Source: Acidimicrobiales bacterium
GTDB lineage: Bacteria; Actinomycetota; Acidimicrobiia; Acidimicrobiales; Aldehydirespiratoraceae
Direction: 5' to 3'
Length of the DNA: 64,000 nucleotides
Assembly: GCA_033344915.1 (NCBI GenBank)
Contig: JAWPML010000001.1
Location: 2,166,369-2,230,368 of the forward strand
Under the pieces are notes generated by a model that saw only the letters and a program-made list of their open reading frames with translations, was not told where the DNA came from and did no database searches. Shown here piece by piece: positions 1 through 64,000 of the stretch. Made by a program: the position numbers and the translations under genes. How positions within the stretch are numbered: the first letter of the stretch is position 1; every line of letters begins with the position of its first letter.

Positions 1-2
1 GC

Positions 3-773
3 TGTTCGCTCCCGTTGGCCGTCCGGCCGGCGGCCGACAACCCCCATCCCGCCCTGCACATGATGGTGCGCGGCGGTGACGACTGCCTGATCCCCGGCAC
101 GGACTTCGAGACGACGATGGACTTCGTCGGCGTGGCGTTCCACGGCATGGCCACCAGCCACATCGATGCGCTCTGTCATGTGTTCGTCGACGGCCAGATG
201 TACAACGGCTTCGCCGGCACGGAGGTGAAGAGCACCGGGGCCCGGCACGGCAGCATCATGTGCGCGAGCGACGGCGTCGTGTCCCGCGGCGTGCTGCTCG
301 ACATCCCCCGCACGAACGGCGTCGACTGGCTCGACAAGCACCATGCGATCACGATCGCCGAGCTGGAGGCCGCCGAGCAGGCGCAGGGCGTGCAGGTGTC
401 CGAGGGCGACATCCTGCTCGTCGCGACCGGCCGGGATGCGCTGCGTCGCGCCGAAGGCGCCTGGGTGCCCTGGCAGGGACTCGCCGGGCTCCACGCGGAG
501 TGCATCGAGTGGATCCACGACCGCGGGGTCGCCGTCCTCGGCGCCGATGGCGTGTCCGACGCCCTCCCCGGCCTCGGCCTCGACGGCTGGTTCATGCCCG
601 TGCACCAGTGCGCCCTCGTCGCGATGGGCGTGCACCTGCTCGACAACCTCTGCCTGGAGCGACTGATGGCCGCCTGCGCCGATGCCGGTCAGTGGACCTT
701 CCAGTTCACCGTCGCGCCGCTCCACGTCGAAGGCGGCACCGGTTCACCCGTGAACGCCATCGCGATGCTCTGA
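3..773 (+). CDS. Cyclase family protein (kynurenine formamidase-like), 5' end cut by window
   Basis: The frame stays open to the left window edge, so the start lies outside; about 253 residues are visible against roughly 300 for the family. The central stretch HGMATSHIDALCHVF matches the HxxTHxDxxxH metal-binding signature of the cyclase family (PF04199; kynurenine formamidase and relatives), which hydrolyses amide, lactone or ester substrates at a divalent metal site. The TTG at 15 is a possible start but would leave a short N-terminus. It converges with the ferritin-like gene across a hairpin at 785-820. The family call is firm; the substrate cannot be told. Confidence 0.8.
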   Translation, partial: CSLPLAVRPAADNPHPALHMMVRGGDDCLIPGTDFETTMDFVGVAFHGMATSHIDALCHVFVDGQMYNGFAGTEVKSTGARHGSIMCASDGVVSRGVLLDIPRTNGVDWLDKHHAITIAELEAAEQAQGVQVSEGDILLVATGRDALRRAEGAWVPWQGLAGLHAECIEWIHDRGVAVLGADGVSDALPGLGLDGWFMPVHQCALVAMGVHLLDNLCLERLMAACADAGQWTFQFTVAPLHVEGGTGSPVNAIAML

Positions 774-784
774 CCGGCCAGCGG

Positions 785-820
785 GAGAAAGTACGGGGGT
801 CTGACCCCGTGTACTTTCTC
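785..820. terminator. Stem-loop between convergent genes, REP-like or bidirectional terminator
   Basis: A near-perfect inverted repeat: a 10-bp outer stem (GAGAAAGTAC at 785-794 with GTACTTTCTC at 811-820), a small asymmetric bulge, then a 6-bp inner stem (GGGGTC/GACCCC) closing on one base. The right arm runs into the stop codon of the minus-strand gene. It lies between two convergent genes, where a bidirectional terminator fits, but there is no clear T-tract. A REP-type palindrome is the alternative. Confidence 0.6.
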
Positions 821-1994
821 AGGCGGAGGCGCGGTCGGCGGCGACGAAATCGAGGTCGTCGTATTCCTCGCCGGTGTCCTCGAGGTGTTCGAACTCGATG
901 ACGCCCATCTCCTCGAAGCGCTCCCGCAGCCAGCCCTTCTCACCTTCCTTGGTGACGCCGGCGTCGAGCAGGCCGAGCTTCTTGCAGTTCGGCACGATCT
1001 TCGAGAACAGGAGCTGTTGGAAGAGGATGCGGCCGGGGTCCTGCTGGATCAGCGGGATGAGCGGCGCGACGTCGATGTCGTAGCGCTGCCACACCTCCTG
1101 CTGGAGGAAGCGGTCCCGCATGCGCACGGCCGCCTCGAACGCGAACTCCTGACGCTCACGGAGCTCGGCGGCGGTGAGGCTGCCGTAGTACTCCTCGAGG
1201 CTGAGGACGCCGAACGCCACATGACGGGCCTCGTCGCTCATGACGTAGCGCAGCAGCTGCTTGAGCAGCGGCTCGCTCGTGGTCTGGTGGAGCATGCCGA
1301 ATGCGGCGAGGGCCAGACCCTCGACCATGATCTGCATGCCGAGATAGGTCATGTCCCAACGGCTGTCGTTGATGATGTCGTCGAGCAGCATCCGCAGGTG
1401 GGCGTTGATCGGGTAGTTGCCCTCGAGCTTCTCGTCGAGATACCGGGAGAAGACCTCGACGTGGCGGGCCTCGTCGACCACCTGGGTGGCGGCGTAGTAC
1501 TTCGCGTCGATCCACGGCACGGTCTCGACGATCTTCGCGGTGCAGAGCAGGGCGCCCTGCTCGCCGTGCATGAACTGGCTCAGGAGGTGGTTCTGCGCCT
1601 CGATGCCGAACTCCAGGAACTCCTTGTCGCCCCAGTTCTTCAGCGGCGTGTCGGAGAGGTCGAACGGCGGCGCGAGCTCGTCGGAGCCGCTGATCGCGAG
1701 ATTCTGGTCGCGGACCATCTTCTCGATGTCGACGTCGAGCTCCCACGGCAGATCGGTGGTGGCGTTCCACTGCGAGGTCTTGGCCTTCTCGTAGAGCTTG
1801 TCGAGCTTGGCCCGCTCGCCCTTGTCGTAGCCCCAGGTGAAGATCGCGTCGGCGTTGTCCTGCACCGCATGGACGACGTCGGTCTCGTCGAGGGTGGTGA
1901 CGGCGAGGATCGCTTCGGCGTCGTTCAGGTCGGCACGGCCGATGATCTGCTCGTTGTCACGCATCTTGCTGCGGATGCCTTCGGTCATCGTCAT
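819..1994 (-). CDS. Ferritin-like diiron protein (AurF-type N-oxygenase-like)
   Basis: A 391-residue helical protein with the full diiron carboxylate set of ferritin-like oxygenases: E145, E175-x-x-H178, E225 and E255-x-x-H258. The two EARH motifs are typical of class I-like diiron enzymes such as the arylamine N-oxygenase AurF and ribonucleotide reductase R2-like oxidases. It is soluble, with no signal peptide. I chose the ATG at 1994 over the GTG at 2000 because an AGAAGGAG ribosome site lies 8 nt before the ATG but only 2 nt before the GTG. It is transcribed alone, divergent from the lipoprotein at 2129. Diiron oxidase chemistry is well supported; the substrate is unknown. Confidence 0.82.
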   Translation of the reverse strand: MTMTEGIRSKMRDNEQIIGRADLNDAEAILAVTTLDETDVVHAVQDNADAIFTWGYDKGERAKLDKLYEKAKTSQWNATTDLPWELDVDIEKMVRDQNLAISGSDELAPPFDLSDTPLKNWGDKEFLEFGIEAQNHLLSQFMHGEQGALLCTAKIVETVPWIDAKYYAATQVVDEARHVEVFSRYLDEKLEGNYPINAHLRMLLDDIINDSRWDMTYLGMQIMVEGLALAAFGMLHQTTSEPLLKQLLRYVMSDEARHVAFGVLSLEEYYGSLTAAELRERQEFAFEAAVRMRDRFLQQEVWQRYDIDVAPLIPLIQQDPGRILFQQLLFSKIVPNCKKLGLLDAGVTKEGEKGWLRERFEEMGVIEFEHLEDTGEEYDDLDFVAADRASA

Positions 1995-2128
1995 GGACAC
2001 GACTCCTTCTCGCCGGAATTCTCGGGGTGCTTACACTGTATGTCTCCGCCGGGGCCAATACCAGACCCTCCGCGACGCGGCCCACCCGCCCTGGTAGCAA
2101 AGGCGCACACGACGGCGGAGGTCCACCC

Positions 2129-2842
2129 GTGAAAAGACTGCTCCTCATCCTGGTGATCGGCTTCGGCGTGGTTGCCGTCGGCTGCGGCGACGACTCCGGC
2201 GGTGGCGGCGCCTCGAGCGATCCGGGCGAGGCCGGCGCGGTGGCCACGGCCGACGCGGCGTTCACTGCCCTGTTCGAGAGCCAGAACGCGGAGGCGGCCT
2301 ACCGCCTCATGTCGCCGGCCTGCCGCGAGGTGATGTCGTTCGGCGACTTCGCCGGCGAGATGACCTTCGGCATGGCGCTCCTGCTCGGCTTCATGGGCAT
2401 CGAGCCCGACCGTCAGTCCGACATCACGATCGAGAACGTCCGGGCCGTGTCGGTGACCGACGGCGTCGAAGCCCAGATCACGTTCGCGATGATGCTGGAC
2501 GACCTCGAACTCGGCGACTCGGCCAACGACGACCCGGCGCGCTTCGTCTACGAGGACGGCCAGTGGTGGGCGACGTGCGACGACTTCGACGCCTACCAGC
2601 GCGCCAATGCCGTGCCGTGTGACGACCTCCAGGGCACCGCGGTCGACGACATCGACATGGAGGACGGCATCAGCTGCCTCGACGGCGAGGACCTCACCAC
2701 GATGTTCTTCAGCAGCTACGACTGCTCGGACGGGTCCACGCTGATCCAGACCTTCGACAACCAGTGGTTCGGCAATCCGGGTGGCACCCTCACCAAGGAC
2801 CAGGCCGCCGGAGATGCGGCCTGGGAGGCCTGCTACTCGTAG
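2129..2842 (+). CDS. Secreted lipoprotein, DUF4878-like
   Basis: The N-terminus VKRLLLILVIGFGVVAVGC is a clear lipoprotein signal with a lipobox ending at Cys. The following Asp/Gly/Ser-rich linker leads to a region like small NTF2-fold lipoproteins (ADAAFTALFESQNAEAAYRLMS). The frame is open from 2027, but the GTG at 2129 has a GGAGG 7 nt upstream and begins exactly at the signal peptide, so it is the start (237 residues). Six or more Cys in the C-terminal half (ATCDDFD, VPCDDL, ISCLDG, YDCSDG) suggest disulfides outside the membrane. Function unknown; probably anchored on the outer face of the cytoplasmic membrane. Confidence 0.75.
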   Translation: MKRLLLILVIGFGVVAVGCGDDSGGGGASSDPGEAGAVATADAAFTALFESQNAEAAYRLMSPACREVMSFGDFAGEMTFGMALLLGFMGIEPDRQSDITIENVRAVSVTDGVEAQITFAMMLDDLELGDSANDDPARFVYEDGQWWATCDDFDAYQRANAVPCDDLQGTAVDDIDMEDGISCLDGEDLTTMFFSSYDCSDGSTLIQTFDNQWFGNPGGTLTKDQAAGDAAWEACYS

Positions 2843-2875
2843 GGTCGGCTCCCGACGACGCACGGGGAGCAACCC

Positions 2876-3607
2876 ATGAATCGACTCGATGACAAGGTGG
2901 CGCTCATCACGGGCGGCGCCCGGGGGCAGGGCGCGGCCGAGGCCGAACTGTTCGTGAGCGCCGGCGCGCAGGTGGTCATCACCGATGTGCTCGATGCCGA
3001 GGGTGAGGCGACGGCCGAACGCCTCGGTGCCGCGTGCGACTTCCTCCATCACGACGTCGGTTCCGAGTCGGACTGGCAGCGCGTCGTGGACGAGGTGGTC
3101 GCCCGCCACGGCCGCCTCGATGTCCTCGTCAACAACGCGGGCATCTTCCGCACCGTGGGCCTGATCGAGACGTCGATGGAACTCTGGGAACAGATGCTGA
3201 CCGTCAACCAGACCGGTGTCTTCCTCGGCATGCGCACCGCCGCGCCGGCGATGCAGGCGAACGGCTCCGGCAGCATCATCAACATCTCCTCGATCGCCGG
3301 GCTCGGTTCGGCCTCCATCGCCCATGCCTACGGCGCCACGAAGTGGGCGGTCCGGGGCATGACCAAGTCGGCGGCCGTGGAGCTGGGGCCGTCCGGCATC
3401 CGGGTCAACTCCGTGCACCCCGGCATCATCGAGACCGCCATGCTCGAGGAGTTCGGCGAGTTCCGGGAGCTCCTCGCCGGCCAGATCCCCCTCGGCCGCA
3501 CCGCCGAAGCGGAGGAAGTCGGCAAGCTCGTGCTGTTCCTCGCCTCCGACGACCCGAGCTACTGCACCGGGCACGAGTTCGTCGTCGACGGCGCCATGAC
3601 CAGCTGA
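2876..3607 (+). CDS. Short-chain dehydrogenase/reductase
   Basis: A classical SDR of 243 residues. It has the cofactor motif TGGARGQG at 12-19, D37 after beta-2 (favouring NAD over NADP), NNAG near 86-89, and the catalytic set S139, Y152 and K156. It ends in the usual C-terminal GHEFVVDGAM stretch. The overall pattern is close to 3-alpha(20-beta)-hydroxysteroid dehydrogenase or cyclohexanol dehydrogenase-type SDRs, but the substrate cannot be fixed from sequence. GGGGAG lies just before the ATG. The FAD-linked oxidase follows 13 nt later on the same strand, so the two are probably co-transcribed. Confidence 0.9.
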   Translation: MNRLDDKVALITGGARGQGAAEAELFVSAGAQVVITDVLDAEGEATAERLGAACDFLHHDVGSESDWQRVVDEVVARHGRLDVLVNNAGIFRTVGLIETSMELWEQMLTVNQTGVFLGMRTAAPAMQANGSGSIINISSIAGLGSASIAHAYGATKWAVRGMTKSAAVELGPSGIRVNSVHPGIIETAMLEEFGEFRELLAGQIPLGRTAEAEEVGKLVLFLASDDPSYCTGHEFVVDGAMTS

Positions 3608-3620
3608 CACGCTGGTCGCC

Positions 3621-5027
3621 GTGTTCGACATCGATCTCGATCGGCTCCGCGCCCTGGTGGGCCCGGCGAACGTGCTCACCGACGCGGCCGCCGCCCCGGC
3701 GCTCGTGGACTGGCGCGCGGTCTACGCCGGCGACGCCCTGGCCGTCGTGCGGCCCAGCGGCACCGACGAGGTCGCCGCCGTCCTGTCGTGGTGTGCCGAG
3801 CACGACATCGTCGTCGTCCCCCAGGGCGGCAACACCGGTCTGTCGGGCGGCGCCACGCCGCGGGGAAACCGCCCATGCATCGTGCTCTCGCTGCAACGAA
3901 TGCGGGCGATCGAAGTCGTCGACGCCGCCGGGTGGACCATGACCGTCCAGGCCGGCGTGACGATCGAGGCGATGCAGGACGCGGCTGCGGCGGCCGACCG
4001 CCTGTTCGCGCCTGACTGGGGCGCGCGCGGGTCGGCGACCATCGGCGGCGCGATCGCGACGGACGCCGGCGGCAACAACGTCGTGCGCTACGGCAACCTG
4101 CGTGACCAGGTGCTCGGTCTCGAAGTCGTCCTCGCGGACGGCCGGGTGTGGGACGGCCTGCGCTCGCTGCGCAAGGACTCCACGGGCTACGACCTCGTCC
4201 AGCTCTTCGTAGGGTCGGAAGGCACGCTCGGGATCGTCACCCGCGCCGTCGTCAAGCTCCACCCCGCGCCGACCCACCAGCAGTCGGCCATGGCCGCGCT
4301 CACGGGTCTCGACCGCCTCATGGATCTCTTCGCGCTGGCCAAGTCGACGGCAGCGGACGCGCTCGTGGCGTTCGAACTCATGCCGGAGACGGGCGTGGCG
4401 AAGGTGTGCGACACCTACGCACTCCCCCACCCGATGCGCGAGCGGGCCGAGTTCTACGTCCTCACCCGTTTCGCCGGCGCGGACGACGTGGCCGACCGGC
4501 TCGCCGCGTTCCTGGCCGAGGCGAGCGCCGCCGGGCTCGTCACCGACGCCGTCGTCGCAAGCACCGCCGACCAGGAAGAGCGGCTGTGGACGATTCGTGA
4601 CGAACTTCCGCCGATGGGCCTCTACCCCCACCACAACAAGGGCGTGAAGCTCGACACGGCGGTGCCCATCGAGCGCATGGGTGAGTACCACGACGCGGTC
4701 CGGGCCGTGGCGGCCGAGCTCGTCCCCGATGCGGTCGCCTACGGTTTCGGCCACGTGGGCGACGGCAACCTCCACATGACAGTGCTGCCCGCGACGGACG
4801 ACGACGTGGAGGCCTTCGCCGCGATCAAGCCCGAGCTGGTGCGCCGCATCGACGAGATCACCTTCTCGATGGGCGGCACGATCAGTGCCGAGCACGGCGT
4901 CGGTCAGGAGCTCCGCTCCCGCGTGGCCGCGCAGAAGCCGGCGATCGAGTGGGAGTTGATGCGGGCGATCAAGACCGCCCTCGACCCCGATGACCGCCTG
5001 AACCCCGGCGTGCTGCTCCCCGAGTGA
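3621..5027 (+). CDS. FAD-linked 2-hydroxyacid oxidase/dehydrogenase (GlcD/D2HGDH type)
   Basis: 468 residues with an N-terminal PCMH-type FAD-binding domain (PQGGNTGLSGG from residue 67) and the C-terminal FAD-oxidase domain with GFGHVGDGNLH (H378) and GGTISAEHGVG. This is the glycolate oxidase GlcD / D-lactate / D-2-hydroxyglutarate dehydrogenase family, which oxidises a D-2-hydroxyacid to the 2-oxoacid with reduction of FAD. The start is a GTG 13 nt after the SDR stop. Neither GlcE nor an iron-sulfur subunit lies beside it, which favours a stand-alone D-2-hydroxyglutarate- or D-lactate-type enzyme. The exact substrate is not determinable. Confidence 0.88.
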   Translation: MFDIDLDRLRALVGPANVLTDAAAAPALVDWRAVYAGDALAVVRPSGTDEVAAVLSWCAEHDIVVVPQGGNTGLSGGATPRGNRPCIVLSLQRMRAIEVVDAAGWTMTVQAGVTIEAMQDAAAAADRLFAPDWGARGSATIGGAIATDAGGNNVVRYGNLRDQVLGLEVVLADGRVWDGLRSLRKDSTGYDLVQLFVGSEGTLGIVTRAVVKLHPAPTHQQSAMAALTGLDRLMDLFALAKSTAADALVAFELMPETGVAKVCDTYALPHPMRERAEFYVLTRFAGADDVADRLAAFLAEASAAGLVTDAVVASTADQEERLWTIRDELPPMGLYPHHNKGVKLDTAVPIERMGEYHDAVRAVAAELVPDAVAYGFGHVGDGNLHMTVLPATDDDVEAFAAIKPELVRRIDEITFSMGGTISAEHGVGQELRSRVAAQKPAIEWELMRAIKTALDPDDRLNPGVLLPE

Positions 5028-5043
5028 CCGCTAGGTTCGCCCC

Positions 5044-6573
5044 ATGACCCGACCGTGGTGGCAGGACGCCGTCGTCTACCAGATCTATCCCCGCTCCTTC
5101 GCCGATTCGAACGGCGACGGCGTGGGCGATCTCCGCGGCATCATCGACCGGGTCGACCACATCGCCGAGCTGGGCGTCGATGCCGTCTGGCTCTCCCCCA
5201 TCTTCCGATCTCCGATGGCCGACCACGGCTACGACGTGGCCGACTACTGCGAGGTCGACCCCGTCTTCGGCACGAACGACGATCTCGACGACCTCGTCAC
5301 CGCGCTCCACGACCGTGGTCGGCGACTGCTGCTCGACTGGGTGCCCAACCACACGTCGGATCAGCATCCGTGGTTCGTCGAATCGCGTTCGTCGCGCGAC
5401 AACCCGAAGCGCGACTGGTACGTCTGGCGCGACCGGAGGCCCGACGGCTCGCCGCCGTCGAACTGGCGCGCCGCGTTCTCCGACGTCCCGGCGTGGACCC
5501 ATGACGACGCGACCGACCAGTCCTACCTCCACCTCTTCCTCCCCGAGCAGCCCGACCTGAACTGGGCCAACCCCGAGGTCGAGGCGGCGATGCACGACAC
5601 GCTGCGCTTCTGGCTCGACCGCGGCGTCGACGGGTTCCGCGCCGACGTCGTGCACCTGATCGGAAAGGGCACGGACGTCGATGACCTCCCCGAGAACGAG
5701 GCGAAGGCGCCGGTGATCTCGGTCGACCGGCCCGAGGGGCACGAACGGCTACGACGGATCCGCACCCTGCTCGACAGCTACGCCCACGATCCGATGATGG
5801 TCGGCGAGGTCTACCTCCTCGGTCCGGGCGAGACGGCGTCCTACCTCGGCGATCCCGACCGCGGCCGGGGCGAGCTCCATCTGTCGTTCGACTTCCGCCC
5901 GCTGCACACGCCGTGGGACGCCGCCGCGCTCCATGCCGCGATCACCACGACGCAAACGGAGTTCCCCGAGGGCCGGTGGCCCACCTGGGTCCTGTCCAAC
6001 CACGACCAGACCCGCCATCGCAGCCGCTACGGCACCGATGCGCGGGCCCGGGCCGCGGCGGTGCTCTCGCTCACGATGCGGGGCACACCCTTCCTCTACG
6101 CAGGCGAGGAGTTGGGCCTGACGGATGCAGACGTGCCGCCCGACAGGCAGGTCGATCCCGCCGGCCGCCGCGACGGATGTCGGGCCCCGATCCCGTGGAC
6201 GACCGACGGCGACGCCGAGACCGGCCACGGCTGGCCGACCATGCCGTGGCTCCCGTTCCCGACCAACGCCGCCACCAACGCGGCCGACGCCCAGGTCAAC
6301 GATCCGGATTCCGTGCTCGCCCTCTACCGGCGACTGCTCCAGCTGCGACGAGGCAGCACTGCCCTGCGCGCCGGCACGATGACCCTGGCTCCGCTCGACG
6401 GCGACGTCCTGCGCTATCGCCGCAGCGCGGGCGACGAGCATGTGGACGTCGTGGTCAACCTCGGCACCGACCCGGTCGCCATCCCCACCCACCTCGACGG
6501 CCGCGTCGTCATCCGCACCTCCGGCCACGGCGACGAGCTGATCGCGCCCGACGAGGCGATCGTCGCGATCTGA
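5044..6573 (+). CDS. GH13 alpha-glucosidase (oligo-1,6-glucosidase-like)
   Basis: A 509-residue glycoside hydrolase family 13 enzyme. It begins at the catalytic barrel (WWQDAVVYQIYPRSFADSNGDG, typical of alpha-glucosidases). Conserved regions: DWVPNHTS near 98-105, GFRADVV with nucleophile D201, MVGEVYL with acid/base E255, and LSNHDQ with D321. Length and motifs match intracellular alpha-glucosidase / oligo-1,6-glucosidase; trehalose-type isomerases are longer or carry other signatures. No signal peptide, so it acts on imported or stored oligosaccharides. It follows the FAD oxidase by 16 nt and converges with the kinase-like gene at 6580. Confidence 0.9.
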   Translation: MTRPWWQDAVVYQIYPRSFADSNGDGVGDLRGIIDRVDHIAELGVDAVWLSPIFRSPMADHGYDVADYCEVDPVFGTNDDLDDLVTALHDRGRRLLLDWVPNHTSDQHPWFVESRSSRDNPKRDWYVWRDRRPDGSPPSNWRAAFSDVPAWTHDDATDQSYLHLFLPEQPDLNWANPEVEAAMHDTLRFWLDRGVDGFRADVVHLIGKGTDVDDLPENEAKAPVISVDRPEGHERLRRIRTLLDSYAHDPMMVGEVYLLGPGETASYLGDPDRGRGELHLSFDFRPLHTPWDAAALHAAITTTQTEFPEGRWPTWVLSNHDQTRHRSRYGTDARARAAAVLSLTMRGTPFLYAGEELGLTDADVPPDRQVDPAGRRDGCRAPIPWTTDGDAETGHGWPTMPWLPFPTNAATNAADAQVNDPDSVLALYRRLLQLRRGSTALRAGTMTLAPLDGDVLRYRRSAGDEHVDVVVNLGTDPVAIPTHLDGRVVIRTSGHGDELIAPDEAIVAI

Positions 6574-6579
6574 CGAGGA

Positions 6580-7143
6580 TCACGAACCGGGTCGAACGTG
6601 GCCCGCGATCAGCTCCGCGGCCTGCTCCGGGTCGACGGCCGACGTGTCGATCGTGAGCTCGGTGCCCGGCAGGGCCGACGCGTCGAACGAGGCGAGGATC
6701 TCGCGCAGGCGCACGGGGTCCGTGAGCTTGTGGTGACCGCGCCGCGACTCGCTGCCGACACGCCCCTCCAACTCGGAAGCCTCGCCGGTGAGGTGAACCA
6801 GGACGGTCCGCCCACCCGCGTTCGCGACCCCGTCCTGGACCCGGGCCGCGAACGACTCGAAGCGCTCGCGGCCGTCGTCGCCGCCCCATGCCGAACTGTT
6901 GGTGAAGATCAACGAGGTGCCCTCGGCGATCGCGGTCGCACACACATCGATGCGCAGCCGCTCGATCACGGCATTGAATCCCGGCGTCCCGAGCCCGAAG
7001 ATCGGGCGTACCGCATTCACGCTCAGGTGGTTGTGGAACAACGCCAGCCCCGTCCGCTCCGCCACGCGCTCGGCGACCGTCAGCTTCCCGACCGCCGGCG
7101 GCCCGTACAGGTAGAGCAGCGTCGGCAGTTCGTCGCCTGGCAT
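6580..7143 (-). CDS. P-loop kinase-like ATPase (AAA_33/shikimate-kinase fold)
   Basis: 187 residues with Walker A GPPAVGKLT at 14-22 and the compact fold of small-molecule kinases or zeta-toxin/AAA_33 proteins. Family members phosphorylate small substrates or nucleotides, but nothing in the lid or substrate region identifies which. It lies 30 nt downstream of the lipoprotein gene on the same strand and may share its transcript. It ends 7 nt from the convergent alpha-glucosidase gene. Confidence 0.75.
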   Translation of the reverse strand: MPGDELPTLLYLYGPPAVGKLTVAERVAERTGLALFHNHLSVNAVRPIFGLGTPGFNAVIERLRIDVCATAIAEGTSLIFTNSSAWGGDDGRERFESFAARVQDGVANAGGRTVLVHLTGEASELEGRVGSESRRGHHKLTDPVRLREILASFDASALPGTELTIDTSAVDPEQAAELIAGHVRPGS

Positions 7144-7173
7144 GGTCTGCCCGGTTCTCGATGCCGGCCGGAT

Positions 7174-7671
7174 CTAGCCCGAGACCAGCAGGACGTACAC
7201 CACGGGCCCATCCGCTTGCGCGCCCGGGTCGTGGTCGGGGGTGATCGTGATCGACTCGATTCTGTCGCTGTCGACACGTTGGAAGACCACGACGTCGCCG
7301 ACCTCACCCTTGGACCACTCGCCGTTCCCGCTCGTCCACGCGTCGTAGAACGCAACGATCCGGTCGACGTCTTCGTTCGCGTAGTAGAGCTGCCGCTGCC
7401 CGCTCATGGAGATGCCGGCATCAGCGAGCGCATCGAGCACCAGCCCGTCGGGGGCCGCGATCGGGAAGTCGTCCCCCACGTCGGCGGTCCCGCTGCTCGA
7501 GCCGTCCGAGCCCTCCGAGCCGTCCGAGCCGTCCGCGGCGTCGCCGCCCGTCGCGCCAGGATCCGGCGAGGGCGATCCCGAACTGCCGCCGTCGTCGCCG
7601 CACCCGGCCAGCCCGAGGAGCGCCGACACCGCGAGCACCGCCAACCAACGTGATTTCCAAGTCGCCGTCAT
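7174..7671 (-). CDS. Secreted lipoprotein of unknown function
   Basis: The start at 7671 gives MTATWKSRWLAVLAVSALLGLAGC, a typical lipoprotein signal with lipobox LAGC. The frame continues upstream through the tRNA gene, which cannot be coding, so the longer reading is rejected. The mature part begins with a low-complexity linker of Ser, Gly, Asp and Glu. It ends in a folded region of about 100 residues (DFPIAAPDGLVLDALADAG onward) that I do not recognise. 165 residues in all. A tether holding a small periplasm-side domain is the likely arrangement. Confidence 0.72.
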   Translation of the reverse strand: MTATWKSRWLAVLAVSALLGLAGCGDDGGSSGSPSPDPGATGGDAADGSDGSEGSDGSSSGTADVGDDFPIAAPDGLVLDALADAGISMSGQRQLYYANEDVDRIVAFYDAWTSGNGEWSKGEVGDVVVFQRVDSDRIESITITPDHDPGAQADGPVVYVLLVSG

Positions 7672-7772
7672 GTCGCGACTGTAGCGAACGCCACGTGCGC
7701 GGTGCCGGGCGGCATCGTCCGCACGGGGTCTCCGGCTTGGCATTCCCGCGGCCTCAACCGGGATTTGCGTGG

Positions 7773-7845
7773 AGCGGACGACCGGGTTCGAACCGGCGAC
7801 CTCAACCTTGGCAAGGTTGCGCTCTACCAACTGAGCTACGTCCGC
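7773..7845 (-). tRNA. tRNA-Gly (anticodon GCC)
   Basis: Read on the minus strand the cloverleaf is complete: acceptor GCGGACG/CGTCCGC, D-arm AGCTCAGTTGGTAGAGC, anticodon stem CAACC/GGTTG around loop TTGCCAA (anticodon GCC), T-arm with TTCGAAC, and discriminator T. The next three bases (7772-7770) read CCA, so the 3' end is genomically encoded. It lies between a proline-rich protein gene and a lipoprotein gene, all on the same strand. Confidence 0.97.
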
Positions 7846-7899
7846 AAGAGCCTGCAACTGTATCCGCTCGCCGGGTGAACCTACACCCGGAATCGGTGA

Positions 7900-8760
7900 T
7901 CAACCGTCGACGCGACTGCGCACCCCGGCGGCGATCTCCTGGGCCTTGGCCAGGTCCGCGATCTGGTCGACCACGAGATCGCGACCGTCCCGCGAGAACA
8001 CCAGGGCGGCTTGTCGCTCGTCCTGCCAGCCCTGCACGGTCAAGCCGGGCTCGAGGCTGATCGGGAGGACGTCCGGGTCCCACTGGCGCGCGTTGACGAC
8101 GATGAGACGCCGGTCGGTCAGAGCCAACGCGCCGTTGGCACCCTGGAACCGGCAGGCCGTCAGCGTGACCACCGTCTCGCCCTCGTCGAGCGCACCGGAC
8201 AGCACCAGGAACGCGGCATGGCCGGCTCGGCGGGCCGCACCGGACAGTGCCTGGGCCGCGGCCCCGATGCCGTGGGCGTCGGTTGTGCCCGGGCCACTCT
8301 CGGCCGTGGGCATCGCCGGTTCCGGAGCCGCGGGCGGCGGTGGGGGTGGCGCAGCGGCCGGAGCAGGAGCGGCCGACGGGGCGGCGGGCGGCGGCGGCGG
8401 AGCTGCGGGTGCGGGAGGCGGCGCAGCGGCGGGCGGCGGCGGAGCTGCGGGCGCGGGAGGCGGCGGCGCGGCTGCCGCGGGAGGCGGCGGCGGAACGGCA
8501 GGCGCCGTAGGCGGCGGCGGAACGGCAGGCGCGGAAGCCGGCGGCGGCGCGGGATCCACGCCGGCGATCGGAGGCGGCGGCGTTGGGTCGACCCCGGCGA
8601 TCGGGGCGTCGCTCGTCGGCAGCGAGCCGATGTCGTCCGTCGTCGGCTCGGCCGGCGCCGGCGGCGGGGGCGGCGGTGGCGGTGGCGGCGGTGGTGGGGG
8701 CGCCGGCGCGGGGGGTGGCGGCGGCGCGTCGTCCGGTTCGAGATCGTCAGGCACCAGCAT
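7900..8760 (-). CDS. Proline/alanine-rich protein with C-terminal PH-like domain
   Basis: 286 residues. Residues about 11-150 are almost only Pro and Ala (runs of up to 14 Pro) with short ordered islands, including the repeat IAGVDP(T/A)PPP. The last 120 residues (HAAFLVLSGALDEGETVVTLTACRF, NGALALTDRRLIVVNAR) resemble the bacterial PH-like / YokE fold (PF14470), often a lipid- or protein-binding module. It starts inside the 79-residue gene upstream (14-nt overlap), so translation is probably coupled. The real function is unknown; a flexible tether plus binding domain is the visible architecture. Confidence 0.7.
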   Translation of the reverse strand: MLVPDDLEPDDAPPPPPAPAPPPPPPPPPPPPPPAPAEPTTDDIGSLPTSDAPIAGVDPTPPPPIAGVDPAPPPASAPAVPPPPTAPAVPPPPPAAAAPPPPAPAAPPPPAAAPPPAPAAPPPPPAAPSAAPAPAAAPPPPPPAAPEPAMPTAESGPGTTDAHGIGAAAQALSGAARRAGHAAFLVLSGALDEGETVVTLTACRFQGANGALALTDRRLIVVNARQWDPDVLPISLEPGLTVQGWQDERQAALVFSRDGRDLVVDQIADLAKAQEIAAGVRSRVDG

Positions 8761-8986
8761 TCTCCTCTTCGGGCGGACGGAGATCGATCGTGAGCGTCAG
8801 CACGCCGTCGACCAGTGAAGCCTCGGCGTCGGCGATCATCGCGTAGTCCTGGAAGTCGAGCTGCGCCTGTTCGAGAAAGCGCGCCCGCTCGTCGCCACCG
8901 ACCGGCGGCAGGTTGCGCTTCTTGACGGAGGCGGCGCGCTCGCGAAAGCGCGCGATCATTGCGTCGATGTCGAGTCCTTCGGCCAT
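8747..8986 (-). CDS. Small conserved hypothetical protein, 79 aa
   Basis: A small acidic protein. The N-terminal 25 residues are helical and charged (MAEGLDIDAMIARFRERAASVKKR), followed by NLPPVGGDERARFLEQAQLDFQDYAMIADAEASL and a short beta-like end. No known motif seen. Overlap with the PH-domain gene (8747-8760) suggests the two products are made together. It lies at the distal end of the methionine/glycosylase gene run on the minus strand. Coding is supported by in-frame spacing and overlap rather than by homology. Confidence 0.6.
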   Translation of the reverse strand: MAEGLDIDAMIARFRERAASVKKRNLPPVGGDERARFLEQAQLDFQDYAMIADAEASLVDGVLTLTIDLRPPEEENAGA

Positions 8987-9020
8987 GGAGAGACAGTATC
9001 GGTCATGAACCGACCGGGCT

Positions 9021-9419
9021 TCAGTCTTCGGCCGGCGGACCGGCTGGCTCCGCCGGCACGACCCCCGATGCCTGGAGCTGGCGGGCGGCCACCCGCAGGC
9101 GCCGCCGCGGGCTCGTGTGCCAGAGATAGACGAGCAGGGCCGCGGCCGCGATCACGCCGACGGTCACCAACTCGCGACGGATGCGCCGCACGGTGTCACT
9201 CGTCTCGGTGTCGAGCACGACCGCCGAGTCGGGCTGCGCCTCGTCCGTGTCATCGAGGACCGTGACGCCGGTCGGCTCGGTGTCCGGCTCGTCGGCCGCC
9301 CCGGCCGGGGACGCGACGACGCCCACGACGACAGCGATCACGATCGCGCAGAACCCGCGTGTCCAACCCACGGCCAGCGACCGTACCGGCTCGACCCGCG
9401 ATGCCGCGAGCGGGGTCAC
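9021..9419 (-). CDS. Small membrane/secreted protein, two hydrophobic segments
   Basis: Likely start GTG at 9419, overlapping the glycosylase stop by 4 nt. It has a signal-like segment (CAIVIAVVVGVVASPAGAADEP), an acidic linker, and a second hydrophobic helix (LVTVGVIAAAALLVYLW) followed by basic SPRRRLRVAARQL. The predicted topology is an extracellular acidic loop with a cytoplasmic basic tail. No family recognised. The upstream extension (to 9497) overlaps the glycosylase gene further and is unlikely. The start is uncertain: a GTG further in would also leave a signal peptide. Confidence 0.55.
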   Translation of the reverse strand: MTPLAASRVEPVRSLAVGWTRGFCAIVIAVVVGVVASPAGAADEPDTEPTGVTVLDDTDEAQPDSAVVLDTETSDTVRRIRRELVTVGVIAAAALLVYLWHTSPRRRLRVAARQLQASGVVPAEPAGPPAED

Positions 9420-10195
9420 ACCTGGTGGGCGGGACACCAGTAGGTCGTGCGCCCGCCCACGTCTTCGCGCCGGAGCTCCTCGCCGTCCTTCGGACACCGC
9501 CCGCCCCGCTCGCGGGCGGGCTGGAGGTCACCGGTGTGGCTTCCTCCACGGCGGCCGAGCACGGCGAGCGTGCGCCGCATCGCCCGATGCAGTCGCGCCA
9601 CCTCGTCGGCGGCGAGTGAGTTCGCCGGCCGGGTCGGGTCGAGCCCGGCCCGCCACAGTGCGTCGTCGGTGAGCAGGTTGCCCATGCCCGCCAGACGGGC
9701 CTGATCCATGAGGCGGGCCTTCACCGGCGCCGTCGACGAGGCGAGAATCGCCCGGAAGGGTTTCAACGTCACCGACGCGGCGTCCGGGCCGAGCTTCGAC
9801 TCGTCGGGGTCGAGCTCGACGCCCCCGAGGCGACGCGGGTCGCGGATCACCAGGTCACCGCGGCCGGCGAACGTCAGACCGAACCGGTCCCACGCCGGAT
9901 CGTTGCGGTCACTCGAGTACTCGAGCTGATCGATCGACGCGCCACCGTCGACGAGCAGGCGTCCCGTCATCCCGAAACGCAATCCGAGAACCGGGCCGTC
10001 GGTGTCGACGAGCAGGAGCTTGCCGATGCGACGCAGGCCGACCACCGACCGTCCGGGCAGCACGGCCCGGAGCTCCTCCGGCGTCGTGGCGCCCTTCGTG
10101 TACCAGTCGTCGGGCGCGTGGACGGTCGCGATCCGGCGGCCGACCACGGGCGCGGCGGCGCTGCGATACGTCTCGATCTCGAGCAGCTCCGGCAT
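9416..10195 (-). CDS. Fpg/Nei-family DNA glycosylase
   Basis: 259 residues beginning MPELLEIE, the family's catalytic N-terminus (P2 forms the Schiff base, E3 assists), with K59 in the beta-hairpin and a C-terminal zinc-finger-like region. It removes oxidised bases from DNA and cleaves abasic sites. The finger is altered: in place of four Cys it reads CPKDG then CPAH, so Cys-Asp and Cys-His take the metal positions. The start also reads PELLEIE, not the common PELPEVE. This may be a divergent subfamily. It follows the PLP enzyme by 16 nt and overlaps the next gene by 4 nt. Confidence 0.82.
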   Translation of the reverse strand: MPELLEIETYRSAAAPVVGRRIATVHAPDDWYTKGATTPEELRAVLPGRSVVGLRRIGKLLLVDTDGPVLGLRFGMTGRLLVDGGASIDQLEYSSDRNDPAWDRFGLTFAGRGDLVIRDPRRLGGVELDPDESKLGPDAASVTLKPFRAILASSTAPVKARLMDQARLAGMGNLLTDDALWRAGLDPTRPANSLAADEVARLHRAMRRTLAVLGRRGGSHTGDLQPARERGGRCPKDGEELRREDVGGRTTYWCPAHQV

Positions 10196-10211
10196 GCCGA
10201 CAGCCTGCCCG

Positions 10212-11378
10212 TCAGCGGATCGAGTCCAACGCCTGCCGCAGATCGGCCTCGAGATCGTCCGCGTGCTCGAGCCCGCACGACATCCGCACCGTGCCTTCAC
10301 CGATGCCGGAGGCTTCCAGCTCCTGGGGCAGCAGGCCGACGTGGGTGGTGGACGCGGGATGGGTGAGCAGCGTCTCGGGACCACCGAGTGACGTGGCGAG
10401 TTGGGCGAGCTCGATCCGTTCGACGAGCTGACGGCCCGCATCGCGCCCACCGGCCAGGTCGAAGCTGACGAGACCACCGGGGAGATCCATCTGGCGCTGG
10501 GCGAGCTCGTACTGCGGATGTGAGGGCAGACCCGGGTAGAAGACCTGCTCGATCGCCGGATGGCCCGAGAGCGCCTCGGCCAGCTGCGTGGCCGTCTTCG
10601 TCTGCTGTTCGAGCCGGACCGCAAGGGTGCGGATGCCGCGCAGGCCGTTGGCCGCGTCGTAGGGCGACGCCACCGCGCCGTGGAGGATCGCGAAGCCGCG
10701 GATCCAGGCGAGCAGCTCCTCGCTGCCACTCACCACGCCGAGGATCGCGTCGTTGTGACCGGCGATCGCCTTCGTCGCCGAGTGGACGACCAGATCGACG
10801 CCGTACTCCAGCGGACGCTGGGCGATCGGCGGGGCGAAGGTGCCGTCGACGACCGTCATCGGGCCCTTGATCGCGCCGAACCGTTCGAGATCGACCAGCG
10901 CCAGCTTCGGGTTCGCCGGCGTCTCCGCGAAGCAGAGGGCGGTCTTGCCGGGGATGACCGCGGCATCCCAGGCGTCGGGGTCCGTGCCGTCCACGAACGT
11001 GACGTCGATCCCGAACCTCGGACACACCGCCTGGAACAGCAGCTGGGTGTGGGAGTAGAGCTGGGACTGCACCACGATGTGATCGCCCGACGAACACAGG
11101 CCGAGGATGACGGCGCTGACCGCACCCATGCCCGACGAGAAGGCCCGTGACGCCTCGGCTCCTTCGAGATCGGCGATCGCGCTCTGGAAGTCCGACACCG
11201 TCGGGTTCGAGTTGCGCCCGTAGAACTTCGGCATCGTGATGTCCTGAGCGAAGCGGTGCGCCTCCTCCACGCCTCCGGCGACGAAGGTGCTGCTCGCCCA
11301 GACGACCGGCGCGAGCGCCGTGTCGTTGTGGACGCGCCCGGCCCGGATCGCCCGGGTCTGCGGCTGTCGTTCGGTCAT
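10212..11378 (-). CDS. Trans-sulfuration PLP enzyme (cystathionine gamma-synthase / O-acetylhomoserine sulfhydrylase family)
   Basis: 388 residues. PLP lysine K203 lies in VVHSATKAIAGHNDAILG, with the family signatures FYGRNSNPT near 52-60 and SSGMGAVSAVI near 81-91. It joins O-acetylhomoserine (made by the neighbouring MetX) with cysteine or sulfide to give cystathionine or homocysteine. Which of the two it uses cannot be told. The ATG overlaps the metX stop as ATGA, and GGAGGA precedes it, so translation is coupled to metX and should be under the same SAM leader. Confidence 0.88.
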   Translation of the reverse strand: MTERQPQTRAIRAGRVHNDTALAPVVWASSTFVAGGVEEAHRFAQDITMPKFYGRNSNPTVSDFQSAIADLEGAEASRAFSSGMGAVSAVILGLCSSGDHIVVQSQLYSHTQLLFQAVCPRFGIDVTFVDGTDPDAWDAAVIPGKTALCFAETPANPKLALVDLERFGAIKGPMTVVDGTFAPPIAQRPLEYGVDLVVHSATKAIAGHNDAILGVVSGSEELLAWIRGFAILHGAVASPYDAANGLRGIRTLAVRLEQQTKTATQLAEALSGHPAIEQVFYPGLPSHPQYELAQRQMDLPGGLVSFDLAGGRDAGRQLVERIELAQLATSLGGPETLLTHPASTTHVGLLPQELEASGIGEGTVRMSCGLEHADDLEADLRQALDSIR

Positions 11379-12589
11379 CGCGTTTCCTCCGCGGTTGCAA
11401 CGGTTCGAGAGATGAGGGGGCCGAGATGGGCGGACTCGAGGAGGAATCCGTCGTGGCCCTGGGGGCTGTCGATCACGTGGTACTCGCAGCTCCCACCCGC
11501 CGCCTCCACGCCGGCGTGGATCTCCGCCTGCTGGTAGGGCGGGTAGAGCACGTCGGATGTGATCGAGGCCGTGAGCACGGGCACCCGGAGCCGCCCGAGG
11601 GCGGCAGCGACGCCGCCGCGGCCACGGCCGATGTCGTGCAGGTCCATCGCCTTGCTCAGCACGAGGAACGAGTTGGCGTCGAAGCGCTTGACGAGCTTCT
11701 GCCCGTGGTGGTCGAGGTAGGACTCGACCTCGTAGCGCCCCCACTGGTCGAACTCCTCGCGGGAGTTGACGTGGTGGCGCCCGAAGCGCTGGTCGAAGAC
11801 CTCGGAGGTGCGATAGGTGATCTGCGAGATCTCGCGGGCGAGGCCGAGGCCGGCCCACGGCCCCTTGCCGGGCGGGGCGTCGTAGTAGTTGCCGCCAGCC
11901 CATTGCGGGTCCTGGACGATCGCCAGGCGCTGGACGGCGCTCCAGGAGATCTGCTGGGCACTCGCCGCCGCGCAGGTGGCGATGGGAAGGATGGCGTCGA
12001 CCCGATCCGGGAACATCGATCCCCACTCGAGCACCTGCATGCCCCCCATCGAACCGCCGACGACCGCCAGCCACCGGCCGATGCCGAGGCGATCGGCCAA
12101 CCGCCGCTGGGCTCGGACGATGTCGCGGATCGTGACCTGGGGGAAGGCGGCGCCGTAGGGCCGGTCGGTGCCGGGAACCAGGCTCGCCGGGCCGGTACTG
12201 CCCTGGCAGCCGCCGAGCACGTTCGCACAGACCACGTACCAACGATCGGTGTCCAGTGCCTTGCCGGGCCCGATGAGGTCGTCCCACCAGCCATCGGCCG
12301 CGTGACCCGGCTCGATGCGGCCCGCAGCATGCGAGTCGCCGGTGAGCGCGTGACAGACGAGCACGGCATTCGACGCGTCGGCGTTGAGCTCGCCCCACGA
12401 CTCGTACGCCATCACGACCTCGTCGATCCGACCGCCGCCTTCGAGGGCGAACGGCCGACCGTCGGTCACCGTGACGAAGCGACGCCGTCCCACCGGATCC
12501 CCCGGTCGCCACGCGCCGGACGCGGGGAGGTCATCGGCGTAGCGCTGATGCGGATCGAAGCTGAGAGGCTGCGGGTCGGAATGGTCCAC
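11375..12589 (-). CDS. metX: Homoserine O-acetyltransferase MetX
   Basis: 404 residues, alpha/beta-hydrolase fold. The signature CHALTGDSH is at 79-87, GWWDDLIGPG at 100-109, and the nucleophile S180 lies in VGGSMGGMQ. The C-terminal GHDGFLLE holds the catalytic His and Asp. It transfers acetyl from acetyl-CoA to L-homoserine, the committed step of methionine synthesis in actinobacteria. The start is the GTG at 12589; no strong SD is visible, which fits control by the upstream leader. First gene of the methionine unit, coupled to the PLP enzyme. Confidence 0.95.
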   Translation of the reverse strand: MDHSDPQPLSFDPHQRYADDLPASGAWRPGDPVGRRRFVTVTDGRPFALEGGGRIDEVVMAYESWGELNADASNAVLVCHALTGDSHAAGRIEPGHAADGWWDDLIGPGKALDTDRWYVVCANVLGGCQGSTGPASLVPGTDRPYGAAFPQVTIRDIVRAQRRLADRLGIGRWLAVVGGSMGGMQVLEWGSMFPDRVDAILPIATCAAASAQQISWSAVQRLAIVQDPQWAGGNYYDAPPGKGPWAGLGLAREISQITYRTSEVFDQRFGRHHVNSREEFDQWGRYEVESYLDHHGQKLVKRFDANSFLVLSKAMDLHDIGRGRGGVAAALGRLRVPVLTASITSDVLYPPYQQAEIHAGVEAAGGSCEYHVIDSPQGHDGFLLESAHLGPLISRTVATAEETR

Positions 12590-12599
12590 GGAGAGATTC

Positions 12600-12775
12600 T
12601 CGGGACTTCTACCTTCAGGTGCCCAGTGGATGATGGCGAACCATCAGACACTTCGTTGCGGGGGCCGGAGCCTCCACCACATCCCCACCGAGGTGGGTGG
12701 GCACCTTGGGTGTCTGGTCCCAGGTTGCCGGGTCCGCATCATCTCACCGGGGTGAGACTCCACGAACCGCTCTGA
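12600..12775 (-). ncRNA. SAM riboswitch (SAM-I/SAM-IV clan) in metX leader
   Basis: Read on the minus strand, the leader carries the conserved SAM-I/IV core: GATGCGGACCCGGCAACC followed about 20 nt later by AAGGTGCC, with a CCCACC/GGTGGG hairpin next. Downstream are a UGAUGG-UUCG-CCAUCA tetraloop hairpin (12646-12631) and a segment UGGGCACCU (12625-12617) fully complementary to AGGUGCCCA of the core (12706-12698). A second complementarity, CAGACAC/GUGUCUG (12716-12710 with 12651-12645), could be a pseudoknot or platform stem. Placement before metX fits. The exact class (SAM-IV or the I/IV variant) needs a covariance model. Confidence 0.82.
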
Positions 12776-12789
12776 ATGTTGTCGGCACC

Positions 12790-14526
12790 CTATCGGCGGG
12801 GAAGCCGTGAATGCCACCATTTGTGCAGATCAGACCGGCCCTCGACGCCGTACGCGGCCATCGCCGCCTCGCCGATCGCCTCGACCGACACCGCCGTCGG
12901 GTCGCGCCGGCGCCGGGTGACCAGCGCCGCCGCCGCGTCCCAGGCGGCTCCCTCCACCGGCAGCGGCAGGGCCGCGATCGCCGCGGCGCTGATCCGCATC
13001 GCGTCGCTCGACAGGGCCGAGCCGGCCGCCTCGCGCAGGAGGAGCGCGGTCGCGACGGGCGAGCAGAGCGCGGCGGCGAGGTGGGCGAGCGACGGTCCGT
13101 CCTCCCCCGGTTCGACACTGACCACCGGTGTACACGGCACGGTCCCCCCGGTGTCGTCGATGAGCACCTCGATCGTGCGGGTCTGGTTCGCGACCAGGAG
13201 CTTCGGTCGCAGCCGGGCCGCGACCCACGCCGCGATCGACGGGTCCACGTCGGCCACCCGCACCCCCGGGTGTTCCCAGCGCCGGCCGTCGAACCGGCAC
13301 GGGGTCGTGCCCCAGCGGTCCTCGAGCGGGTCGATGAGACCCGAGGTGATCAGGCGGCACTCGGCGTCGGGGTCTTCGTGGACGGCGCCGCGGAGCCCGT
13401 AGAACTGATCACGGAAGCCGGCCGTGACGGAGGCGACGTCGCCGACCACGGCTCCCGCCGAGAACTCGTCGTCGCCGAGCCAGGCCGCCGGGTCGTCGAT
13501 CAGCAGCGCCGCCCACCGCTCGCCGGGCGGCCCGTCGGCGCGGGCGACGGGCGGGACGCCGACGAAACGCGCGACCGGCGCGGTATCGGCGCCGCGTTGC
13601 AGGACGAGCGCGACGGTGTCGACCGCGGCATCGAAGCGGCGCCCGTCGTCCAACCAGATCGCCTGGAGCGGCGCGTCGGTCGTGAGCCGCGACCGCACCG
13701 CGGCGGCGTCGCGGGCCGACAGCACCGACGTGGGCTGCACCAGCGCGACCACGCCGTCGGGACGGACCGCATCGGCGCCGGCGAGGAGAAAGGCGGCAGC
13801 ATCGTCGGTGTACGCCCCGAGCTCCGGCCAGCGCCGGCGCAGCGACGCGTGTCGGGCGCGATCGCGCACGGTCTCGCCCTTCAGCTGGGCCAGGAACGGC
13901 GGATTCCCGATGACCCAGTCGATCCGCTCGTCCGTCACGTCGGTGAGCCCGTCGCCGACGCGAAGTGCGTTCTCGCCGACCGGCGCACCACCGGCCCACA
14001 GGCGCAGCGCGGCGATCGACGTCGCGACCGCCAACGGATCGGTGTCGAGGCCCCGCAGGCGGGCGATCACGTCCGCCCGCGCGCCGGACAGGCGTTCGGC
14101 CACGGCCAGCAGGAAGGCTCCCCCGCCGACGGCCGGGTCGAGCACGATGTCGTCCAGGCCGAACGGGCGGACCCCAGCCGCGACGTCCACCACGGCGGCC
14201 GCAACGTCCGGCGCGGTGTGGTGCACGCCGCCGGCCGCTCGCGAGCGGCGGTCCAGCAATGCTTCGCGCAGCTGACCCGGGAGCCATGGCCCCCATGCGC
14301 TCAAGAGCTCCGGATCCACCTCGATCCCGAGGATCGCGTCGTCCGGGGCGACCGGCGCCCCGTCGATCTCGAACGCCACGTCGACGTCGAGGGCACGGGC
14401 CACCACGGCGACAGCCGCGGCCAACACCGCCGCGTGATCACGCTCGGCACCGATGTCGGCCCAGGCATCGATCGACGCCGGGCGCGCAGGATCAGTCGGC
14501 GAGGGGGTCCCAGCTCGCGAGGTCAT
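12790..14526 (-). CDS. Orphan N6-adenine DNA methyltransferase (Eco57I/TaqI-like)
   Basis: 578 residues from the ATG at 14526, which overlaps the helicase 3' end by 35 nt. The SAM-binding motif I is DPAVGGG at 130-136 and catalytic motif IV is NPPF at 208-211, the N6-adenine methylase arrangement of Eco57I/TaqI-type and PglX-like enzymes. The C-terminal half resembles a TaqI-like target-recognition region (ALSSDAMRISAAAIAALPLPVEG). No nuclease motif is visible in the protein and no restriction gene adjoins it, so it is probably a solitary methylase. It may instead be the methylase part of a system elsewhere. The start is uncertain because the frame is open to 14655. Confidence 0.75.
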   Translation of the reverse strand: MTSRAGTPSPTDPARPASIDAWADIGAERDHAAVLAAAVAVVARALDVDVAFEIDGAPVAPDDAILGIEVDPELLSAWGPWLPGQLREALLDRRSRAAGGVHHTAPDVAAAVVDVAAGVRPFGLDDIVLDPAVGGGAFLLAVAERLSGARADVIARLRGLDTDPLAVATSIAALRLWAGGAPVGENALRVGDGLTDVTDERIDWVIGNPPFLAQLKGETVRDRARHASLRRRWPELGAYTDDAAAFLLAGADAVRPDGVVALVQPTSVLSARDAAAVRSRLTTDAPLQAIWLDDGRRFDAAVDTVALVLQRGADTAPVARFVGVPPVARADGPPGERWAALLIDDPAAWLGDDEFSAGAVVGDVASVTAGFRDQFYGLRGAVHEDPDAECRLITSGLIDPLEDRWGTTPCRFDGRRWEHPGVRVADVDPSIAAWVAARLRPKLLVANQTRTIEVLIDDTGGTVPCTPVVSVEPGEDGPSLAHLAAALCSPVATALLLREAAGSALSSDAMRISAAAIAALPLPVEGAAWDAAAALVTRRRRDPTAVSVEAIGEAAMAAYGVEGRSDLHKWWHSRLPRR

Positions 14527-15664
14527 TGAGCCGCTCGTCGTTGGAGAACATCTCGGTGAGCGGCTGGATGACGTCGATCCGCTTCTGGAGCCGCTTGATC
14601 TCGAGCTCCTCGTCCCACAGCGACAAGGTGACCACGAGACCGGACTCGCCGGCACGCGCGGTGCGGCCGGCCCGATGGAGGTAGGTCTTGTGGTCGCCGG
14701 GCGGGTCGTACTGGATCACGACGTCCACATCGTCGACGTGGATGCCGCGGGCGGCGACGTCGGTGGCCACGAGGGCCTGGAGCTTCCCGTCGCTGAAGTC
14801 CTTCAACGACTTCTCGCGGCTCGTCTGGCGCAGGTCGCCGTGGATCGGCGCCGCCTTCACGCCGAAGTCCTTGAGATCGCCGGCGAGTCGATCGGCCATC
14901 GCCTTCGTCCGGGTGAACATGATCGTGCGCCCGGTCGACTTGGCGATCGTGGCGGCGACCTTCGACTTGTCCATCTTGTGGACGGCGATGAACCGGTGGG
15001 TCATCTCCTCGACGGTGACTTCCTTGCCCTCGACCTCGTGCATCGACGGATCGGTCTGGTACCGCTTGATCAGCGTGTTGACCACGCCGTCGAGGGTGGC
15101 CGAGAACAGCAACGTCTGATGCGACGTGTCGATGTTGCGCAGGATCCACTCGACCTGGGGCAGGAATCCCATGTCGGCCATGCGGTCGGCTTCGTCCACC
15201 ACGACATGGGCGACGTCGGCGACCGAGACGGCCTTTCGGTCGATGAGATCGATCATGCGACCCGGGGTGGCGACGACGAGATCGACACCCTTCTCGAGCC
15301 GCTCGATCTGCTTCTCCATCGGTGCGCCGCCGTAGATCGCGAGGGCGTTGCGGCCGACCGCACGAGCGGCCGGGTCGAGCTCTTCGGTGACCTGGTTGGC
15401 GAGCTCACGGGTCGGCACGAGAACGAGGCCCGTGGGGCGGGAGGGCGCGGCCTTGGCCATGCGCTGCAGGACGGGGAGGCCGAAGGCGAGGGTCTTTCCC
15501 GAGCCGGTCTGGGCCTTGCCGCACACATCGCGGCCAGCGAGGGCGTCGGGAATGGTGAGGGCTTGCACCGGGAAGGGCGACGTGATGCCTCGCTCGTTGA
15601 GCGCATCGACGATTTCGTCGCTCAGACCCAGCGCCGCGAAGGAAGTGAGGGCGGTGTCTGTCAT
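14492..15664 (-). CDS. DEAD-box RNA helicase
   Basis: 390 residues with all core motifs: Q-motif FPVQALTIP, Walker A AQTGSGKT at 51-58, PTRELA, DEAD followed by RMADMGF, SAT, and the C-terminal RecA-like half ending HRAGRTARAG. It is a short family member without an RNA-binding tail, probably acting in mRNA decay, ribosome assembly or cold adaptation. Preceded by about 40 nt without a gene. It overlaps the orphan methylase by 35 nt. A second helicase of the same type is at 57819. Confidence 0.93.
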   Translation of the reverse strand: MTDTALTSFAALGLSDEIVDALNERGITSPFPVQALTIPDALAGRDVCGKAQTGSGKTLAFGLPVLQRMAKAAPSRPTGLVLVPTRELANQVTEELDPAARAVGRNALAIYGGAPMEKQIERLEKGVDLVVATPGRMIDLIDRKAVSVADVAHVVVDEADRMADMGFLPQVEWILRNIDTSHQTLLFSATLDGVVNTLIKRYQTDPSMHEVEGKEVTVEEMTHRFIAVHKMDKSKVAATIAKSTGRTIMFTRTKAMADRLAGDLKDFGVKAAPIHGDLRQTSREKSLKDFSDGKLQALVATDVAARGIHVDDVDVVIQYDPPGDHKTYLHRAGRTARAGESGLVVTLSLWDEELEIKRLQKRIDVIQPLTEMFSNDERLNDLASWDPLAD

Positions 15665-15706
15665 CGAGTTGCCAAGGGTACCGGCGAACGCCCGGCAGGC
15701 GGCGAA

Positions 15707-15997
15707 TCAGCCCCGTATCCGGCCGTCGCGGACCTCGATGCCCTCGGCGGTCAACCGCTCGGTCTGTTCGACCTCGTGGTCACGCAACAGTCGACCGGAT
15801 GCGCTGACCACCCGCCACCACGGAAAGATGCCGTCGGACTTGCGCAGGATCGAGCCGACCGCCCGCGCCGCGCCCGGAAAACCCGCCTCCGCCGCGACGT
15901 CGCCGTAGGTCACCAGGTCACCGGGCCGGAGCCGATCGAGGACCTCGCCGACGGCCCGTTCGAAGTCGGTCCACTCGGCGCGGTCGTCCGGAAGCAT
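15707..15997 (-). CDS. Alkyltransferase-like (ATL) protein
   Basis: 96 residues matching the C-terminal domain of O6-alkylguanine-DNA alkyltransferase (VTYGDVAAEAG, ARAVGSIL). The catalytic PCHRV is replaced by PWWRV at 59-63, so no Cys can accept the alkyl group. This is the hallmark of ATL proteins, which flip and flag O6-alkylguanine for nucleotide excision repair rather than repair it. It follows the cyclase gene by 3 nt and is probably co-transcribed with it. Confidence 0.88.
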   Translation of the reverse strand: MLPDDRAEWTDFERAVGEVLDRLRPGDLVTYGDVAAEAGFPGAARAVGSILRKSDGIFPWWRVVSASGRLLRDHEVEQTERLTAEGIEVRDGRIRG

Positions 15998-16000
15998 CGC

Positions 16001-16522
16001 TCAGTCGCAGGCCGTCAGACGCAGCAACGGGATCAGGATCTCGACGCCGCGGATCCGTCGCTCCCCCGCCGATTCGACGGCGATGCCCACGAGCGACGGC
16101 GACACGGCCTCTGCGGTCGCGAGCACCTCCCGGGGCGCCGCCTCGTCACAGAGGCGAGCCGCGATGTTCACCGCGTGACCGATGCAGTCGTCGCCCTCGA
16201 AGAGGATCACCGGACCCCGTGAGATCCCCCCTCGCAGAGGCAGCCCTGCGGCGGACTCGTCGATGCGCTGCTCGATGTCGACGACCGCCTCCACCACGGG
16301 ATCGGGCTCGACGCCGACCAGCATCGCGCCGTCGCCCAGCCACTTCGCGATGCGCACGCCGCGCGTCGAGGCGGCGTCGCGCACCGCCTCGCGGAACTGC
16401 TTCAGCAGCTCGGTCGCCTCGCCGTCACCCTGGCTGTCGGTGAACCGGGTGAAGCCGGACAGGTCGATGAACGCGAAGGTGCGATCGACCCGAATAGTGG
16501 TGGCGCCCGGCACATCGGTCAC
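16001..16522 (-). CDS. Class III adenylate/guanylate cyclase domain protein
   Basis: 173 residues, essentially one class III cyclase catalytic domain without sensor or membrane parts. Metal-binding Asp residues lie in FIDLSGFTRFTD and KWLGDGAML; the transition-state Asn and Arg lie in NIAARL. The usual substrate-specifying Lys/Asp pair is not obvious, so ATP or GTP preference is unclear and it may be a regulatory cyclase homologue. The start is GTG at 16522. It heads a two-gene unit with the ATL protein and is divergent from the beta-lactamase-fold gene at 16584. Confidence 0.8.
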   Translation of the reverse strand: MTDVPGATTIRVDRTFAFIDLSGFTRFTDSQGDGEATELLKQFREAVRDAASTRGVRIAKWLGDGAMLVGVEPDPVVEAVVDIEQRIDESAAGLPLRGGISRGPVILFEGDDCIGHAVNIAARLCDEAAPREVLATAEAVSPSLVGIAVESAGERRIRGVEILIPLLRLTACD

Positions 16523-16583
16523 GGCGAGAAGACTCCCACGGAACCCCGACCGACATCACACCCGGCGGGCTACCGTCACCGCG

Positions 16584-17390
16584 ATGGGCGCCCTGGATCT
16601 CCTGCACGACTGGCCGGTGGAACACGCGGCGGGCGCGGTGATCGTCGACGGCATGGTGGAAGCCACGACGACGGACGTCGACCGTCCCTTCGCGCTGGCG
16701 TCGGTCACCAAGCTGATCACCGCGCTCGTCGCCCTGGTCGCCCACGAGGAGGGCACCCTCGAACTCGACGAGGAGATCACCGCGGCGGGTGCGACCGCCG
16801 CCGACCTCCTCGCCCATGCCGGCGGGGTCGCCCCGGATGACGACTCGCAGCTCGCGGCGCCGCATCGCCGCCGGATCTACTCGACCCACGCCTACGACAT
16901 GATCGCGGAGGCGATCGCGACGCGAGCAGCCATGCCCTACGCCGACTACGCCCGGGAGGCCGTGCTCGAGCCGTTGGCGATGACGGAGACGCGGCTGCTC
17001 GGCTCCGCCGGGGCCGGCGCGTGGTCGACCGTGCGCGACCTCACCCACCTCGTCCGGGCGTGGCGTGAGCCGATCGTCGTCGGCGCGCCGACGTTGGCCC
17101 GCGCGACCTCCCCCCATCTGCCGGATCTGGCCGGCGTCCTCCCCGGCTTCGGGCGCCACGACCCGAATCCGTGGGGTCTCGGCCCGGAGATCCGCGGCCA
17201 CAAGGACCCTCACTGGACGGGGTTCGGCAACGCCCCGTCGACCTTCGGCCACTTCGGCCAGACCGGCACCTTCCTGTGGGTCGATCCGGCGGCCGACATC
17301 GCCGTGGTGGTGTTGACGGACCGATCCTTCGGCGAGTGGGCGACCCAGGCATGGCCCGTCTTCGCCGATGCCATCCTGCCCGGCACCTGA
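16584..17390 (+). CDS. Serine hydrolase, beta-lactamase/penicillin-binding fold
   Basis: 268 residues. Ser and Lys of the SxxK motif are in ALASVTKLITAL, followed by a Tyr-containing STHAYDMIAEAIA segment (YxN-like second motif) and a C-terminal HFGQTGTFLWVD that takes the place of KTG. This is the serine beta-lactamase-like family of esterases and peptidases. No signal peptide, so it acts in the cytoplasm. The frame is open upstream to 16182, but that part runs through the cyclase gene, and the ATG at 16584 starts the fold. Substrate unknown. Confidence 0.83.
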   Translation: MGALDLLHDWPVEHAAGAVIVDGMVEATTTDVDRPFALASVTKLITALVALVAHEEGTLELDEEITAAGATAADLLAHAGGVAPDDDSQLAAPHRRRIYSTHAYDMIAEAIATRAAMPYADYAREAVLEPLAMTETRLLGSAGAGAWSTVRDLTHLVRAWREPIVVGAPTLARATSPHLPDLAGVLPGFGRHDPNPWGLGPEIRGHKDPHWTGFGNAPSTFGHFGQTGTFLWVDPAADIAVVVLTDRSFGEWATQAWPVFADAILPGT

Positions 17391-17397
17391 GCGATCC

Positions 17398-17459
17398 GGG
17401 CCGAACGGCCCAGCCCGAAGGGCCGGTCGCTGTGAGGGTGCTCAGTTCGGCCCTTCGGG
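17398..17459 (+). terminator. Tandem hairpins after the serine hydrolase gene
   Basis: GGGCCG-AA-CGGCCC at 17398-17411 begins 8 nt after the stop codon. It is followed by a perfect 12-bp inverted repeat, CCCGAAGGGCCG (17414-17425) with CGGCCCTTCGGG (17448-17459), spacer 22. The two structures can also pair with each other in part. Probably a terminator separating the hydrolase from the next plus-strand gene; no T-tract is visible. Confidence 0.55.
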
Positions 17460-17527
17460 TGCCGATGGGGTGGCATGAAGAGGGCCCCCTCGCAACATGG
17501 TCGCGGATTCGACCGAGGTCGACGCAC

Positions 17528-18523
17528 GTGAACGAACGCCGCAACCCCATGGCGATGGCACGCGCCCGCCACGCGCTCCTCCAGGCCGGACTCGATTCGT
17601 CGGTTCCGCTGGAGCCCGCCAGCAGCGTGACCAACGAGGTCTGGCTGACGCCGACCCATGTCGTGCGGGTCAACCGCCGGCCCAACCAGCGACTGCGCCG
17701 CGAGGCGACGCTGGGGCCGAGCCTTCCCGCCGAGATCGGCTACCCGATGGTCGTCGCGTACGGCGGCCGCATGGGTGCGGACTATCTCGTCCTCAAGCGG
17801 GTTCCCGGCAAGCCACTCGCCCACTGGTGGCCCACGATGTCGACGGCGAAACGTCGCTCCGCCGTCAGCCAGCTCGCGACGAAGATGCAGCGCCTGCACA
17901 ACACGCCGGGTCCGGCGGACCTTCCCCTGATCGACGCCCCGCAGATGCTGCGGGGCGAGACGCTCTCACCGGTGATGTCGCTGCTGGTCGCCCTCGACCA
18001 GGCTCGCTCGCTCGCCCACGTCGACCGCGGGCTCATCGACGACGTCGAACGCATGGTCTACGACCTCACCCCGGCGATCGAACCGTTCGACAGCAAGTTC
18101 CTCGTCCACGGCGACCTCACGTTCGAGAACATCCTGTGGGACGGCGACGAGATCACGGCGGTCCTCGACTTCGAATGGGCCCGCACCTCGCCGGCCGACG
18201 TCGACCTCGACGTGTTCCTGCGCATGTGCTGCCTTCCGCACCTGCACGTGGCCGACGAGTGGGTCGAGCGGACACGGGCGGACGACTACGCCGACATCCC
18301 CTGGTGGCTCGCCGAGGACTACCCGGAGCTGTTCGAGGTCCCCCGCCAGTTCGACCGGCTCCGGCTGTACGCGATCGCGTACGACATCCGGGATCTGACG
18401 ATGTTCCCGCCGCCGGCTCCCGCCCAGCAGCTGAACAAGCACCACGCGTTGAACCGGCTACGCCGAACCGTCGTCGGGAACAGCCACCTCGACCGGCTCG
18501 ACACCAGCGCCGGCGTCGTCTGA
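17528..18523 (+). CDS. APH-family phosphotransferase
   Basis: 331 residues from the GTG at 17528 (GAGG about 9 nt upstream; the ATG at 17549 has no SD). It carries the kinase signature FLVHGDLTFENILW (catalytic Asp in HGD, metal-binding Asn) and the DFG-equivalent AVLDFEWA. This is the aminoglycoside phosphotransferase / choline kinase superfamily, which phosphorylates hydroxyls on small molecules. Substrate unknown; the family has many non-resistance members in actinobacteria. Its last 66 nt overlap the convergent lgt gene. Confidence 0.82.
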   Translation: MNERRNPMAMARARHALLQAGLDSSVPLEPASSVTNEVWLTPTHVVRVNRRPNQRLRREATLGPSLPAEIGYPMVVAYGGRMGADYLVLKRVPGKPLAHWWPTMSTAKRRSAVSQLATKMQRLHNTPGPADLPLIDAPQMLRGETLSPVMSLLVALDQARSLAHVDRGLIDDVERMVYDLTPAIEPFDSKFLVHGDLTFENILWDGDEITAVLDFEWARTSPADVDLDVFLRMCCLPHLHVADEWVERTRADDYADIPWWLAEDYPELFEVPRQFDRLRLYAIAYDIRDLTMFPPPAPAQQLNKHHALNRLRRTVVGNSHLDRLDTSAGVV

Positions 18524-19315
18524 GTCGTCGTCCGTCGTCGGACGACCCCGCAGCACCAACCACGCGCCCGCGGCCACGATGCCGATCACGCTCATCCAGA
18601 TGTTGATGCGCACGCCACCGATCTCGGTGGCGTGGTCGACCCGGACCGTCTCGAGCCACAGCCGGGCGACGAGATAGCCGACCACATAGACGGCGAGCAG
18701 TCCGCCCGAGCGGACCCGCTTCGTCTTGCCGAGCCAGATCAGGAACACCACGAGTCCCAGGTTCCAGACCGCCTCGTAGAGGAACGTGGGGTGGAACGTC
18801 TCCTCGGTGAGATGCTCGGCTGGCCGGTGCTCGGGCGCGATCTCCACGGCCCAGGGCAGATCCGTGGGACCACCGAAGAGCTCCTGGTTGAACCAGTTGC
18901 CGAGACGGCCGATCGCCTGCGCCAACGGCAGGGCCGGGACGGTCGCGTCCAGCAGCGTCGGACGGTCCCATCCTTCGCGGTGGATCAGCCACAGACCGAC
19001 GAGGATGCCGGCCGCCATGCCGCCGGGGATACCGAGACCGCCTTCCCAGATCTTGAACGGTTCCGCCCATCCGTCCTTGAAGCGCCAGTCGGTGAGCACG
19101 TGGTAGATCCGCGAGCCGACGAGGCCGGCGGGCACGGCCCACATGGCGAGCTTCGAGATGTCCTCCGGGTCCCCGCCGGCGGCGGACCACCGCTTCTGGG
19201 CGAGCCAGACGGCGGCGATGACGCCGAAGGCGATCGCGAGGCCGTAGGCCCGCAGGGTGAACGGGCCGAGTTCGATCGCCTCACTCGACGGGCTGGGGAA
19301 GGACGCGAGAAGCAT
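18458..19315 (-). CDS. lgt: Prolipoprotein diacylglyceryl transferase Lgt
   Basis: 285 residues, multi-pass membrane protein with the Lgt signature GRLGNWFNQELFG and the conserved GGLGIPGGM and HPTFLYEAVWNL segments. It moves the diacylglyceryl group from phosphatidylglycerol to the lipobox Cys of prelipoproteins, and would process the lipoproteins encoded elsewhere in this window. The C-terminal 25 residues are acidic and Asp-rich, beyond the conserved core. It overlaps the convergent APH gene by 66 nt. Confidence 0.95.
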   Translation of the reverse strand: MLLASFPSPSSEAIELGPFTLRAYGLAIAFGVIAAVWLAQKRWSAAGGDPEDISKLAMWAVPAGLVGSRIYHVLTDWRFKDGWAEPFKIWEGGLGIPGGMAAGILVGLWLIHREGWDRPTLLDATVPALPLAQAIGRLGNWFNQELFGGPTDLPWAVEIAPEHRPAEHLTEETFHPTFLYEAVWNLGLVVFLIWLGKTKRVRSGGLLAVYVVGYLVARLWLETVRVDHATEIGGVRINIWMSVIGIVAAGAWLVLRGRPTTDDDSDDAGAGVEPVEVAVPDDGSA

Positions 19316-19362
19316 GGGGACGAAACCCTATTCGCCCCGTCCGGCTTCCGGGATGTCGCCGC

Positions 19363-21138
19363 TCACGGCGCGAGCACCGTCGTCCGGCCGTCCGCGAGGA
19401 CGGCACCGAGACCCTCGACCGCCGGTCGGCGACCGACGACCGCGGCGAGTCGATTCATCGCGAAGAAGCGCGCCAGCGTCGCTCGGCGCTCCGCCTCCTG
19501 CCCGTCGTCGGCGTCGGCCGCCGACAGGGCAGTGTCGATCAGGATCGAGCCACCGGTCGCGACGGCCAGCATCTCGAGATAGGCCGTCGCCCCGGGGAGA
19601 CGGTCCACCGGACTCGCGGCGAGCATCCACGCCGTCGCCTCCTCGACCGCGTCGAGAGCCGACGTGAGATGACCGGCCACACCGCCCAACGTGGGCGATG
19701 CCGCGGCCGCCGTCGCGACCGAGCGCATCTCCGCGAGATGGGCGCGCACGGCGGCGCCGTCGTCGAGCGGCACCTTGCGACTCACGAGATCGATGGCCTG
19801 GATGCCGTTGGTGCCCTCGTAGATCGGGGTGATGCGGGCCTCGCGGAAGTGCTGGGCCGCACCGGTCTCCTCGACGTATCCCATGCCGCCGTGGATCTGG
19901 ATGCCGGTGCTCGTCAACTCGCACGCGAGGTCGGTGCACCACGCCTTCGCGAGGGGCGTGAACAGCGCGGCACGGTGGTCACCGGCTCGGCGCTGGTCCG
20001 CCGTCTCGGCGTGGTCCGTCCGATCACTGGCTGCCGCCGTCCGGTAGCAGAGGCCTCGCATCGCGGCGATGCAGGACGCCATGTCGAGCAGCATCCGCTG
20101 CACATCGGGATGCTCGACGATGGGGCTGGGCGAGCCCGGCTCGGCGCCCGGCGCCTGACCCTGCCGACGCTCGTGGGCGAACGCGAGGGCCTGCTGATAC
20201 GCCCGCTCGGCGATGGCAACGCCCTCGAGGCCGACCGCCAGTCGGGCGCTGTTCATCATGGCGAACATGGCGCGCATGCCACCGTGCTCCTCGCCCACGA
20301 GCCATCCCGTGGCGCCGCCCTCGTCGCCGAACGCCATCACCGCGGTGGGACTGCCGTGGAGTCCGAGCTTGTGCTCGAGCGACACGCAGCGAACGTCGTT
20401 GTGCTCGCCGAGCGTGCCGTCGTCGCCGACGAGGTACTTGGGCACGAGGAAGAGGCTGATGCCCTTCGTGCCGGGCGGTGAATCCGGAGTGCGGGCCAGC
20501 ACCATGTGGACGATGTTGTCCGCCATGTCGTGCTCGCCCCACGAGATGAAGATCTTCTGGCCGGTGATACGCCACGACCCGTCGTCGTTCGGGAGGGCCC
20601 GGGTGGTCAGGGCACCGACGTCGGAGCCGGCCTCCGGCTCGGTCATGTTCATCGTGCCGCTCCACTCCGCCGAGATGAGTCGCGGGAGATACACCTCGCG
20701 CTGTTCCTCGGTGCCGAACTCCGACAAGGCGTCGATGGAGCCTCCGGTGAGCGTCGGGCACAGCGAGAACGACAGGCAGGCGCTGGCCATCAGGTCGTGC
20801 ACCGCCAGATTGACGACCGACGGGAACCCACCGCCTCCGTAGGCGACGGGACCACCGATGGACATCCAGCCCGCGTCGACCATGCGGCGGTAGGCGTCCG
20901 CGAACCCCGGCGCGGTGCTCACCCCGCCGTCGTCACGGCGCACGGTGCCGACGACGTCACTGTCCCGGTTGAGCGGCGCGAGCACCTCCTCGAAGAAGCG
21001 GCCCGCTTCGGCGACGAGGCCCTCGACGGTGGCCTCGTCGACCCCCGCGAACGCGGGCAGAGCGAGCACTCCGTCGAGGTCGGCGGCGTGACGCAGGAGC
21101 GAGAAGATCTCCGTCGACGGAGCGCGGAAGTCGGTCAC
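19363..21138 (-). CDS. Acyl-CoA dehydrogenase, FadE type
   Basis: 591 residues with the acyl-CoA dehydrogenase domains in order. The FAD/substrate segment is MTEPEAGSDVGALTT and the catalytic Glu is in ITPIYEGTNGIQAIDL. A C-terminal extension (LGGVAGHLTSALDAVEEATAWM onward) matches the acetyl-CoA dehydrogenase-like domain of long FadE proteins. It oxidises acyl-CoA to trans-2-enoyl-CoA in beta-oxidation or sterol degradation. The start is GTG at 21138, 9 nt after the YihY gene ends. No other fatty acid gene is adjacent. Confidence 0.9.
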   Translation of the reverse strand: MTDFRAPSTEIFSLLRHAADLDGVLALPAFAGVDEATVEGLVAEAGRFFEEVLAPLNRDSDVVGTVRRDDGGVSTAPGFADAYRRMVDAGWMSIGGPVAYGGGGFPSVVNLAVHDLMASACLSFSLCPTLTGGSIDALSEFGTEEQREVYLPRLISAEWSGTMNMTEPEAGSDVGALTTRALPNDDGSWRITGQKIFISWGEHDMADNIVHMVLARTPDSPPGTKGISLFLVPKYLVGDDGTLGEHNDVRCVSLEHKLGLHGSPTAVMAFGDEGGATGWLVGEEHGGMRAMFAMMNSARLAVGLEGVAIAERAYQQALAFAHERRQGQAPGAEPGSPSPIVEHPDVQRMLLDMASCIAAMRGLCYRTAAASDRTDHAETADQRRAGDHRAALFTPLAKAWCTDLACELTSTGIQIHGGMGYVEETGAAQHFREARITPIYEGTNGIQAIDLVSRKVPLDDGAAVRAHLAEMRSVATAAAASPTLGGVAGHLTSALDAVEEATAWMLAASPVDRLPGATAYLEMLAVATGGSILIDTALSAADADDGQEAERRATLARFFAMNRLAAVVGRRPAVEGLGAVLADGRTTVLAP

Positions 21139-21147
21139 GGCTGCACC

Positions 21148-22065
21148 CTACCGACGAAGGCGACGACTGCTCTCCGGCCTCGCCGCCCGGTTGATGTCCA
21201 ACCCCTTCTCGACCGCGAGGAGCGAGTTGATCTCCGCCCCCAGGAGCAATCCCATCGCCATCAGGTAGAGCCAGAAGAGGAGGCTGATGGCGCCCCCCAG
21301 CAGGCCGAAGACGGCGTTCGCCCCCGAGCTGGCGAACGACAGGTACGAGCTGAAGCCGAGCGACACGGCCGACCACCACAGCGACGCGATGACCGCGCCC
21401 GGGAGCTCGGAACGCCACGGCGTCGAGTGGTTCGGGGCGACGTGGTACACGGTTGCCGCCCAGCCGACGAACACGAGGAAGACCACCGGCCATCGCAGCC
21501 ATGTCCAGAGCGTGGCCAACCACGACCCGACGCCGAGTTCGTCCGCGATGTCCGATCCGCCGCCGAAGAGCGGGCCGACGACGATGAGCACGAGCACGAC
21601 CGCCGCCACGGCGACCGTCAGCAGGGTCAGGCCGAGACCGACGAGCCGGGTCGAGAGCCAACCCCGGAGATGATCGTGGTCGTAGGCGACATCGAGGGCC
21701 CGCACGACCGCGGTGAACCCCCGCGACGCCGCGTAGATCGCGATCACCGCGCCGATCGTGAGCGCGCCACCGTTCCCGCCCCTGAACAGGTCCTCCACCG
21801 TCGCTTCGAGGCTGTTGTCACCGCCGAACACGTTGACCATCTGGTCCACGAGCCAGTTCTCCACGTCGGCCGCCGTGTTGTCGCCGACGAGCGCATCGGC
21901 GGACCCGAGCGCGGCGGCGAGGGCGACCACGGCCGGGAAGAACCCGAGGAGCGCGAAGAAGGCGATCTCGGCCGCGAGCCCGCCGACGCGGTCCTTGGAC
22001 CACTCGCCCGCGACGAGCCGGGCAAAGGCGTAGCCTCGCCGACCCAGCTCCATCAGTCGATCCAT
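21148..22065 (-). CDS. YihY/BrkB-family membrane protein
   Basis: 305 residues with about six membrane helices and the family motifs AAEIAFFALLGFFPAVVALAAA and a conserved GLLLGAEINS near the C-terminus. The family (formerly mis-annotated ribonuclease BN) is of uncertain function, possibly transport or envelope maintenance. The ATG at 22065 is preferred; the frame upstream runs into the 51-nt palindrome at 22102-22152. The acyl-CoA dehydrogenase follows at 9 nt. Confidence 0.88.
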   Translation of the reverse strand: MDRLMELGRRGYAFARLVAGEWSKDRVGGLAAEIAFFALLGFFPAVVALAAALGSADALVGDNTAADVENWLVDQMVNVFGGDNSLEATVEDLFRGGNGGALTIGAVIAIYAASRGFTAVVRALDVAYDHDHLRGWLSTRLVGLGLTLLTVAVAAVVLVLIVVGPLFGGGSDIADELGVGSWLATLWTWLRWPVVFLVFVGWAATVYHVAPNHSTPWRSELPGAVIASLWWSAVSLGFSSYLSFASSGANAVFGLLGGAISLLFWLYLMAMGLLLGAEINSLLAVEKGLDINRAARPESSRRLRR

Positions 22066-22101
22066 CGCTCCGAGGCTACGACCTCCCTCCCACCCGATCG
22101 C

Positions 22102-22152
22102 ATCTCTGGTCATGAAAGGGTCGCAATTTGCGACCCTTTCATGACCAGAGAT
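22102..22152. repeat. 51-nt perfect palindrome
   Basis: Two perfect 25-bp arms (22102-22126 and 22128-22152) around a single T. The arms begin ATCTCTGGTCATGAAAGGGT. It lies 28 nt beyond the L,D-transpeptidase stop and 37 nt before the YihY start, so it could terminate the first or act on the second. There is no T-tract, and the length and perfection exceed an ordinary terminator. A REP/MITE-type element is the alternative. Confidence 0.75.
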
Positions 22153-22180
22153 CCCGTGGGGCTCGTCGGCGGCTCTGCCG

Positions 22181-23008
22181 TCAGGCGACGATGTCGACGG
22201 GGGTCCCGATCGGGACGGTGTCGGCGAGCACCCGGACGACATCGTTCGGGATCCGGATGCAGCCGTTCGAGTGGGCGCCGCCCATCAGATCCGGCCGGTT
22301 CGTCCCGTGGATCGCGATCACGGGGACACCGCCGCCGAACGTGTCCATCGCCTCGGAGAAGCCGCTGAGGCTGAGGATGTAGGGCCCGTAGGCGCTGGTG
22401 TCCCACTTCTCGATGAGGTCGTTGACGAAGAAACTCCCCAGCGGCGTCGGGGTGGCCTCCTTGCCGATCACGGCCGTGGTCTCGACCACCAGATCGGCGC
22501 CGTCCCACACCGTCACCGCCCGCGCCGTGAGGTTTACCTCCGCCCGGAACCGATGCGACGTGATCTCGGCGTCCGCGGCGCGGATCCAGGCTTCCGTGCC
22601 GTTCGGGCGGACCGGGATCTGCACCTTGAGCCACTCGCCGTCATCGGTGCGATCCGTGATCATCAGCGCGAGCTGGTTGCCGAAGTAGGTCGGATTGCCG
22701 ACGGCGAACTCGAACACGGCGGGCTCACCGTCGGGCGTCTCGTAGGCGTCGAGGATCGTCACCTCCTCGCGGATGTTCGCGACGAAGGTCTCGTACGGGT
22801 CCGCCGGCACGGTGGACGTCGTGACCGGCGCGGCCGTCGTCGTGGGCGGCACCGTGGACGTCGTCGTCGTGGTCGTCGTCGTCGAGGTGGACGTCGTCGT
22901 CGTCGACGCCGCCCGCGACTCCTCCGCGGTGCCGGATCCGCACCCGCCCGCGACGATGCCGACGGCCAGCAGAACAGCGAGCGCACGGCGGGGGAACATG
23001 GCAGTCAT
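22181..23008 (-). CDS. L,D-transpeptidase (YkuD), lipoprotein with Thr-rich linker
   Basis: 275 residues. A lipoprotein signal ends in VAGGC (C23). A Thr/Ser-rich linker follows at about 35-66, mostly Thr, then an SH3-like part and the YkuD catalytic domain with H234 in HGTNRP and the nucleophile C250 in SNGCIRIPN. It forms 3-3 cross-links in peptidoglycan, or links proteins to it, on the outer face of the membrane. Two ATGs (23008, 22999) precede the signal peptide; neither has a clear SD. Confidence 0.92.
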   Translation of the reverse strand: MTAMFPRRALAVLLAVGIVAGGCGSGTAEESRAASTTTTSTSTTTTTTTTSTVPPTTTAAPVTTSTVPADPYETFVANIREEVTILDAYETPDGEPAVFEFAVGNPTYFGNQLALMITDRTDDGEWLKVQIPVRPNGTEAWIRAADAEITSHRFRAEVNLTARAVTVWDGADLVVETTAVIGKEATPTPLGSFFVNDLIEKWDTSAYGPYILSLSGFSEAMDTFGGGVPVIAIHGTNRPDLMGGAHSNGCIRIPNDVVRVLADTVPIGTPVDIVA

Positions 23009-23070
23009 CGTAGAGAGATCATCGGCATCGAGCGTCTCCTGATGAACCCGCCACGGCTACCGTCGCTTCC

Positions 23071-23868
23071 GTGGAACTGGTCGAGGTCGCCGACGGCATC
23101 CTGCTCGCGCAACGCGACCCCGGCGGCTTCGGCTCGGCCAACTCCGTCGCGATCTACGACGAGGACGGCATCACGGTCGTGGATGCCTGCACGGTTCCCG
23201 CCCACGCCGCGGAGCTCGCGGACCTGCTCGCCGACACCGGCGTGCCCATCCGCCACCTCGTCTACACGTCGCCCCACATCGACCATGTCGGCGGGTCGAG
23301 CGTCTACCCGCTGGCCGCCGTCTACGGCCGCCGCGAGACCAGCGCGCTCCTCGAGCAGCCACCGAACGTCGCCGCCTACCAACACCTCGAGCCTTCGCTC
23401 GCCGCCGACTTCGCCGACCTGACGACCCGGCCCGTCTCCCACATGGTCCAGGAAGCGGCCTGGCTCACATCCCGCGTCGTCGTCGCGCCCACCCACGGGC
23501 AGACGCAGGAGAACCTGGTCGTGCAGGTCCCCGACGCGAACGTGGTCATCGCCGGCGCGATGGCGTCGTTCGGCGTGATCCCGGCCGCCTGGGCCGGCGA
23601 TCCCGCGGCGTGGGCCGAGCAGCTCGACGTCCTCCTCGGCTGGGGGACGACCGTCGTGCCGGGCTACGGCGCGGTTGGTGGCGAGCCCGAGGTGCGGGCC
23701 CTCCAGCGGTACCTCCGCGCCGTCACCGAGGGCATCACCGAGGACGAGGCGTGGAGCGACTGGAGCAACCAGCGCTTCCACCCGGCGAACGTCGAACGGG
23801 CGGCCGCACTCGCGGCCGGCGACCCCTCGCCCCCGCCCACCATCCTGCGTCTCATGGGGATCGATTGA
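23071..23868 (+). CDS. Metallo-beta-lactamase-fold hydrolase with altered metal motif
   Basis: 265 residues starting at GTG. The MBL motif reads S67-P-H69-I-D71-H72-VGG, where the first His of HxHxDH is replaced by Ser. Later metal-ligand regions read APTHGQTQENLVV and VPGYGAVGG. The fold resembles the quinoprotein-relay or glyoxalase II-like branch. Loss of one ligand may mean a mononuclear site. It precedes gpgS by 25 nt and may belong to its transcript. Substrate unknown. Confidence 0.8.
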   Translation: MELVEVADGILLAQRDPGGFGSANSVAIYDEDGITVVDACTVPAHAAELADLLADTGVPIRHLVYTSPHIDHVGGSSVYPLAAVYGRRETSALLEQPPNVAAYQHLEPSLAADFADLTTRPVSHMVQEAAWLTSRVVVAPTHGQTQENLVVQVPDANVVIAGAMASFGVIPAAWAGDPAAWAEQLDVLLGWGTTVVPGYGAVGGEPEVRALQRYLRAVTEGITEDEAWSDWSNQRFHPANVERAAALAAGDPSPPPTILRLMGID

Positions 23869-23893
23869 CGCCACGGTTTACGCTGGGCGACCC

Positions 23894-24790
23894 ATGACCG
23901 AGGTCCGCAGCCACTCCGCCCGCGACTTCCCGCTGCCGATGCTCCGGGACGCGAAGGGTGAGCACACCATCTCGGTCTGCATCCCGGCCCGGAACGAGGA
24001 GGCGACGGTCGGCACCATCGTCGGCGCCATCCACGAGCACCTCGCGTCCAACGGCCATTCCCTCGTCGACGAGATCATCGTGATCGACGATCGCAGCGAG
24101 GACGGCACCGCCGACGTCGCCCGGGCGGCGGGTGCCACCGTCGTGCAGGTCGCGGACGTGCTGCCCGACATCGCCCCGGGCGCCGGCAAGGGCAACGTGC
24201 TGTGGAAGAGCATCGCCGCCTGCCGTGGCGACCTGATCGTGTGGATCGACGCCGACCTGACCTCGTTCACGCCCGCCTGCGTCACCGGCCTGGTCGGCCC
24301 CCTGCTCACCGATCCCGAGATCGCGATGGTCAAGGGCTACTACGAACGCCCCGAGATCGGCGGCACCGGCGGCGGCCGCACCACCGAGCTGATGGCCCGG
24401 CCGCTGCTCGCCACCCTCTTCCCCCACCTCACCTCGGTTCGTCAGCCGCTGGGCGGCGAGTACGCGGCCCGGCGCGACATCCTCGAGCAGGTTCCGTTCA
24501 GCATGGGCTACGGCGTCGAGACCGGGTTGCTGATCGACATCGCCGCGCTGGTCGGCACGGAGCGACTCGCCCAGGTCGACCTGGGCGTGCGGGTCCACCG
24601 CAATCGTCCGCTCCACGAGCTCTCCGTGCAGGCGATGGAGATCCTCCACGTGGCCCTGCGCCGAGCCGAGGTCGAGTGGCAGGACGAGTGGAGCCACGTC
24701 CTGCTGCGCCCGGATCTCGAGCCCGTGGAAGCCCTCGTCGACGAGCGCCCCCCGCTCGCCACCGTCGCCGACTATCTCCGGCTGCGATGA
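23894..24790 (+). CDS. gpgS: Glucosyl-3-phosphoglycerate synthase
   Basis: 298 residues, GT2-fold glycosyltransferase with ISVCIPARNEEATVG, the DAD motif at 119-121 and the conserved GLLIDIAALVG region. GpgS transfers glucose from UDP- or ADP-glucose to 3-phosphoglycerate, the first step to glucosylglycerate and, in mycobacteria, to methylglucose lipopolysaccharide. No phosphatase (gpgP) or later gene of that pathway is next to it. Its stop overlaps the E1-alpha start as ATGA, an unexpected pairing. Confidence 0.85.
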   Translation: MTEVRSHSARDFPLPMLRDAKGEHTISVCIPARNEEATVGTIVGAIHEHLASNGHSLVDEIIVIDDRSEDGTADVARAAGATVVQVADVLPDIAPGAGKGNVLWKSIAACRGDLIVWIDADLTSFTPACVTGLVGPLLTDPEIAMVKGYYERPEIGGTGGGRTTELMARPLLATLFPHLTSVRQPLGGEYAARRDILEQVPFSMGYGVETGLLIDIAALVGTERLAQVDLGVRVHRNRPLHELSVQAMEILHVALRRAEVEWQDEWSHVLLRPDLEPVEALVDERPPLATVADYLRLR

Positions 24791-25746
24791 CGCTCGACCT
24801 CGTCGCCGCGTATCGCTGGATGCGCCTCACCCGCGACGTCGACGAGGCCATCCGCACCCTGTGGCTGACCGGTCAGGGTGTCGGCGGCACCTTCAACCAG
24901 CGAGGGCACGAGGCCGTGTCCGTCGGCCCCGCCCTGTGTCTCGACGAGGACGACGTGGTCGCCCCGATGCACCGCGACCTCGGTGCCTACCTCGTGCGGG
25001 GCATGACCCCCCACCGGCTGCTCGCCCACCAGTTGGGCCGCGCGACCGGCCCGAGCGGGGGGCGTGACGCCAACATCCACGGATGTGGTGACGTCGACCT
25101 CGGCATCATCGGGTTCATCTCCCACCTCCCCCAGTCGTTGCCGGTCGCCGTCGGCGCCGCGATGGCCTTCAAGCTCCGCGGCGAAGACCGTGTCGCCATG
25201 ACCTGGACCGGCGACGGGGGCGCGGTCACCGGACTCTTCGCCGAGTCGCTGAACCTCGCCGCCCTCGACAAGGCCCCGGTGGTGATCGTCGTCGAGAACA
25301 ACCAATACGCCTACTCGACGCCGATCGAGCAGCACTCGGCGAACCCCGACATCGCGGCGCGGGCGCGCGCCCACGGCGTGCACGCGGTCGACGTCGACGG
25401 AAACGACGTGGAGGCCGTCCACCACGTCAGCCGCAAGGCCGTCAACCGGGCCCGCAACGGCGGCGGCCCGACGGTGATCGTCGCGGCGACGATGCGGATG
25501 CTGGGCCACGCGATCCACGACGGGTTCGAATACGTGCCGCAGGGATTGCTGGAGAAGTGGGAACGGCGTGATCCGATCGACCGGCTGCTCGTCCGCCTCC
25601 GCGAGGAGGGCGTCGAACAGGAGCGGATCGATCGCATCGACGCGGACGTCGCCGCCGAGGTCGCCGACGCGCTCGCGTTCGCCCACGAGAGCCCGTGGCC
25701 GGATCCGGCGACGGTCACCGACGGCGTCTGGGCGGGCGACGCGTGA
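24787..25746 (+). CDS. 2-oxoacid dehydrogenase E1 component, alpha subunit
   Basis: 319 residues, thiamine-diphosphate binding fold. GDGGAVTGLFAESLNLAALDKAPVV is the ThDP signature (GDG to N with NNQYAYS following). Conserved HRDLGAYLVRG and RDANIHGCGDVDLGIIGF segments agree with pyruvate/branched-chain/acetoin dehydrogenase E1-alpha. With the beta subunit it decarboxylates a 2-oxoacid and passes the acyl group to E2 lipoyl. Coupled to gpgS by ATGA and to the beta subunit by GTGA. No E2 or E3 gene follows. Confidence 0.9.
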   Translation: MTLDLVAAYRWMRLTRDVDEAIRTLWLTGQGVGGTFNQRGHEAVSVGPALCLDEDDVVAPMHRDLGAYLVRGMTPHRLLAHQLGRATGPSGGRDANIHGCGDVDLGIIGFISHLPQSLPVAVGAAMAFKLRGEDRVAMTWTGDGGAVTGLFAESLNLAALDKAPVVIVVENNQYAYSTPIEQHSANPDIAARARAHGVHAVDVDGNDVEAVHHVSRKAVNRARNGGGPTVIVAATMRMLGHAIHDGFEYVPQGLLEKWERRDPIDRLLVRLREEGVEQERIDRIDADVAAEVADALAFAHESPWPDPATVTDGVWAGDA

Positions 25747-26720
25747 GCACCGGCACCTACCTTGACGCGATCAGCGCCGCGATCGTCCACGAGATGACCC
25801 GCGACGAACGGGTCCTCGTCATGGGCGAGGACGTCGCCGGCCCGTTCGGCGGGGCCTTCAAGGTGACGAAGGCCGCTGCGGAGGCGTTCTCCTCGCGTCG
25901 TGTCCGCAACATGCCGATGACCGAGCTCGGGTTCATCGGCGCGGCCAACGGCATGGCGCTGATGGGCCTGCGCCCGATCATCGAGCTCCAGTTCGCCGAC
26001 TTCATCAGCTCGGGTTTCGACTCGATCGTGCAGTTCGCCTCGACCGCCCACTACCGCTGGGGCGGCGCCGTGCCGTGGGTGATCCGAGCACCGTCGGACG
26101 GGAACCTCCGGTCCGGGCCGTTCCACTCGCAGAATCCCGAAGCCTGGTTCGTCCACACCCCCGGGCTCAAGGTGGTCGCGCCGTCGACCCCTGCGGACGC
26201 GTACGGCCTCCTCCAGTCCGCGGTCCGGGACGACAACCCGGTCATCTACTTCGAGTCGAAGCCCCTGTATCGCTCCCTGAAGGGCGAGATCCCTGCCGGC
26301 GACGCCCCGGTCCCGCTCGGCGCGGCCGCCGTCGTCCGGGCCGGCAGCCACGCCACCGTCGTGACCTACGGGGCGATGCGCCACGAGGCGGTCGCCGCCG
26401 CCGACGCCCTCGCGACCGAGGGGATCGAGCTGGAGGTCATCGACCTCCGCTCGCTGAAGCCGCTCGACATGGACACCGTCACCACCTCGGTCGCGAAGAC
26501 CAGCCGGGTACTCGTCGTCCATGCCGCCAACCGGCTCGGCGGTCTCGGCGCCGAGATCGCGGCGACGATCGCCGACGAGTGCTTCACCGATCTGGACGCG
26601 CCGGTCAAGCGGTTGGGCGGCCTCGACGTGCCGGTCCCGTTCAGCCCGCCCCTCGAGGACGCCTACCGCCCGAATGCCGAGACCATCGCCGCGACGGCCC
26701 GGGAGCTGTGCGCCTGGTAG
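25743..26720 (+). CDS. 2-oxoacid dehydrogenase E1 component, beta subunit
   Basis: 325 residues with the family order VLVMGEDVAGPFGGAFKVT, an MTELGFIGAANGMAL substrate/cofactor segment (conserved Glu) and a C-terminal transketolase-type domain (LEVIDLRSLKPLD). It pairs with the alpha subunit to form an alpha2-beta2 E1. The start is a GTG that overlaps the alpha stop. 42 nt later a SnoaL-like gene with its own SD begins. Which 2-oxoacid is used is not visible from sequence. Confidence 0.9.
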   Translation: MSTGTYLDAISAAIVHEMTRDERVLVMGEDVAGPFGGAFKVTKAAAEAFSSRRVRNMPMTELGFIGAANGMALMGLRPIIELQFADFISSGFDSIVQFASTAHYRWGGAVPWVIRAPSDGNLRSGPFHSQNPEAWFVHTPGLKVVAPSTPADAYGLLQSAVRDDNPVIYFESKPLYRSLKGEIPAGDAPVPLGAAAVVRAGSHATVVTYGAMRHEAVAAADALATEGIELEVIDLRSLKPLDMDTVTTSVAKTSRVLVVHAANRLGGLGAEIAATIADECFTDLDAPVKRLGGLDVPVPFSPPLEDAYRPNAETIAATARELCAW

Positions 26721-26762
26721 GCGCGTGATGCAGACTCTGCCCACACCGAACGGGGAGATGAC

Positions 26763-27221
26763 ATGGGCCGCTGGAGTCGAGAGGAACTCGAGGAAGAGTT
26801 CGACAAGTACCAGGCACGGGCCCTGAAGGCGGCGACCAGCCACGACTGGCGCGAGTGGGCCGACCAGTTCACCGAGGACGCCACCTACATCGAGCACCAC
26901 TACGGCACCCTCGGCGGGCGCGAGGCCATCTACCAGTGGATCCAGTCCACGATGGACGAGTGGCCCAACAACGAGATGATCTACTTCCCGATCGACTGGT
27001 ATGTCATCGATGAGGACAAGGGATGGGTCATCGCTCGGGTCTTCAACCGCTTCGCCGACCCCGGTGACGGCTCCCTGCACCAGGAAGCCAACATCACGAT
27101 CCTGCACTACGCCGGCAACGGGAAGTGGAAGTACGAAGAGGACGTCTACAACCCGGTCCACTTCGGCGAGATGGTCAAGGGCTACCTCCGCCGCAAGAAG
27201 GAGCTCGCCCCCGACGACTGA
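26763..27221 (+). CDS. NTF2-like (SnoaL fold) protein
   Basis: 152 residues, single cone-shaped SnoaL/NTF2-like fold: N-terminal helix MGRWSREELEEEFDKYQAR, then WADQFTEDATYIEHHYGTLGGREAI. The pattern resembles small ketosteroid-isomerase-type or epoxide hydrolase-like proteins, with the pocket Asp and Tyr in the usual places. GGGGAG precedes the ATG. No partner is identified, though it may share a transcript with the E1 genes. Confidence 0.78.
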   Translation: MGRWSREELEEEFDKYQARALKAATSHDWREWADQFTEDATYIEHHYGTLGGREAIYQWIQSTMDEWPNNEMIYFPIDWYVIDEDKGWVIARVFNRFADPGDGSLHQEANITILHYAGNGKWKYEEDVYNPVHFGEMVKGYLRRKKELAPDD

Positions 27222-27275
27222 TCGGCCGCCGCGGCGGTACCCGCTCGTCGCGGACCGGTCCCCTACGCTCACGCC

Positions 27276-29027
27276 ATGCGTCCGGAGCAACGGCGGTGGC
27301 TCGATCGATTCCTCGTCCTCGTCGCCGCGGTCGTCGCCGGCGTCGTCGCCCTGATCGGCGCCCTCGTCGGGGACACCGAGCGCATCGGGGCGTACTGGAT
27401 GCAGGCGGACATCGACGACACCGCCACCGTCAACGTCATCGAGGTGATCGACTACGACTTCGGCGTGATCGCCCGACGGGGCATCCTCCGCCAGATCCCC
27501 GACCTCCCGCCGACCACCGACTTCTCGGTCGAGTCACCGACCGCGCCCGACGACCTCCTCGTCCAGCCGTGGTGGCTCGGCAGCGAACTCCGAGTCGGCG
27601 ACCCGAACCAGACCGTCACCGGGCGGCACCGCTACACGATCCGCTACGCCCACGACGGGCTCGTGATCGGCGACGACTTCGCCTGGAACGCGGTCGGCGA
27701 CGGGTGGACCGTGAGTGCGCACGAGATCGAGGTCCACATCACCAGCGCCCGCACGCTCTCCGACCTTCGCTGCGACACCGGCGAGACCGGGGACGAGGGC
27801 GGCTGCTCGATCGAGCTCGTGGCGCCCGGCCACGCCGTCGCCCGCCACGACGAGGTGAGCCCCGGACGCTTCCTGACCGTGCGGGGCACGCTCGGCGGTC
27901 CGATCACCGCCCCCGTCGTCGCCGCGCCGACGGGGCCGGCTCCGGATCCCGGGGTCGGCGCGCTCGCGCCCTTCGTGTGGGCGGCCGTGGCCGCGGTGAT
28001 CGGCGGCTTCGCCGTGTCGGCGCTGCACCGACGCGCCGGCCGGGAGTGGGTGTGGGACGGCGGCGCCGTCGATGCCGCGTTCGGGCCCGACGAGCTGGAC
28101 GACGCACCGACCCGCCGGGTCGACCACGCCGAACTCGCGGAGATGACGACCATCGAGTTCGAGTCCCCCCGCGGCTACAGCGCCGCCATCGGCGGCGTGA
28201 TCCACGCCGAACGGGTGAAGGACGATCACAAGATGGCCTGGCTCCTCGAGGCCGCCATCCGCGACGAGGTCGAGCTCGACACCGCCGGCGCCACACCCGA
28301 ACTCCGGCGAGGTGCGGCGGAGGCGAACCCGGCAGTGGAGCGCATCCTGAAGGGGATGTTCGGGGGTTCGAGCGTCGTTCGCCTGGACTCCTACGACTCC
28401 GGGTTCACCGCCGCGTGGGGCGAGCTCGGCACGGAACTCGAGCAATGGCAGGCCGATGGTGGCTACTGGGACCGCAAGGGCGCCCGCCGGCGCCGGCTCG
28501 CCATCGCCCTCGGCATCGTCGCCACGCTCCTCGGCGGCGCGGTGGCGTTCGTGGCCGCCGGGATCGCGAACCGCAACGGCGCCGGTGCGCTCACGGCCGT
28601 CGCCATCGGCGGCCTGCTCGCCGGCATCGGGCTCGGATCGATCATCCGGGCCTGGGAGCTGCGGATCCGTACGCCCCAGGGTTCCGGCGCGTGGATCCTC
28701 GTCGAGTCGTTCCGGCGCTTCCTGCACGAGTCCGAAGCCGAGCACGTCGAACGCGCCGCGGACATGGGCCTGCTGCGGCAGTACACCGCGTGGGCCGTCG
28801 CCCTCGACGAGACGGACCGCTGGGAGCGAGCCGTGAAGGCGGCCGCCAGCGTCCCCGGTTCGCGCGTCGCGGGCATGTCACATCAGACGGCGTGGATCTA
28901 CGCCGCGCCGTCGATCCGGTCGGCCCTCGGTTCCACCACCACCGCCCCCTCGTCCTCTGGCGGGGGCGGCGGTTTCAGCGGCGGAGCGGGCGGCGGCGGG
29001 GGCGGAGGCGGCGGCGGCTCCTGGTGA
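27276..29027 (+). CDS. DUF2207 membrane protein with Gly-rich tail
   Basis: 583 residues. An N-terminal membrane helix is followed by an extracellular beta-rich domain (DUF2207: VIDYDFGVIARRGILRQIPDL, TVTGRHRYTIRYAHDGLVIGDDF). Helices near 235-250 and 405-460 flank a cytoplasmic alpha-rich region, and the C-terminus is a Gly run (GGGGFSGGAGGGG). This is the YciQ-like architecture, usually of unknown function. The Gly tail matches family members. Confidence 0.82.
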   Translation: MRPEQRRWLDRFLVLVAAVVAGVVALIGALVGDTERIGAYWMQADIDDTATVNVIEVIDYDFGVIARRGILRQIPDLPPTTDFSVESPTAPDDLLVQPWWLGSELRVGDPNQTVTGRHRYTIRYAHDGLVIGDDFAWNAVGDGWTVSAHEIEVHITSARTLSDLRCDTGETGDEGGCSIELVAPGHAVARHDEVSPGRFLTVRGTLGGPITAPVVAAPTGPAPDPGVGALAPFVWAAVAAVIGGFAVSALHRRAGREWVWDGGAVDAAFGPDELDDAPTRRVDHAELAEMTTIEFESPRGYSAAIGGVIHAERVKDDHKMAWLLEAAIRDEVELDTAGATPELRRGAAEANPAVERILKGMFGGSSVVRLDSYDSGFTAAWGELGTELEQWQADGGYWDRKGARRRRLAIALGIVATLLGGAVAFVAAGIANRNGAGALTAVAIGGLLAGIGLGSIIRAWELRIRTPQGSGAWILVESFRRFLHESEAEHVERAADMGLLRQYTAWAVALDETDRWERAVKAAASVPGSRVAGMSHQTAWIYAAPSIRSALGSTTTAPSSSGGGGGFSGGAGGGGGGGGGGSW

Positions 29028-29075
29028 CGCGCCGAGCCGGTGGCAGCCATGATGGGGCAGGCTCCCTAAGCTGCC

Positions 29076-30104
29076 GTGATGGCCAAGCTCGGGGGTCGCC
29101 GTATTCGGATCGCACAACGCGACCCGTGGGTGCGTTTCCGCGTCGGCGTGTCGTTCCTCGGACTCGTCCTCGTGGTCGGTTCGGTCGGCTACATGCTGCT
29201 CGGCCTCGGGCCGTTGGATGCCGTCTACCAGACGGTCATCACGGTCTCGACCGTCGGCTACCGCGAGATCGGCGACTTCGACCGGCAGTACGCGATCTTC
29301 ACCATCTTCCTGATCCTGTTCGGGACGGGCACCGTGCTCTACACCCTCGGCGTGTTGCTCGAAACACTCTTCGAGGGCCAACTCGACGACCAGTTCCGGA
29401 GGCGCCGAATGCAACGCTCCATCGACCAACTCGAAGGGCACGTCATCGTCTGTGGCTACGGACAGGTGGGCCGGGCGATCGTCGACGAGATGCGCCGGGC
29501 CGGGCGCGACGTCGTCGTCGTCGACCGCGCCGACCTCGAGGTCGACGACTTCCCGGAGGGCGTGCACGCCGTACTCGGCGAGGCCACGGAGGACGCGGTC
29601 CTCGCCGCGGCCGGTCTGGCGCGGGCCGAGACGCTCGTCGTCGGCCTCGACAGCGACGCCGACAACCTCTTCGTCGCCCTGAGTGCCCGCAGTCAGAACG
29701 AGACGCTCTTCATCGTGTCGCGGGCGAACAGCGCCGGGGTGACCGAGAAGCTCGAGCGGGTCGGCGTGAACCGCGTCGTCAACCCCCACGAGATCGGTGG
29801 TTCCCGCATGGCCGCGATGGTGCTCCAGCCGGACGTGACCGACTTCCTCGACGTCGTCATGCACGACCGGGAGCTCGAGGTCCGCATGGCCGAGATCGAG
29901 GTGATCGCGGGGAGCCGCTATGTGGACTCGACGATCGTCGACATCCTGATGCCGGACCATCCGACCACGATGCTGGTCGCCGTTCGCCGCGGCGGGGCGT
30001 TCATCACCAACCCACCCAGCGACCTGCACGTGCACGAGGGCGACATCCTCATCGCCCTCGGCACGGACGACCACCTCCGGGCCATCGCCGCCGGCGCCGG
30101 GTGA
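29076..30104 (+). CDS. Two-helix K+ channel with RCK domain
   Basis: 342 residues. Two membrane helices flank the selectivity filter STVGYR (58-63), followed by a TrkA-N/RCK Rossmann domain (VIVCGYGQVGRAI from about 123) and a TrkA-C domain. This is the MthK/Kch-like plan: a tetramer passing K+, gated by ligands on the RCK ring. The start may be GTG 29076 or the adjacent ATG 29079. It follows the DUF2207 gene by 48 nt. Confidence 0.9.
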   Translation: MMAKLGGRRIRIAQRDPWVRFRVGVSFLGLVLVVGSVGYMLLGLGPLDAVYQTVITVSTVGYREIGDFDRQYAIFTIFLILFGTGTVLYTLGVLLETLFEGQLDDQFRRRRMQRSIDQLEGHVIVCGYGQVGRAIVDEMRRAGRDVVVVDRADLEVDDFPEGVHAVLGEATEDAVLAAAGLARAETLVVGLDSDADNLFVALSARSQNETLFIVSRANSAGVTEKLERVGVNRVVNPHEIGGSRMAAMVLQPDVTDFLDVVMHDRELEVRMAEIEVIAGSRYVDSTIVDILMPDHPTTMLVAVRRGGAFITNPPSDLHVHEGDILIALGTDDHLRAIAAGAG

Positions 30105-30113
30105 CGCGGCGAC

Positions 30114-32009
30114 TCAGGGTTCGACGATGCCGAACTCGCTGCTGAACTGATCGAGGTTGCCGAGCAGCGTCCGCAGCGGCTCCGGGTCGTCGACGCTCAC
30201 CCCGTCGAGCGCCAGGAACCCGTCCACATCGACATCACCGCGCACGGCGTGGGCCAGGTCCATCTTGGTGGACACGACCGATGCCGCGGCCCCGTCGAGC
30301 ACCGTGTCGGGACGATGGTGCACGGCGCAGTTGTCGACGCCGATCGCGTGGTGTTCGTCGACGTCGGTGAAGTGCCAGTTGAGCTCGAAGGCCTCGCCGA
30401 CGACGTTCTCCGCCCGGAGCCGGATGCCGATGAGCTCCACGAGCATCTCGACGTCGAGCTGATCGGTGATCGCCCGGCCACCGAACATGGCCAGCCCCTT
30501 GCTCCCGGTGCGCAGCTCCATCGCCCCCATCAGGTACGAGTCACGCCACGGTCCCGACTCGGACTGGTAGGCGAGCTGCTCGAAGGAGTCGGCCTGCAGG
30601 AGCCGGCCGGGCTCGAAGTCCGGCTCGGCGAACACGAGATGGTTGAGGATCTCGCTGCACCAGCGATAGTCGCCGGCGTCGTACGCCCGCTGTGCCTCGG
30701 CGAGCACCGACTCGGCGCCGCCCATCGCGGCCACGTAGCGGCGACCGCTCTCGGTCGGCGTGTGCCGGTTGAGGTTGGCCGGATTGCCGTCGTACCAGCC
30801 GATGTAGCGCTGGTACACCGCCTTCGCGTTGTGGCTGACGGTGCCGTAGTACCCGCGCGTGTGCGACTGGCTCGTGAAGCACTCGGGGGCCTCGAGATCC
30901 TCGGCGATCTCCCGCGGGGTGAGCCCGTGGTTGGCGCGCCGCATCGTCTGGTCGTGGAGCCAGCGGTACATGTCGCGCTGCTGCTCGAGATAGCGGGTCG
31001 CGTCGTCGTGGCCGAACCGGGGCCAGTTGTGGGTCGAGAAGAGCAGGTCCATGTCGCCGCCGAACAGGTCCAACGCCTCCTGGATGTACTTGCTCCAACT
31101 CAGCGTGTCGCGGGCCTGGGCACCCCGGAACGGCAACGTGTTGTGCATCGTGTGGGTGCAGTTCTCCGCGATGCAGAGGGCGCCGTGGTCCGGGAACATG
31201 AAGTTCATCTCGGCGGGCGCCTCGGTGCCCGGCGTGTTCTGGAAGACGACCCGCACCCCGTCGAGCACCAGCTCCGTGCCGGTCAGGCTGATCTCCTCGG
31301 TCGGCGCGACGAGGTCCGGGGTGGCGCGGGGGATGCCCTTGCCGAGCCCGCAGTCGATGTGGCCCATCGGACCGGGCGGCAGCAGCATGCCGAACTGGTA
31401 GAAGGCGCGACGTCCCATCACCGGCCCGGCGATCAGGTTCTCCGCCACTGCCTCGCGCATGAATCCCTCCGGCGCGAGGATCCGCACGTTGCCCTTGTCG
31501 ACCTCCTCCGTGCTCGTCACGCCGAGGATGCCGCCGTAGTGGTCGGTGTGGCTGTGCGTGTAGATCACCGTGGTGACCGGCCGCTCGCCCAGCGTCGCGT
31601 TGGCGAGGTCGAGACACGCCTTGGCTGTGAACGAGGTGGTCAGCGGATCGATGATCACCCAGCCCTCGTCGCCCTTGATGAACGTGATGTTCGAGATGTC
31701 GTAGCCGCGCGCCTGCCAGACGTTCTCGGTCACCTCGAACAGGCCGTGGATGGCGTTCACCCGGCCGTGGCGCCACAGGCTCGGGTGCACGGTGGCGGGC
31801 GGCGCTTCCTGGTCCCGCAGGAAGTTCCAGTCGTTGGTGTTCCACGAGAGGCCGAAGGGGCCCTCGATCTCGCCCGTCTCGTGGGTGGCGATGAGACCGC
31901 GGTTGGCCCGCTCGAAATCGTCCTCGAGCTGCAGGGCCGCCGCGTGGGCGGCGTTCGCCCGGGTGGTGTGTTCGGAGGCGGGCTTCGGGTCGCGCGGATC
32001 GTCGCTCAT
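30114..32009 (-). CDS. Alkyl/aryl-sulfatase-like MBL hydrolase (SdsA1/BDS1 type)
   Basis: 631 residues, near the length of SdsA1. The metal motif is H152-x-H154-x-D156-H157 in THSHTDHYGG, with AENCTHTMHN and FSTHNWPRFG further along. A helical dimerisation region and a C-terminal SCP2-like domain follow, the usual order in type III alkyl sulfatases. They hydrolyse alkyl sulfates to alcohol and sulfate, in homologues often for sulfur or carbon use. No signal peptide, so cytoplasmic. Divergent from the DUF1697 gene with 31 nt between starts. Confidence 0.9.
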   Translation of the reverse strand: MSDDPRDPKPASEHTTRANAAHAAALQLEDDFERANRGLIATHETGEIEGPFGLSWNTNDWNFLRDQEAPPATVHPSLWRHGRVNAIHGLFEVTENVWQARGYDISNITFIKGDEGWVIIDPLTTSFTAKACLDLANATLGERPVTTVIYTHSHTDHYGGILGVTSTEEVDKGNVRILAPEGFMREAVAENLIAGPVMGRRAFYQFGMLLPPGPMGHIDCGLGKGIPRATPDLVAPTEEISLTGTELVLDGVRVVFQNTPGTEAPAEMNFMFPDHGALCIAENCTHTMHNTLPFRGAQARDTLSWSKYIQEALDLFGGDMDLLFSTHNWPRFGHDDATRYLEQQRDMYRWLHDQTMRRANHGLTPREIAEDLEAPECFTSQSHTRGYYGTVSHNAKAVYQRYIGWYDGNPANLNRHTPTESGRRYVAAMGGAESVLAEAQRAYDAGDYRWCSEILNHLVFAEPDFEPGRLLQADSFEQLAYQSESGPWRDSYLMGAMELRTGSKGLAMFGGRAITDQLDVEMLVELIGIRLRAENVVGEAFELNWHFTDVDEHHAIGVDNCAVHHRPDTVLDGAAASVVSTKMDLAHAVRGDVDVDGFLALDGVSVDDPEPLRTLLGNLDQFSSEFGIVEP

Positions 32010-32040
32010 GGCCAGCAGTATGGCCCATACACTCCGGACG

Positions 32041-32574
32041 ATGAGTCGCCACGTAGCGCTGTTCCGCGGCATCAACGTCGGCGGCCACAACCGGGTGCCG
32101 ATGGCGGAGCTGCGCCAGGTGTTCGAGACGCTCGGCTTCGAGAACGTCACGTCGATCATCCAGAGCGGCAACGTCTGCTTCGACAGCGATCTCGACGCGG
32201 CCGCGATCACCGTCGCCATACGCCGCGCCGTGGCCGCGTCGTTCGACGTCGACGTGCCGGTCCTTCTGCGGACCCGCGCCGAGATCGAGGCGGCGCTCGC
32301 CGCCCACCCCTACCCGCCCGGTGAAATCGAACCGAAGCTCCACCATGTGCTCTTCCTCGCCGACGAGGCACCCGCCGACGCGGCCGAGCTGATCGGCGAT
32401 CACACCCCCAGCTCCGAGTACGAGGTGATCGGTGCCGAGATCCACGTCCGCTATCCCGAGGGCTCGGCGCGGGCAACGCTGAGCGTCGCCGAGGTCGACC
32501 GGGCACTCGACACGGTCGCGACCGCCCGCAACCTGCCGACCGTCGAGAAGATCGCGGCCGCGCTCGCCGGCTGA
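32041..32574 (+). CDS. DUF1697 protein
   Basis: 177 residues, beginning MSRHVALFRGINVGGHNRVPMAELRQ, with the family's N-terminal RGINVGG and QSGNVCF patches and an alpha/beta ferredoxin-like build. The biochemical role is not established. Ends 2 nt from the nrdJ stop (convergent), leaving no room for an extended terminator. The start is the ATG 31 nt from the divergent sulfatase start. Confidence 0.85.
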   Translation: MSRHVALFRGINVGGHNRVPMAELRQVFETLGFENVTSIIQSGNVCFDSDLDAAAITVAIRRAVAASFDVDVPVLLRTRAEIEAALAAHPYPPGEIEPKLHHVLFLADEAPADAAELIGDHTPSSEYEVIGAEIHVRYPEGSARATLSVAEVDRALDTVATARNLPTVEKIAAALAG

Positions 32575-32575
32575 G

Positions 32576-35320
32576 TCAGCTGCAGCCGCTGGTGGTGCCG
32601 CAGTCGCCGCAGACGTAGCAGGCACCGGCGCGCTGCATCGGCACGCCACAGGTCATGCAGAACGGCGCATCCGCGGCCGCGGCAGGCGGATCCGGCGGGA
32701 TCTCGGACCCCTGGACGGTCTCGGTGACCTGCTCCTCCACGCCCGGCAGCGTCGGCTGGATGCGTTCGTCGGTGGTGAGGATGCCGAGACCGGACCGTTC
32801 GTCGTGGCTCAGGTACATCACGGCGAGCTTGCGGAACAGATAGTCCATCAGGCTGTTGGCGATCCGGATCTCCGCGTCGTCCGTCATGCCCGCCGGCTCG
32901 AACCGCATGCCCACGAACGCCTCGACGAAGGCCGACAGCGGCACCCCGTACTGGAGCCCGTGGCTCAGCGAGATCGCGAAGGCGTCCATGATCCCGGCGA
33001 GGGTCGATCCCTGCTTCGAGACCCGCACGAAGATCTCGCCCGGTCGACCGTCGGCGTACTCGCCGACGGTGACGAAGCCCTTGCAGTCCGCCACGCGGAA
33101 CTCGAACGTGCGCGACGCCCGCGAGCGGGGCAGCCGCTCTCGCACGGGCTCCGGTACGACCGGTGCGGACTCGCCCGGCTTCCCGTCGCCGGCCGAGAGC
33201 GGCTGGGCGACCGGCTCGCCCGGCTTCCCGTTTCCGGTCGACAGGGGTTGGGCGACCTTGCAGTTGTCGCGGTAGAGCGCCACGGCCTTGAGACCGAGCC
33301 GCCAGGACTCGATGAGCAGCAGCTCGATCTCCTCGACGGTGGCGGTCTCCGGCAGGTTCACGGTCTTGGAGATCGCGCCGGAGATGAACGGCTGCACCGC
33401 CCCCATCATCTTCACGTGGCCGAGATGGTGAATCGGGTCGGCCCCGAGCGAGCAGGCGAAGACGGGAAGGTGGGCCGGGTCGAGCCCCGGCGCGCCGACC
33501 GCGGTGTGGTTCGCGTCGATGTGGGCGACGATCGCGTCGGTCTCGTCCTTCGTGTAGCCGAGGTTGCGCAGCGCCCGTGGCACCGACCGGTTGACGAAGC
33601 TCATCGTGCCCCCGCCGACCAGCCGCTTGAACTTCACGAGCCCGAGGTCGGGCTCGACGCCGGTGGTGTCACAGTCCATCAGCAGCCCGATCGTGCCCGT
33701 GGGCGCGAGCACGCTCGCCTGCGAGTTGCGCACGCCGCCCTTCGCGGCCTGGTCGCACGCTTCGTCCCAGGCGACCCGGGCCGCCTCGAGGATCGAGGCC
33801 GGCGCGAGCTCTTCGTCGACCGCGGCCGCCGCGGCCTGGTGCTGATCGAGCACGCGGAGCATGTGCTCACGATTCTCGGCGAAGCCGGCGAACGGACCCA
33901 TGCGGGCGGCGAGGCCGGCCGAGGTGCGGTACGCCTCGCCCGTCATGAGGGCGGTGATCGACCCGGCGACCGCCCGCCCGCCGTCGGAGTCGTAGGGCAG
34001 GCCGAGCGTCATCAGCAGGGCGCCGAGGTTCGCGTAGCCGATGCCGAGCTGACGGAACCGCCGGGCGTTCTCTCCGATGGCCTCGGTCGGATAGTCAGCG
34101 TTGCCGACGAGGATCTCCTGGGCGGTGAACAGCACCTGCACCGCGTGAGCGAACCCCTCCACGTCGAACCCGTCGACGTCGTTGCCATGGGTCAGGAACT
34201 CGAGCAGATTGAGCGACGCCAGATTGCAGGCTGAGTCGTCGAGATGCATGAATTCCGCGCACGGATTGCTCGCCGTGATCCGGCCGGTGTTCGCTGCGGT
34301 GTGCCAGTGGTTGATCGTGGTGTCGAACTGGATGCCGGGATCGGCGCACTCCCACGACGCCTCGGCGACCTGACGGAAGACGGCGCGGGCCTTCACGGTG
34401 TCGAGCACGGCGCCGTCGCCGCGGGCGGTGAGCGCCCAGTCGCCGTCGTCGATCACGGCCTGCATGAAGTCGTCGCTGACGCGGATCGAGTTGTTGGCGT
34501 TCTGGTACTGCACCGAGTGGATGTCGGCACCGTCGAGGCTCATGTCGAACCCGGCCGCCTCGAGCGCCCGGGCCTTGCGTTCCTCGCGGGCCTTGCACCA
34601 GATGAACTCCTCGATGTCGGGATGATCGGCATCGAGGATGACCATCTTGGCGGCGCGGCGGGTCTTGCCGCCCGACTTGATCGTGCCGGCCGACGCGTCG
34701 GCGCCCCGCATGAAGCTCACGGGTCCGCTGGCGGTGCCGCCGCCGTTGAGCAGCTCGGTGGAGGCCCGGATCCGTGACAGGTTGACGCCGGCGCCGCTGC
34801 CCCCCTTGAAGATGCGGCCCTCCTCGGCGTACCAGTTGAGGATCGAGTCCATGGTGTCGTCGACGCTCAGGATGAAGCAGGCGGAGGCCTGCTGGGGCAC
34901 ATCGGCGACGCCGATGTTGAACCACACGGGCGAGTTGAAGGCGGCCTTCTGGGTGACGAGCAGGTGGATCAGCTCGGCCCGGAAGGCGTCGCGTTCGGCT
35001 TCGTCGGCGAAGTAGCCGTCGCGCCCGCCCCACGTGGTGATCGTGTCGACGATGCGGCCGACGACCTGGCGCAGCGAGGACTCCCGCTCCGGCGTGTCGG
35101 GCGTGCCGCGCAAGTACTTCTGGGCGAGGATGTTGGTGGCGTTCTGCGACCAACCCACGGGCACCTCGATGTCGAGCTGCTCGAACGCCACGGAGCCGTC
35201 GCGATGGTCCGTCAGTCGGGCGTCGCGCCGCTCCCACTCGACGACGTCGAAGGGGTCGGCCCCTTCGGGGACGAACCGGCGGCGGATACCAAGCACCGCC
35301 TGATCGGGGGCGAGCGTCAT
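32576..35320 (-). CDS. nrdJ: Vitamin B12-dependent ribonucleotide reductase (class II)
   Basis: 914 residues. Signatures are FNSPVWFNIGV, QASACFILSVDD, NPCAEFMHLDDSACNLASLNL (thiyl/radical site and substrate loop), and a C-terminal zinc ribbon (CMTCGVPM, CYVCGDCG). No N-terminal ATP-cone. It makes all four dNTPs using adenosylcobalamin, without oxygen. The linker near 33168-33257 holds a 15-residue tandem repeat (VAQPLSxGxGKPGE twice). It lies near lexA, as in other actinobacteria where lexA, nrdR and nrdJ cluster; nrdR itself is not seen here. Confidence 0.95.
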   Translation of the reverse strand: MTLAPDQAVLGIRRRFVPEGADPFDVVEWERRDARLTDHRDGSVAFEQLDIEVPVGWSQNATNILAQKYLRGTPDTPERESSLRQVVGRIVDTITTWGGRDGYFADEAERDAFRAELIHLLVTQKAAFNSPVWFNIGVADVPQQASACFILSVDDTMDSILNWYAEEGRIFKGGSGAGVNLSRIRASTELLNGGGTASGPVSFMRGADASAGTIKSGGKTRRAAKMVILDADHPDIEEFIWCKAREERKARALEAAGFDMSLDGADIHSVQYQNANNSIRVSDDFMQAVIDDGDWALTARGDGAVLDTVKARAVFRQVAEASWECADPGIQFDTTINHWHTAANTGRITASNPCAEFMHLDDSACNLASLNLLEFLTHGNDVDGFDVEGFAHAVQVLFTAQEILVGNADYPTEAIGENARRFRQLGIGYANLGALLMTLGLPYDSDGGRAVAGSITALMTGEAYRTSAGLAARMGPFAGFAENREHMLRVLDQHQAAAAAVDEELAPASILEAARVAWDEACDQAAKGGVRNSQASVLAPTGTIGLLMDCDTTGVEPDLGLVKFKRLVGGGTMSFVNRSVPRALRNLGYTKDETDAIVAHIDANHTAVGAPGLDPAHLPVFACSLGADPIHHLGHVKMMGAVQPFISGAISKTVNLPETATVEEIELLLIESWRLGLKAVALYRDNCKVAQPLSTGNGKPGEPVAQPLSAGDGKPGESAPVVPEPVRERLPRSRASRTFEFRVADCKGFVTVGEYADGRPGEIFVRVSKQGSTLAGIMDAFAISLSHGLQYGVPLSAFVEAFVGMRFEPAGMTDDAEIRIANSLMDYLFRKLAVMYLSHDERSGLGILTTDERIQPTLPGVEEQVTETVQGSEIPPDPPAAAADAPFCMTCGVPMQRAGACYVCGDCGTTSGCS

Positions 35321-35658
35321 GTGCGTGGTCCTTCGCGGTTGCAGGCGGGTGTCGGGCGGTGGTGGAGGGGCGAAGTGGCCGTGCGGACGGATCGACCTGG
35401 GTAAGAGGGCGGCACCATTGGCGCCGTTCTCCCCACACCCCCCGGTGCAGGACCCCCAAGGAGCGATTCCGACTCAGCTGAGCGAGACGATTGCCACCAC
35501 CATCCTGGCGATCCGCACCGCACGGCGAAGCGAACCCTACGGGGGACACCATGTGAACGAAAAGGGGAGGCCATGTGGATTTCCGGGGGATATCGCCGTG
35601 GCCATCCACAGATCATCCCCATCGCGGTGGAGAACCCGATTCGGTAGGGTCCGGGCCG
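35321..35658. promoter_or_regulatory. Intergenic region between nrdJ and the RibD-like gene
   Basis: 338 nt without a gene. Towards nrdJ (minus strand) a hairpin CGGCGCC-AAU-GGUGCCG lies at 35426-35410 with partial extension to about 35434/35402, a possible 5' UTR structure. Near 35474-35483 is the palindrome CTCAGCTGAG. At 35574-35610 TGTGGAT and ATCCACA form an inverted repeat with a 23-nt spacer, close to but not equal to DnaA boxes. I could not recognise an NrdR box or a cobalamin riboswitch. Confidence 0.5.
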
Positions 35659-36402
35659 ATGCGCCAGCTCATCCCGACCCCGATCGACGAGGTCGACCCC
35701 CTCGACCTCTACCCCGCCGACGCGCGCCCGCGACCGGCGGACCGGCCCTGGCTGATGGTCAACATGATCGCGAGCGTGGACGGGGCCACGGCGGTGGACG
35801 GCGTGAGCGGCGGGCTCGGCGGACCCGCCGACAAGGCGGTGTTTCGCGCCGTGCGGGCGAGCTGCGACATGGTGCTCGTCGCGTCGGCCACCGCGATCGC
35901 GGAGCGCTATCGGATGCCGGTCACCTCGCCCGAGGTGACGGCCCGACGGGCCGACGCCGGCCGACCGCCGGCCCCCGGACTCGCCATCGTGACCGCCAGC
36001 GGACGGATCGACCCGACGGTACCGGCCTTCGCCGAGCGGCCCGACGGGGTCGGCCCACCCCTCGTGATCACGGGCGAGGATGCCGATGCAGCGGCGCTCG
36101 CCGAACTCGATGCCGAGATCGTGCGGGTGAGCGCGCCCACACCGGAACCCACCCTCGTGCTGGCGGCGCTCGCCGAACGCGGGATCGAGGTGGTGCTGGC
36201 CGAGGGCGGGCCGTCGTTCAACGCCCGACTCCACGCGGCCGACATGATCGACGAACTCTGCCTCAGCCTCTCGCCGACCCTCGTCGGGGGGACGTCGTCG
36301 AGGATCCTGGCCGACGATGGCGGCGGCGAGCTGCATCGCCTGCGGCTGGCCCGCCTGCTCGAGGCGGACGGCCTGTTGTTCGCCCGGTACGTGCGGGCCT
36401 GA
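35659..36402 (+). CDS. RibD C-terminal/dihydrofolate reductase-fold reductase
   Basis: 247 residues, opening with WLMVNMIASVDGATAVDG and ending with EGGPSFNARLHAADMIDEL, the two signature patches of the RibD_C fold (5-amino-6-(5-phosphoribosylamino)uracil reductase). No deaminase domain, so it is a stand-alone reductase or a related NADPH enzyme. Riboflavin or F420/pterin chemistry is possible; no other rib gene is nearby. It converges with the LysM gene, 2 nt between stops. Confidence 0.82.
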   Translation: MRQLIPTPIDEVDPLDLYPADARPRPADRPWLMVNMIASVDGATAVDGVSGGLGGPADKAVFRAVRASCDMVLVASATAIAERYRMPVTSPEVTARRADAGRPPAPGLAIVTASGRIDPTVPAFAERPDGVGPPLVITGEDADAAALAELDAEIVRVSAPTPEPTLVLAALAERGIEVVLAEGGPSFNARLHAADMIDELCLSLSPTLVGGTSSRILADDGGGELHRLRLARLLEADGLLFARYVRA

Positions 36403-36404
36403 AC

Positions 36405-36776
36405 TCAATCGACCAGCGAACCGGGGACGGTCAGGAGCTGGCCGGGCTGGAGCGAACCGGGACCGGCGATCTCCCGGAGCGCAGCCACCATCGGACGCGG
36501 GTCGGTGCCCGGGGCCAGGGTCTCGGCGATGCTCCACAGTGTGTCGCCCGGCTGGACGACCACCAGCACCGCCGCAGCGGCATCGGCCTCGGGCGTGGAC
36601 GTGGCGTCGGCCGAACGCCCGAACGAGGCGATGCCGAGCACCAGGCCGACGACCACGGCGACGACGGCCAGGCGGCGGCGCCGGTACACCTCCGGGCTCA
36701 CGGGGCGGACGGCCACCGGTGCATCGAAAGCGGCCCGGTCGACGAAGTGCGGTTGGGGGGCGAAGGCTGCGGTCAT
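36405..36776 (-). CDS. Small single-pass membrane protein with LysM domain (candidate SOS division inhibitor)
   Basis: 123 residues. An N-terminal cytoplasmic part precedes one membrane helix (LAVVAVVVGLVLGIASFG), then a short linker and a C-terminal LysM domain (VVVQPGDTLWSIAETLAPG). Length, topology and place beside lexA match YneA of Bacillus, DivS of corynebacteria and ChiZ (Rv2719c) of mycobacteria, which hold up septation during SOS. It is read away from lexA across LexA boxes. The ATG at 36776 is preferred; an in-frame GTG at 36806 is the alternative. Function is inferred from position and form. Confidence 0.75.
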   Translation of the reverse strand: MTAAFAPQPHFVDRAAFDAPVAVRPVSPEVYRRRRLAVVAVVVGLVLGIASFGRSADATSTPEADAAAAVLVVVQPGDTLWSIAETLAPGTDPRPMVAALREIAGPGSLQPGQLLTVPGSLVD

Positions 36777-36907
36777 GGGTTCGAGTGTGCTCCTGGGGTG
36801 TGACACTCACCGGAGGAAGCGGTCCGGTCGGTGCCGATTCGGGGGTGAAGGTGCGAAATTTCACCGGGGTACTTGACGGCGAACGAATGTTTGGCGAACA
36901 TGTGTGC

Positions 36908-36921
36908 GGCGAACAGTCGTT
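36908..36921. promoter_or_regulatory. LexA box, lexA/LysM divergent region (first)
   Basis: CGAAC-AGTC-GTTCG, a perfect match to the Gram-positive LexA box CGAAC-N4-GTTCG, 87 nt before the lexA ATG. A degenerate copy (CGAAC-GAAT-GTTTG) lies at 36880-36893. Confidence 0.9.
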
Positions 36922-36935
36922 CGAACGTCAGTCAA

Positions 36936-36949
36936 CCCGAACATCTGTT
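36936..36949. promoter_or_regulatory. LexA box, lexA/LysM divergent region (second)
   Basis: CGAAC-ATCT-GTTCG, a second perfect match, centred 28 nt from the first so that two LexA dimers could bind near-adjacent helix faces. Expected to give lexA autorepression and to control the divergent LysM gene. A TTGACG at 36873 may be a -35, but no convincing -10 is seen. Confidence 0.9.
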
Positions 36950-37008
36950 CGTTGTCAACAACTCACCCACAGGTTTCCCCGCAGGGGAAACCACCCCCGG
37001 AGGCGACC

Positions 37009-37644
37009 ATGCCCGACAAGCTCACCAAGCGTCAGCGTCAGATCCTCGACGTCATCGTCGCCCACCAGACCGATCGCGGGTACCCGCCGTCGGTGCGCGA
37101 GATCGGTGAGGCGGTGGGGCTGCGCTCCCCCGCCACCGTGAAGTCACATCTCGACAACCTGCGAGACGCCGGATATCTCGTCCGCGATCCCGCCAAGCCG
37201 CGGGCGATCCAGGTCCACTACAACGGCGACGCGAACACGGCCAACACCGCCGACCGCCGTCCCGTCCGCCATGTGCCCCTCGTCGGCGACGTCGCCGCCG
37301 GCACCGACGTGCTCGCCGAGCAGAACGTCGAGGAGCTCGTGCCGATGCCGGCGGACCTCACCGGCGACGGTGAGCTGTTCATGTTGCGGGTGCGGGGCGA
37401 CTCGATGATCGACCTGGGCATCTTCGACGGCGACTTCGTCGTCTGTCGCAGCCAGACCGAAGCGGCCGACGGCGACATCGTGGTCGCCGGGATCCCCGGC
37501 GAGGAAGCCACCGTGAAGACCCTGAAGCGGCGCGGCGATCAGGTCGTACTCGTGCCGGCCAACGAGCGGCTGAGCGAGATGGTGTTCACCGCCGACGAGG
37601 TCACCGTCTTCGGACGGGTCGTCACGGTGATGCGCAAGCTCTGA
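37009..37644 (+). CDS. lexA: SOS repressor LexA
   Basis: 211 residues. A winged-helix N-terminal domain (QRQILDVIVAHQTDRGYPPSVREIG) precedes the self-cleavage domain: scissile A97-G98 in DVAAG, catalytic S132 in GDSM and K170 in ATVKTLKR. With RecA-ssDNA it cleaves itself and releases SOS genes. CGGAGG precedes the ATG by 5-8 nt. Its own boxes lie at 36908 and 36936, and recA has one at 48366, giving a closed regulatory loop within the window. Confidence 0.97.
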   Translation: MPDKLTKRQRQILDVIVAHQTDRGYPPSVREIGEAVGLRSPATVKSHLDNLRDAGYLVRDPAKPRAIQVHYNGDANTANTADRRPVRHVPLVGDVAAGTDVLAEQNVEELVPMPADLTGDGELFMLRVRGDSMIDLGIFDGDFVVCRSQTEAADGDIVVAGIPGEEATVKTLKRRGDQVVLVPANERLSEMVFTADEVTVFGRVVTVMRKL

Positions 37645-37659
37645 GCGAACGCCGCGGCG

Positions 37660-38739
37660 TCACACGCCGTGGGTCAGGAGATCGACCAGCGCGGCATGGG
37701 TGTCGTCGAGCCATTGCCGCTCGACGTACTCCCCCGCCGTGTGGGCGATCGTCGGGTCGCCGGGCCCGAAATTGCTGGCCGGCACGCCGCGCGCCGCGAA
37801 GAACGCCACATCGGTCCATCCGAGCTTCGCCCGCACCTCGAGACCCGAGCGGGCCACGAGCGATTCGAGCAGCGGGTTCTCGAGCCCCGGGCGCGCCGGC
37901 GGCGAGCAGTCGACCACCTCGAGGGTGTCGCCCTCGGCCAGCGCGGGCTCGAGGAGGTCGCGCACGAACGCCTCCGCCTCCTCGGCCGTGCGGTCCGGGG
38001 CGAACCGGTGGTTGATCCGGATCATCGAGCGGTCCGGGACCACATTGCCGGCGACCCCGCCCTCCACGTGCACGGCTTGCAGCGCCTCGCGGTAGGCACA
38101 ACCTTCCACGATCGGCTCGCGCGGTCGATACGTGTCGATGATGTTCAGCAGCGGGCCGAGGCGATGGATGGCGTTGCGTCCCATCCACGGTCGCGCCGTG
38201 TGGGCCCGGGCCCCGACGAGGGTCACCTCGAAGCGCATCGTCCCCTGACAACCGGCCTCGATCGCCCCGAGGGTCGGCTCGCCCAGCAGGGCGACATCGC
38301 CCTCCAGCAGGTGGGGCGCCTCGGCGTCGATCTCACGCAAGCCGTTGTGGACCACGGCCACTTCCTCGCGGGCGTAGAACACATAGGTCACATCCACCGC
38401 CGGTTCGGTGACGGTGCGGGCGAGTTCGAGCATCGTGGCGATGCCACCCTTCATGTCGGTCGCACCGACACCGGAGAGGCGGTCCCCGTCGATCGTCGCC
38501 CCGACGTTGCCGTCGGGCGGCACCGTGTCGGTGTGCCCACCGAGGACGAGCCGGCGCTCGCGCCCGAGGTCAGTGCGGGCGATCAGGTTGTCGCCGATGC
38601 GATCGACGTGGAGATGACCGAGGATCCGAAGCTCCGCCTCGAGCACGTCGGTGATCGCCTGCTCCTCGAAGCTGACCGACGGAATGTCGATGAGCGCGGC
38701 GGTGAGGGCGAACAGATCCCCGCGGGGCAGTGGGCTCAT
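37660..38739 (-). CDS. dapE: Succinyl-diaminopimelate desuccinylase
   Basis: 359 residues, M20 metallopeptidase fold: LVLGGHTDTVPPDGN (metal His/Asp), GVGATDMKGGIATML, the Glu of the catalytic EE pair in YAREEVAVV, and a dimerisation domain in the middle. It removes succinate from N-succinyl-LL-DAP to give LL-DAP for lysine and peptidoglycan. Last gene of the dap operon; it ends 15 nt from lexA (convergent). Confidence 0.93.
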   Translation of the reverse strand: MSPLPRGDLFALTAALIDIPSVSFEEQAITDVLEAELRILGHLHVDRIGDNLIARTDLGRERRLVLGGHTDTVPPDGNVGATIDGDRLSGVGATDMKGGIATMLELARTVTEPAVDVTYVFYAREEVAVVHNGLREIDAEAPHLLEGDVALLGEPTLGAIEAGCQGTMRFEVTLVGARAHTARPWMGRNAIHRLGPLLNIIDTYRPREPIVEGCAYREALQAVHVEGGVAGNVVPDRSMIRINHRFAPDRTAEEAEAFVRDLLEPALAEGDTLEVVDCSPPARPGLENPLLESLVARSGLEVRAKLGWTDVAFFAARGVPASNFGPGDPTIAHTAGEYVERQWLDDTHAALVDLLTHGV

Positions 38740-38766
38740 CGGCGCCTCGACATGGGTCTCATTCGA

Positions 38767-39591
38767 TCAGGTCGCGGCCCCGTGGTCGCGGAGGATCTCG
38801 TTGAGCTGCGACTTGTCGTGGCGCTCACCCGGGTTCAACCGCCGGATCACGAGCAGCGCCGGGAGCCCGAACTGGCCACCGGGGAAGTCACGCGGCCGGG
38901 TGCCGGCGACGGCCACACACCACGCCGGCACCTCGCCCCGGGCGATCTCCTCGCCGGTCTCGACGTCGATGACCGGCATCGAACCCGACAGGATCGCACC
39001 GGCGCCCAGCACCGACCCCTCGCCGACGCGGGCGCCCTCGACCACGATGCAGCGACTGCCGATCATGCATTCGTCCTCGATGATCACCGGCGCGGCCTGG
39101 GCCGGTTCGAGCACGCCGCCGATCCCCACACCCCCGCTGAGGTGGACGTTCCTGCCGATCTGGGCACACGACCCGACCGTCGCCCAGGTGTCGACCATCG
39201 AGTTCTCGCCGACATAGGCGCCGATGTTCACATAGCTGGGCATCATCACGACGCCGGGCGCCTGGTAGCTGCCCCACCGGGCCTGGGCGCCCGGAACGAC
39301 GCGGACCCCGCGCTCCATGTAGTTCGTCTTCAGCGGGATCTTGTCGGCGTACTCGAACGGCGCGTTCTCGATCGTCTCCATCTTGGAGATACGGAACAGC
39401 AACAGCACGGCGTACTTGCACCACTGGTGGACGACGACGGCGCCGTCCGCACCCACCTCGGCCACCCGGGCGACACCGGTGTCGAGCTGGTCGATCGCCT
39501 CGTGGACCGTCGCGATGACCTCCGGGTCGTCGGTGTCGATGGTGTCACGGCCCTCCCAGAGGGCCTCGATACGGGACTGGAGATCGGACAT
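38767..39591 (-). CDS. dapD: Tetrahydrodipicolinate N-succinyltransferase
   Basis: 274 residues, the same length as E. coli DapD. The central part is a left-handed beta-helix of hexapeptide repeats (IGAYVGENSMVDTWATVGS, IGRNVHLSGGVGIGG). It transfers succinyl from succinyl-CoA to tetrahydrodipicolinate, opening the succinylase branch. It lies between dapE and the unknown membrane protein gene. Confidence 0.95.
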   Translation of the reverse strand: MSDLQSRIEALWEGRDTIDTDDPEVIATVHEAIDQLDTGVARVAEVGADGAVVVHQWCKYAVLLLFRISKMETIENAPFEYADKIPLKTNYMERGVRVVPGAQARWGSYQAPGVVMMPSYVNIGAYVGENSMVDTWATVGSCAQIGRNVHLSGGVGIGGVLEPAQAAPVIIEDECMIGSRCIVVEGARVGEGSVLGAGAILSGSMPVIDVETGEEIARGEVPAWCVAVAGTRPRDFPGGQFGLPALLVIRRLNPGERHDKSQLNEILRDHGAAT

Positions 39592-39601
39592 GGCGGGCAC
39601 C

Positions 39602-40225
39602 CTAGCGGCCCGGCTCGGCGGGCCACTCGCCCGCGGACCAGGGTGACGGCGGCGGGGGCGCGGCCGTGCGCGTGCGCCGTCGCGTGTCACGGATCGCGCT
39701 CACGATCGCCAGCGCGGTACCGCCGAGGACGAGGGGAAGTCCGATGATCAGCGCCGCCGCGATCGCGCCGGTGATCACGCCCGTCGGGTCGCGCCCGATG
39801 GCCACGGTGGCGTCGCCGGCGGTCACCTCGAGCCGATAGCGGCCGGGAGCGAGGTCGGCGGTGGCGATCTCGCGCCCGGAATCGCCGAACCAGTCGTAGC
39901 TGGACCCTCCGCTGCGCCCGAGCGCCACGACCTCGCCCGCCTCGTCGACCAACTGGTAGCGCAGCCCCGATTGGGACCGGCTCGAGGGCTCGATGAACAG
40001 GTCCCAGGAGACGTCCTCCTCGACCACGAATGATGCGGGTGTCTCGGCATCGGCGCGGTACATCTCGTCGACGCGATCGCGAAACGCCGGGATCCGCGCC
40101 CCGATCCACACGACGGCGACGATCCCCCCGAGGGCGACCAGGCCGACGCCGATCCAGATCCCGGGGCTGCGCCGGCGCGGTTGCGGGGTCGGACGGGTCG
40201 GCGGGGGCGGCAGCGTCGAGGTCAT
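39602..40225 (-). CDS. Unknown two-helix membrane protein inside the dap operon
   Basis: 207 residues. A Pro-rich N-terminus (TSTLPPPPTRPTPQPRRR) precedes helix 1 (IWIGVGLVALGGIVAVVWIGA). An extracellular beta-rich domain of about 110 residues (VVEEDVSWDLFIEPSS ... LAPGRYRLEVTAGDATVAIG) then leads to helix 2 (ITGAIAAALIIGLPLVLGGTALAIV) and a Pro-rich tail. Both ends would be cytoplasmic. I do not recognise the family. It overlaps dapC by 4 nt (ATGA), so it is made together with a lysine/peptidoglycan precursor enzyme; an envelope role is plausible but unproven. Confidence 0.7.
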   Translation of the reverse strand: MTSTLPPPPTRPTPQPRRRSPGIWIGVGLVALGGIVAVVWIGARIPAFRDRVDEMYRADAETPASFVVEEDVSWDLFIEPSSRSQSGLRYQLVDEAGEVVALGRSGGSSYDWFGDSGREIATADLAPGRYRLEVTAGDATVAIGRDPTGVITGAIAAALIIGLPLVLGGTALAIVSAIRDTRRRTRTAAPPPPSPWSAGEWPAEPGR

Positions 40226-41328
40226 GCGAGCCGGGCGGCGGCTCGTTCCAGCGCGTCCGTCGGCTGCACGACCGCGAGTCGGACATGACCGGCGGACTGA
40301 TCGCCGTAGAACTCGCCGGGGCTCACGATCACGCCCGCTTCCTCGGCCAGGCGCCGGGCCAGCGCCCAGGCATCGCCGCCGGGCGCCGCCGCCCAGAGGT
40401 AGAAGCCGCCGCCGGGCATCGGGACCGACACGTCGACAGCCGCGAACAACCGTCGGCCGACCTCGAGTCGCTCCCGGTAGATGTCACGCTGGGCCGCCAC
40501 GTGGCTCTGGTCGCTCCACGCGGCGATCGCCGCCGCCTGGACCGGACCGGGGACGATGCATCCCGCGTGCTTGCGGACCTCACGCAGATAGCGCACGATC
40601 TCCGCGTCGCCCGCGTAGAAGCCGGCCCGCACGCCGGCGAGGTTGGACCGTTTCGACAGGGAATGGACGGCGAGCACCCCACTCGTGCCGTTCGAGAGGA
40701 CGGTTCGACCGGGTCCGTCCCAGGTGAACTCGATGTAGCACTCGTCGCTCAAGACCAGCACGTCGTTCGCCCGCCCCCAGGCGGCCACCGCGTCGAGGTC
40801 GTCGAGTCCACCGGCCGGATTGCCCGGCGTGTTCACCCACAGACACAGCGCTCGGGCGGCGTCGACGGGGTCGATCGCGTCGAGATCGACGCGCCACTCG
40901 TCGTCGACCGGCACCGCCACGGCGCGGCAGCCGGCGAGCGTGGCCCCCATCTCGTAGGACGGGTAGGAGACCGCCGGGTACAGCACCGTGTCGAGCTCGG
41001 GACGGCGCAACTTGAGATAGTGCGGAGTCGACGCGACGAACTCCTTCGTGCCGATGCAGGCCGCGACCTCCGCCGCGGGATCCACGTCGACCCCGAACTC
41101 ACGGGCCAGCCACGCCGCGGCTGCCCCCCGGTAGTCGAGACTCCCGATCGAGGGCGGATAGCCCCGCTCGTCCCCCGACGTCGACAGCGCCTCGATGACT
41201 GCGTCGGGGGGCGCGTCGAAAGGTGCGCCGATCGAGCAGTCGATCACCTCGCCGTGGCGCTGTTGCGCCTCGGCTCGGAGGTCGTCGAGCCGGTCGTAGG
41301 GATAGGCGGGAGGGACGAAGCCGGTCAC
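40222..41328 (-). CDS. dapC: Succinyldiaminopimelate transaminase
   Basis: 368 residues, class I/II aminotransferase. The PLP lysine K226 is in VHSLSKRSNLAGVRAGF, with conserved NTPGNPAGG at 166-174 and the C-terminal Arg region GHVRLAVV. It converts N-succinyl-2-amino-6-oxopimelate to N-succinyl-LL-DAP using glutamate. Overlaps hflX and the membrane gene by 4 nt each. Confidence 0.9.
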   Translation of the reverse strand: MTGFVPPAYPYDRLDDLRAEAQQRHGEVIDCSIGAPFDAPPDAVIEALSTSGDERGYPPSIGSLDYRGAAAAWLAREFGVDVDPAAEVAACIGTKEFVASTPHYLKLRRPELDTVLYPAVSYPSYEMGATLAGCRAVAVPVDDEWRVDLDAIDPVDAARALCLWVNTPGNPAGGLDDLDAVAAWGRANDVLVLSDECYIEFTWDGPGRTVLSNGTSGVLAVHSLSKRSNLAGVRAGFYAGDAEIVRYLREVRKHAGCIVPGPVQAAAIAAWSDQSHVAAQRDIYRERLEVGRRLFAAVDVSVPMPGGGFYLWAAAPGGDAWALARRLAEEAGVIVSPGEFYGDQSAGHVRLAVVQPTDALERAAARLA

Positions 41329-42710
41329 GAATACGTCTCCTCGACCACCACATAGTCCCGGAGCGCGCCGAGCGACGACGGTTCCAAACGGGCCTTGAGT
41401 CGCATACCGGCCTCCTCCGGGGCCTCGCTGAGCACCTGCCCCTCCCGATGGACCGAGGCGAGCACGTCGCCCCGATCCCAGGGCACCAGCAGCTCGGCGA
41501 GCTCGGTCATCGAACGGACTCGGTCGCCGATCGTGGCGAGCACGAGATCGAGGTTGAACCCGGAGTGGGCGGAGACCGCCACGGATCCCTCGTAGCGGGC
41601 GGCGAGGCGCTCGGCGCCGTCGCCCCGGTCGGCCTTGTTGAACACCATCAACTCGGGCACGTCGCCCGCCCCGATCTCCTCCAGCACGTCGCGGACCGCG
41701 GCGATCGAGCCCTCCGGGTCGGGGCCGGAGCCGTCGACGACGTGCACGAGCAGATCGGCGTCCCGCACGACGTCGAGGGTCGTCTTGAAGGCCGTCACGA
41801 GCTGATGGGGCAACTTGCGGACGAACCCGACGGTGTCGGTCGCGAAGACCGTCTCGCCGCCGGGGAGCGGCAGCTTGCGGGTGGTCGCGTCCAGCGTGGC
41901 GAACAGCCGATCCTCGACGAGCACGTCGGCGTCGGTCAGCCGGTTGAGCAGGGACGACTTGCCCGCGTTCGTGTAGCCCACGAGGGCGACCGCCCGGTTG
42001 CGGGTTCGGCTCCGCGCCTTCGACTGGGTGACCCGGTGGCTCTGCACCCGGCGCAGATCGGCCTCGAGCTTGTGCACCCGGCGGACGAGGCGACGGCGAT
42101 CGACCTCGAGCTGGGTCTCACCGGGACCGCGCGTGCCGATCCCGCCACCCTGCTGCGAGAAGCTCTTCCCGCTGCGCCGGAGGCGGGGCAGTCGATAGCG
42201 AAGTTGGGCGAGCTCGACCTGGGCCTTGCCCTCCAGCGTGCTCGCATTCTGGGCGAAGATGTCGAGGATCACCGCCGTGCGGTCGAGCGCGCTGCGGCCA
42301 AGGATCTTCTCCAGGTTGAACTGCTGGGCCGGGCTGAGCTCGTCGTCGAACACCACCGTGTCGCAGTCGATCGCCTCCGCGATCTCCTTGACCTCGGCCG
42401 CCTTGCCCGAGCCGATGAACGTCGCGGGGTCCGGTGACGTGCGCCGTTGATGGACCCGCTCGATCGCGTCGGCGCCGGCGGTGTCGACGAGCAGGGCGAG
42501 TTCGTCGAGCGACGCGTCGGTGAGCTCGGGATCGCCACCGTCCTGCGTCACCCCCACGAGGACGATCCGCTCCCGGAACGTGCGCTCGATGAGACCCGTG
42601 GACTCGCCGCCGTAGTCGCCGAAGGCGCCACGATGACTCTCCTCCTCCGTGGCGTCGTCCTCGATCTCGAAGAAGTCGTCGTCCTCCGGCTCGATGCCGG
42701 GGTCACGCAT
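41325..42710 (-). CDS. hflX: GTPase HflX
   Basis: 461 residues. The N-terminal HflX domain includes the Gly-rich turn GGIGTRGPGE. The GTPase domain has G1 GYTNAGKSS, G3 DTVGF and G4 NKAD. A C-terminal ubiquitin-like extension follows. HflX splits stalled 70S ribosomes and rescues them under heat or antibiotic stress. It overlaps dapF by 8 nt and dapC by 4 nt, so it lies inside the dap operon. Confidence 0.95.
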   Translation of the reverse strand: MRDPGIEPEDDDFFEIEDDATEEESHRGAFGDYGGESTGLIERTFRERIVLVGVTQDGGDPELTDASLDELALLVDTAGADAIERVHQRRTSPDPATFIGSGKAAEVKEIAEAIDCDTVVFDDELSPAQQFNLEKILGRSALDRTAVILDIFAQNASTLEGKAQVELAQLRYRLPRLRRSGKSFSQQGGGIGTRGPGETQLEVDRRRLVRRVHKLEADLRRVQSHRVTQSKARSRTRNRAVALVGYTNAGKSSLLNRLTDADVLVEDRLFATLDATTRKLPLPGGETVFATDTVGFVRKLPHQLVTAFKTTLDVVRDADLLVHVVDGSGPDPEGSIAAVRDVLEEIGAGDVPELMVFNKADRGDGAERLAARYEGSVAVSAHSGFNLDLVLATIGDRVRSMTELAELLVPWDRGDVLASVHREGQVLSEAPEEAGMRLKARLEPSSLGALRDYVVVEETYS

Positions 42711-43515
42711 CGGGGACCTCGATGTCGGCGACGTGGGTGGCCGGACCGGTGAGTGTGAGCGGACCGCGGAGATCGACGAGGGCGTCTCCGCCCGGCATCC
42801 GCACGACCACCTTCGGGCCCACGAGGTCCCAGTCGTGGAAGAACTGGGCGGAGACGGTCGCGCCGCTCCCACACGCATTGGTGACCCCCGCGCCGCGCTC
42901 CCAGACCCGCACCGTCAGCTCGTTGAGCCCGGTGACGGCCACGAAGTGGACGTTGATGCCTTCCTCGAAGTGCGCCTCGATCGCCGGGCCGGCGACGGCG
43001 AGTTCGACCTCGTGGGGGTCGTCGACCTCGCAGACCACATGGGGGTTCCCGATGTCGCCGGTCTCCCACCGCTTCACCATGCGCACGGCATCGCCGACCG
43101 AGGCGAGCAGATCCTGCACGTCGGGGTCCGGGCCCGGGCACACGACCCCCATGTCGACGGTGGCGACGATGGTGTTGGGATCGGCGGTGGCGTGCACGGA
43201 ACAGTGGCGGACACCCGCCGGCGTGTCGACGTCGATCTCGATGTGGGGCACGCCGCGGTCGAGGGCGATCGCCTGCGCGAAGCACCGCAGGCCGTTGCCG
43301 CTGATCTCCGCCGGACTGCCGTCCGAATTCAGCAAGCGCATCGACACCGTGCCGTCGGCCTGCTGCAGGCCGAAGATCAGACCGTCCGCGCCGATCCCGC
43401 GATGGCGGTCGCAGAGGGCGATCGCCCGCTCCCCCGCGTCGAGCGGGAGTCGGTCGGTGAGGGTGACGAGGAAGTCGTTGCCCAACCCGTGGTGCTTCGA
43501 GTAGCGGACCGGCAT
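42703..43515 (-). CDS. dapF: Diaminopimelate epimerase
   Basis: 270 residues. The two catalytic cysteines are C78 in SGNGLRC and C215 in NACGSGA; these acid/base residues invert LL-DAP to meso-DAP, the form used in peptidoglycan and lysine synthesis. The N-terminus HHGLGNDF is the family signature. It follows miaA by 28 nt. Confidence 0.96.
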   Translation of the reverse strand: MPVRYSKHHGLGNDFLVTLTDRLPLDAGERAIALCDRHRGIGADGLIFGLQQADGTVSMRLLNSDGSPAEISGNGLRCFAQAIALDRGVPHIEIDVDTPAGVRHCSVHATADPNTIVATVDMGVVCPGPDPDVQDLLASVGDAVRMVKRWETGDIGNPHVVCEVDDPHEVELAVAGPAIEAHFEEGINVHFVAVTGLNELTVRVWERGAGVTNACGSGATVSAQFFHDWDLVGPKVVVRMPGGDALVDLRGPLTLTGPATHVADIEVPDA

Positions 43516-43543
43516 GGCCCTCCATTGTCGCAGGTCTTCGCGG

Positions 43544-44464
43544 TCATGCCCCGCGCAATCCCGATTCCCGTTGCCAGTGCTCGATCAGGGCCGCCGCGTC
43601 CACCGGCATGTCGACCCAGGTGATGCGGGGATCGCGGCGGAACCAGCGCTCCTGGCGCCGGGCGAACCGGCGGGTGCGCAGGACGGCCTCGCGCACGGCT
43701 TCGTCGCGCGACACCTCGCCGGCGACGTGACGGAGGAGTTCGCGGTACCCCAACGCCTGGGCGGCGGTACGACTCGGACCGAGCGCCGCGAGGCGGCGGA
43801 CCTCGTCGAGGAAGCCCTCGTCCAACTGACGCTCGTAGCGATCGGCGATACGCCGGTCGAGCACCTCGCGGGGCCAGCGCAGTGCGACCTGGACGAACGG
43901 GCTCGGGCCGTACTCCTCCATCCCCGGTCCGAACGACGAGAACGGCCGGCCGCTGCCCACGGTGACCTCGAGGGCGCGGAGAACACGGCGCCGGTTCGTC
44001 GGCTCCATCCGGGCGGCCGCGACCGGATCGAGCTCCGCCAACCGGGCGTGCAGCCGTTCGGTGTCCGGCTCGGCGTCGAGGGCCGCGTACGTGTCCGGGA
44101 AGCGCCCGGGCAGTTCGAGATCGTCGATCACCGCCCGCAGGTACAGCCCGGTTCCGCCGACGAGCAGCGGCACCCGGCCCCGCTCACGGATGTCCGCCAG
44201 CGCGGCCCGGGCGTGGCGCTGGAACTCGCCGACGGTGAACGCGGTGTCGGCGTCGATGAGGTCGACGAGATGGTGGCGTACCCGCGACCGCTCGGCGGCC
44301 GTGGGCGAGGCCGTGCCGACGTCCATCCCCCGGTACACCTGCATCGAGTCGACGGAGACGATCTCGACGTCGCCGAGTGTCTCGGCGATCTCGAGGGCGA
44401 GCGCCGACTTGCCGGAGGCCGTCGGGCCCAGCACGACGAGCGGATGGTCGGCTCGGTTGGTCAT
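43544..44464 (-). CDS. miaA: tRNA dimethylallyltransferase
   Basis: 306 residues. P-loop GPTASGKS is at 13-20, followed by DSMQVYRGMDVGTASPT and LVGGTGLYLRAVIDDLEL. MiaA adds a dimethylallyl group to N6 of A37 in tRNAs that read U-starting codons. The later step by MiaB is encoded just upstream; the degenerate APH gene lies between them. Confidence 0.96.
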   Translation of the reverse strand: MTNRADHPLVVLGPTASGKSALALEIAETLGDVEIVSVDSMQVYRGMDVGTASPTAAERSRVRHHLVDLIDADTAFTVGEFQRHARAALADIRERGRVPLLVGGTGLYLRAVIDDLELPGRFPDTYAALDAEPDTERLHARLAELDPVAAARMEPTNRRRVLRALEVTVGSGRPFSSFGPGMEEYGPSPFVQVALRWPREVLDRRIADRYERQLDEGFLDEVRRLAALGPSRTAAQALGYRELLRHVAGEVSRDEAVREAVLRTRRFARRQERWFRRDPRITWVDMPVDAAALIEHWQRESGLRGA

Positions 44465-45117
44465 CCCAGCAGGTGCACGAGCAGTTGGGCCGCGTCGAGC
44501 CGCCGCACATCGATGCGATCGAGGCCGTAGCCGGCGAGCATCGGGGCGACGAGGGCCGGGCCGTGGACATCGGTGACGATCGCGGCCGCCGCCGCGAGGT
44601 CGACATGGGGGTCACCGATGCCGGCGGCATGCCAGCCGGTGAACGTGACACGGCCATCGGGCGCGAACCACACCCGGTCGGCTCGGAGGCCGCCGTGGAT
44701 GAACGCGGAACCCGCCGAGTCGGCCGCCGTCAGCTCGTCGTGGACCGCCAGGAGCTCGGTGTGGTCCCGGCCCGCATACGGGCCGTCCTGGGCGACGGCG
44801 AGCGGCGTCTGCGCGGCGCGGGTTCGCAGGGCGGCCGTCGACGCATCGAAGGGACAGTCGGGCACCGGCAGCCGATGGAGCTCCGTGAGCGCGGCAGCCA
44901 GAGCCTCGGCCATCGCCTCGGGGCCCAGCGGGTGACCTTCGGACGCCGCCGTTGCGTCATCGTGCATCCGGACGACGACGGCGTCCGGGCCCCGTTCGGG
45001 ACGCGCCGCGACCATCTCGGGCGCCGGCGGGCGCCCGGCGAGCCAACGCAGGCGGTGCGGGTCGTCGAGCACCTCGCGCTCGCCCGGACCGAGCGGGCGC
45101 GGGTCGGCGGGCGGCAT
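44461..45117 (-). CDS. Degenerate APH-fold protein between miaA and miaB
   Basis: 218 residues with the overall layout of an aminoglycoside phosphotransferase, but the catalytic loop reads H141-G-G143-LRAD-R148 where kinases have HGD...N. The DFG-equivalent reads TGW at 160-162. Metal-binding Asp and Asn and the catalytic Asp are all absent, so phosphotransfer is unlikely; a binding or structural role is inferred. It is tightly built into the operon (1 nt after miaB, ATGA overlap with miaA), which suggests a tRNA-related or translational job. Confidence 0.7.
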   Translation of the reverse strand: MPPADPRPLGPGEREVLDDPHRLRWLAGRPPAPEMVAARPERGPDAVVVRMHDDATAASEGHPLGPEAMAEALAAALTELHRLPVPDCPFDASTAALRTRAAQTPLAVAQDGPYAGRDHTELLAVHDELTAADSAGSAFIHGGLRADRVWFAPDGRVTFTGWHAAGIGDPHVDLAAAAAIVTDVHGPALVAPMLAGYGLDRIDVRRLDAAQLLVHLLG

Positions 45118-45118
45118 C

Positions 45119-46573
45119 TCAGCCGGCGACGACCGGGATCCGGGTGCGGTGGCGCGCCGCGTGGGTGACCTCGACCAGGTCGCCGAGCAGATGGTTCACG
45201 CTCGCCTCACGGATCGACACCTGCGCATAGGTGCCGGGGCGCAGCGGCGTCGGCGACGGGAAGTGCACGAGCGTGTTGCGTCGGGTCCGACCGGTGAGCA
45301 CGGACGGATCCTTCTTCGACGGGCCCTCGACCGTGACCTCCTCGATGCCACCGATCCGCCGCTCGTTCGCGGCGCGGCTCGAACGTTCGATCACCAGCCG
45401 GAGCCGCTCGTAGCGCTCGACGGCCACGGCATGATCCACGAACCGGTCCTCCATCTCGGCCGCCTCGGTGCCGGGCCGGGGCGAGAAGACGAACGTGAAC
45501 GCACTGTCGAACTGTGCCGCCGCGGCAACTTCCAACGTCCGCTCGAAGTCCTCGTCGGTCTCGCCCGGGAAGCCGACGATGATGTCGGTCGACACCGCCA
45601 GCCCCGGGATCGTGGCCCGGGCCGCGGCGAGCTTCTCGAGGTACCGCTCCCCCGTGTAGCCCCGGTGCATGGCCGCGAGCACGGCGTCGCTACCCGACTG
45701 GAGCGGGAAGTGCAGGTGCTCGCACGCTTCGGGTGTCTCGGCCATCGCCTCGAAGACGTCGGCCCGCATGTCCTTCGGGTGGGGACTGGTGAACCGCACC
45801 CGGTGGATGCCGTCGACCGCGCCGGCGGCGCGGATCAGGTCGGCGAACAGGGGGCGGGCCCGGCGATCCTCGAGCCAGCGCTCGCCACAGACCGCGGCGT
45901 CGTCGTCGCCCGGTTCACCCCGGCGGGCGAGGGCGAGATCGCGTCCGTAGCTGTTGACGTTCTGGCCCAGCAGGGTGACTTCGCTCACGCCGTCGGCCGC
46001 CAGCTCCTCGATCTCCCGCACCAGATCGCCGAAGGGACGGCTGACCTCCGGACCCCGCACGGAGGGCACGATGCAGAAGGCGCAGGTGTTGTCACAACCG
46101 ACCTGGATGGTGACCCAGCCCGCGTGGTCGACCTCGCGCCGGGTCGGAAGGGCGGAGGGGAAGCGCTCGGCGTCCTCACGGGCCGTCGCCTCGAGGATCT
46201 CCACGATCGGGCCGTGTTCGGCGGCGTGCTCGAGCAGCTCGAGCGCCCGGTCGACATTGTGGGTGCCGAAGACCACGTCGACATGGCCGGCCCGCTCGGT
46301 GATCAGCTCGCGGTCCTTCTGGGCGAGGCAGCCTCCGACCGCGATCTGGAGATCGGGGTTCTGCTCCTTGAGCGCCTTGAGGTGACCGAGTGCGCCATAG
46401 AGCTTGTTGTCGGCGTTCTCCCGGATGCAGCACGTGTTGAGCACGACGACATCGGCGTCGGCGACGTCGTCGACCCGCGCCATCCCGTCGGCCTCCAGCA
46501 GACCGGAGATCCGCTCGGAATCGTGTTCGTTCATCTGGCATCCGTAGGTACGGATCACGTACGACTTGCCCAC
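45119..46573 (-). CDS. miaB: tRNA-i6A37 methylthiotransferase
   Basis: 484 residues. The N-terminal UPF0004 domain has cluster cysteines C12, C48 and C82. The radical-SAM motif is C160-x3-C164-x2-C167 in CDNTCAFC, and a C-terminal TRAM domain ends the protein. It adds methylthio to i6A37, giving ms2i6A. First gene of the tRNA-modification/dap operon; the start is the ATG at 46573. Confidence 0.95.
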   Translation of the reverse strand: MGKSYVIRTYGCQMNEHDSERISGLLEADGMARVDDVADADVVVLNTCCIRENADNKLYGALGHLKALKEQNPDLQIAVGGCLAQKDRELITERAGHVDVVFGTHNVDRALELLEHAAEHGPIVEILEATAREDAERFPSALPTRREVDHAGWVTIQVGCDNTCAFCIVPSVRGPEVSRPFGDLVREIEELAADGVSEVTLLGQNVNSYGRDLALARRGEPGDDDAAVCGERWLEDRRARPLFADLIRAAGAVDGIHRVRFTSPHPKDMRADVFEAMAETPEACEHLHFPLQSGSDAVLAAMHRGYTGERYLEKLAAARATIPGLAVSTDIIVGFPGETDEDFERTLEVAAAAQFDSAFTFVFSPRPGTEAAEMEDRFVDHAVAVERYERLRLVIERSSRAANERRIGGIEEVTVEGPSKKDPSVLTGRTRRNTLVHFPSPTPLRPGTYAQVSIREASVNHLLGDLVEVTHAARHRTRIPVVAG

Positions 46574-46625
46574 GGGGCAAGGCTACCGGTGCACGCCCTT
46601 CCGACCCGCCGTCTAGCGTTGACCC

Positions 46626-47015
46626 ATGACCCCCATCGCCGCCGAGAAGTATGTCCGTCTCACCACCTTCACGAAGGACGGTCGGCGCAAGGAGTCGCCC
46701 GTGTGGATCGCCGACGTGGGTGACGGCCGGGTCGGATTCACCACCGAGCTCGACTCGTGGAAGGTCAAGCGGATCCGCAACACGCCGACGGTGGAGCTCG
46801 CTGCGAGCAACATGAAGGGCAAGGTGGAGGAGGGAGCCGAGACGGTGACCGGCACCGCCACCGTCGTGCGCGACGACGAGGCGGCGGCCACCGCGGCCGC
46901 TATCAAGGCCAAGTACGGGTTCCAGGTGACCATGATCAGGGCGATCGGCACGATCAAGGCCCGATTCGGCCGGGGCGACGACACCCCGTGCGCCGTCCTC
47001 ATCAGCCTCGACTGA
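46626..47015 (+). CDS. PPOX-class F420/FMN split-barrel oxidoreductase
   Basis: 129 residues, single FMN-binding split barrel: KYVRLTTFTKDGRRKESPVWIADVGDGRVGFTT with KVKRIRNTPTVELAASN. Actinobacterial members of this form reduce F420- or flavin-dependent substrates; the cofactor is not certain from sequence. 52 nt from the divergent miaB start. Confidence 0.82.
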   Translation: MTPIAAEKYVRLTTFTKDGRRKESPVWIADVGDGRVGFTTELDSWKVKRIRNTPTVELAASNMKGKVEEGAETVTGTATVVRDDEAAATAAAIKAKYGFQVTMIRAIGTIKARFGRGDDTPCAVLISLD

Positions 47016-47026
47016 CCGACCCCGGT

Positions 47027-47083
47027 CCGAAAAACAGTGGGCCGAAAAACAGTGAGTGGGCCGCCGGGGAGGGCGACCCACTC
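47027..47083. terminator. Direct repeat and hairpin between convergent PPOX gene and recA
   Basis: CCGAAAAACAGTG occurs at 47027-47039 and 47042-47054, offset 15. The second copy runs into a stem, GAGTGGG (47054-47060) with CCCACTC (47077-47083). The hairpin suits a shared terminator for the convergent genes; recA stops at 47157. The repeat's role is unknown. Confidence 0.5.
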
Positions 47084-47156
47084 GGGAACGACTCGACGGG
47101 GGGAGGTGCCGGGTCGTTGTGCTGTTGTGACCTGAATTGCTCAGGCCTCGGATGGG

Positions 47157-48224
47157 TCAGTCGTCGAGGGCGATCGGGAGATCGTCGGCGTCGGAGAACT
47201 CGTCGTCGTCGCCTTCGGTGACGTCGACCACCTCTTCCTCGGGCTCGGGCATGACGGCCTTCCAGACCCGATCGGAGATCTCGACCATGATCTCGGGGTT
47301 CTCCTGGAGGAACTTCTTGGCGTTCTCCCGGCCCTGACCGAGCTGCTCGCCGTCGTAGGTGTACCAGGCACCCGACTTCTTGACGATGTCCTCCTCGACG
47401 GAGAGGTCGAGCACCGAGCCCTCACGGGAGATGCCGGTGCCGTACATGATGTCGAACTCGGCCTGACGGAACGGCGGCGCCACCTTGTTCTTCACGACCT
47501 TGACCCGGGTGCGGTTGCCCACGACCTCGACGCCGTCCTTGATCGATTCGATGCGGCGGATGTCGAGCCGGCACGACGAGTAGAACTTCAGCGCCCGGCC
47601 GCCGGGGGTGGTCTCCGGCGAACCGAACATCACGCCGATCTTCTCTCGCAGCTGGTTGATGAAGATGCAGATCGTCTGGGACTTGTTGAGGTTGCCCGTG
47701 AGCTTGCGCAGGGCCTGCGACATCAGGCGGGCCTGGAGGCCGACGTGGGTGTCGCCCATCTCGCCCTCGATCTCGGCGCGTGGGGTGAGCGCGGCCACCG
47801 AGTCGATCACGATCACGTCGAGCGCACCCGAGCGAATCAGCATGTCGGTGATCTCGAGCGCCTGCTCGCCGGTGTCGGGCTGGGAGATCAGCAGCTCGTC
47901 GATGTCGACGCCGATCGCCTTGGCGTAGACCGGGTCCATCGCGTGCTCGGCGTCGATGTAGGCACAGATGCCGCCATTGCGCTGGGCCTCGGCGACCACA
48001 TGGGTGGCCAGGGTGGTCTTGCCCGAGGACTCCGGACCGAAGATCTCGGTGATGCGGCCACGGGGGAGGCCGCCGATCCCGAGGGCGAGATCCAGCGCCA
48101 GGGCACCGGTGGGGATCGACTCGATCGCCATCGTGCTCTTGTCGCCCATCTTCATGACCGAGCCCGTACCGAACTGCTTCTCGATCTGCCCGAGGGCCAT
48201 GTCGAGTGCCTTGTCTCGCTCCAC
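47157..48224 (-). CDS. recA: Recombinase RecA
   Basis: 355 residues from the GTG at 48224, which has AGGAG 5-6 nt upstream; the frame stays open to 48317 but that part has no RecA homology. Walker A is GPESSGKT at 63-70; DNA-binding loops L1/L2 and the acidic Asp/Glu-rich tail are present. It coats ssDNA, drives strand exchange and activates LexA self-cleavage. Its promoter carries a LexA box. In many actinobacteria recA follows pgsA-cinA; here those genes are about 15 kb away. Confidence 0.97.
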
Positions 48225-48355
48225 TGTGTCTCCTGACGTCTCGCCCGCCGCGTCTGCGCCGGGCCTGCTTTGGGGGGTGTGGTTGGTGGGCTCGAACCTA
48301 CGGAGGGGGTGTGACACCCACCGGCCGGGGCAGCCGGTCAGGAACGAATGACAGC

Positions 48356-48384
48356 AACGTAATTGCGAACAGCTGTTCGGTCAA
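48356..48384 (-). promoter_or_regulatory. recA promoter overlapped by LexA box
   Basis: On the minus strand TTGACC (48384-48379), a 17-nt spacer and TACGTT (48361-48356) form a sigma-70-type promoter. The perfect LexA box CGAAC-AGCT-GTTCG (48366-48379) fills the spacer and touches the -35, so bound LexA would block polymerase. Transcription should begin near 48349, leaving an untranslated leader of about 125 nt before the GTG. Confidence 0.85.
48366..48379. promoter_or_regulatory. LexA box of recA
   Basis: CGAAC-AGCT-GTTCG, fully palindromic and identical in form to the lexA boxes at 36908 and 36936. It lies between the -35 and -10 of recA. The divergent msrB starts 107 nt away and might also be affected. 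Confidence 0.92.
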
Positions 48385-48485
48385 GGACCGAACGCGAGAA
48401 TTTTCCCGAAGGCGGGACCAAACCGTGCGCTCCCGGTGTTCTACGGTGCACGACGACACGTCGATCACAGACGAAGGAGCGCCCC

Positions 48486-48917
48486 ATGAGCGACACCACC
48501 CTCCCCACCGGCGAGACCGACGACGAACTCCGCGAACGCCTCACGCCCGCCCAGTACGCCGTCACCCAGCAGGCCGGCACCGAACGGGCCTTCACCGGCG
48601 AGTACTGGGACTGCCACGACGACGGCACCTACCGCTGCGTGGTGTGCGACACCGCCCTGTTCACCAGCGACACCAAGTTCGAGTCCGGCTCCGGCTGGCC
48701 GAGCTTCTTCGACACCGTCGGCGAGGACGTGATCGAGATCCACACCGACACCAGCCACGGCATGGTCCGCGAAGAAGCCGTCTGCGCCAACTGCGGCGCC
48801 CATCTCGGCCACCGTTTCCCCGACGGCCCCGCCCCCACCGGCCAGCGCTACTGCATGAACAGTGCGAGCCTGCGGCTGGACCGGGACGGAACGGTCACCG
48901 AGGACGACGATGCGTGA
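48486..48917 (+). CDS. msrB: Methionine-R-sulfoxide reductase B
   Basis: 143 residues. Zinc cysteines are CVVC at 51-54 and C100, C103 (CANC); the catalytic C123 is in [13 protein letters not shown] and GHRFPDGP are the family patches. It reduces methionine-R-sulfoxide in oxidised proteins. AAGGAG precedes the ATG. It shares a 261-nt divergent region with recA, so oxidative repair and SOS genes are adjacent. Confidence 0.95.
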
Positions 48918-48979
48918 TCTGCTGGGGCGTCTCGTCTGACCTGGTGTTCGGGCCGACACTCGGGTCCCGAACTGCAGGG

Positions 48980-49915
48980 CTACGGGGTCGTGCCATCGAC
49001 CGGTTCGACGGCCTGAAGAGCGAGGAACTCCTCACGCAGGTCACACAGCCACTTGTCGCCTCTCGCCGGCACCTGCCAGACGTCCCAGCCGGCGACGGCA
49101 GCAAGTCCGGATGCGCTCATGGCGGCCTGCGACGGCGAGTCGACGAGGCGCCCGTCGGGAAGGCGGATCTGTCCGTCGGCTGCGATCTCGGCGTGGAACG
49201 TGTCACCCGATCGGGGGCGGACCCATCGCAGTTCGTCCCCCTCGGCCAGCAATCCCGCTTCGGCGAGGTCGTTGATGTGGAGGCGTCGCCCGTTGTGGGT
49301 GTAGCGAACCGGCGTGGCCCGTCCGGGGGTCTCGGGCGTCGCCGAGTCGGTGGTGATGTCGTCGAACTTGCCGTCGATGCGGAAGAGCCGGGACCCGTCA
49401 CCGTCCTCGTAGACGGTGACGGTGACGATCTCGACCGGCAGCCCGTTGGCCTCGAGGAAGGCGATCGCTCCGTGGGTGCGATCATCGACCTCCCCGGCGA
49501 CGAGGTAGAGCAGCGGCTCCTGGGAAATCACCTGGGGAGCAGACGTGCCGGTGAACTCCTGCCAGTCGGCGAAGAACGCCCCGGGATCGTCTGCGAAGTA
49601 GAGAGCGGCGAGTTCGTCGAGGCTCGCCGTCCTCGCCCAGCCGGCGTACTCGAGGCTCTGGGCGAGCTGACTGCGGTCGAGTGATCGCTTCACCTCGAAG
49701 ATCACCACTCGCCCGGTCTGGTCGAGAGCCAGCACATCGGGACGGCCGCCGGTCGAGATCCTCCCCTGCCGACACACCGGGAAGAGATCGCCACCGGTGA
49801 ACGCCTCGAGGTTCGACCACAGCAGGTCCTCTATCTCGCTCTCGTACAGCTCGGGCCCGGGGGTGAGTTGTCGCAGCGGTGCAAGCTGCGAGCCATCGGA
49901 TCTGAAGATCGGCAT
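48980..49915 (-). CDS. PD-(D/E)XK nuclease with C-terminal RAMA-like domain
   Basis: 311 residues from the ATG at 49915, chosen because GGGGAGG lies 6 nt upstream (the GTG at 49990 is weaker). The N-terminal half carries a PD-(D/E)XK core: D60 in RPDVLALD and E74-V-K76 in VVIFEVKRS, with acidic residues near 24-30 as the likely first ligand. The last 90 residues (INDLAEAGLLAEGDELRWVRP, FHAEIAADGQIRLPDG, VDSPSQAAMSASG, GWDVWQV) fit the RAMA/DUF4357 pattern found at the ends of restriction and methylase proteins. It is divergent from hsdM. It is probably an accessory nuclease of the restriction island; NucS-like repair nucleases are the alternative. Confidence 0.7.
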   Translation of the reverse strand: MPIFRSDGSQLAPLRQLTPGPELYESEIEDLLWSNLEAFTGGDLFPVCRQGRISTGGRPDVLALDQTGRVVIFEVKRSLDRSQLAQSLEYAGWARTASLDELAALYFADDPGAFFADWQEFTGTSAPQVISQEPLLYLVAGEVDDRTHGAIAFLEANGLPVEIVTVTVYEDGDGSRLFRIDGKFDDITTDSATPETPGRATPVRYTHNGRRLHINDLAEAGLLAEGDELRWVRPRSGDTFHAEIAADGQIRLPDGRLVDSPSQAAMSASGLAAVAGWDVWQVPARGDKWLCDLREEFLALQAVEPVDGTTP

Positions 49916-49991
49916 CTGATACCTCCCCGTCTCGTCAACGTACTTGAGGGGCGTGACACGGCCGTCGAACCCTGAACCGGCGGCCGCCACA

Positions 49992-50020
49992 TTCGAGTCA
50001 CGCCGCTCGCCTACTAATGT
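49992..50020 (+). promoter_or_regulatory. Candidate hsdM promoter
   Basis: TTCGAG (49992-49997), a 17-nt spacer, then TAATGT (50015-50020), about 30 nt before the hsdM GTG. The -35 is a poor match, so this is tentative. The 134-nt gap also serves the divergent nuclease gene. Confidence 0.4.
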
Positions 50021-50049
50021 CCGACATCAAGCAATAGGGGTGGTCGAGA

Positions 50050-51597
50050 GTGGCAACAGATCTGGCGGAGCTGCAGTCGAAGCTGTGGGCGGTGGCGGAC
50101 GAGCTCCGAGCGAACTCGGGCCTCAAGGCATCGGAGTACTCGACACCAGTGCTCGGGCTCCTCTTTCTCCGCTACGCCGACGACCGCTTCGCTGCGGTCG
50201 CCGAGCAGGTCGGTGCCGGCTCCGGGCGTTACACGCCGGGCCCGGAGGCCTACATCGCCGAGGGTGCCCTCTACCTGCCCGACGAGGCACGCTTTGAGCG
50301 CCTCGTCGAGCTGACCGAGGCCGACGATCTCGGCAAGGCGCTCAATGACGCCATGAAGGCGATCGAGACCCACAACCCTTCACTCGAGGGGGTGCTCCCC
50401 CGCAACTACGGCGACCTTCCCCACAACGTTCTCGTCGAGCTCCTACGAACGCTGTGGCGCCTCCCCGAGTCGATCGAGGGCGATGGGTTCGGTCTCATCT
50501 ACGAGTACTTCCTCGGCCAATTCGCCATGTCCGAGGGACAGAAGGGCGGCGAGTTCTTCACCCCAACCTCGATCGTTCGCCTGATCGTCGAGGTCCTCGA
50601 ACCGAACCATGGCCGGATCTTCGACCCGGCCTGCGGGTCGGGCGGCATGTTCGTGCAGTCCGCCCACTTCGTCGAGCGTCACCAAGGCAAGCCGTCGGAC
50701 GAGCTTTCCGTGTTCGGTCAGGAGAAGACGGGCGAGACGGTCCGGCTGGCGAAGATGAACCTTGCCGTGCACGGTCTCGAGGGCAACATCCGGGAAGGCA
50801 ACACCTACTACGAGGACCTTCATGACTGCGTCGGCAAGTTCGACTTCGTCATGGCCAACCCTCCGTTCAACGTGAACAAGGTCGACAAGACCAAGCTCGA
50901 AGACGACCCTCGGTTCCCGTTCGGTCTCCCGTCGACCGACAATGCCAACTACCTGTGGATCCAGCAGTTCTACTCGGCACTCAACGACGAGGGCCGGGCC
51001 GGCTTCGTCATGGCCAACTCGGCCTCCGACGCCCGAGGGTCCGAGCTCGAGATCCGCAAGCAGCTGCTCGAGTCCCGAGCCGTCGACGTGATCGTCGCCG
51101 TCGGCACCAACATGTTCTACACCGTCACCCTCCCGGTGACGCTGTGGTTCCTCGACAAAGCCAAAGCGACCAAGGACCCAGAGTGGGCCGACAGCGTCCT
51201 CTTCATCGACGCACGGGAGATCTACAACACGATCGACCGTGCCCACCGGGACTGGACCAACGACCAGATCGAGTTCCTCTCCAACATCGTCCGCCTCTAC
51301 AAGCAGGAGGAGGTCGACGTCACCTCCGACGAGTCTCAGGCGATGCTCGACGAGCACTTCCCCGACGGCGAGTACGTCGACGTGCCTGGCCTCTGCAAGT
51401 TCGCCTCGATCGAAGAGATCGAAGAGCAAGGCTGGAGCCTCAACCCGGGCAGGTATGTCGGCGCACCCCGTGTGCATGTCACCCATGACTTCCTGGACGA
51501 GATGCACCGCCTCGAGGAGGAGTTCAACACGCTCTCCAAGTCGGCTGCTGCCCTGTCTGACTCGGTGTCGGCCACCGTTCGAGCGAGCCTTTCATGA
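50050..51597 (+). CDS. hsdM: Type I restriction-modification methylase subunit
   Basis: 515 residues from a GTG. An N-terminal helical HsdM domain (DLAELQSKLWAVADELR, YSTPVLGLLFLRYADDRF) precedes the gamma-class N6-adenine methylase core: motif I DPACGSGG at 192-199 and motif IV NPPF at 270-273. With HsdS it methylates the recognition site and with HsdR forms the restriction enzyme. Its stop overlaps the hsdS start (ATGA). Confidence 0.95.
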   Translation: MATDLAELQSKLWAVADELRANSGLKASEYSTPVLGLLFLRYADDRFAAVAEQVGAGSGRYTPGPEAYIAEGALYLPDEARFERLVELTEADDLGKALNDAMKAIETHNPSLEGVLPRNYGDLPHNVLVELLRTLWRLPESIEGDGFGLIYEYFLGQFAMSEGQKGGEFFTPTSIVRLIVEVLEPNHGRIFDPACGSGGMFVQSAHFVERHQGKPSDELSVFGQEKTGETVRLAKMNLAVHGLEGNIREGNTYYEDLHDCVGKFDFVMANPPFNVNKVDKTKLEDDPRFPFGLPSTDNANYLWIQQFYSALNDEGRAGFVMANSASDARGSELEIRKQLLESRAVDVIVAVGTNMFYTVTLPVTLWFLDKAKATKDPEWADSVLFIDAREIYNTIDRAHRDWTNDQIEFLSNIVRLYKQEEVDVTSDESQAMLDEHFPDGEYVDVPGLCKFASIEEIEEQGWSLNPGRYVGAPRVHVTHDFLDEMHRLEEEFNTLSKSAAALSDSVSATVRASLS

Positions 51598-52835
51598 CGA
51601 CCCTTTTAGAGGTCTGCGAACTGATCGTCGACTCGGAGCACAAGACGGCGCCAAAGTCCGAAGCGGGCTTTCCGCTAGTACGAACGACGGACATAGGTCG
51701 GGGCCGACTGGACCTGTCGAACGTTCAACGGGTCGACAAAGCGACCTACGACCAATGGACTCGCCGTGCCGTGCCGGTAGAAGGCGATCTGATCCTGGCG
51801 AGGGAGGCACCTGTCGGGAACGTCGCAGTGGTGACAGAGGGCATCAGGCCTGTGCTTGGCCAACGCACGGTGCTGATCCGCCCCGACGACAGCCAGGTCG
51901 ATTCGACGTATCTCTGCTACCGACTGCTCGGAGCCGATGTCCAGCACTGGATGAACGCCGTCGCAAACGGGGCAACGGTGCCGCACCTGAACATGTCCGA
52001 CATCAGAGAGCTTCCGCTGGGAGAGCTACCGGAGATGGAGCTGCAAGGACGGATCGGGACGGCGCTCGCCGACATCGACGATCTGATCGAGAACAACCGG
52101 CGGCGGATCGAGATCCTCGAGGAGATGGCCCGGCTCCTGTACCGGGAGTGGTTCGTGCACTACCGGTTCCCGGGGCATGAGGACGTGGAGCTGATCGATT
52201 CCGAGCTCGGCCCGATCCCCGAAGGGTGGAAGGTCACCTCTCTTCAGGAAGAGTCAAACCTCCTCAAGTCGAATGTGAAGCCCCAGGACTTTCCCGACGA
52301 AGACTTCGCCCACTTCTCCATCCCTGCTCTCGACGAGGCCCATCATCCAGCAATCGAGCCGGGGGCCGATATCAAGAGCGGCAAGTATCTCGTTCGACAG
52401 GAGAGCGTTCTCCTGTCGAAGCTGAACCCTCGGTTCCCTCGAGTCTGGCGAGTGACACCACCGACCTCAACGAGGTCCATTGCCTCGACCGAGTTCCTCG
52501 TCATCGAGGACAACGGCGGGTGGCCTCTACCGTTTCTGTACGGGGTCTGTTCCTCGGACTCTCTATCGGGTCGTCTGACGGCCATGGCTGGCGGTACGTC
52601 CACTAGCCACCAAAGGGTGAAGCCCGGCGATGTTGTCGCACTGCCTTTGGTGGGACCGTCCACGGAGGTAGTCGACCGGTACTCAACGATAGCCACGCCC
52701 ATGCTGGACTTGGCTGACAACCTCCGGGACCAGAACAAGACCCTGACTGCCGCCCGGGATCTACTACTTCCCCGTCTGGTCTCCGGCGAGCTCGACGTGT
52801 CGGAGATCGACTTGGAGCTGGAGGCGGTGGGCTGA
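51594..52835 (+). CDS. hsdS: Type I restriction-modification specificity subunit
   Basis: 413 residues with the two-lobed HsdS plan. Target-recognition domain 1 occupies about 1-145, followed by the central conserved helices (GRIGTALADIDDLIENNRRR ... LLYREWF) near 150-188. TRD 2 lies at about 200-365, followed by the C-terminal conserved helices (NLRDQNKTLTAARDLLLPRLVSGELDV). It sets the bipartite DNA target. The gene looks clearly less GC-rich than its neighbours, as is common in swapped specificity genes. Confidence 0.9.
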   Translation: MTTLLEVCELIVDSEHKTAPKSEAGFPLVRTTDIGRGRLDLSNVQRVDKATYDQWTRRAVPVEGDLILAREAPVGNVAVVTEGIRPVLGQRTVLIRPDDSQVDSTYLCYRLLGADVQHWMNAVANGATVPHLNMSDIRELPLGELPEMELQGRIGTALADIDDLIENNRRRIEILEEMARLLYREWFVHYRFPGHEDVELIDSELGPIPEGWKVTSLQEESNLLKSNVKPQDFPDEDFAHFSIPALDEAHHPAIEPGADIKSGKYLVRQESVLLSKLNPRFPRVWRVTPPTSTRSIASTEFLVIEDNGGWPLPFLYGVCSSDSLSGRLTAMAGGTSTSHQRVKPGDVVALPLVGPSTEVVDRYSTIATPMLDLADNLRDQNKTLTAARDLLLPRLVSGELDVSEIDLELEAVG

Positions 52836-52837
52836 AA

Positions 52838-55800
52838 ATGGTTGGCGGCGGGTTCGGAGAGGATGCGGCGGTCGAGCAGCCGGCACTGGCGGTGCTGGCG
52901 GACCTCGGGTGGGACACGGCATCGGGTGCACAGGAGACCTTTGGGTCCGGAGGGTCCTTGGGGCGTGACTTTCAGTCCGATGTCGTCCTTCGCCATCGGC
53001 TCAAGGACACGTTGAAGGTCCTGAACCCGGAGATCCCCGATGCCGGGCTCGACAAGGCGATCGAGGAGCTCGTCGAGTCCCGGTCGGCGATGGACCAGGT
53101 GCGGGCGAACCAGGCCGTCTACGGGTTGTTGCGTGACGGGTGCGGCGTCGAGGTCGAGCTCGACGACGGCACCCGAGAGACGAGACGGGTCCGGTTCATC
53201 GACTGGGACCGGTCGGCCAACAACGAGTACCTGGCGGTGTCGCAGCTGAGGGTCGCCGGCGATATGTACAACCGCCGCACCGACGTCGTGCTCTTCGTCA
53301 ACGGCATCCCGCTCGTGCTCATGGAGTTCAAGGCGCCGCACGTCAACGTGAAGGCGGCGTTCGACGACAACCTGCGGGACTACCGGGAAGCGATCCCGGA
53401 GCTGTTCGCCTACAACGGGTTCGTGCTGCTCTCCAACGGGGGCGACAGCAAGATCGGGTCGACCTTCGCTGGGTGGGGGCACTTCGCCGACTGGAAGAAG
53501 ATCAACAGCGAAGGCGAGGAAGGCGTCGTCTCGCTCGAGACCGCCCTACGAGGCACGTGTGAACCGGCACGGCTCCTCGACCTGATCGACAACTTCGTCG
53601 TCTACACCGAGCGCCCTGGCGGGCTCGTCAAGGCCGTGGCCAAGAACCATCAGTACCTGGGCGTGAACAACGCCCTCGATGCACTGGCCGACGTGAAAGA
53701 GTGTGGTGGGCGCCTGGGTGTGTTCTGGCACACCCAGGGGTCGGGCAAGTCGTTGTCGATGCTCTGGTTCACCCAGAAGGTGTTGCGCAAGCGGCCCGGC
53801 AACTGGACGTTCGTGCTCGTCACCGACCGCAAAGAGCTCGACGATCAGCTCTACGAGGAGTTCGCCGACTCGGGTGTGATCACCTCCGGCGTGCAGGTGC
53901 ACGCCGAGACATCGGCGCACCTGCGGGAGTTGCTGCGGGCCGATCACCGGTACGTCTTCACGCTGATCCACAAGTTCATCCCGGAGGAACGCAACGGCGA
54001 GATGCCGGTGCTGTCCGAGCGTGACGACATCGTGGTGATCACCGACGAGGCCCACCGGTCGCAGTACGACACGCTGGCGATGAACATGCGCAAGGCGCTG
54101 CCCAACGCATCGTTCCTCGGGTTCACCGGCACGCCGCTGATCGCCGGTGAGGAGCTCACCCGGCAGGTGTTCGGCGACTACGTGTCGGTCTACAACTTCC
54201 GGGACTCGATCGAGGACGGCGCCACCGTGCCGCTCTACTACGAGAACCGGATCCCCGAGCTGCAGCTCGTCAACGACGACTTCGACGAGGAACTCGAGGA
54301 GCTCCTCGAACGGGCCGAGCTCGACGACGGCCAAGAGAAGGCCGTCTCTCGCCAGTTCTCCCGCCAGTACCACCTCATCACCCGTTCCGAACGTCTCGAC
54401 GAGATCGCCGACGACGTCGTAGATCACTTCCTGAACCGGGGGTTCCGAGGCAAGGGCATGTACGTGGCGATCGACAAGGCGACGGCCGTGCGGATGCACG
54501 ACCGGGTGGCCGCTCGATGGGCCACCCGGCTCGCCGAACTCGAAGCTGAGATCGAGTCGGCCCCCGAACTCGAGCGTCCACCGCTCGAAGCGCTGGCGGA
54601 GTTCATGCGCAGCACCGACATGGCCGTCGTCGTGTCGCAGGGGCAGAACGAGCAGGCCGACATGGCCGAGCTCGGCCTCGACATCACGCCGCACCGTCAA
54701 AGGATGGTGAAGGAGGACCTCGACTCGGAGTTCAAGGACCCGGCCGACCCGTTCCGGCTCGTGTTCGTCTGCGCCATGTGGCTGACCGGGTTCGATGCGC
54801 CGTCGTGCTCGACCGTGTACCTCGACAAGCCGATGCGCAACCACACACTGATGCAGACGATCGCCCGAGCGAACCGGGTGTTCCCCGACAAGGAGAACGG
54901 GCTGATTGTCGACTACGTCGGGGTGTTCCGCAACCTCGAAGATGCACTCGCCATCTACGGCTCCGGCTCGGAGCAGGACGTGCTGGGCGAGTTGCCGGTC
55001 CGTCAGAAGGACGAGCTCATCGCTGAGCTCGAGACGGCGCTGTCGAACGTCGCCGACTTCCTCGACGACCACGATGTCGATCTCGATGACCTCGAACACT
55101 CACAAGGACTCGAGTTCGTCGCCCTGCAGTCCTCAGCCGCTGAAGCGTTGCTGATCGACGACGACACCCGCCGCCGGTACACAAGGCTGGCCACCGAGAC
55201 CCGCAATGCCTTCAAGGCGCTGCTCCCCGACCCGCACGCCCAGGCCCGCACCCGTCGGGTGGCAGTGATCCGCTCGCTGGCGAAGAAGCTCGCATCTGCG
55301 ACCGACCCGCCCGACATCAGCGACGTGATGGACTCGGTGTCGGAACTCCTCGACCGATCGGTCGGTGCGGAGGAGTACATCATCCGCACCGCCGGCGACG
55401 CCGACCCGATCTTCGATCTCGGGGCGATCGATTTCGAACAGCTCGCTCTTCGGTTCGCCGACAAGAAGCGCACGGCTGCGAACGCCGTGCGCAACCAGGT
55501 CGAGGAGCGGCTCGACAAGGCAGTGCGGGAGAATCCGACCCGCATGGAGCTCGCCGAGCGGTTCCGTCGACTGATCGACGAGTACAACGCCGGCACCCAC
55601 AACATCGAAGAGTTCCTACGTCGGCTCGAAGCGATCTCCAACGAGCTCTCGGCGGAGGAAACCCGCTCCGTTCGGGAGGACCTGTCCGAAGCGGAGCTCG
55701 CCATCTTCGACCTGTTGACGAAACCCGAGCCTGAGCTGACGGCCGCCGAACGAACGCAGGTGAAGCTCGCCGCCAAACACCTGCTCGAGGCGATCACGGA

Positions 55801-56635
55801 TCGCCTCGTGTTGGACTGGCGGCGACGGGCCCGTGGCAAGGCTGCCGTGCAGCATGTGATCGGCCACACGCTCAACCAGGAGCTTCCCGACGCCTATGGT
55901 CCCGAGCTGTTCGACCAGAAGGTGCAACTCGTGTTCGACCACGTGTACAGCAGCTTCTTCGACGACGGCTCGAGCGTCTACGACGTCGAGCCCGAAGCCA
56001 CCACGACGGCCGTGGCAGTGATGCCAGACGCTCCAATCGATTCGACCGAGGGCGTCGTCGAGCGAGTCCGGGAGGATCCAGACTTTGCCGCTCGGCTCCT
56101 CGAGGAGCTCCTGGGCGCAGCGGCAGTGTGGGCAATCTCGACCGTCGACCTACTTGCCGGTGGCCCTGATGAGAACCGGTTGGTCGAGTACAAGCAGACA
56201 GCCCGCTGGAACGTGCGGGAGCAGAAGAAGGACAAGACCATGGAGGACGTCGTCGTGAAGACAGTGGCCGGGTTCCTCAACGGCGAGGGCGGGACGCTGC
56301 TGATCGGCGTCGACGATGATGGCCGGGCCGTCGGTCTCGACTCCGACTACGCCCTTGTGAAGCCGCAGAGCCGGGACGGCTACGTCAATTGGCTCGACAC
56401 CATGCTCGAAAACGCCCTCGGCCACGCCGGGGCTCATCGGGTCCAGATCCGACTCGAACTCGTCGGCGGCTACGACGTGTGCCGTATCAACGTGCCCGCT
56501 TCGTCTCGACCGATCTGGGCCAAGAGGGGTGACGAGGAGGTGTTGTTCGAGCGCCGCAACAACTCCACCCGAGCCGTCCCGAAGGAAGAGGAGGGCGACT
56601 TCATCGCCGAGCGCTTCGGACGAGAGCATGTCTAG
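52838..56635 (+). CDS. hsdR: Type I restriction subunit fused to an AlbA_2/Schlafen-like domain
   Basis: 1265 residues, longer than a typical HsdR (about 1000-1100). An N-terminal PD-(D/E)XK nuclease (D149, E163-F-K165) is followed by the SF2 translocase: Walker A HTQGSGKS at 298-305, DEAH at 403-406, GFTGTPL and a motif VI-like [11 protein letters not shown] helical DUF3387-type region comes next. From about residue 1105 is an added domain of about 150 residues: E1112-NRLV-E1117-[20 protein letters not shown] (D1159-1161) and a C-terminal ERRNNST segment. This matches the AlbA_2/Schlafen family, whose members include tRNA/RNA nucleases. The role of the extra domain is inferred. ATG 3 nt after hsdS. 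Confidence 0.88.
56171..56620 (+). other. C-terminal AlbA_2/Schlafen-like domain of HsdR
   Basis: Residues about 1112-1261 of HsdR. The acidic pair E1112/E1117 is spaced five apart, and Asp residues lie about 42 later in GVDDDG. As I recall, this mirrors the spacing of the catalytic Glu/Glu/Asp in Schlafen tRNA nucleases. The following [11 protein letters not shown] stretch matches the end of the AlbA_2 family. Domain identity is by pattern, not by search. Confidence 0.75.
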
Positions 56636-56709
56636 GGCTCGACGATGCGCTGTCTTGGAGGGCCCAGTAGAGCCTGAGCGACGGCTGATCGACCGCCGGC
56701 CGACGCGGC

Positions 56710-57645
56710 TCAGTCGTCGTCGCGGATGACGAACAGCCCCAGTCCGAAGAAGGCGGACGTGTCGAGTTCGGCGTTGACGATGTTGTCGAACTCGACGACA
56801 CCCCACTCGCCGCCGTACAGCGGCATCTCGTGGACATCGTCGCCCAGCACCACGATCTCCACATAGGCGAGCGTCTCGCCGGGAGCCCACGTGATCGATC
56901 CGGACGCGAGTTCGTAGTCGCGACCGGGAGCGGCGTGGCCGAGCCCGACGTCGCTCTTCGCGACCCAGTCGGCCGAGACCTCCCGGTCCGCGGGCACGGT
57001 CAACAGCACCGGCAGACGCCACATGCGCTGGCCGGTCGATCCCTCGGTGCGCACGAGCACACCGTGGGGACGGATCATGGTCGGCTCGGCGGTGCGGAAC
57101 CGGATGATCCCCTGGCCATCGCCCGCACAGTCACCCTCCACCACGGTGGAGCCGAGACTCGCGATGCCACCGCCGTTGACACCCCCGCCGCGCGCCACGA
57201 CGGCCCGATCGTCCCACTGATCGCCGCCGACCCGCAGGTCCGTCGCTCCTCCGCCGCCGCTGCCCCCCGCGTCGGCATCCTGACCGCCGTTCCACCCACC
57301 GGTCGCGTCCACGCCGGCGCCACCGACACGCAGCGTGACCACCCGACCGGGAGTGACCTCCACGCTGCTTTCGACGCGATCGCCGAACCCGTCGGCTCCC
57401 GCACTGCCTGCCGCCGCGCCACACAGGCTGACCTGCAGGGACGTGACATCGGCGGGCACGGCGACGTACTGGTTCGCGCCGGTGAAACCGAAGCGGAGTT
57501 CCACGTCGACGAGCGGCGCCTCGACGGCAACGCCCGCGACCGCGCCGAGCGCGGGCGCCTCGGGACCGAGATCGATGAACTGACCCGACGTGCCGCCCGC
57601 GAGGGCGAGAAGACCGAGCACCAGTATCGCCGTTTTTCGCATCAC
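56710..57645 (-). CDS. Secreted Gly-rich protein with Calx-beta-like domain
   Basis: 311 residues. The signal peptide MMRKTAILVLGLLALAGGTSG precedes a lectin-like or jelly-roll part with Gly-rich repeats (VGGAGVDATGGWNGGQDADAGGSGGGG). A C-terminal Calx-beta-type Ca-binding module (HAAPGRDYELASGSITWAPGETLAYVEIVVLGDD) follows. Extracellular adhesion or matrix binding fits the parts; no family is certain. 173 nt upstream is the second DEAD-box helicase, divergent. Confidence 0.7.
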   Translation of the reverse strand: MMRKTAILVLGLLALAGGTSGQFIDLGPEAPALGAVAGVAVEAPLVDVELRFGFTGANQYVAVPADVTSLQVSLCGAAAGSAGADGFGDRVESSVEVTPGRVVTLRVGGAGVDATGGWNGGQDADAGGSGGGGATDLRVGGDQWDDRAVVARGGGVNGGGIASLGSTVVEGDCAGDGQGIIRFRTAEPTMIRPHGVLVRTEGSTGQRMWRLPVLLTVPADREVSADWVAKSDVGLGHAAPGRDYELASGSITWAPGETLAYVEIVVLGDDVHEMPLYGGEWGVVEFDNIVNAELDTSAFFGLGLFVIRDDD

Positions 57646-57818
57646 TCCTCGCAGTTCCGAAGCGGTGTTCTACCACCGGTCGTGGCCGATCGCACGCTGA
57701 GCGTCGGCCCGAACACGTGTCTCGCGAGGGCGTCCGCCCCGCGGCGATAGCCTGGTAAGGCACCGGACATGTCGTACGGCCGTCGCCGACGACGATCCCG
57801 CTGCGGAATCGTCTTTCC
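57646..57818. other. 173-nt divergent region between the secreted protein and helicase genes
   Basis: No open frame of note and no clear hairpin terminator. The helicase ATG (57819) has no strong SD (GTCTTTCC precedes it). Leaders of this sort before DEAD-box genes are sometimes cold-responsive, but nothing specific is recognised here. Confidence 0.4.
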
Positions 57819-59222
57819 ATGTCTCCCACATTCGCCGACATCGGCGTGCCCGAACCGATTGTCGCGGTCCTCGACCGCCAGCGCATCCGCGAGCCCTTCC
57901 CCGTCCAGGCCGCGACCATCCCCGACCTCCTCGACGGCCACGACGTCGTCGGCCGCGCCCCCACCGGCTCCGGCAAGACCCTCGCGTTCGGCATCCCGCT
58001 CATCACCGCCGTCGAGCGGGCCGAGAGCCGTCGCCCCGGCGCCCTCGTGCTCGCCCCCACCCGCGAGCTCGCCGAGCAGATCAAGTCCGACCTGTCGCTG
58101 CTCGCCGAGGCGATGGACCGCCGGATCCTCGCCGTCTACGGCGGCGTCGGGCTCGAGCCGCAGATCAAGAAGCTCCAGCGCGGCGTCGACATCCTCGTCG
58201 CCACCCCCGGACGGCTGGAGGACCTGATCGCCCGTCGTGCCGTCGATCTCGGCGCCGCGAACATCGTCGTCGTCGACGAGGCCGACCGTATGGCGGACAT
58301 GGGCTTCATGCCCGTCGTGAAGCGGATCCTCGACCAGACCGCCCGGCCCCGCCAGACCGTGCTCTACTCCGCCACCCTGGACGGCGACGTCGGCAAGCTC
58401 ATCGAGCGCTATCAGCGCGACCCGCGCCGCCACGAGGTCGGCCCGGCCGCGCCGGACCTCAAGGCCATGGAGCACCACTTCTGGGAGCTGCCCCGCACCG
58501 ATCGTGTCCCGCTGTGCGCATCCGTGATCGCGACGTTCGGCCCGACCATCGTGTTCACCCGCACCCGTCACGGCGCGGACCGGCTCGCGAAGCAGCTCGG
58601 CCGCCTCGGCGTGAAGGCCGCGGCGATCCACGGCAACCGCTCCCAGGCCCAACGCAGCCGGGCGCTCAACGACTTCTCGAACGGCAAGGCCCACGCCCTC
58701 GTCGCGACCGACGTGGCCGCCCGTGGCATCCACGTCGACGGCGTCGAGTGCGTCGTCCACTTCGACCCCGTGGACGAGGATTCGGCCTACGTGCACCGCA
58801 GCGGACGCACCGCACGGGCCGGGGCCACGGGTCGCGTCGTCTCGTTCGTCGACCCCGGCCAGGTGCGGCTCGTCAAGGCGATGAAGCGCCGCCTGGAACT
58901 GCCCCACGACATCACGCCTCCGCCGGCGGTGGAGGGTGGCGAGCTGCCCGAACTCCCGCCCGACGACGACGACCGCAACGACCGCCGCGACGATCGCAAC
59001 CCGCGACCGAACCGCCAGCAGTCGCGCCGTTCCAGCAAGCCGCGCACGCGCTCCGGCGGTGGTTCCGGACGCCGACCCGCCAAGAAGGCCGCGAAGAAGC
59101 ACCGCGGCAAGGGCGGTCCCAAGGGCAAGGGCGGCGGGCCGAAGGGCAAGGGCGGTCCCAACCGCGGTCCCAAGGGCAAGCGGGGCGGGCCCAAGGGCAA
59201 GCGGGGACCGGCGTCGCGCTGA
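57819..59222 (+). CDS. DEAD-box RNA helicase with basic Lys/Gly-rich tail
   Basis: 467 residues. Q-motif FPVQAATIP, Walker A APTGSGKT at 47-54, PTRELA, DEAD then RMADMGF, SAT, and HRSGRTARAG are all present. The last 100 residues are basic and repetitive (KGKGGGPKGKGG, RGPKGKRGG), an RNA-binding tail of the kind found in DeaD/CshA-like helicases. It acts on structured RNA in ribosome assembly or decay. It is a paralogue of the tail-less helicase at 14492. Confidence 0.93.
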   Translation: MSPTFADIGVPEPIVAVLDRQRIREPFPVQAATIPDLLDGHDVVGRAPTGSGKTLAFGIPLITAVERAESRRPGALVLAPTRELAEQIKSDLSLLAEAMDRRILAVYGGVGLEPQIKKLQRGVDILVATPGRLEDLIARRAVDLGAANIVVVDEADRMADMGFMPVVKRILDQTARPRQTVLYSATLDGDVGKLIERYQRDPRRHEVGPAAPDLKAMEHHFWELPRTDRVPLCASVIATFGPTIVFTRTRHGADRLAKQLGRLGVKAAAIHGNRSQAQRSRALNDFSNGKAHALVATDVAARGIHVDGVECVVHFDPVDEDSAYVHRSGRTARAGATGRVVSFVDPGQVRLVKAMKRRLELPHDITPPPAVEGGELPELPPDDDDRNDRRDDRNPRPNRQQSRRSSKPRTRSGGGSGRRPAKKAAKKHRGKGGPKGKGGGPKGKGGPNRGPKGKRGGPKGKRGPASR

Positions 59223-59228
59223 GTCCGT

Positions 59229-60017
59229 TCAGTCGGCGAGCAGGAAGTCGCGGATGGTCGTCATGGCCCGCGGGTCCTGCATCATGAAGATGTGCCCGCC
59301 GTCGAAGATCTCGAGCCGGGCGTGCGGGATCGCCGCCGCGATGCGTTCCGAGTTGCTCACCGGTGCGATCCCGTCGTAGCGGCCGGCGCACACCAGCGTG
59401 GGTGACGTGATCGACGCCAGGCCGGCGCTCGCATCGTGGCACCGCCGCGCCTCCAGCTGAGCGGCGAACCCTTCGGCCGCCTCGGCGGGCAGTGGGGACC
59501 GCTGCCGGTCCCGGAACATCGTGGTGAATCCCTCGAGCCCCGGGAGCTCGCCCCCGGGTTCGTAGCGGGTGTCCATGATCGGCATCCAGGCGTCCGCCCG
59601 CGCCTCGCCGTCGAGCGACTGGAGCTCGTGCAGCGGATAGGAGGGGGCATCGCCGCCGGGCGAGGTGCAGTTGAGGACGAGACGCTCGACGAGCTGCGGA
59701 TGGCGGATCGCGAGGTGCTGGGCGACCATCCCGCCGAACGACGTGCCCATCACGTGACAGCGCTCCCAGCCGACCGCCGCGCAGAGCGCGGCGGCGTCGT
59801 CGGCGAAGTCGGCCATCGTCGGTTGCCGGTCGCCGCGGCTGGTGCGGCCGAGCCCTCGCTGGTCGTAGTGGAGCCCGCGGAAGTCACGGTTGAGCGGCGA
59901 GCGGTCGGGCATCGTCGCGCGCAGGTCCCCACCGGAGCCCGAGATGTGCAGCAGCGGCGGTCCCTCACCGTGGAACTCGTGGTACACACGCAGGTCGCCG
60001 ACGTCGATGAAGGACAT
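59229..60017 (-). CDS. Alpha/beta-hydrolase
   Basis: 262 residues. The oxyanion hole HISGSGG near 24-30, the nucleophile S93 in GTSFGG, an Asp in AGRYDGIAP and a His in GGHIFMM form the triad. The fold resembles haloalkane dehalogenase- or 3-oxoadipate-enol-lactonase-type hydrolases; substrate unknown. It ends 7 nt from the convergent helicase gene and follows thpR by 9 nt. Confidence 0.83.
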   Translation of the reverse strand: MSFIDVGDLRVYHEFHGEGPPLLHISGSGGDLRATMPDRSPLNRDFRGLHYDQRGLGRTSRGDRQPTMADFADDAAALCAAVGWERCHVMGTSFGGMVAQHLAIRHPQLVERLVLNCTSPGGDAPSYPLHELQSLDGEARADAWMPIMDTRYEPGGELPGLEGFTTMFRDRQRSPLPAEAAEGFAAQLEARRCHDASAGLASITSPTLVCAGRYDGIAPVSNSERIAAAIPHARLEIFDGGHIFMMQDPRAMTTIRDFLLAD

Positions 60018-60026
60018 CGCGGGACC

Positions 60027-60524
60027 CTAGAGGTCGGCCGCCACGGTGGCCACCGTCGTGTAGCGAGCGCCGTCCGGGTGCAGCTCCGAGCGGACGAGCG
60101 CGATCTCCCGGACCGTGAAGGTGCCCCGCACCCCCACCCCGTCCAACGAGCAGGGGCCGTCGCCCTTCGAGCGAGCGAGCGTGATGTGGCCGACGAACGA
60201 ACGCGGGTCGACCGGCTCCCCCACCGACGCCGTCGCCTCCCGAACGACCTTGGCGATCGTCTCCAGCCCTGCCACCGGGGCGACGACCACCCCCGGCCCG
60301 AGCCGTTCGACGGTCGGGCCGAGTCGCACGGCCGTCGCCGCGAACCGAACCTGGCGGAGCGCGGCCCGCGCCTCGGTCTCCGAACACGACCCGAGGAACC
60401 GCACGGTCGCGTGCCACTGCTCGGCGGTGGTGAAGCGCAGGCCGGGCGCCGCCTGGCGCGGGAGCGCGGCGAGGACATCCACGACGGCGGGCGGCGGCCA
60501 CACGGCGACGAACAAACGAGGCAC
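60027..60524 (-). CDS. thpR: RNA 2',3'-cyclic phosphodiesterase
   Basis: 165 residues with the 2H phosphoesterase pair H38-x-T40 in QWHATVRFLG and H113-x-T115 in GHITLAR. This is the ThpR/LigT family, which opens 2',3'-cyclic phosphates or ligates tRNA halves in vitro. The start is the ATG at 60524, 35 nt from the divergent GNAT gene. Confidence 0.9.
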   Translation of the reverse strand: MPRLFVAVWPPPAVVDVLAALPRQAAPGLRFTTAEQWHATVRFLGSCSETEARAALRQVRFAATAVRLGPTVERLGPGVVVAPVAGLETIAKVVREATASVGEPVDPRSFVGHITLARSKGDGPCSLDGVGVRGTFTVREIALVRSELHPDGARYTTVATVAADL

Positions 60525-60559
60525 GATCGGCGAAACTAGCCCGCCCCACCAGCGCCCGG

Positions 60560-61585
60560 ATGCGAGACTGGCCGGTGATGGACCTCCGCCCCCTCCTCCA
60601 GACGACCGACGATCAGTTCGCGGCCGCGCTCGGCATCCAGCAGCGGTCCGAGCGCAGATACGACCCGCATGTCGCGCCCACCACCGCCGAGGAACTGCGG
60701 CTGCTCGCGGCCCACGACCGGTCGGACGCCAACCACCACGAACGGTTCGTGGTCCTGGACACCGACGAGCCCCGGGCCGTGTGCCACCTCGAGTTCGAGC
60801 TCGACGAGGCGAACGCCCACCTCGCCAGCACCGAGATCTTCGGCGCGGCCGAGGACCCCGACGCCGGCCGGGCCGGTCTGGCCGCCGTGCTCGACCTCGT
60901 CGAGGCGGACGGGCGGACGAGTGTGCTCGGCTGGGGTCCGCAGCTGCCGGCGGAGACGGCGTTCTGGGAGGGCGTCGGGGCCGAGCTGCGCTACCGGGAG
61001 CGGATCTCCGTGCTGGACGTCGCCGCCGTCGACGCCGACCTGATGGACGCCTGGATCGAGCAGCGCCACGAGCGGGCGGCCGACGTCGAGCTCGTCCGCT
61101 TCGTCGAACGCTGCCCGGACGAGCACCTCGACGCCTGGACCGTCAGCCGCAGCGCCATGAGCGACGCGCCGATGGAGGACCTGGACATCAACGACACGGC
61201 GTACGACGCGGCGGACATCCGCGAGGACGAGGCGTCCTACATCGCCCTGGGCTATCGCATGATGCACCTGCTCGCCCTGACGCCCGACGGCGCCCCGTGC
61301 GGGCACACGAGCGTCCGGGTGAACACCCACCGCCCCGCCGTGTCGGACCAGTGGGACACCGTCGTGCTCGCCGACCACCGACGCCGCGGCATCGGCCGCT
61401 GGCTGAAGGCCGAGATGTGGCAATGGCTCCGCGAGACCGAACCGGAGGTGGCCCGGCTCGCCACGGGCAACGCCCAGAGCAACGATCCGATGCTCGCGAT
61501 CAACGTCGCGATGGGCTACGTGCCGCTGTGCGTGTTCGGGGCGTGGCAGGCCGACGTCAGTACGTACCGACGGGCGCTGGCCTAG
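60560..61585 (+). CDS. GNAT-family acetyltransferase with two GNAT-like halves
   Basis: 341 residues, about twice a single GNAT domain. The C-terminal half has the acetyl-CoA loop VLADHRRRGIGRWLKAEM and the NAQSNDPMLAINVAMGY end. The N-terminal half (VVLDTDEPRAVCHLEFEL, LDLVEADGRTSVLGWG) looks like a degenerate GNAT copy. Mycothiol synthase has the same double plan, but I cannot confirm that identity. The start may be 60560 or the ATG at 60578. Confidence 0.75.
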   Translation: MRDWPVMDLRPLLQTTDDQFAAALGIQQRSERRYDPHVAPTTAEELRLLAAHDRSDANHHERFVVLDTDEPRAVCHLEFELDEANAHLASTEIFGAAEDPDAGRAGLAAVLDLVEADGRTSVLGWGPQLPAETAFWEGVGAELRYRERISVLDVAAVDADLMDAWIEQRHERAADVELVRFVERCPDEHLDAWTVSRSAMSDAPMEDLDINDTAYDAADIREDEASYIALGYRMMHLLALTPDGAPCGHTSVRVNTHRPAVSDQWDTVVLADHRRRGIGRWLKAEMWQWLRETEPEVARLATGNAQSNDPMLAINVAMGYVPLCVFGAWQADVSTYRRALA

Positions 61586-62653
61586 TCAGACCCGCACCTC
61601 GAAGTAGCGGTTGAGCGGATCCACGTCGAACTCCCGTGCGTCGACCGAGCCGAACCCGGCCGCCGCGGTGAGTTCGCCGAAGACGGGCTCGGTGAGACCG
61701 AGCGTGCCCAGCCCCGCGCCACCGGGCTCCGACATCGCCGACGACATGCAGTAGAGGATCGACATGCCGTACATCAGCGGCAGCACCGGGATCTTGCGGT
61801 TGTCCTCGAGGCCGCCGCGGGTCTTGATGTCCGCGACGAACCACACGCCGTCGTCGGCCAGGCACGAGCGAGCCGCCCGGACCGCGTCGCCGGGGCGAGG
61901 GAGGTCGTGGATCACGTCGAGGGTGAGCAGCAGGTCCACGCCGTCGAGGTCCGCCAGGTTGTCGAACACGCCCTGGCGATAGGACAGGTTGGTCAGGCCC
62001 GCTTCGGTCGCGCGGGCCTGAGCGGCGTCGATCGCGTGGCGGGACGGGTCCATGCCGATCACGGTCGACGCGGGGTAGGCCGCGGCGATCGCCGAGGCCG
62101 CGACGCCCGCCCCGCACCCGATGTCGACGACGGACGCGCCCTCGGTGAGGCGCTGGGTCATGCCCTCGATCGAGTCGAGGATCACCGGCACGAGCCAGGT
62201 CTTCTGTCCGGCCGCGCCCATGGCGGCCTGGAAATGGCAGGTGTCCGCGCCGTGCTCGTCCCACGTCATACCGATCCCCGTGGCGAAGGCCTCGACGGTG
62301 CGATCGATCTCACGATGGGTGATCGGCGGCCCGAACACGCCACCCACCGCGGCCGGGTGGTCCGGCTCGGTCAGGGTCGCCTTGGCCTCCGGGGTGAGGG
62401 TGAACCGGCCGTCGTCGTGTTCGGCGAGCTCCGCCGCCGCGACCGCGTGCAACCACTCCCGCACCCAGCGCTCGTGCAGCCCGGTCGTGGCGGCCAGCGA
62501 CTCACTCATCGCGCCGTCGTTCGCCGCGAGGGCGTCGAACAGCCCGAGGCGGTTGCCGATGTGCACGATGGCGCTCATCACCTCGCCCTGCTTGTAGCGG
62601 TAGAGCTGTTGGACGGTCTCGCCCAGCTTCTCGAGATCGAGTTCGGTGCGCAT
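61586..62653 (-). CDS. SAM-dependent methyltransferase with N-terminal winged-helix domain
   Basis: 355 residues. The first 100 residues form a winged-helix dimerisation domain (SAIVHIGNRLGLFDALAANDGAMSESLAATTGL), like that of O-methyltransferases or S-adenosylmethionine-dependent small-molecule methylases. It is followed by the class I fold: motif I VVDIGCGAGVA, then MDPSRHAIDAA and LLLTLDVIHDL. ATG at 62653, 2 nt after cinA. Substrate unknown. Confidence 0.85.
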   Translation of the reverse strand: MRTELDLEKLGETVQQLYRYKQGEVMSAIVHIGNRLGLFDALAANDGAMSESLAATTGLHERWVREWLHAVAAAELAEHDDGRFTLTPEAKATLTEPDHPAAVGGVFGPPITHREIDRTVEAFATGIGMTWDEHGADTCHFQAAMGAAGQKTWLVPVILDSIEGMTQRLTEGASVVDIGCGAGVAASAIAAAYPASTVIGMDPSRHAIDAAQARATEAGLTNLSYRQGVFDNLADLDGVDLLLTLDVIHDLPRPGDAVRAARSCLADDGVWFVADIKTRGGLEDNRKIPVLPLMYGMSILYCMSSAMSEPGGAGLGTLGLTEPVFGELTAAAGFGSVDAREFDVDPLNRYFEVRV

Positions 62654-62655
62654 GT

Positions 62656-63906
62656 TCACGATCCTCCGAGGATCCGGGTACGAAGCAGGTCGAGCGCCAT
62701 GATGCACGTGAACTGCCGGATGCGCTCACGATCGAACGGCAGGGTGAGGGTGATCGCCTCGGAGTGACCGGGCCGATGCAGGCCGATCCACAGCGCGCCG
62801 GGGTCGAGCCCCTCGTGGGGGTCGGGACCGGCGACACCGCTCACCGCGATGCCCACGTCCGAGCCCAGGATCTCGCACACGCCCTCGGCCATGGCGAGCA
62901 CCATCTCCTCGGACACCGCGGGCACGTCCGGCGCGCCGAGGACGGACTGCTTCAGGTCCCGGTGGTAGGGCACGACGGCTCCCCGGAAGACGTCCGAGCA
63001 CCCCGGAATGTTCGTGAGCCGGCTGGCGATCAGGCCGCCGGTCAGCGACTCCGCCAGGCCCAGCGTGAGGCCGCGGTCGCGCAGCAACTGGAGGACGACG
63101 GACTCCATCGTGTCGTCGTCCATCCCGAAGACGACGTCGCCGATGATCTCGCGGACACGCGCCTCCTCCTCGTCGAGGATGTCGATCACCTCCGCCTCGG
63201 TGGCGGCCTTGGCGGTGATACGGACCTTCAGCCCCTCCCAGCCGCTGGCGAGGAACGCGATCGTCGCCGTGCCGGCGTCATCGAGGCGGCGGATCTCCTC
63301 GTCGAGCTGTTCGGCCAGCCCGGACTCGGACTGTCCCCAGGTGCGGAGCGTCCGGCTGCGGAGCACGGAGGTGATCCCGGCCCGGACCTGGAGATCGGGC
63401 AGGATGCCGGCGGTCACCATCTGCTGCATCTCCCACGGCACGCCGGGCACCGCGTAGATGACCTTGCCCTCGTCGGTGCCGGTCAGCGGGCAGATCAGTC
63501 CGGGCGCGGTGCCGGGCATCGCCGGGTTCAGCGAGGCCCCGATGGGGACATCCGCCTGGAGCAGGTTGTTCTCGGGCATGACCCGACCCCGTCCGCCGAA
63601 CATGTTCCGGATCTTGTCGACGAGCTCCGGGTCGCGAACGAGCTCGACGCCCATCACCGCGGCGATGGCGTTGCGGGTGATGTCGTCCTGCGTGGGACCG
63701 AGCCCGCCGCACACGATCACGGCGTCGCTGCGATCCACGGCCTGACGGAGCACCTCCACCATGCGGTCGAGGTTGTCGCCGACCTTGGTCTGGTAGTGGC
63801 TGTCGATCCCGACCAGGGCGAGCTGCTCCCCGATCCACGAGGAGTTGGTGTCCACGATCTGTCCCAACAACAGCTCGGTACCCACCGCGACCACTTCACA
63901 CTTCAT
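62656..63906 (-). CDS. cinA: CinA-family competence/damage-inducible protein
   Basis: 416 residues. An N-terminal MoaB/MogA-like domain (VAVGTELLLGQIVDTNSSW, VIVCGGLGPTQDD) precedes a C-terminal CinA/PncC domain (LAESLTGGLIASRL, YHRDLKQSVLG) of the nicotinamide-nucleotide amidase type. In other bacteria it hydrolyses NMN or ADP-ribose and is co-transcribed with recA. It follows pgsA by 5 nt, while recA is elsewhere. Confidence 0.95.
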   Translation of the reverse strand: MKCEVVAVGTELLLGQIVDTNSSWIGEQLALVGIDSHYQTKVGDNLDRMVEVLRQAVDRSDAVIVCGGLGPTQDDITRNAIAAVMGVELVRDPELVDKIRNMFGGRGRVMPENNLLQADVPIGASLNPAMPGTAPGLICPLTGTDEGKVIYAVPGVPWEMQQMVTAGILPDLQVRAGITSVLRSRTLRTWGQSESGLAEQLDEEIRRLDDAGTATIAFLASGWEGLKVRITAKAATEAEVIDILDEEEARVREIIGDVVFGMDDDTMESVVLQLLRDRGLTLGLAESLTGGLIASRLTNIPGCSDVFRGAVVPYHRDLKQSVLGAPDVPAVSEEMVLAMAEGVCEILGSDVGIAVSGVAGPDPHEGLDPGALWIGLHRPGHSEAITLTLPFDRERIRQFTCIMALDLLRTRILGGS

Positions 63907-63911
63907 GTCGC

Positions 63912-64000
63912 TCAGTCGCCCGTCGTGCTCAGCGCGTTCTGACCGTCGATCAGATACTGGATGCCGGTCACGGCGGTCCACGCCACGGCGATCCACAACA
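63912..64000 (-). CDS. pgsA: Probable CDP-diacylglycerol--glycerol-3-phosphate 3-phosphatidyltransferase, C-terminal end (cut by window)
   Basis: Only the last 28 codons are visible, LWIAVAWTAVTGIQYLIDGQ then NALSTTGD and a TGA at 63914-63912. This hydrophobic end fits the last helix of PgsA, and pgsA commonly precedes cinA in actinobacteria. The upstream part lies outside the window. PgsA would make phosphatidylglycerol phosphate, a precursor of the Lgt donor lipid. Confidence 0.65.
   Translation of the reverse strand, partial: LWIAVAWTAVTGIQYLIDGQNALSTTGD

Follow-up and report, generated by a model that had tools for sequence, protein, structure and literature searches.

Why should the restriction subunit of a bacterial type I enzyme end in a domain of the kind found in Schlafen proteins, and could such a tail serve as a second effector? 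The question is raised by an operon in the window, i.e., the whole stretch of 64,000 nucleotides analyzed here, in which hsdM, hsdS, and hsdR follow one another on the plus strand. The first gene (hsdM, 50050–51597) encodes a type I N6-adenine methyltransferase of 515 aa, recognized by Pfam (PF02384, 284.7 bits; HsdM_N, 80.4 bits) and PADLOC (MTase_I, 704 bits), in which a motif scan found the DPACGSG and NPPF motifs intact. It is overlapped by 4 bp by hsdS (51594–52835), the gene of a specificity subunit of 413 aa (Pfam, PF01420; PADLOC, Specificity_I), and 2 bp further on hsdR (52838–56635) encodes a protein of 1265 aa that matches TIGR00348 (hsdR) with 501 bits and carries a C-terminal AlbA_2 domain. 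Ahead of that domain, HsdR comprises an HSDR_N endonuclease domain (residues 9–212, 52862–53473; PF04313, 144 bits), whose nuclease motif D149...E-x-K165 is intact by motif scan, a SWI2/SNF2 motor domain (residues 271–494, 53648–54319; PF18766, 245 bits), in which the same scan recovered Walker A (TQGSGKS, 299–305) and DEAH (403–406), a T1R_D3-like region (residues 621–693, Pfam), and a T1RH-like_C helical domain (residues 720–1035, 54995–55942; PF11867, 118.6 bits). Since the motifs of HsdM and HsdR are intact, nothing points to a dead restriction enzyme, and the three adjacent genes form a complete type I R-M system predicted to be active. Among the window ORFs, no additional gene of the separate HEPN/ABC-ATPase kind represented by PrrC lies inside the operon. 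Divergent from hsdM, a gene on the minus strand (48980–49990) encodes a protein of 336 aa that matches the PADLOC models PDC-S11/S14/S18, ends in a RAMA domain, and contains an E-V-K nuclease-like motif; no such gene was found next to the other hsd operons with a tail that were inspected.

Past the helical domain, a junction or linker (approximately residues 1050–1104, 55985–56149) begins at the point where tailless relatives of this HsdR end, right after SVYD, and leads into the tail (approximately residues 1105–1261, 56150–56620; Pfam match 1112–1247), which the initial annotation had taken for a C-terminal AlbA_2/Schlafen-type domain. PF04326 matches the whole HsdR with 48.2 bits (E = 1.8e-12) and reaches 53.5 bits in a genome scan, in which the tail was the sole match in the 4.48-Mb genome; with a cut-off of 25.3, a chance resemblance to AlbA_2 was rejected. 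A search of the PDB with the single tail sequence gave nothing significant (best 0.042, SLFN8), whereas a profile of 62 tails found SLFN14, SLFN11, SLFN8, SLFN12, and SLFN5 with E values from 1.8e-11 (SLFN14) through 2.3e-10 (SLFN11) to 1.1e-6, and also CbCash (1e-7), 3lmm, and 2kyy. An AlphaFold2 model built with 12 close sequences was discarded for its pLDDT of 50.6; the addition of three divergent sequences from viral contigs, 15 in total, raised the pLDDT to 85.5, with a pTM of 0.84. Foldseek placed this model nearest to 3lmm (4e-7), the DNA-binding/tRNase domain of SAMD9 (7.6e-6 and 3.9e-5), and SLFN13 (7.7e-5), followed by SLFN12, SLFN14, SLFN5, and SLFN11, with probabilities mostly of 0.97–1.00 and a TM of about 0.4–0.65 by query. 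The tail thus matches both PF04326 and the Schlafen structures, and the agreement of Pfam, the 62-tail profile, and Foldseek confirms that HsdR ends in an SLFN_AlbA_2 domain of the Schlafen/SAMD9 fold. Pfam finds a single AlbA_2 match in HsdR, so the two-lobed, one-chain Slfn core is not formed, and it finds no HEPN domain in the protein. Because 11 further contigs carry the fusion too, nearly all with a full-length HsdR and with 60–69% identity in the tail, it is not an assembly artefact.

The residues that had been singled out as the catalytic acids, E1112, E1117, and D1159–D1161, lie where they had been placed, although the set needs correction. By alignment, E1112 (56171–56173) corresponds to SLFN11 E209, E1117 (56186–56188) to E214, K1119 (56192–56194) to K216, and D1160 (56315–56317) to D252, the SLFN11 numbers being those of the chain less 28, an offset that we derived from the residue numbers in the literature. 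Both glutamates and the lysine are invariant (62/62 tails), as is R1239; in the aspartate stretch (56312–56320), D1160 alone is conserved (60/62, proline replacing it in two HsdRs), D1161 is partly so, and the position of D1159 is variable (A, D, T, S, N, G, and others). Loss of the acidic residues among homologues was therefore not what the 62-tail alignment showed, save at D1159 and partly at D1161. Proline stands at the D1160 position in the tailed HsdR of locus L046 and in the tails of L020, L066 (HsdR1), and L040, the latter three keeping E, E, and K. In SLFN11, the E209A, E214A, and K216A mutants are inactive and D252A is dispensable, and Schlafens without one of the three E/E/K residues are nuclease-deficient (PMC9482658); in SLFN13, the E205A and E210A mutants are absolutely inactive, both residues being required (PMC5862951), and these correspond to two of the three in the HsdR tail. 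For that reason, the informative set is E1112/E1117/K1119, in which the lysine, missed by the initial annotation, weighs more than the aspartate. Nevertheless, E-x4-E-x-K is nearly universal in the sampled AlbA_2 domains (6/6, 5/6, and 6/6 in other AlbA_2 proteins) and is found even in small membrane proteins outside defence loci, so that the motif is permissive rather than diagnostic, and the conservation of E, E, and K speaks for competence for catalysis, not for activity.

The survey of tailed HsdRs and their neighbors that the initial annotation had called for returned two HsdR families with the tail. HsdRs 57–70% identical overall to this one carry it in a series of genomes from Acidimicrobiia and related actinobacteria, and hsdM and hsdS precede most of those on long enough contigs; no hsdS was called in the hsdM–hsdR gap of L046. 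Downstream of the tailed hsdR of L046, and overlapping it, are DarT toxin and Macro-domain genes resembling DarTG (L046:9624–11406, plus strand), and a reverse transcriptase gene (RVT_1, 548 aa; L005:7599–9245, plus strand) adjoins another tailed hsdR. Within the class sample of 296 genomes, 10 have an HsdR at least 53% identical, five tailed and five tailless, and further tailed HsdRs were sought, and found, elsewhere in the phylum. The tail is hence facultative, being absent from HsdRs 53–70% identical to the present one: the five tailless proteins (G248, G181, G242, G007, and G180) stop just past the T1RH-like_C region, with no detectable remnant of the tail downstream. In the tree of HsdR bodies, the tailless enzymes of G248 and of G181/G242 are nested within the tailed clade, which takes two changes or more, most simply explained as losses; the six suggested by automatic labels are an overstatement, since L011 (a frameshift before the tail) and L077 (a partial protein) were called tailless and yet the tail follows in both. 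The second family, only 22–27% identical to this HsdR, has in the class sample eight tailed members of full length, several that are broken or cut by contig ends, and about eight tailless ones, called so from frame length and because PF04326 does not match there; among these, the protein of G051 is 64% identical to a tailed member over the shared part. A 750-aa protein (L076) considered as a GmrSD was rejected as such, being a fragment of the second family at a contig end with 49% identity to L057. Two tailless operons contain other genes in the vicinity of the missing tail. In L051 (5356–5913, minus strand), a tailless HsdR1 gene is followed, directly past its stop, by the start of a gene for a 186-aa protein, which has no Pfam match, contains RNRSTH, a HEPN-type Rx4H sequence, and could be a different RNase replacing the tail. 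In L052 (4489–5829, minus strand), a locus of G059, the gene of a standalone 446-aa AlbA_2 protein shares 4 bp with a tailless hsdR. Where present, the tail is under purifying selection, mostly looser than that on the core, as dN/dS (Nei–Gojobori, eight pairs) was 0.10–0.31 for the tail and 0.07–0.15 for the body.

The tail had been presented as a feature of HsdR, on which it is indeed found, but it is not specific to HsdR, because the same subfamily, approximately 160 residues long and C-terminal in every host, occurs on defence proteins of at least five kinds. Proteins with a GmrSD_N/DUF262 domain carry it in actinobacteria, Sinorhizobium, and haloarchaea. A BrxL (L101:4942–6969, minus strand) ends in it as well, a position at which HKD nucleases were reported in a survey of BREX that does not use the term AlbA (PMC12839542), and so does a 1988-aa protein combining a DUF4011 helicase and an MTES_1575 REase (L071:7185–13148, minus strand), which matches PDC-S37 and Hhe in PADLOC. 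A type I locus on a Pseudoalteromonas plasmid (L086:4138–12477) has two different AlbA_2 proteins, namely a tailed N6-methyltransferase adjoining the locus and, between hsdS and hsdR, a 661-aa AlbA_2–HATPase_c_4 protein. In the tree of tails, HsdR1 (17 rows, 98/81) and HsdR2 (18 rows, 99/96) form one clade each, and a single origin of the two was not rejected (p = 0.084); the GmrSD tails are scattered, with six changes, and the rejection of one GmrSD clade (p-AU 0.0036) implies that the module was attached or exchanged more than once. Phage records gave no match, and viral contigs gave one member of the subfamily (L107) and two distant AlbA_2 domains; a phage origin is thus not supported and was set aside. 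Small actinobacterial proteins with a Transgly_assoc-like, membrane-anchored N-terminus (L090–L095 and L102) also bear the tail, in partly conserved, syntenic housekeeping neighborhoods without recognizable defence genes, and for this reason the tail is not exclusively a defence domain.

What, then, might the tail do? We envisage, with about even confidence, that it is a metal-dependent RNase, probably directed at tRNA, which serves HsdR as a built-in backup effector. Contact with the HsdR/methyltransferase core would keep the RNase off, and it would be freed when an anti-restriction protein blocks the core or when the core is stalled or translocating; once free, it would stop translation and abort the infection. 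Gating is the least certain step of this proposal; the initial annotation had suggested a stronger version, in which DNA translocation itself might be coupled to RNA cleavage. A domain under constraint and competent for Schlafen chemistry, present on HsdR, GmrSD, BrxL, and Hhe-like proteins, fits the known precedents of RNase backup, and this is why we favor the gated RNase. In its favor are the invariance of E1112/E1117/K1119, the PF04326 score together with the profile, AlphaFold2, and Foldseek results reaching the Schlafens, the tail's low dN/dS, and the range of hosts (HsdR1, HsdR2, GmrSD_N, BrxL, PDC-S37/Hhe-like, and N6-methyltransferase proteins). Among the precedents, PrrC accompanies EcoprrI, a type IC R-M enzyme, and is activated when the Stp protein of phage T4 inhibits it (PMC12707154); the logic proposed here is the same, in that inhibition of restriction triggers an effector against tRNA that is linked to a type I enzyme, but PrrC, which combines an ABC ATPase with a HEPN nuclease, is encoded by a gene of its own, whereas the present domain is of the unrelated Schlafen fold and is fused to HsdR. 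HEPN RNases are recurrently fused to R-M nucleases and helicases, and the R-M subunit was proposed to restrain the RNase until neutralized (Anantharaman et al. 2013; PMC3710099). These are likewise predicted RNases on restriction enzymes with a block-and-release proposal, of another fold and active site, and the giant MTES_1575-type protein described there with a HEPN domain has the AlbA_2 tail in L071; BrxL and a methyltransferase (L086) are further hosts of AlbA_2. Schlafen RNases are also predicted backup effectors beside BREX (PMC12839542), where the bacterial Schlafen domain would likewise act against phages, although in that survey they stand as separate proteins, with a minimal histidine kinase and a wHTH, and not as C-terminal tails of HsdR, GmrSD, or BrxL. 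The standalone AlbA_2 proteins of hsd operons (L052/G059 and L086) resemble an unfused counterpart of the fusion but belong to other subfamilies, with HATPase_c_4 or an uncharacterized N-terminus as companion.

Several observations count against the gated RNase and open the way to other readings. Its candidate motif is nearly universal in AlbA_2 domains, and the membrane-anchored members in housekeeping neighborhoods ill suit a dedicated suicide effector. SLFN11, SLFN13, and SLFN14 share the fold and the E/E/K residues with the tail but have two AlbA_2-like lobes per chain against its one; SAMD9, whose tRNase domain has the same fold, is like it in having a single lobe. As a speculation, a restriction complex, which contains HsdR in two copies, would place two tails side by side, and the pair could supply what Schlafens form from two lobes. 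The HEPN–R-M fusions avoid methylases (PMC3710099), whereas a methyltransferase hosts the tail in L086. Moreover, the SAMD9 domain binds tRNA and dsDNA, and the rabbit AlbA_2 fragment alone binds both but does not cleave, needing the neighboring SIR2 region to do so (PMC12331169). This leads to the main rival, a non-catalytic nucleic-acid-binding tail that helps its HsdR, GmrSD, BrxL, helicase, or methyltransferase host to hold or assemble on DNA. All the large hosts act on DNA, binding of dsDNA by the equivalent SAMD9 domain is documented (7ksp; PMC12331169), and DNA binding has been ascribed to the PF04326 domains of pAgo proteins (PMC6299218); yet strict invariance of the E/E/K residues better fits metal and catalysis than phosphate binding, a membrane anchor is odd for a DNA clamp, and close HsdR relatives manage without the tail, so that we regard this reading as unlikely, though a serious contender.

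That same facultative presence on otherwise similar enzymes, the variety of hosts, and the occurrence of another AlbA_2 beside HATPase_c_4 in the 661-aa protein of L086 would suit a sensor binding tRNA, nucleotides, or another ligand and tuning restriction, e.g., in restriction alleviation, with no effector role. We know of no ligand for the tail, which counts against a sensor, and conservation centers on the Schlafen catalytic residues, making it improbable. Were the metal-binding E/E/K site on a DNA translocase that of a second DNase or nickase, it would attack the translocated DNA and reinforce restriction, in keeping with several hosts being themselves DNA nucleases or motors. For the closest characterized relatives, SLFN11, SLFN13, and SAMD9, the cleavage reported is that of tRNA, and HsdR already has an intact nuclease domain, so we find this quite improbable too. 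If the tail were a hitch-hiker, neutral or in decay and no longer of use, it might be expected to be missing from several close relatives and to evolve somewhat faster than the HsdR body, both of which hold, but it has been independently retained on many hosts, and the dN/dS values together with the invariant E/E/K residues largely refute decay, leaving this reading very improbable indeed.

Extending the gated RNase beyond HsdR, we tentatively suggest, though we hold it somewhat short of probable, that a portable Schlafen-type RNase tail is a universal plug-in backup coupling HsdR of type I systems, GmrSD-like enzymes of type IV, BrxL of BREX, and Hhe-like enzymes to translation shutdown. One C-terminal module would then have been repeatedly gained, lost, and exchanged, acting when the DNA-targeting part of its host is defeated. 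The initial annotation knew of no fusion of AlbA_2 to HsdR as a described system, and we found no description of one in the literature searched, although a preprint on bacterial Schlafens in phage defence may overlap; the idea of an RNase tied to restriction is, in contrast, already known from PrrC/EcoprrI and the HEPN fusions. The AlbA_2 domain itself is detected by automatic annotation, and what we rate as new is the recurrent combination of a domain and a logic that were each known already. The proposal lends itself to direct testing: a single domain and three residues are at issue, the domain occurs on several hosts, and tailless relatives provide natural controls. Should the tail prove to be an active RNase under gating, one enzyme alone would turn failure of restriction into translation shutdown, the human Schlafen and SAMD9 antiviral proteins with their tRNA-cutting domains would have a direct counterpart in bacteria, and many proteins annotated merely as restriction or BREX subunits would bear a second weapon.
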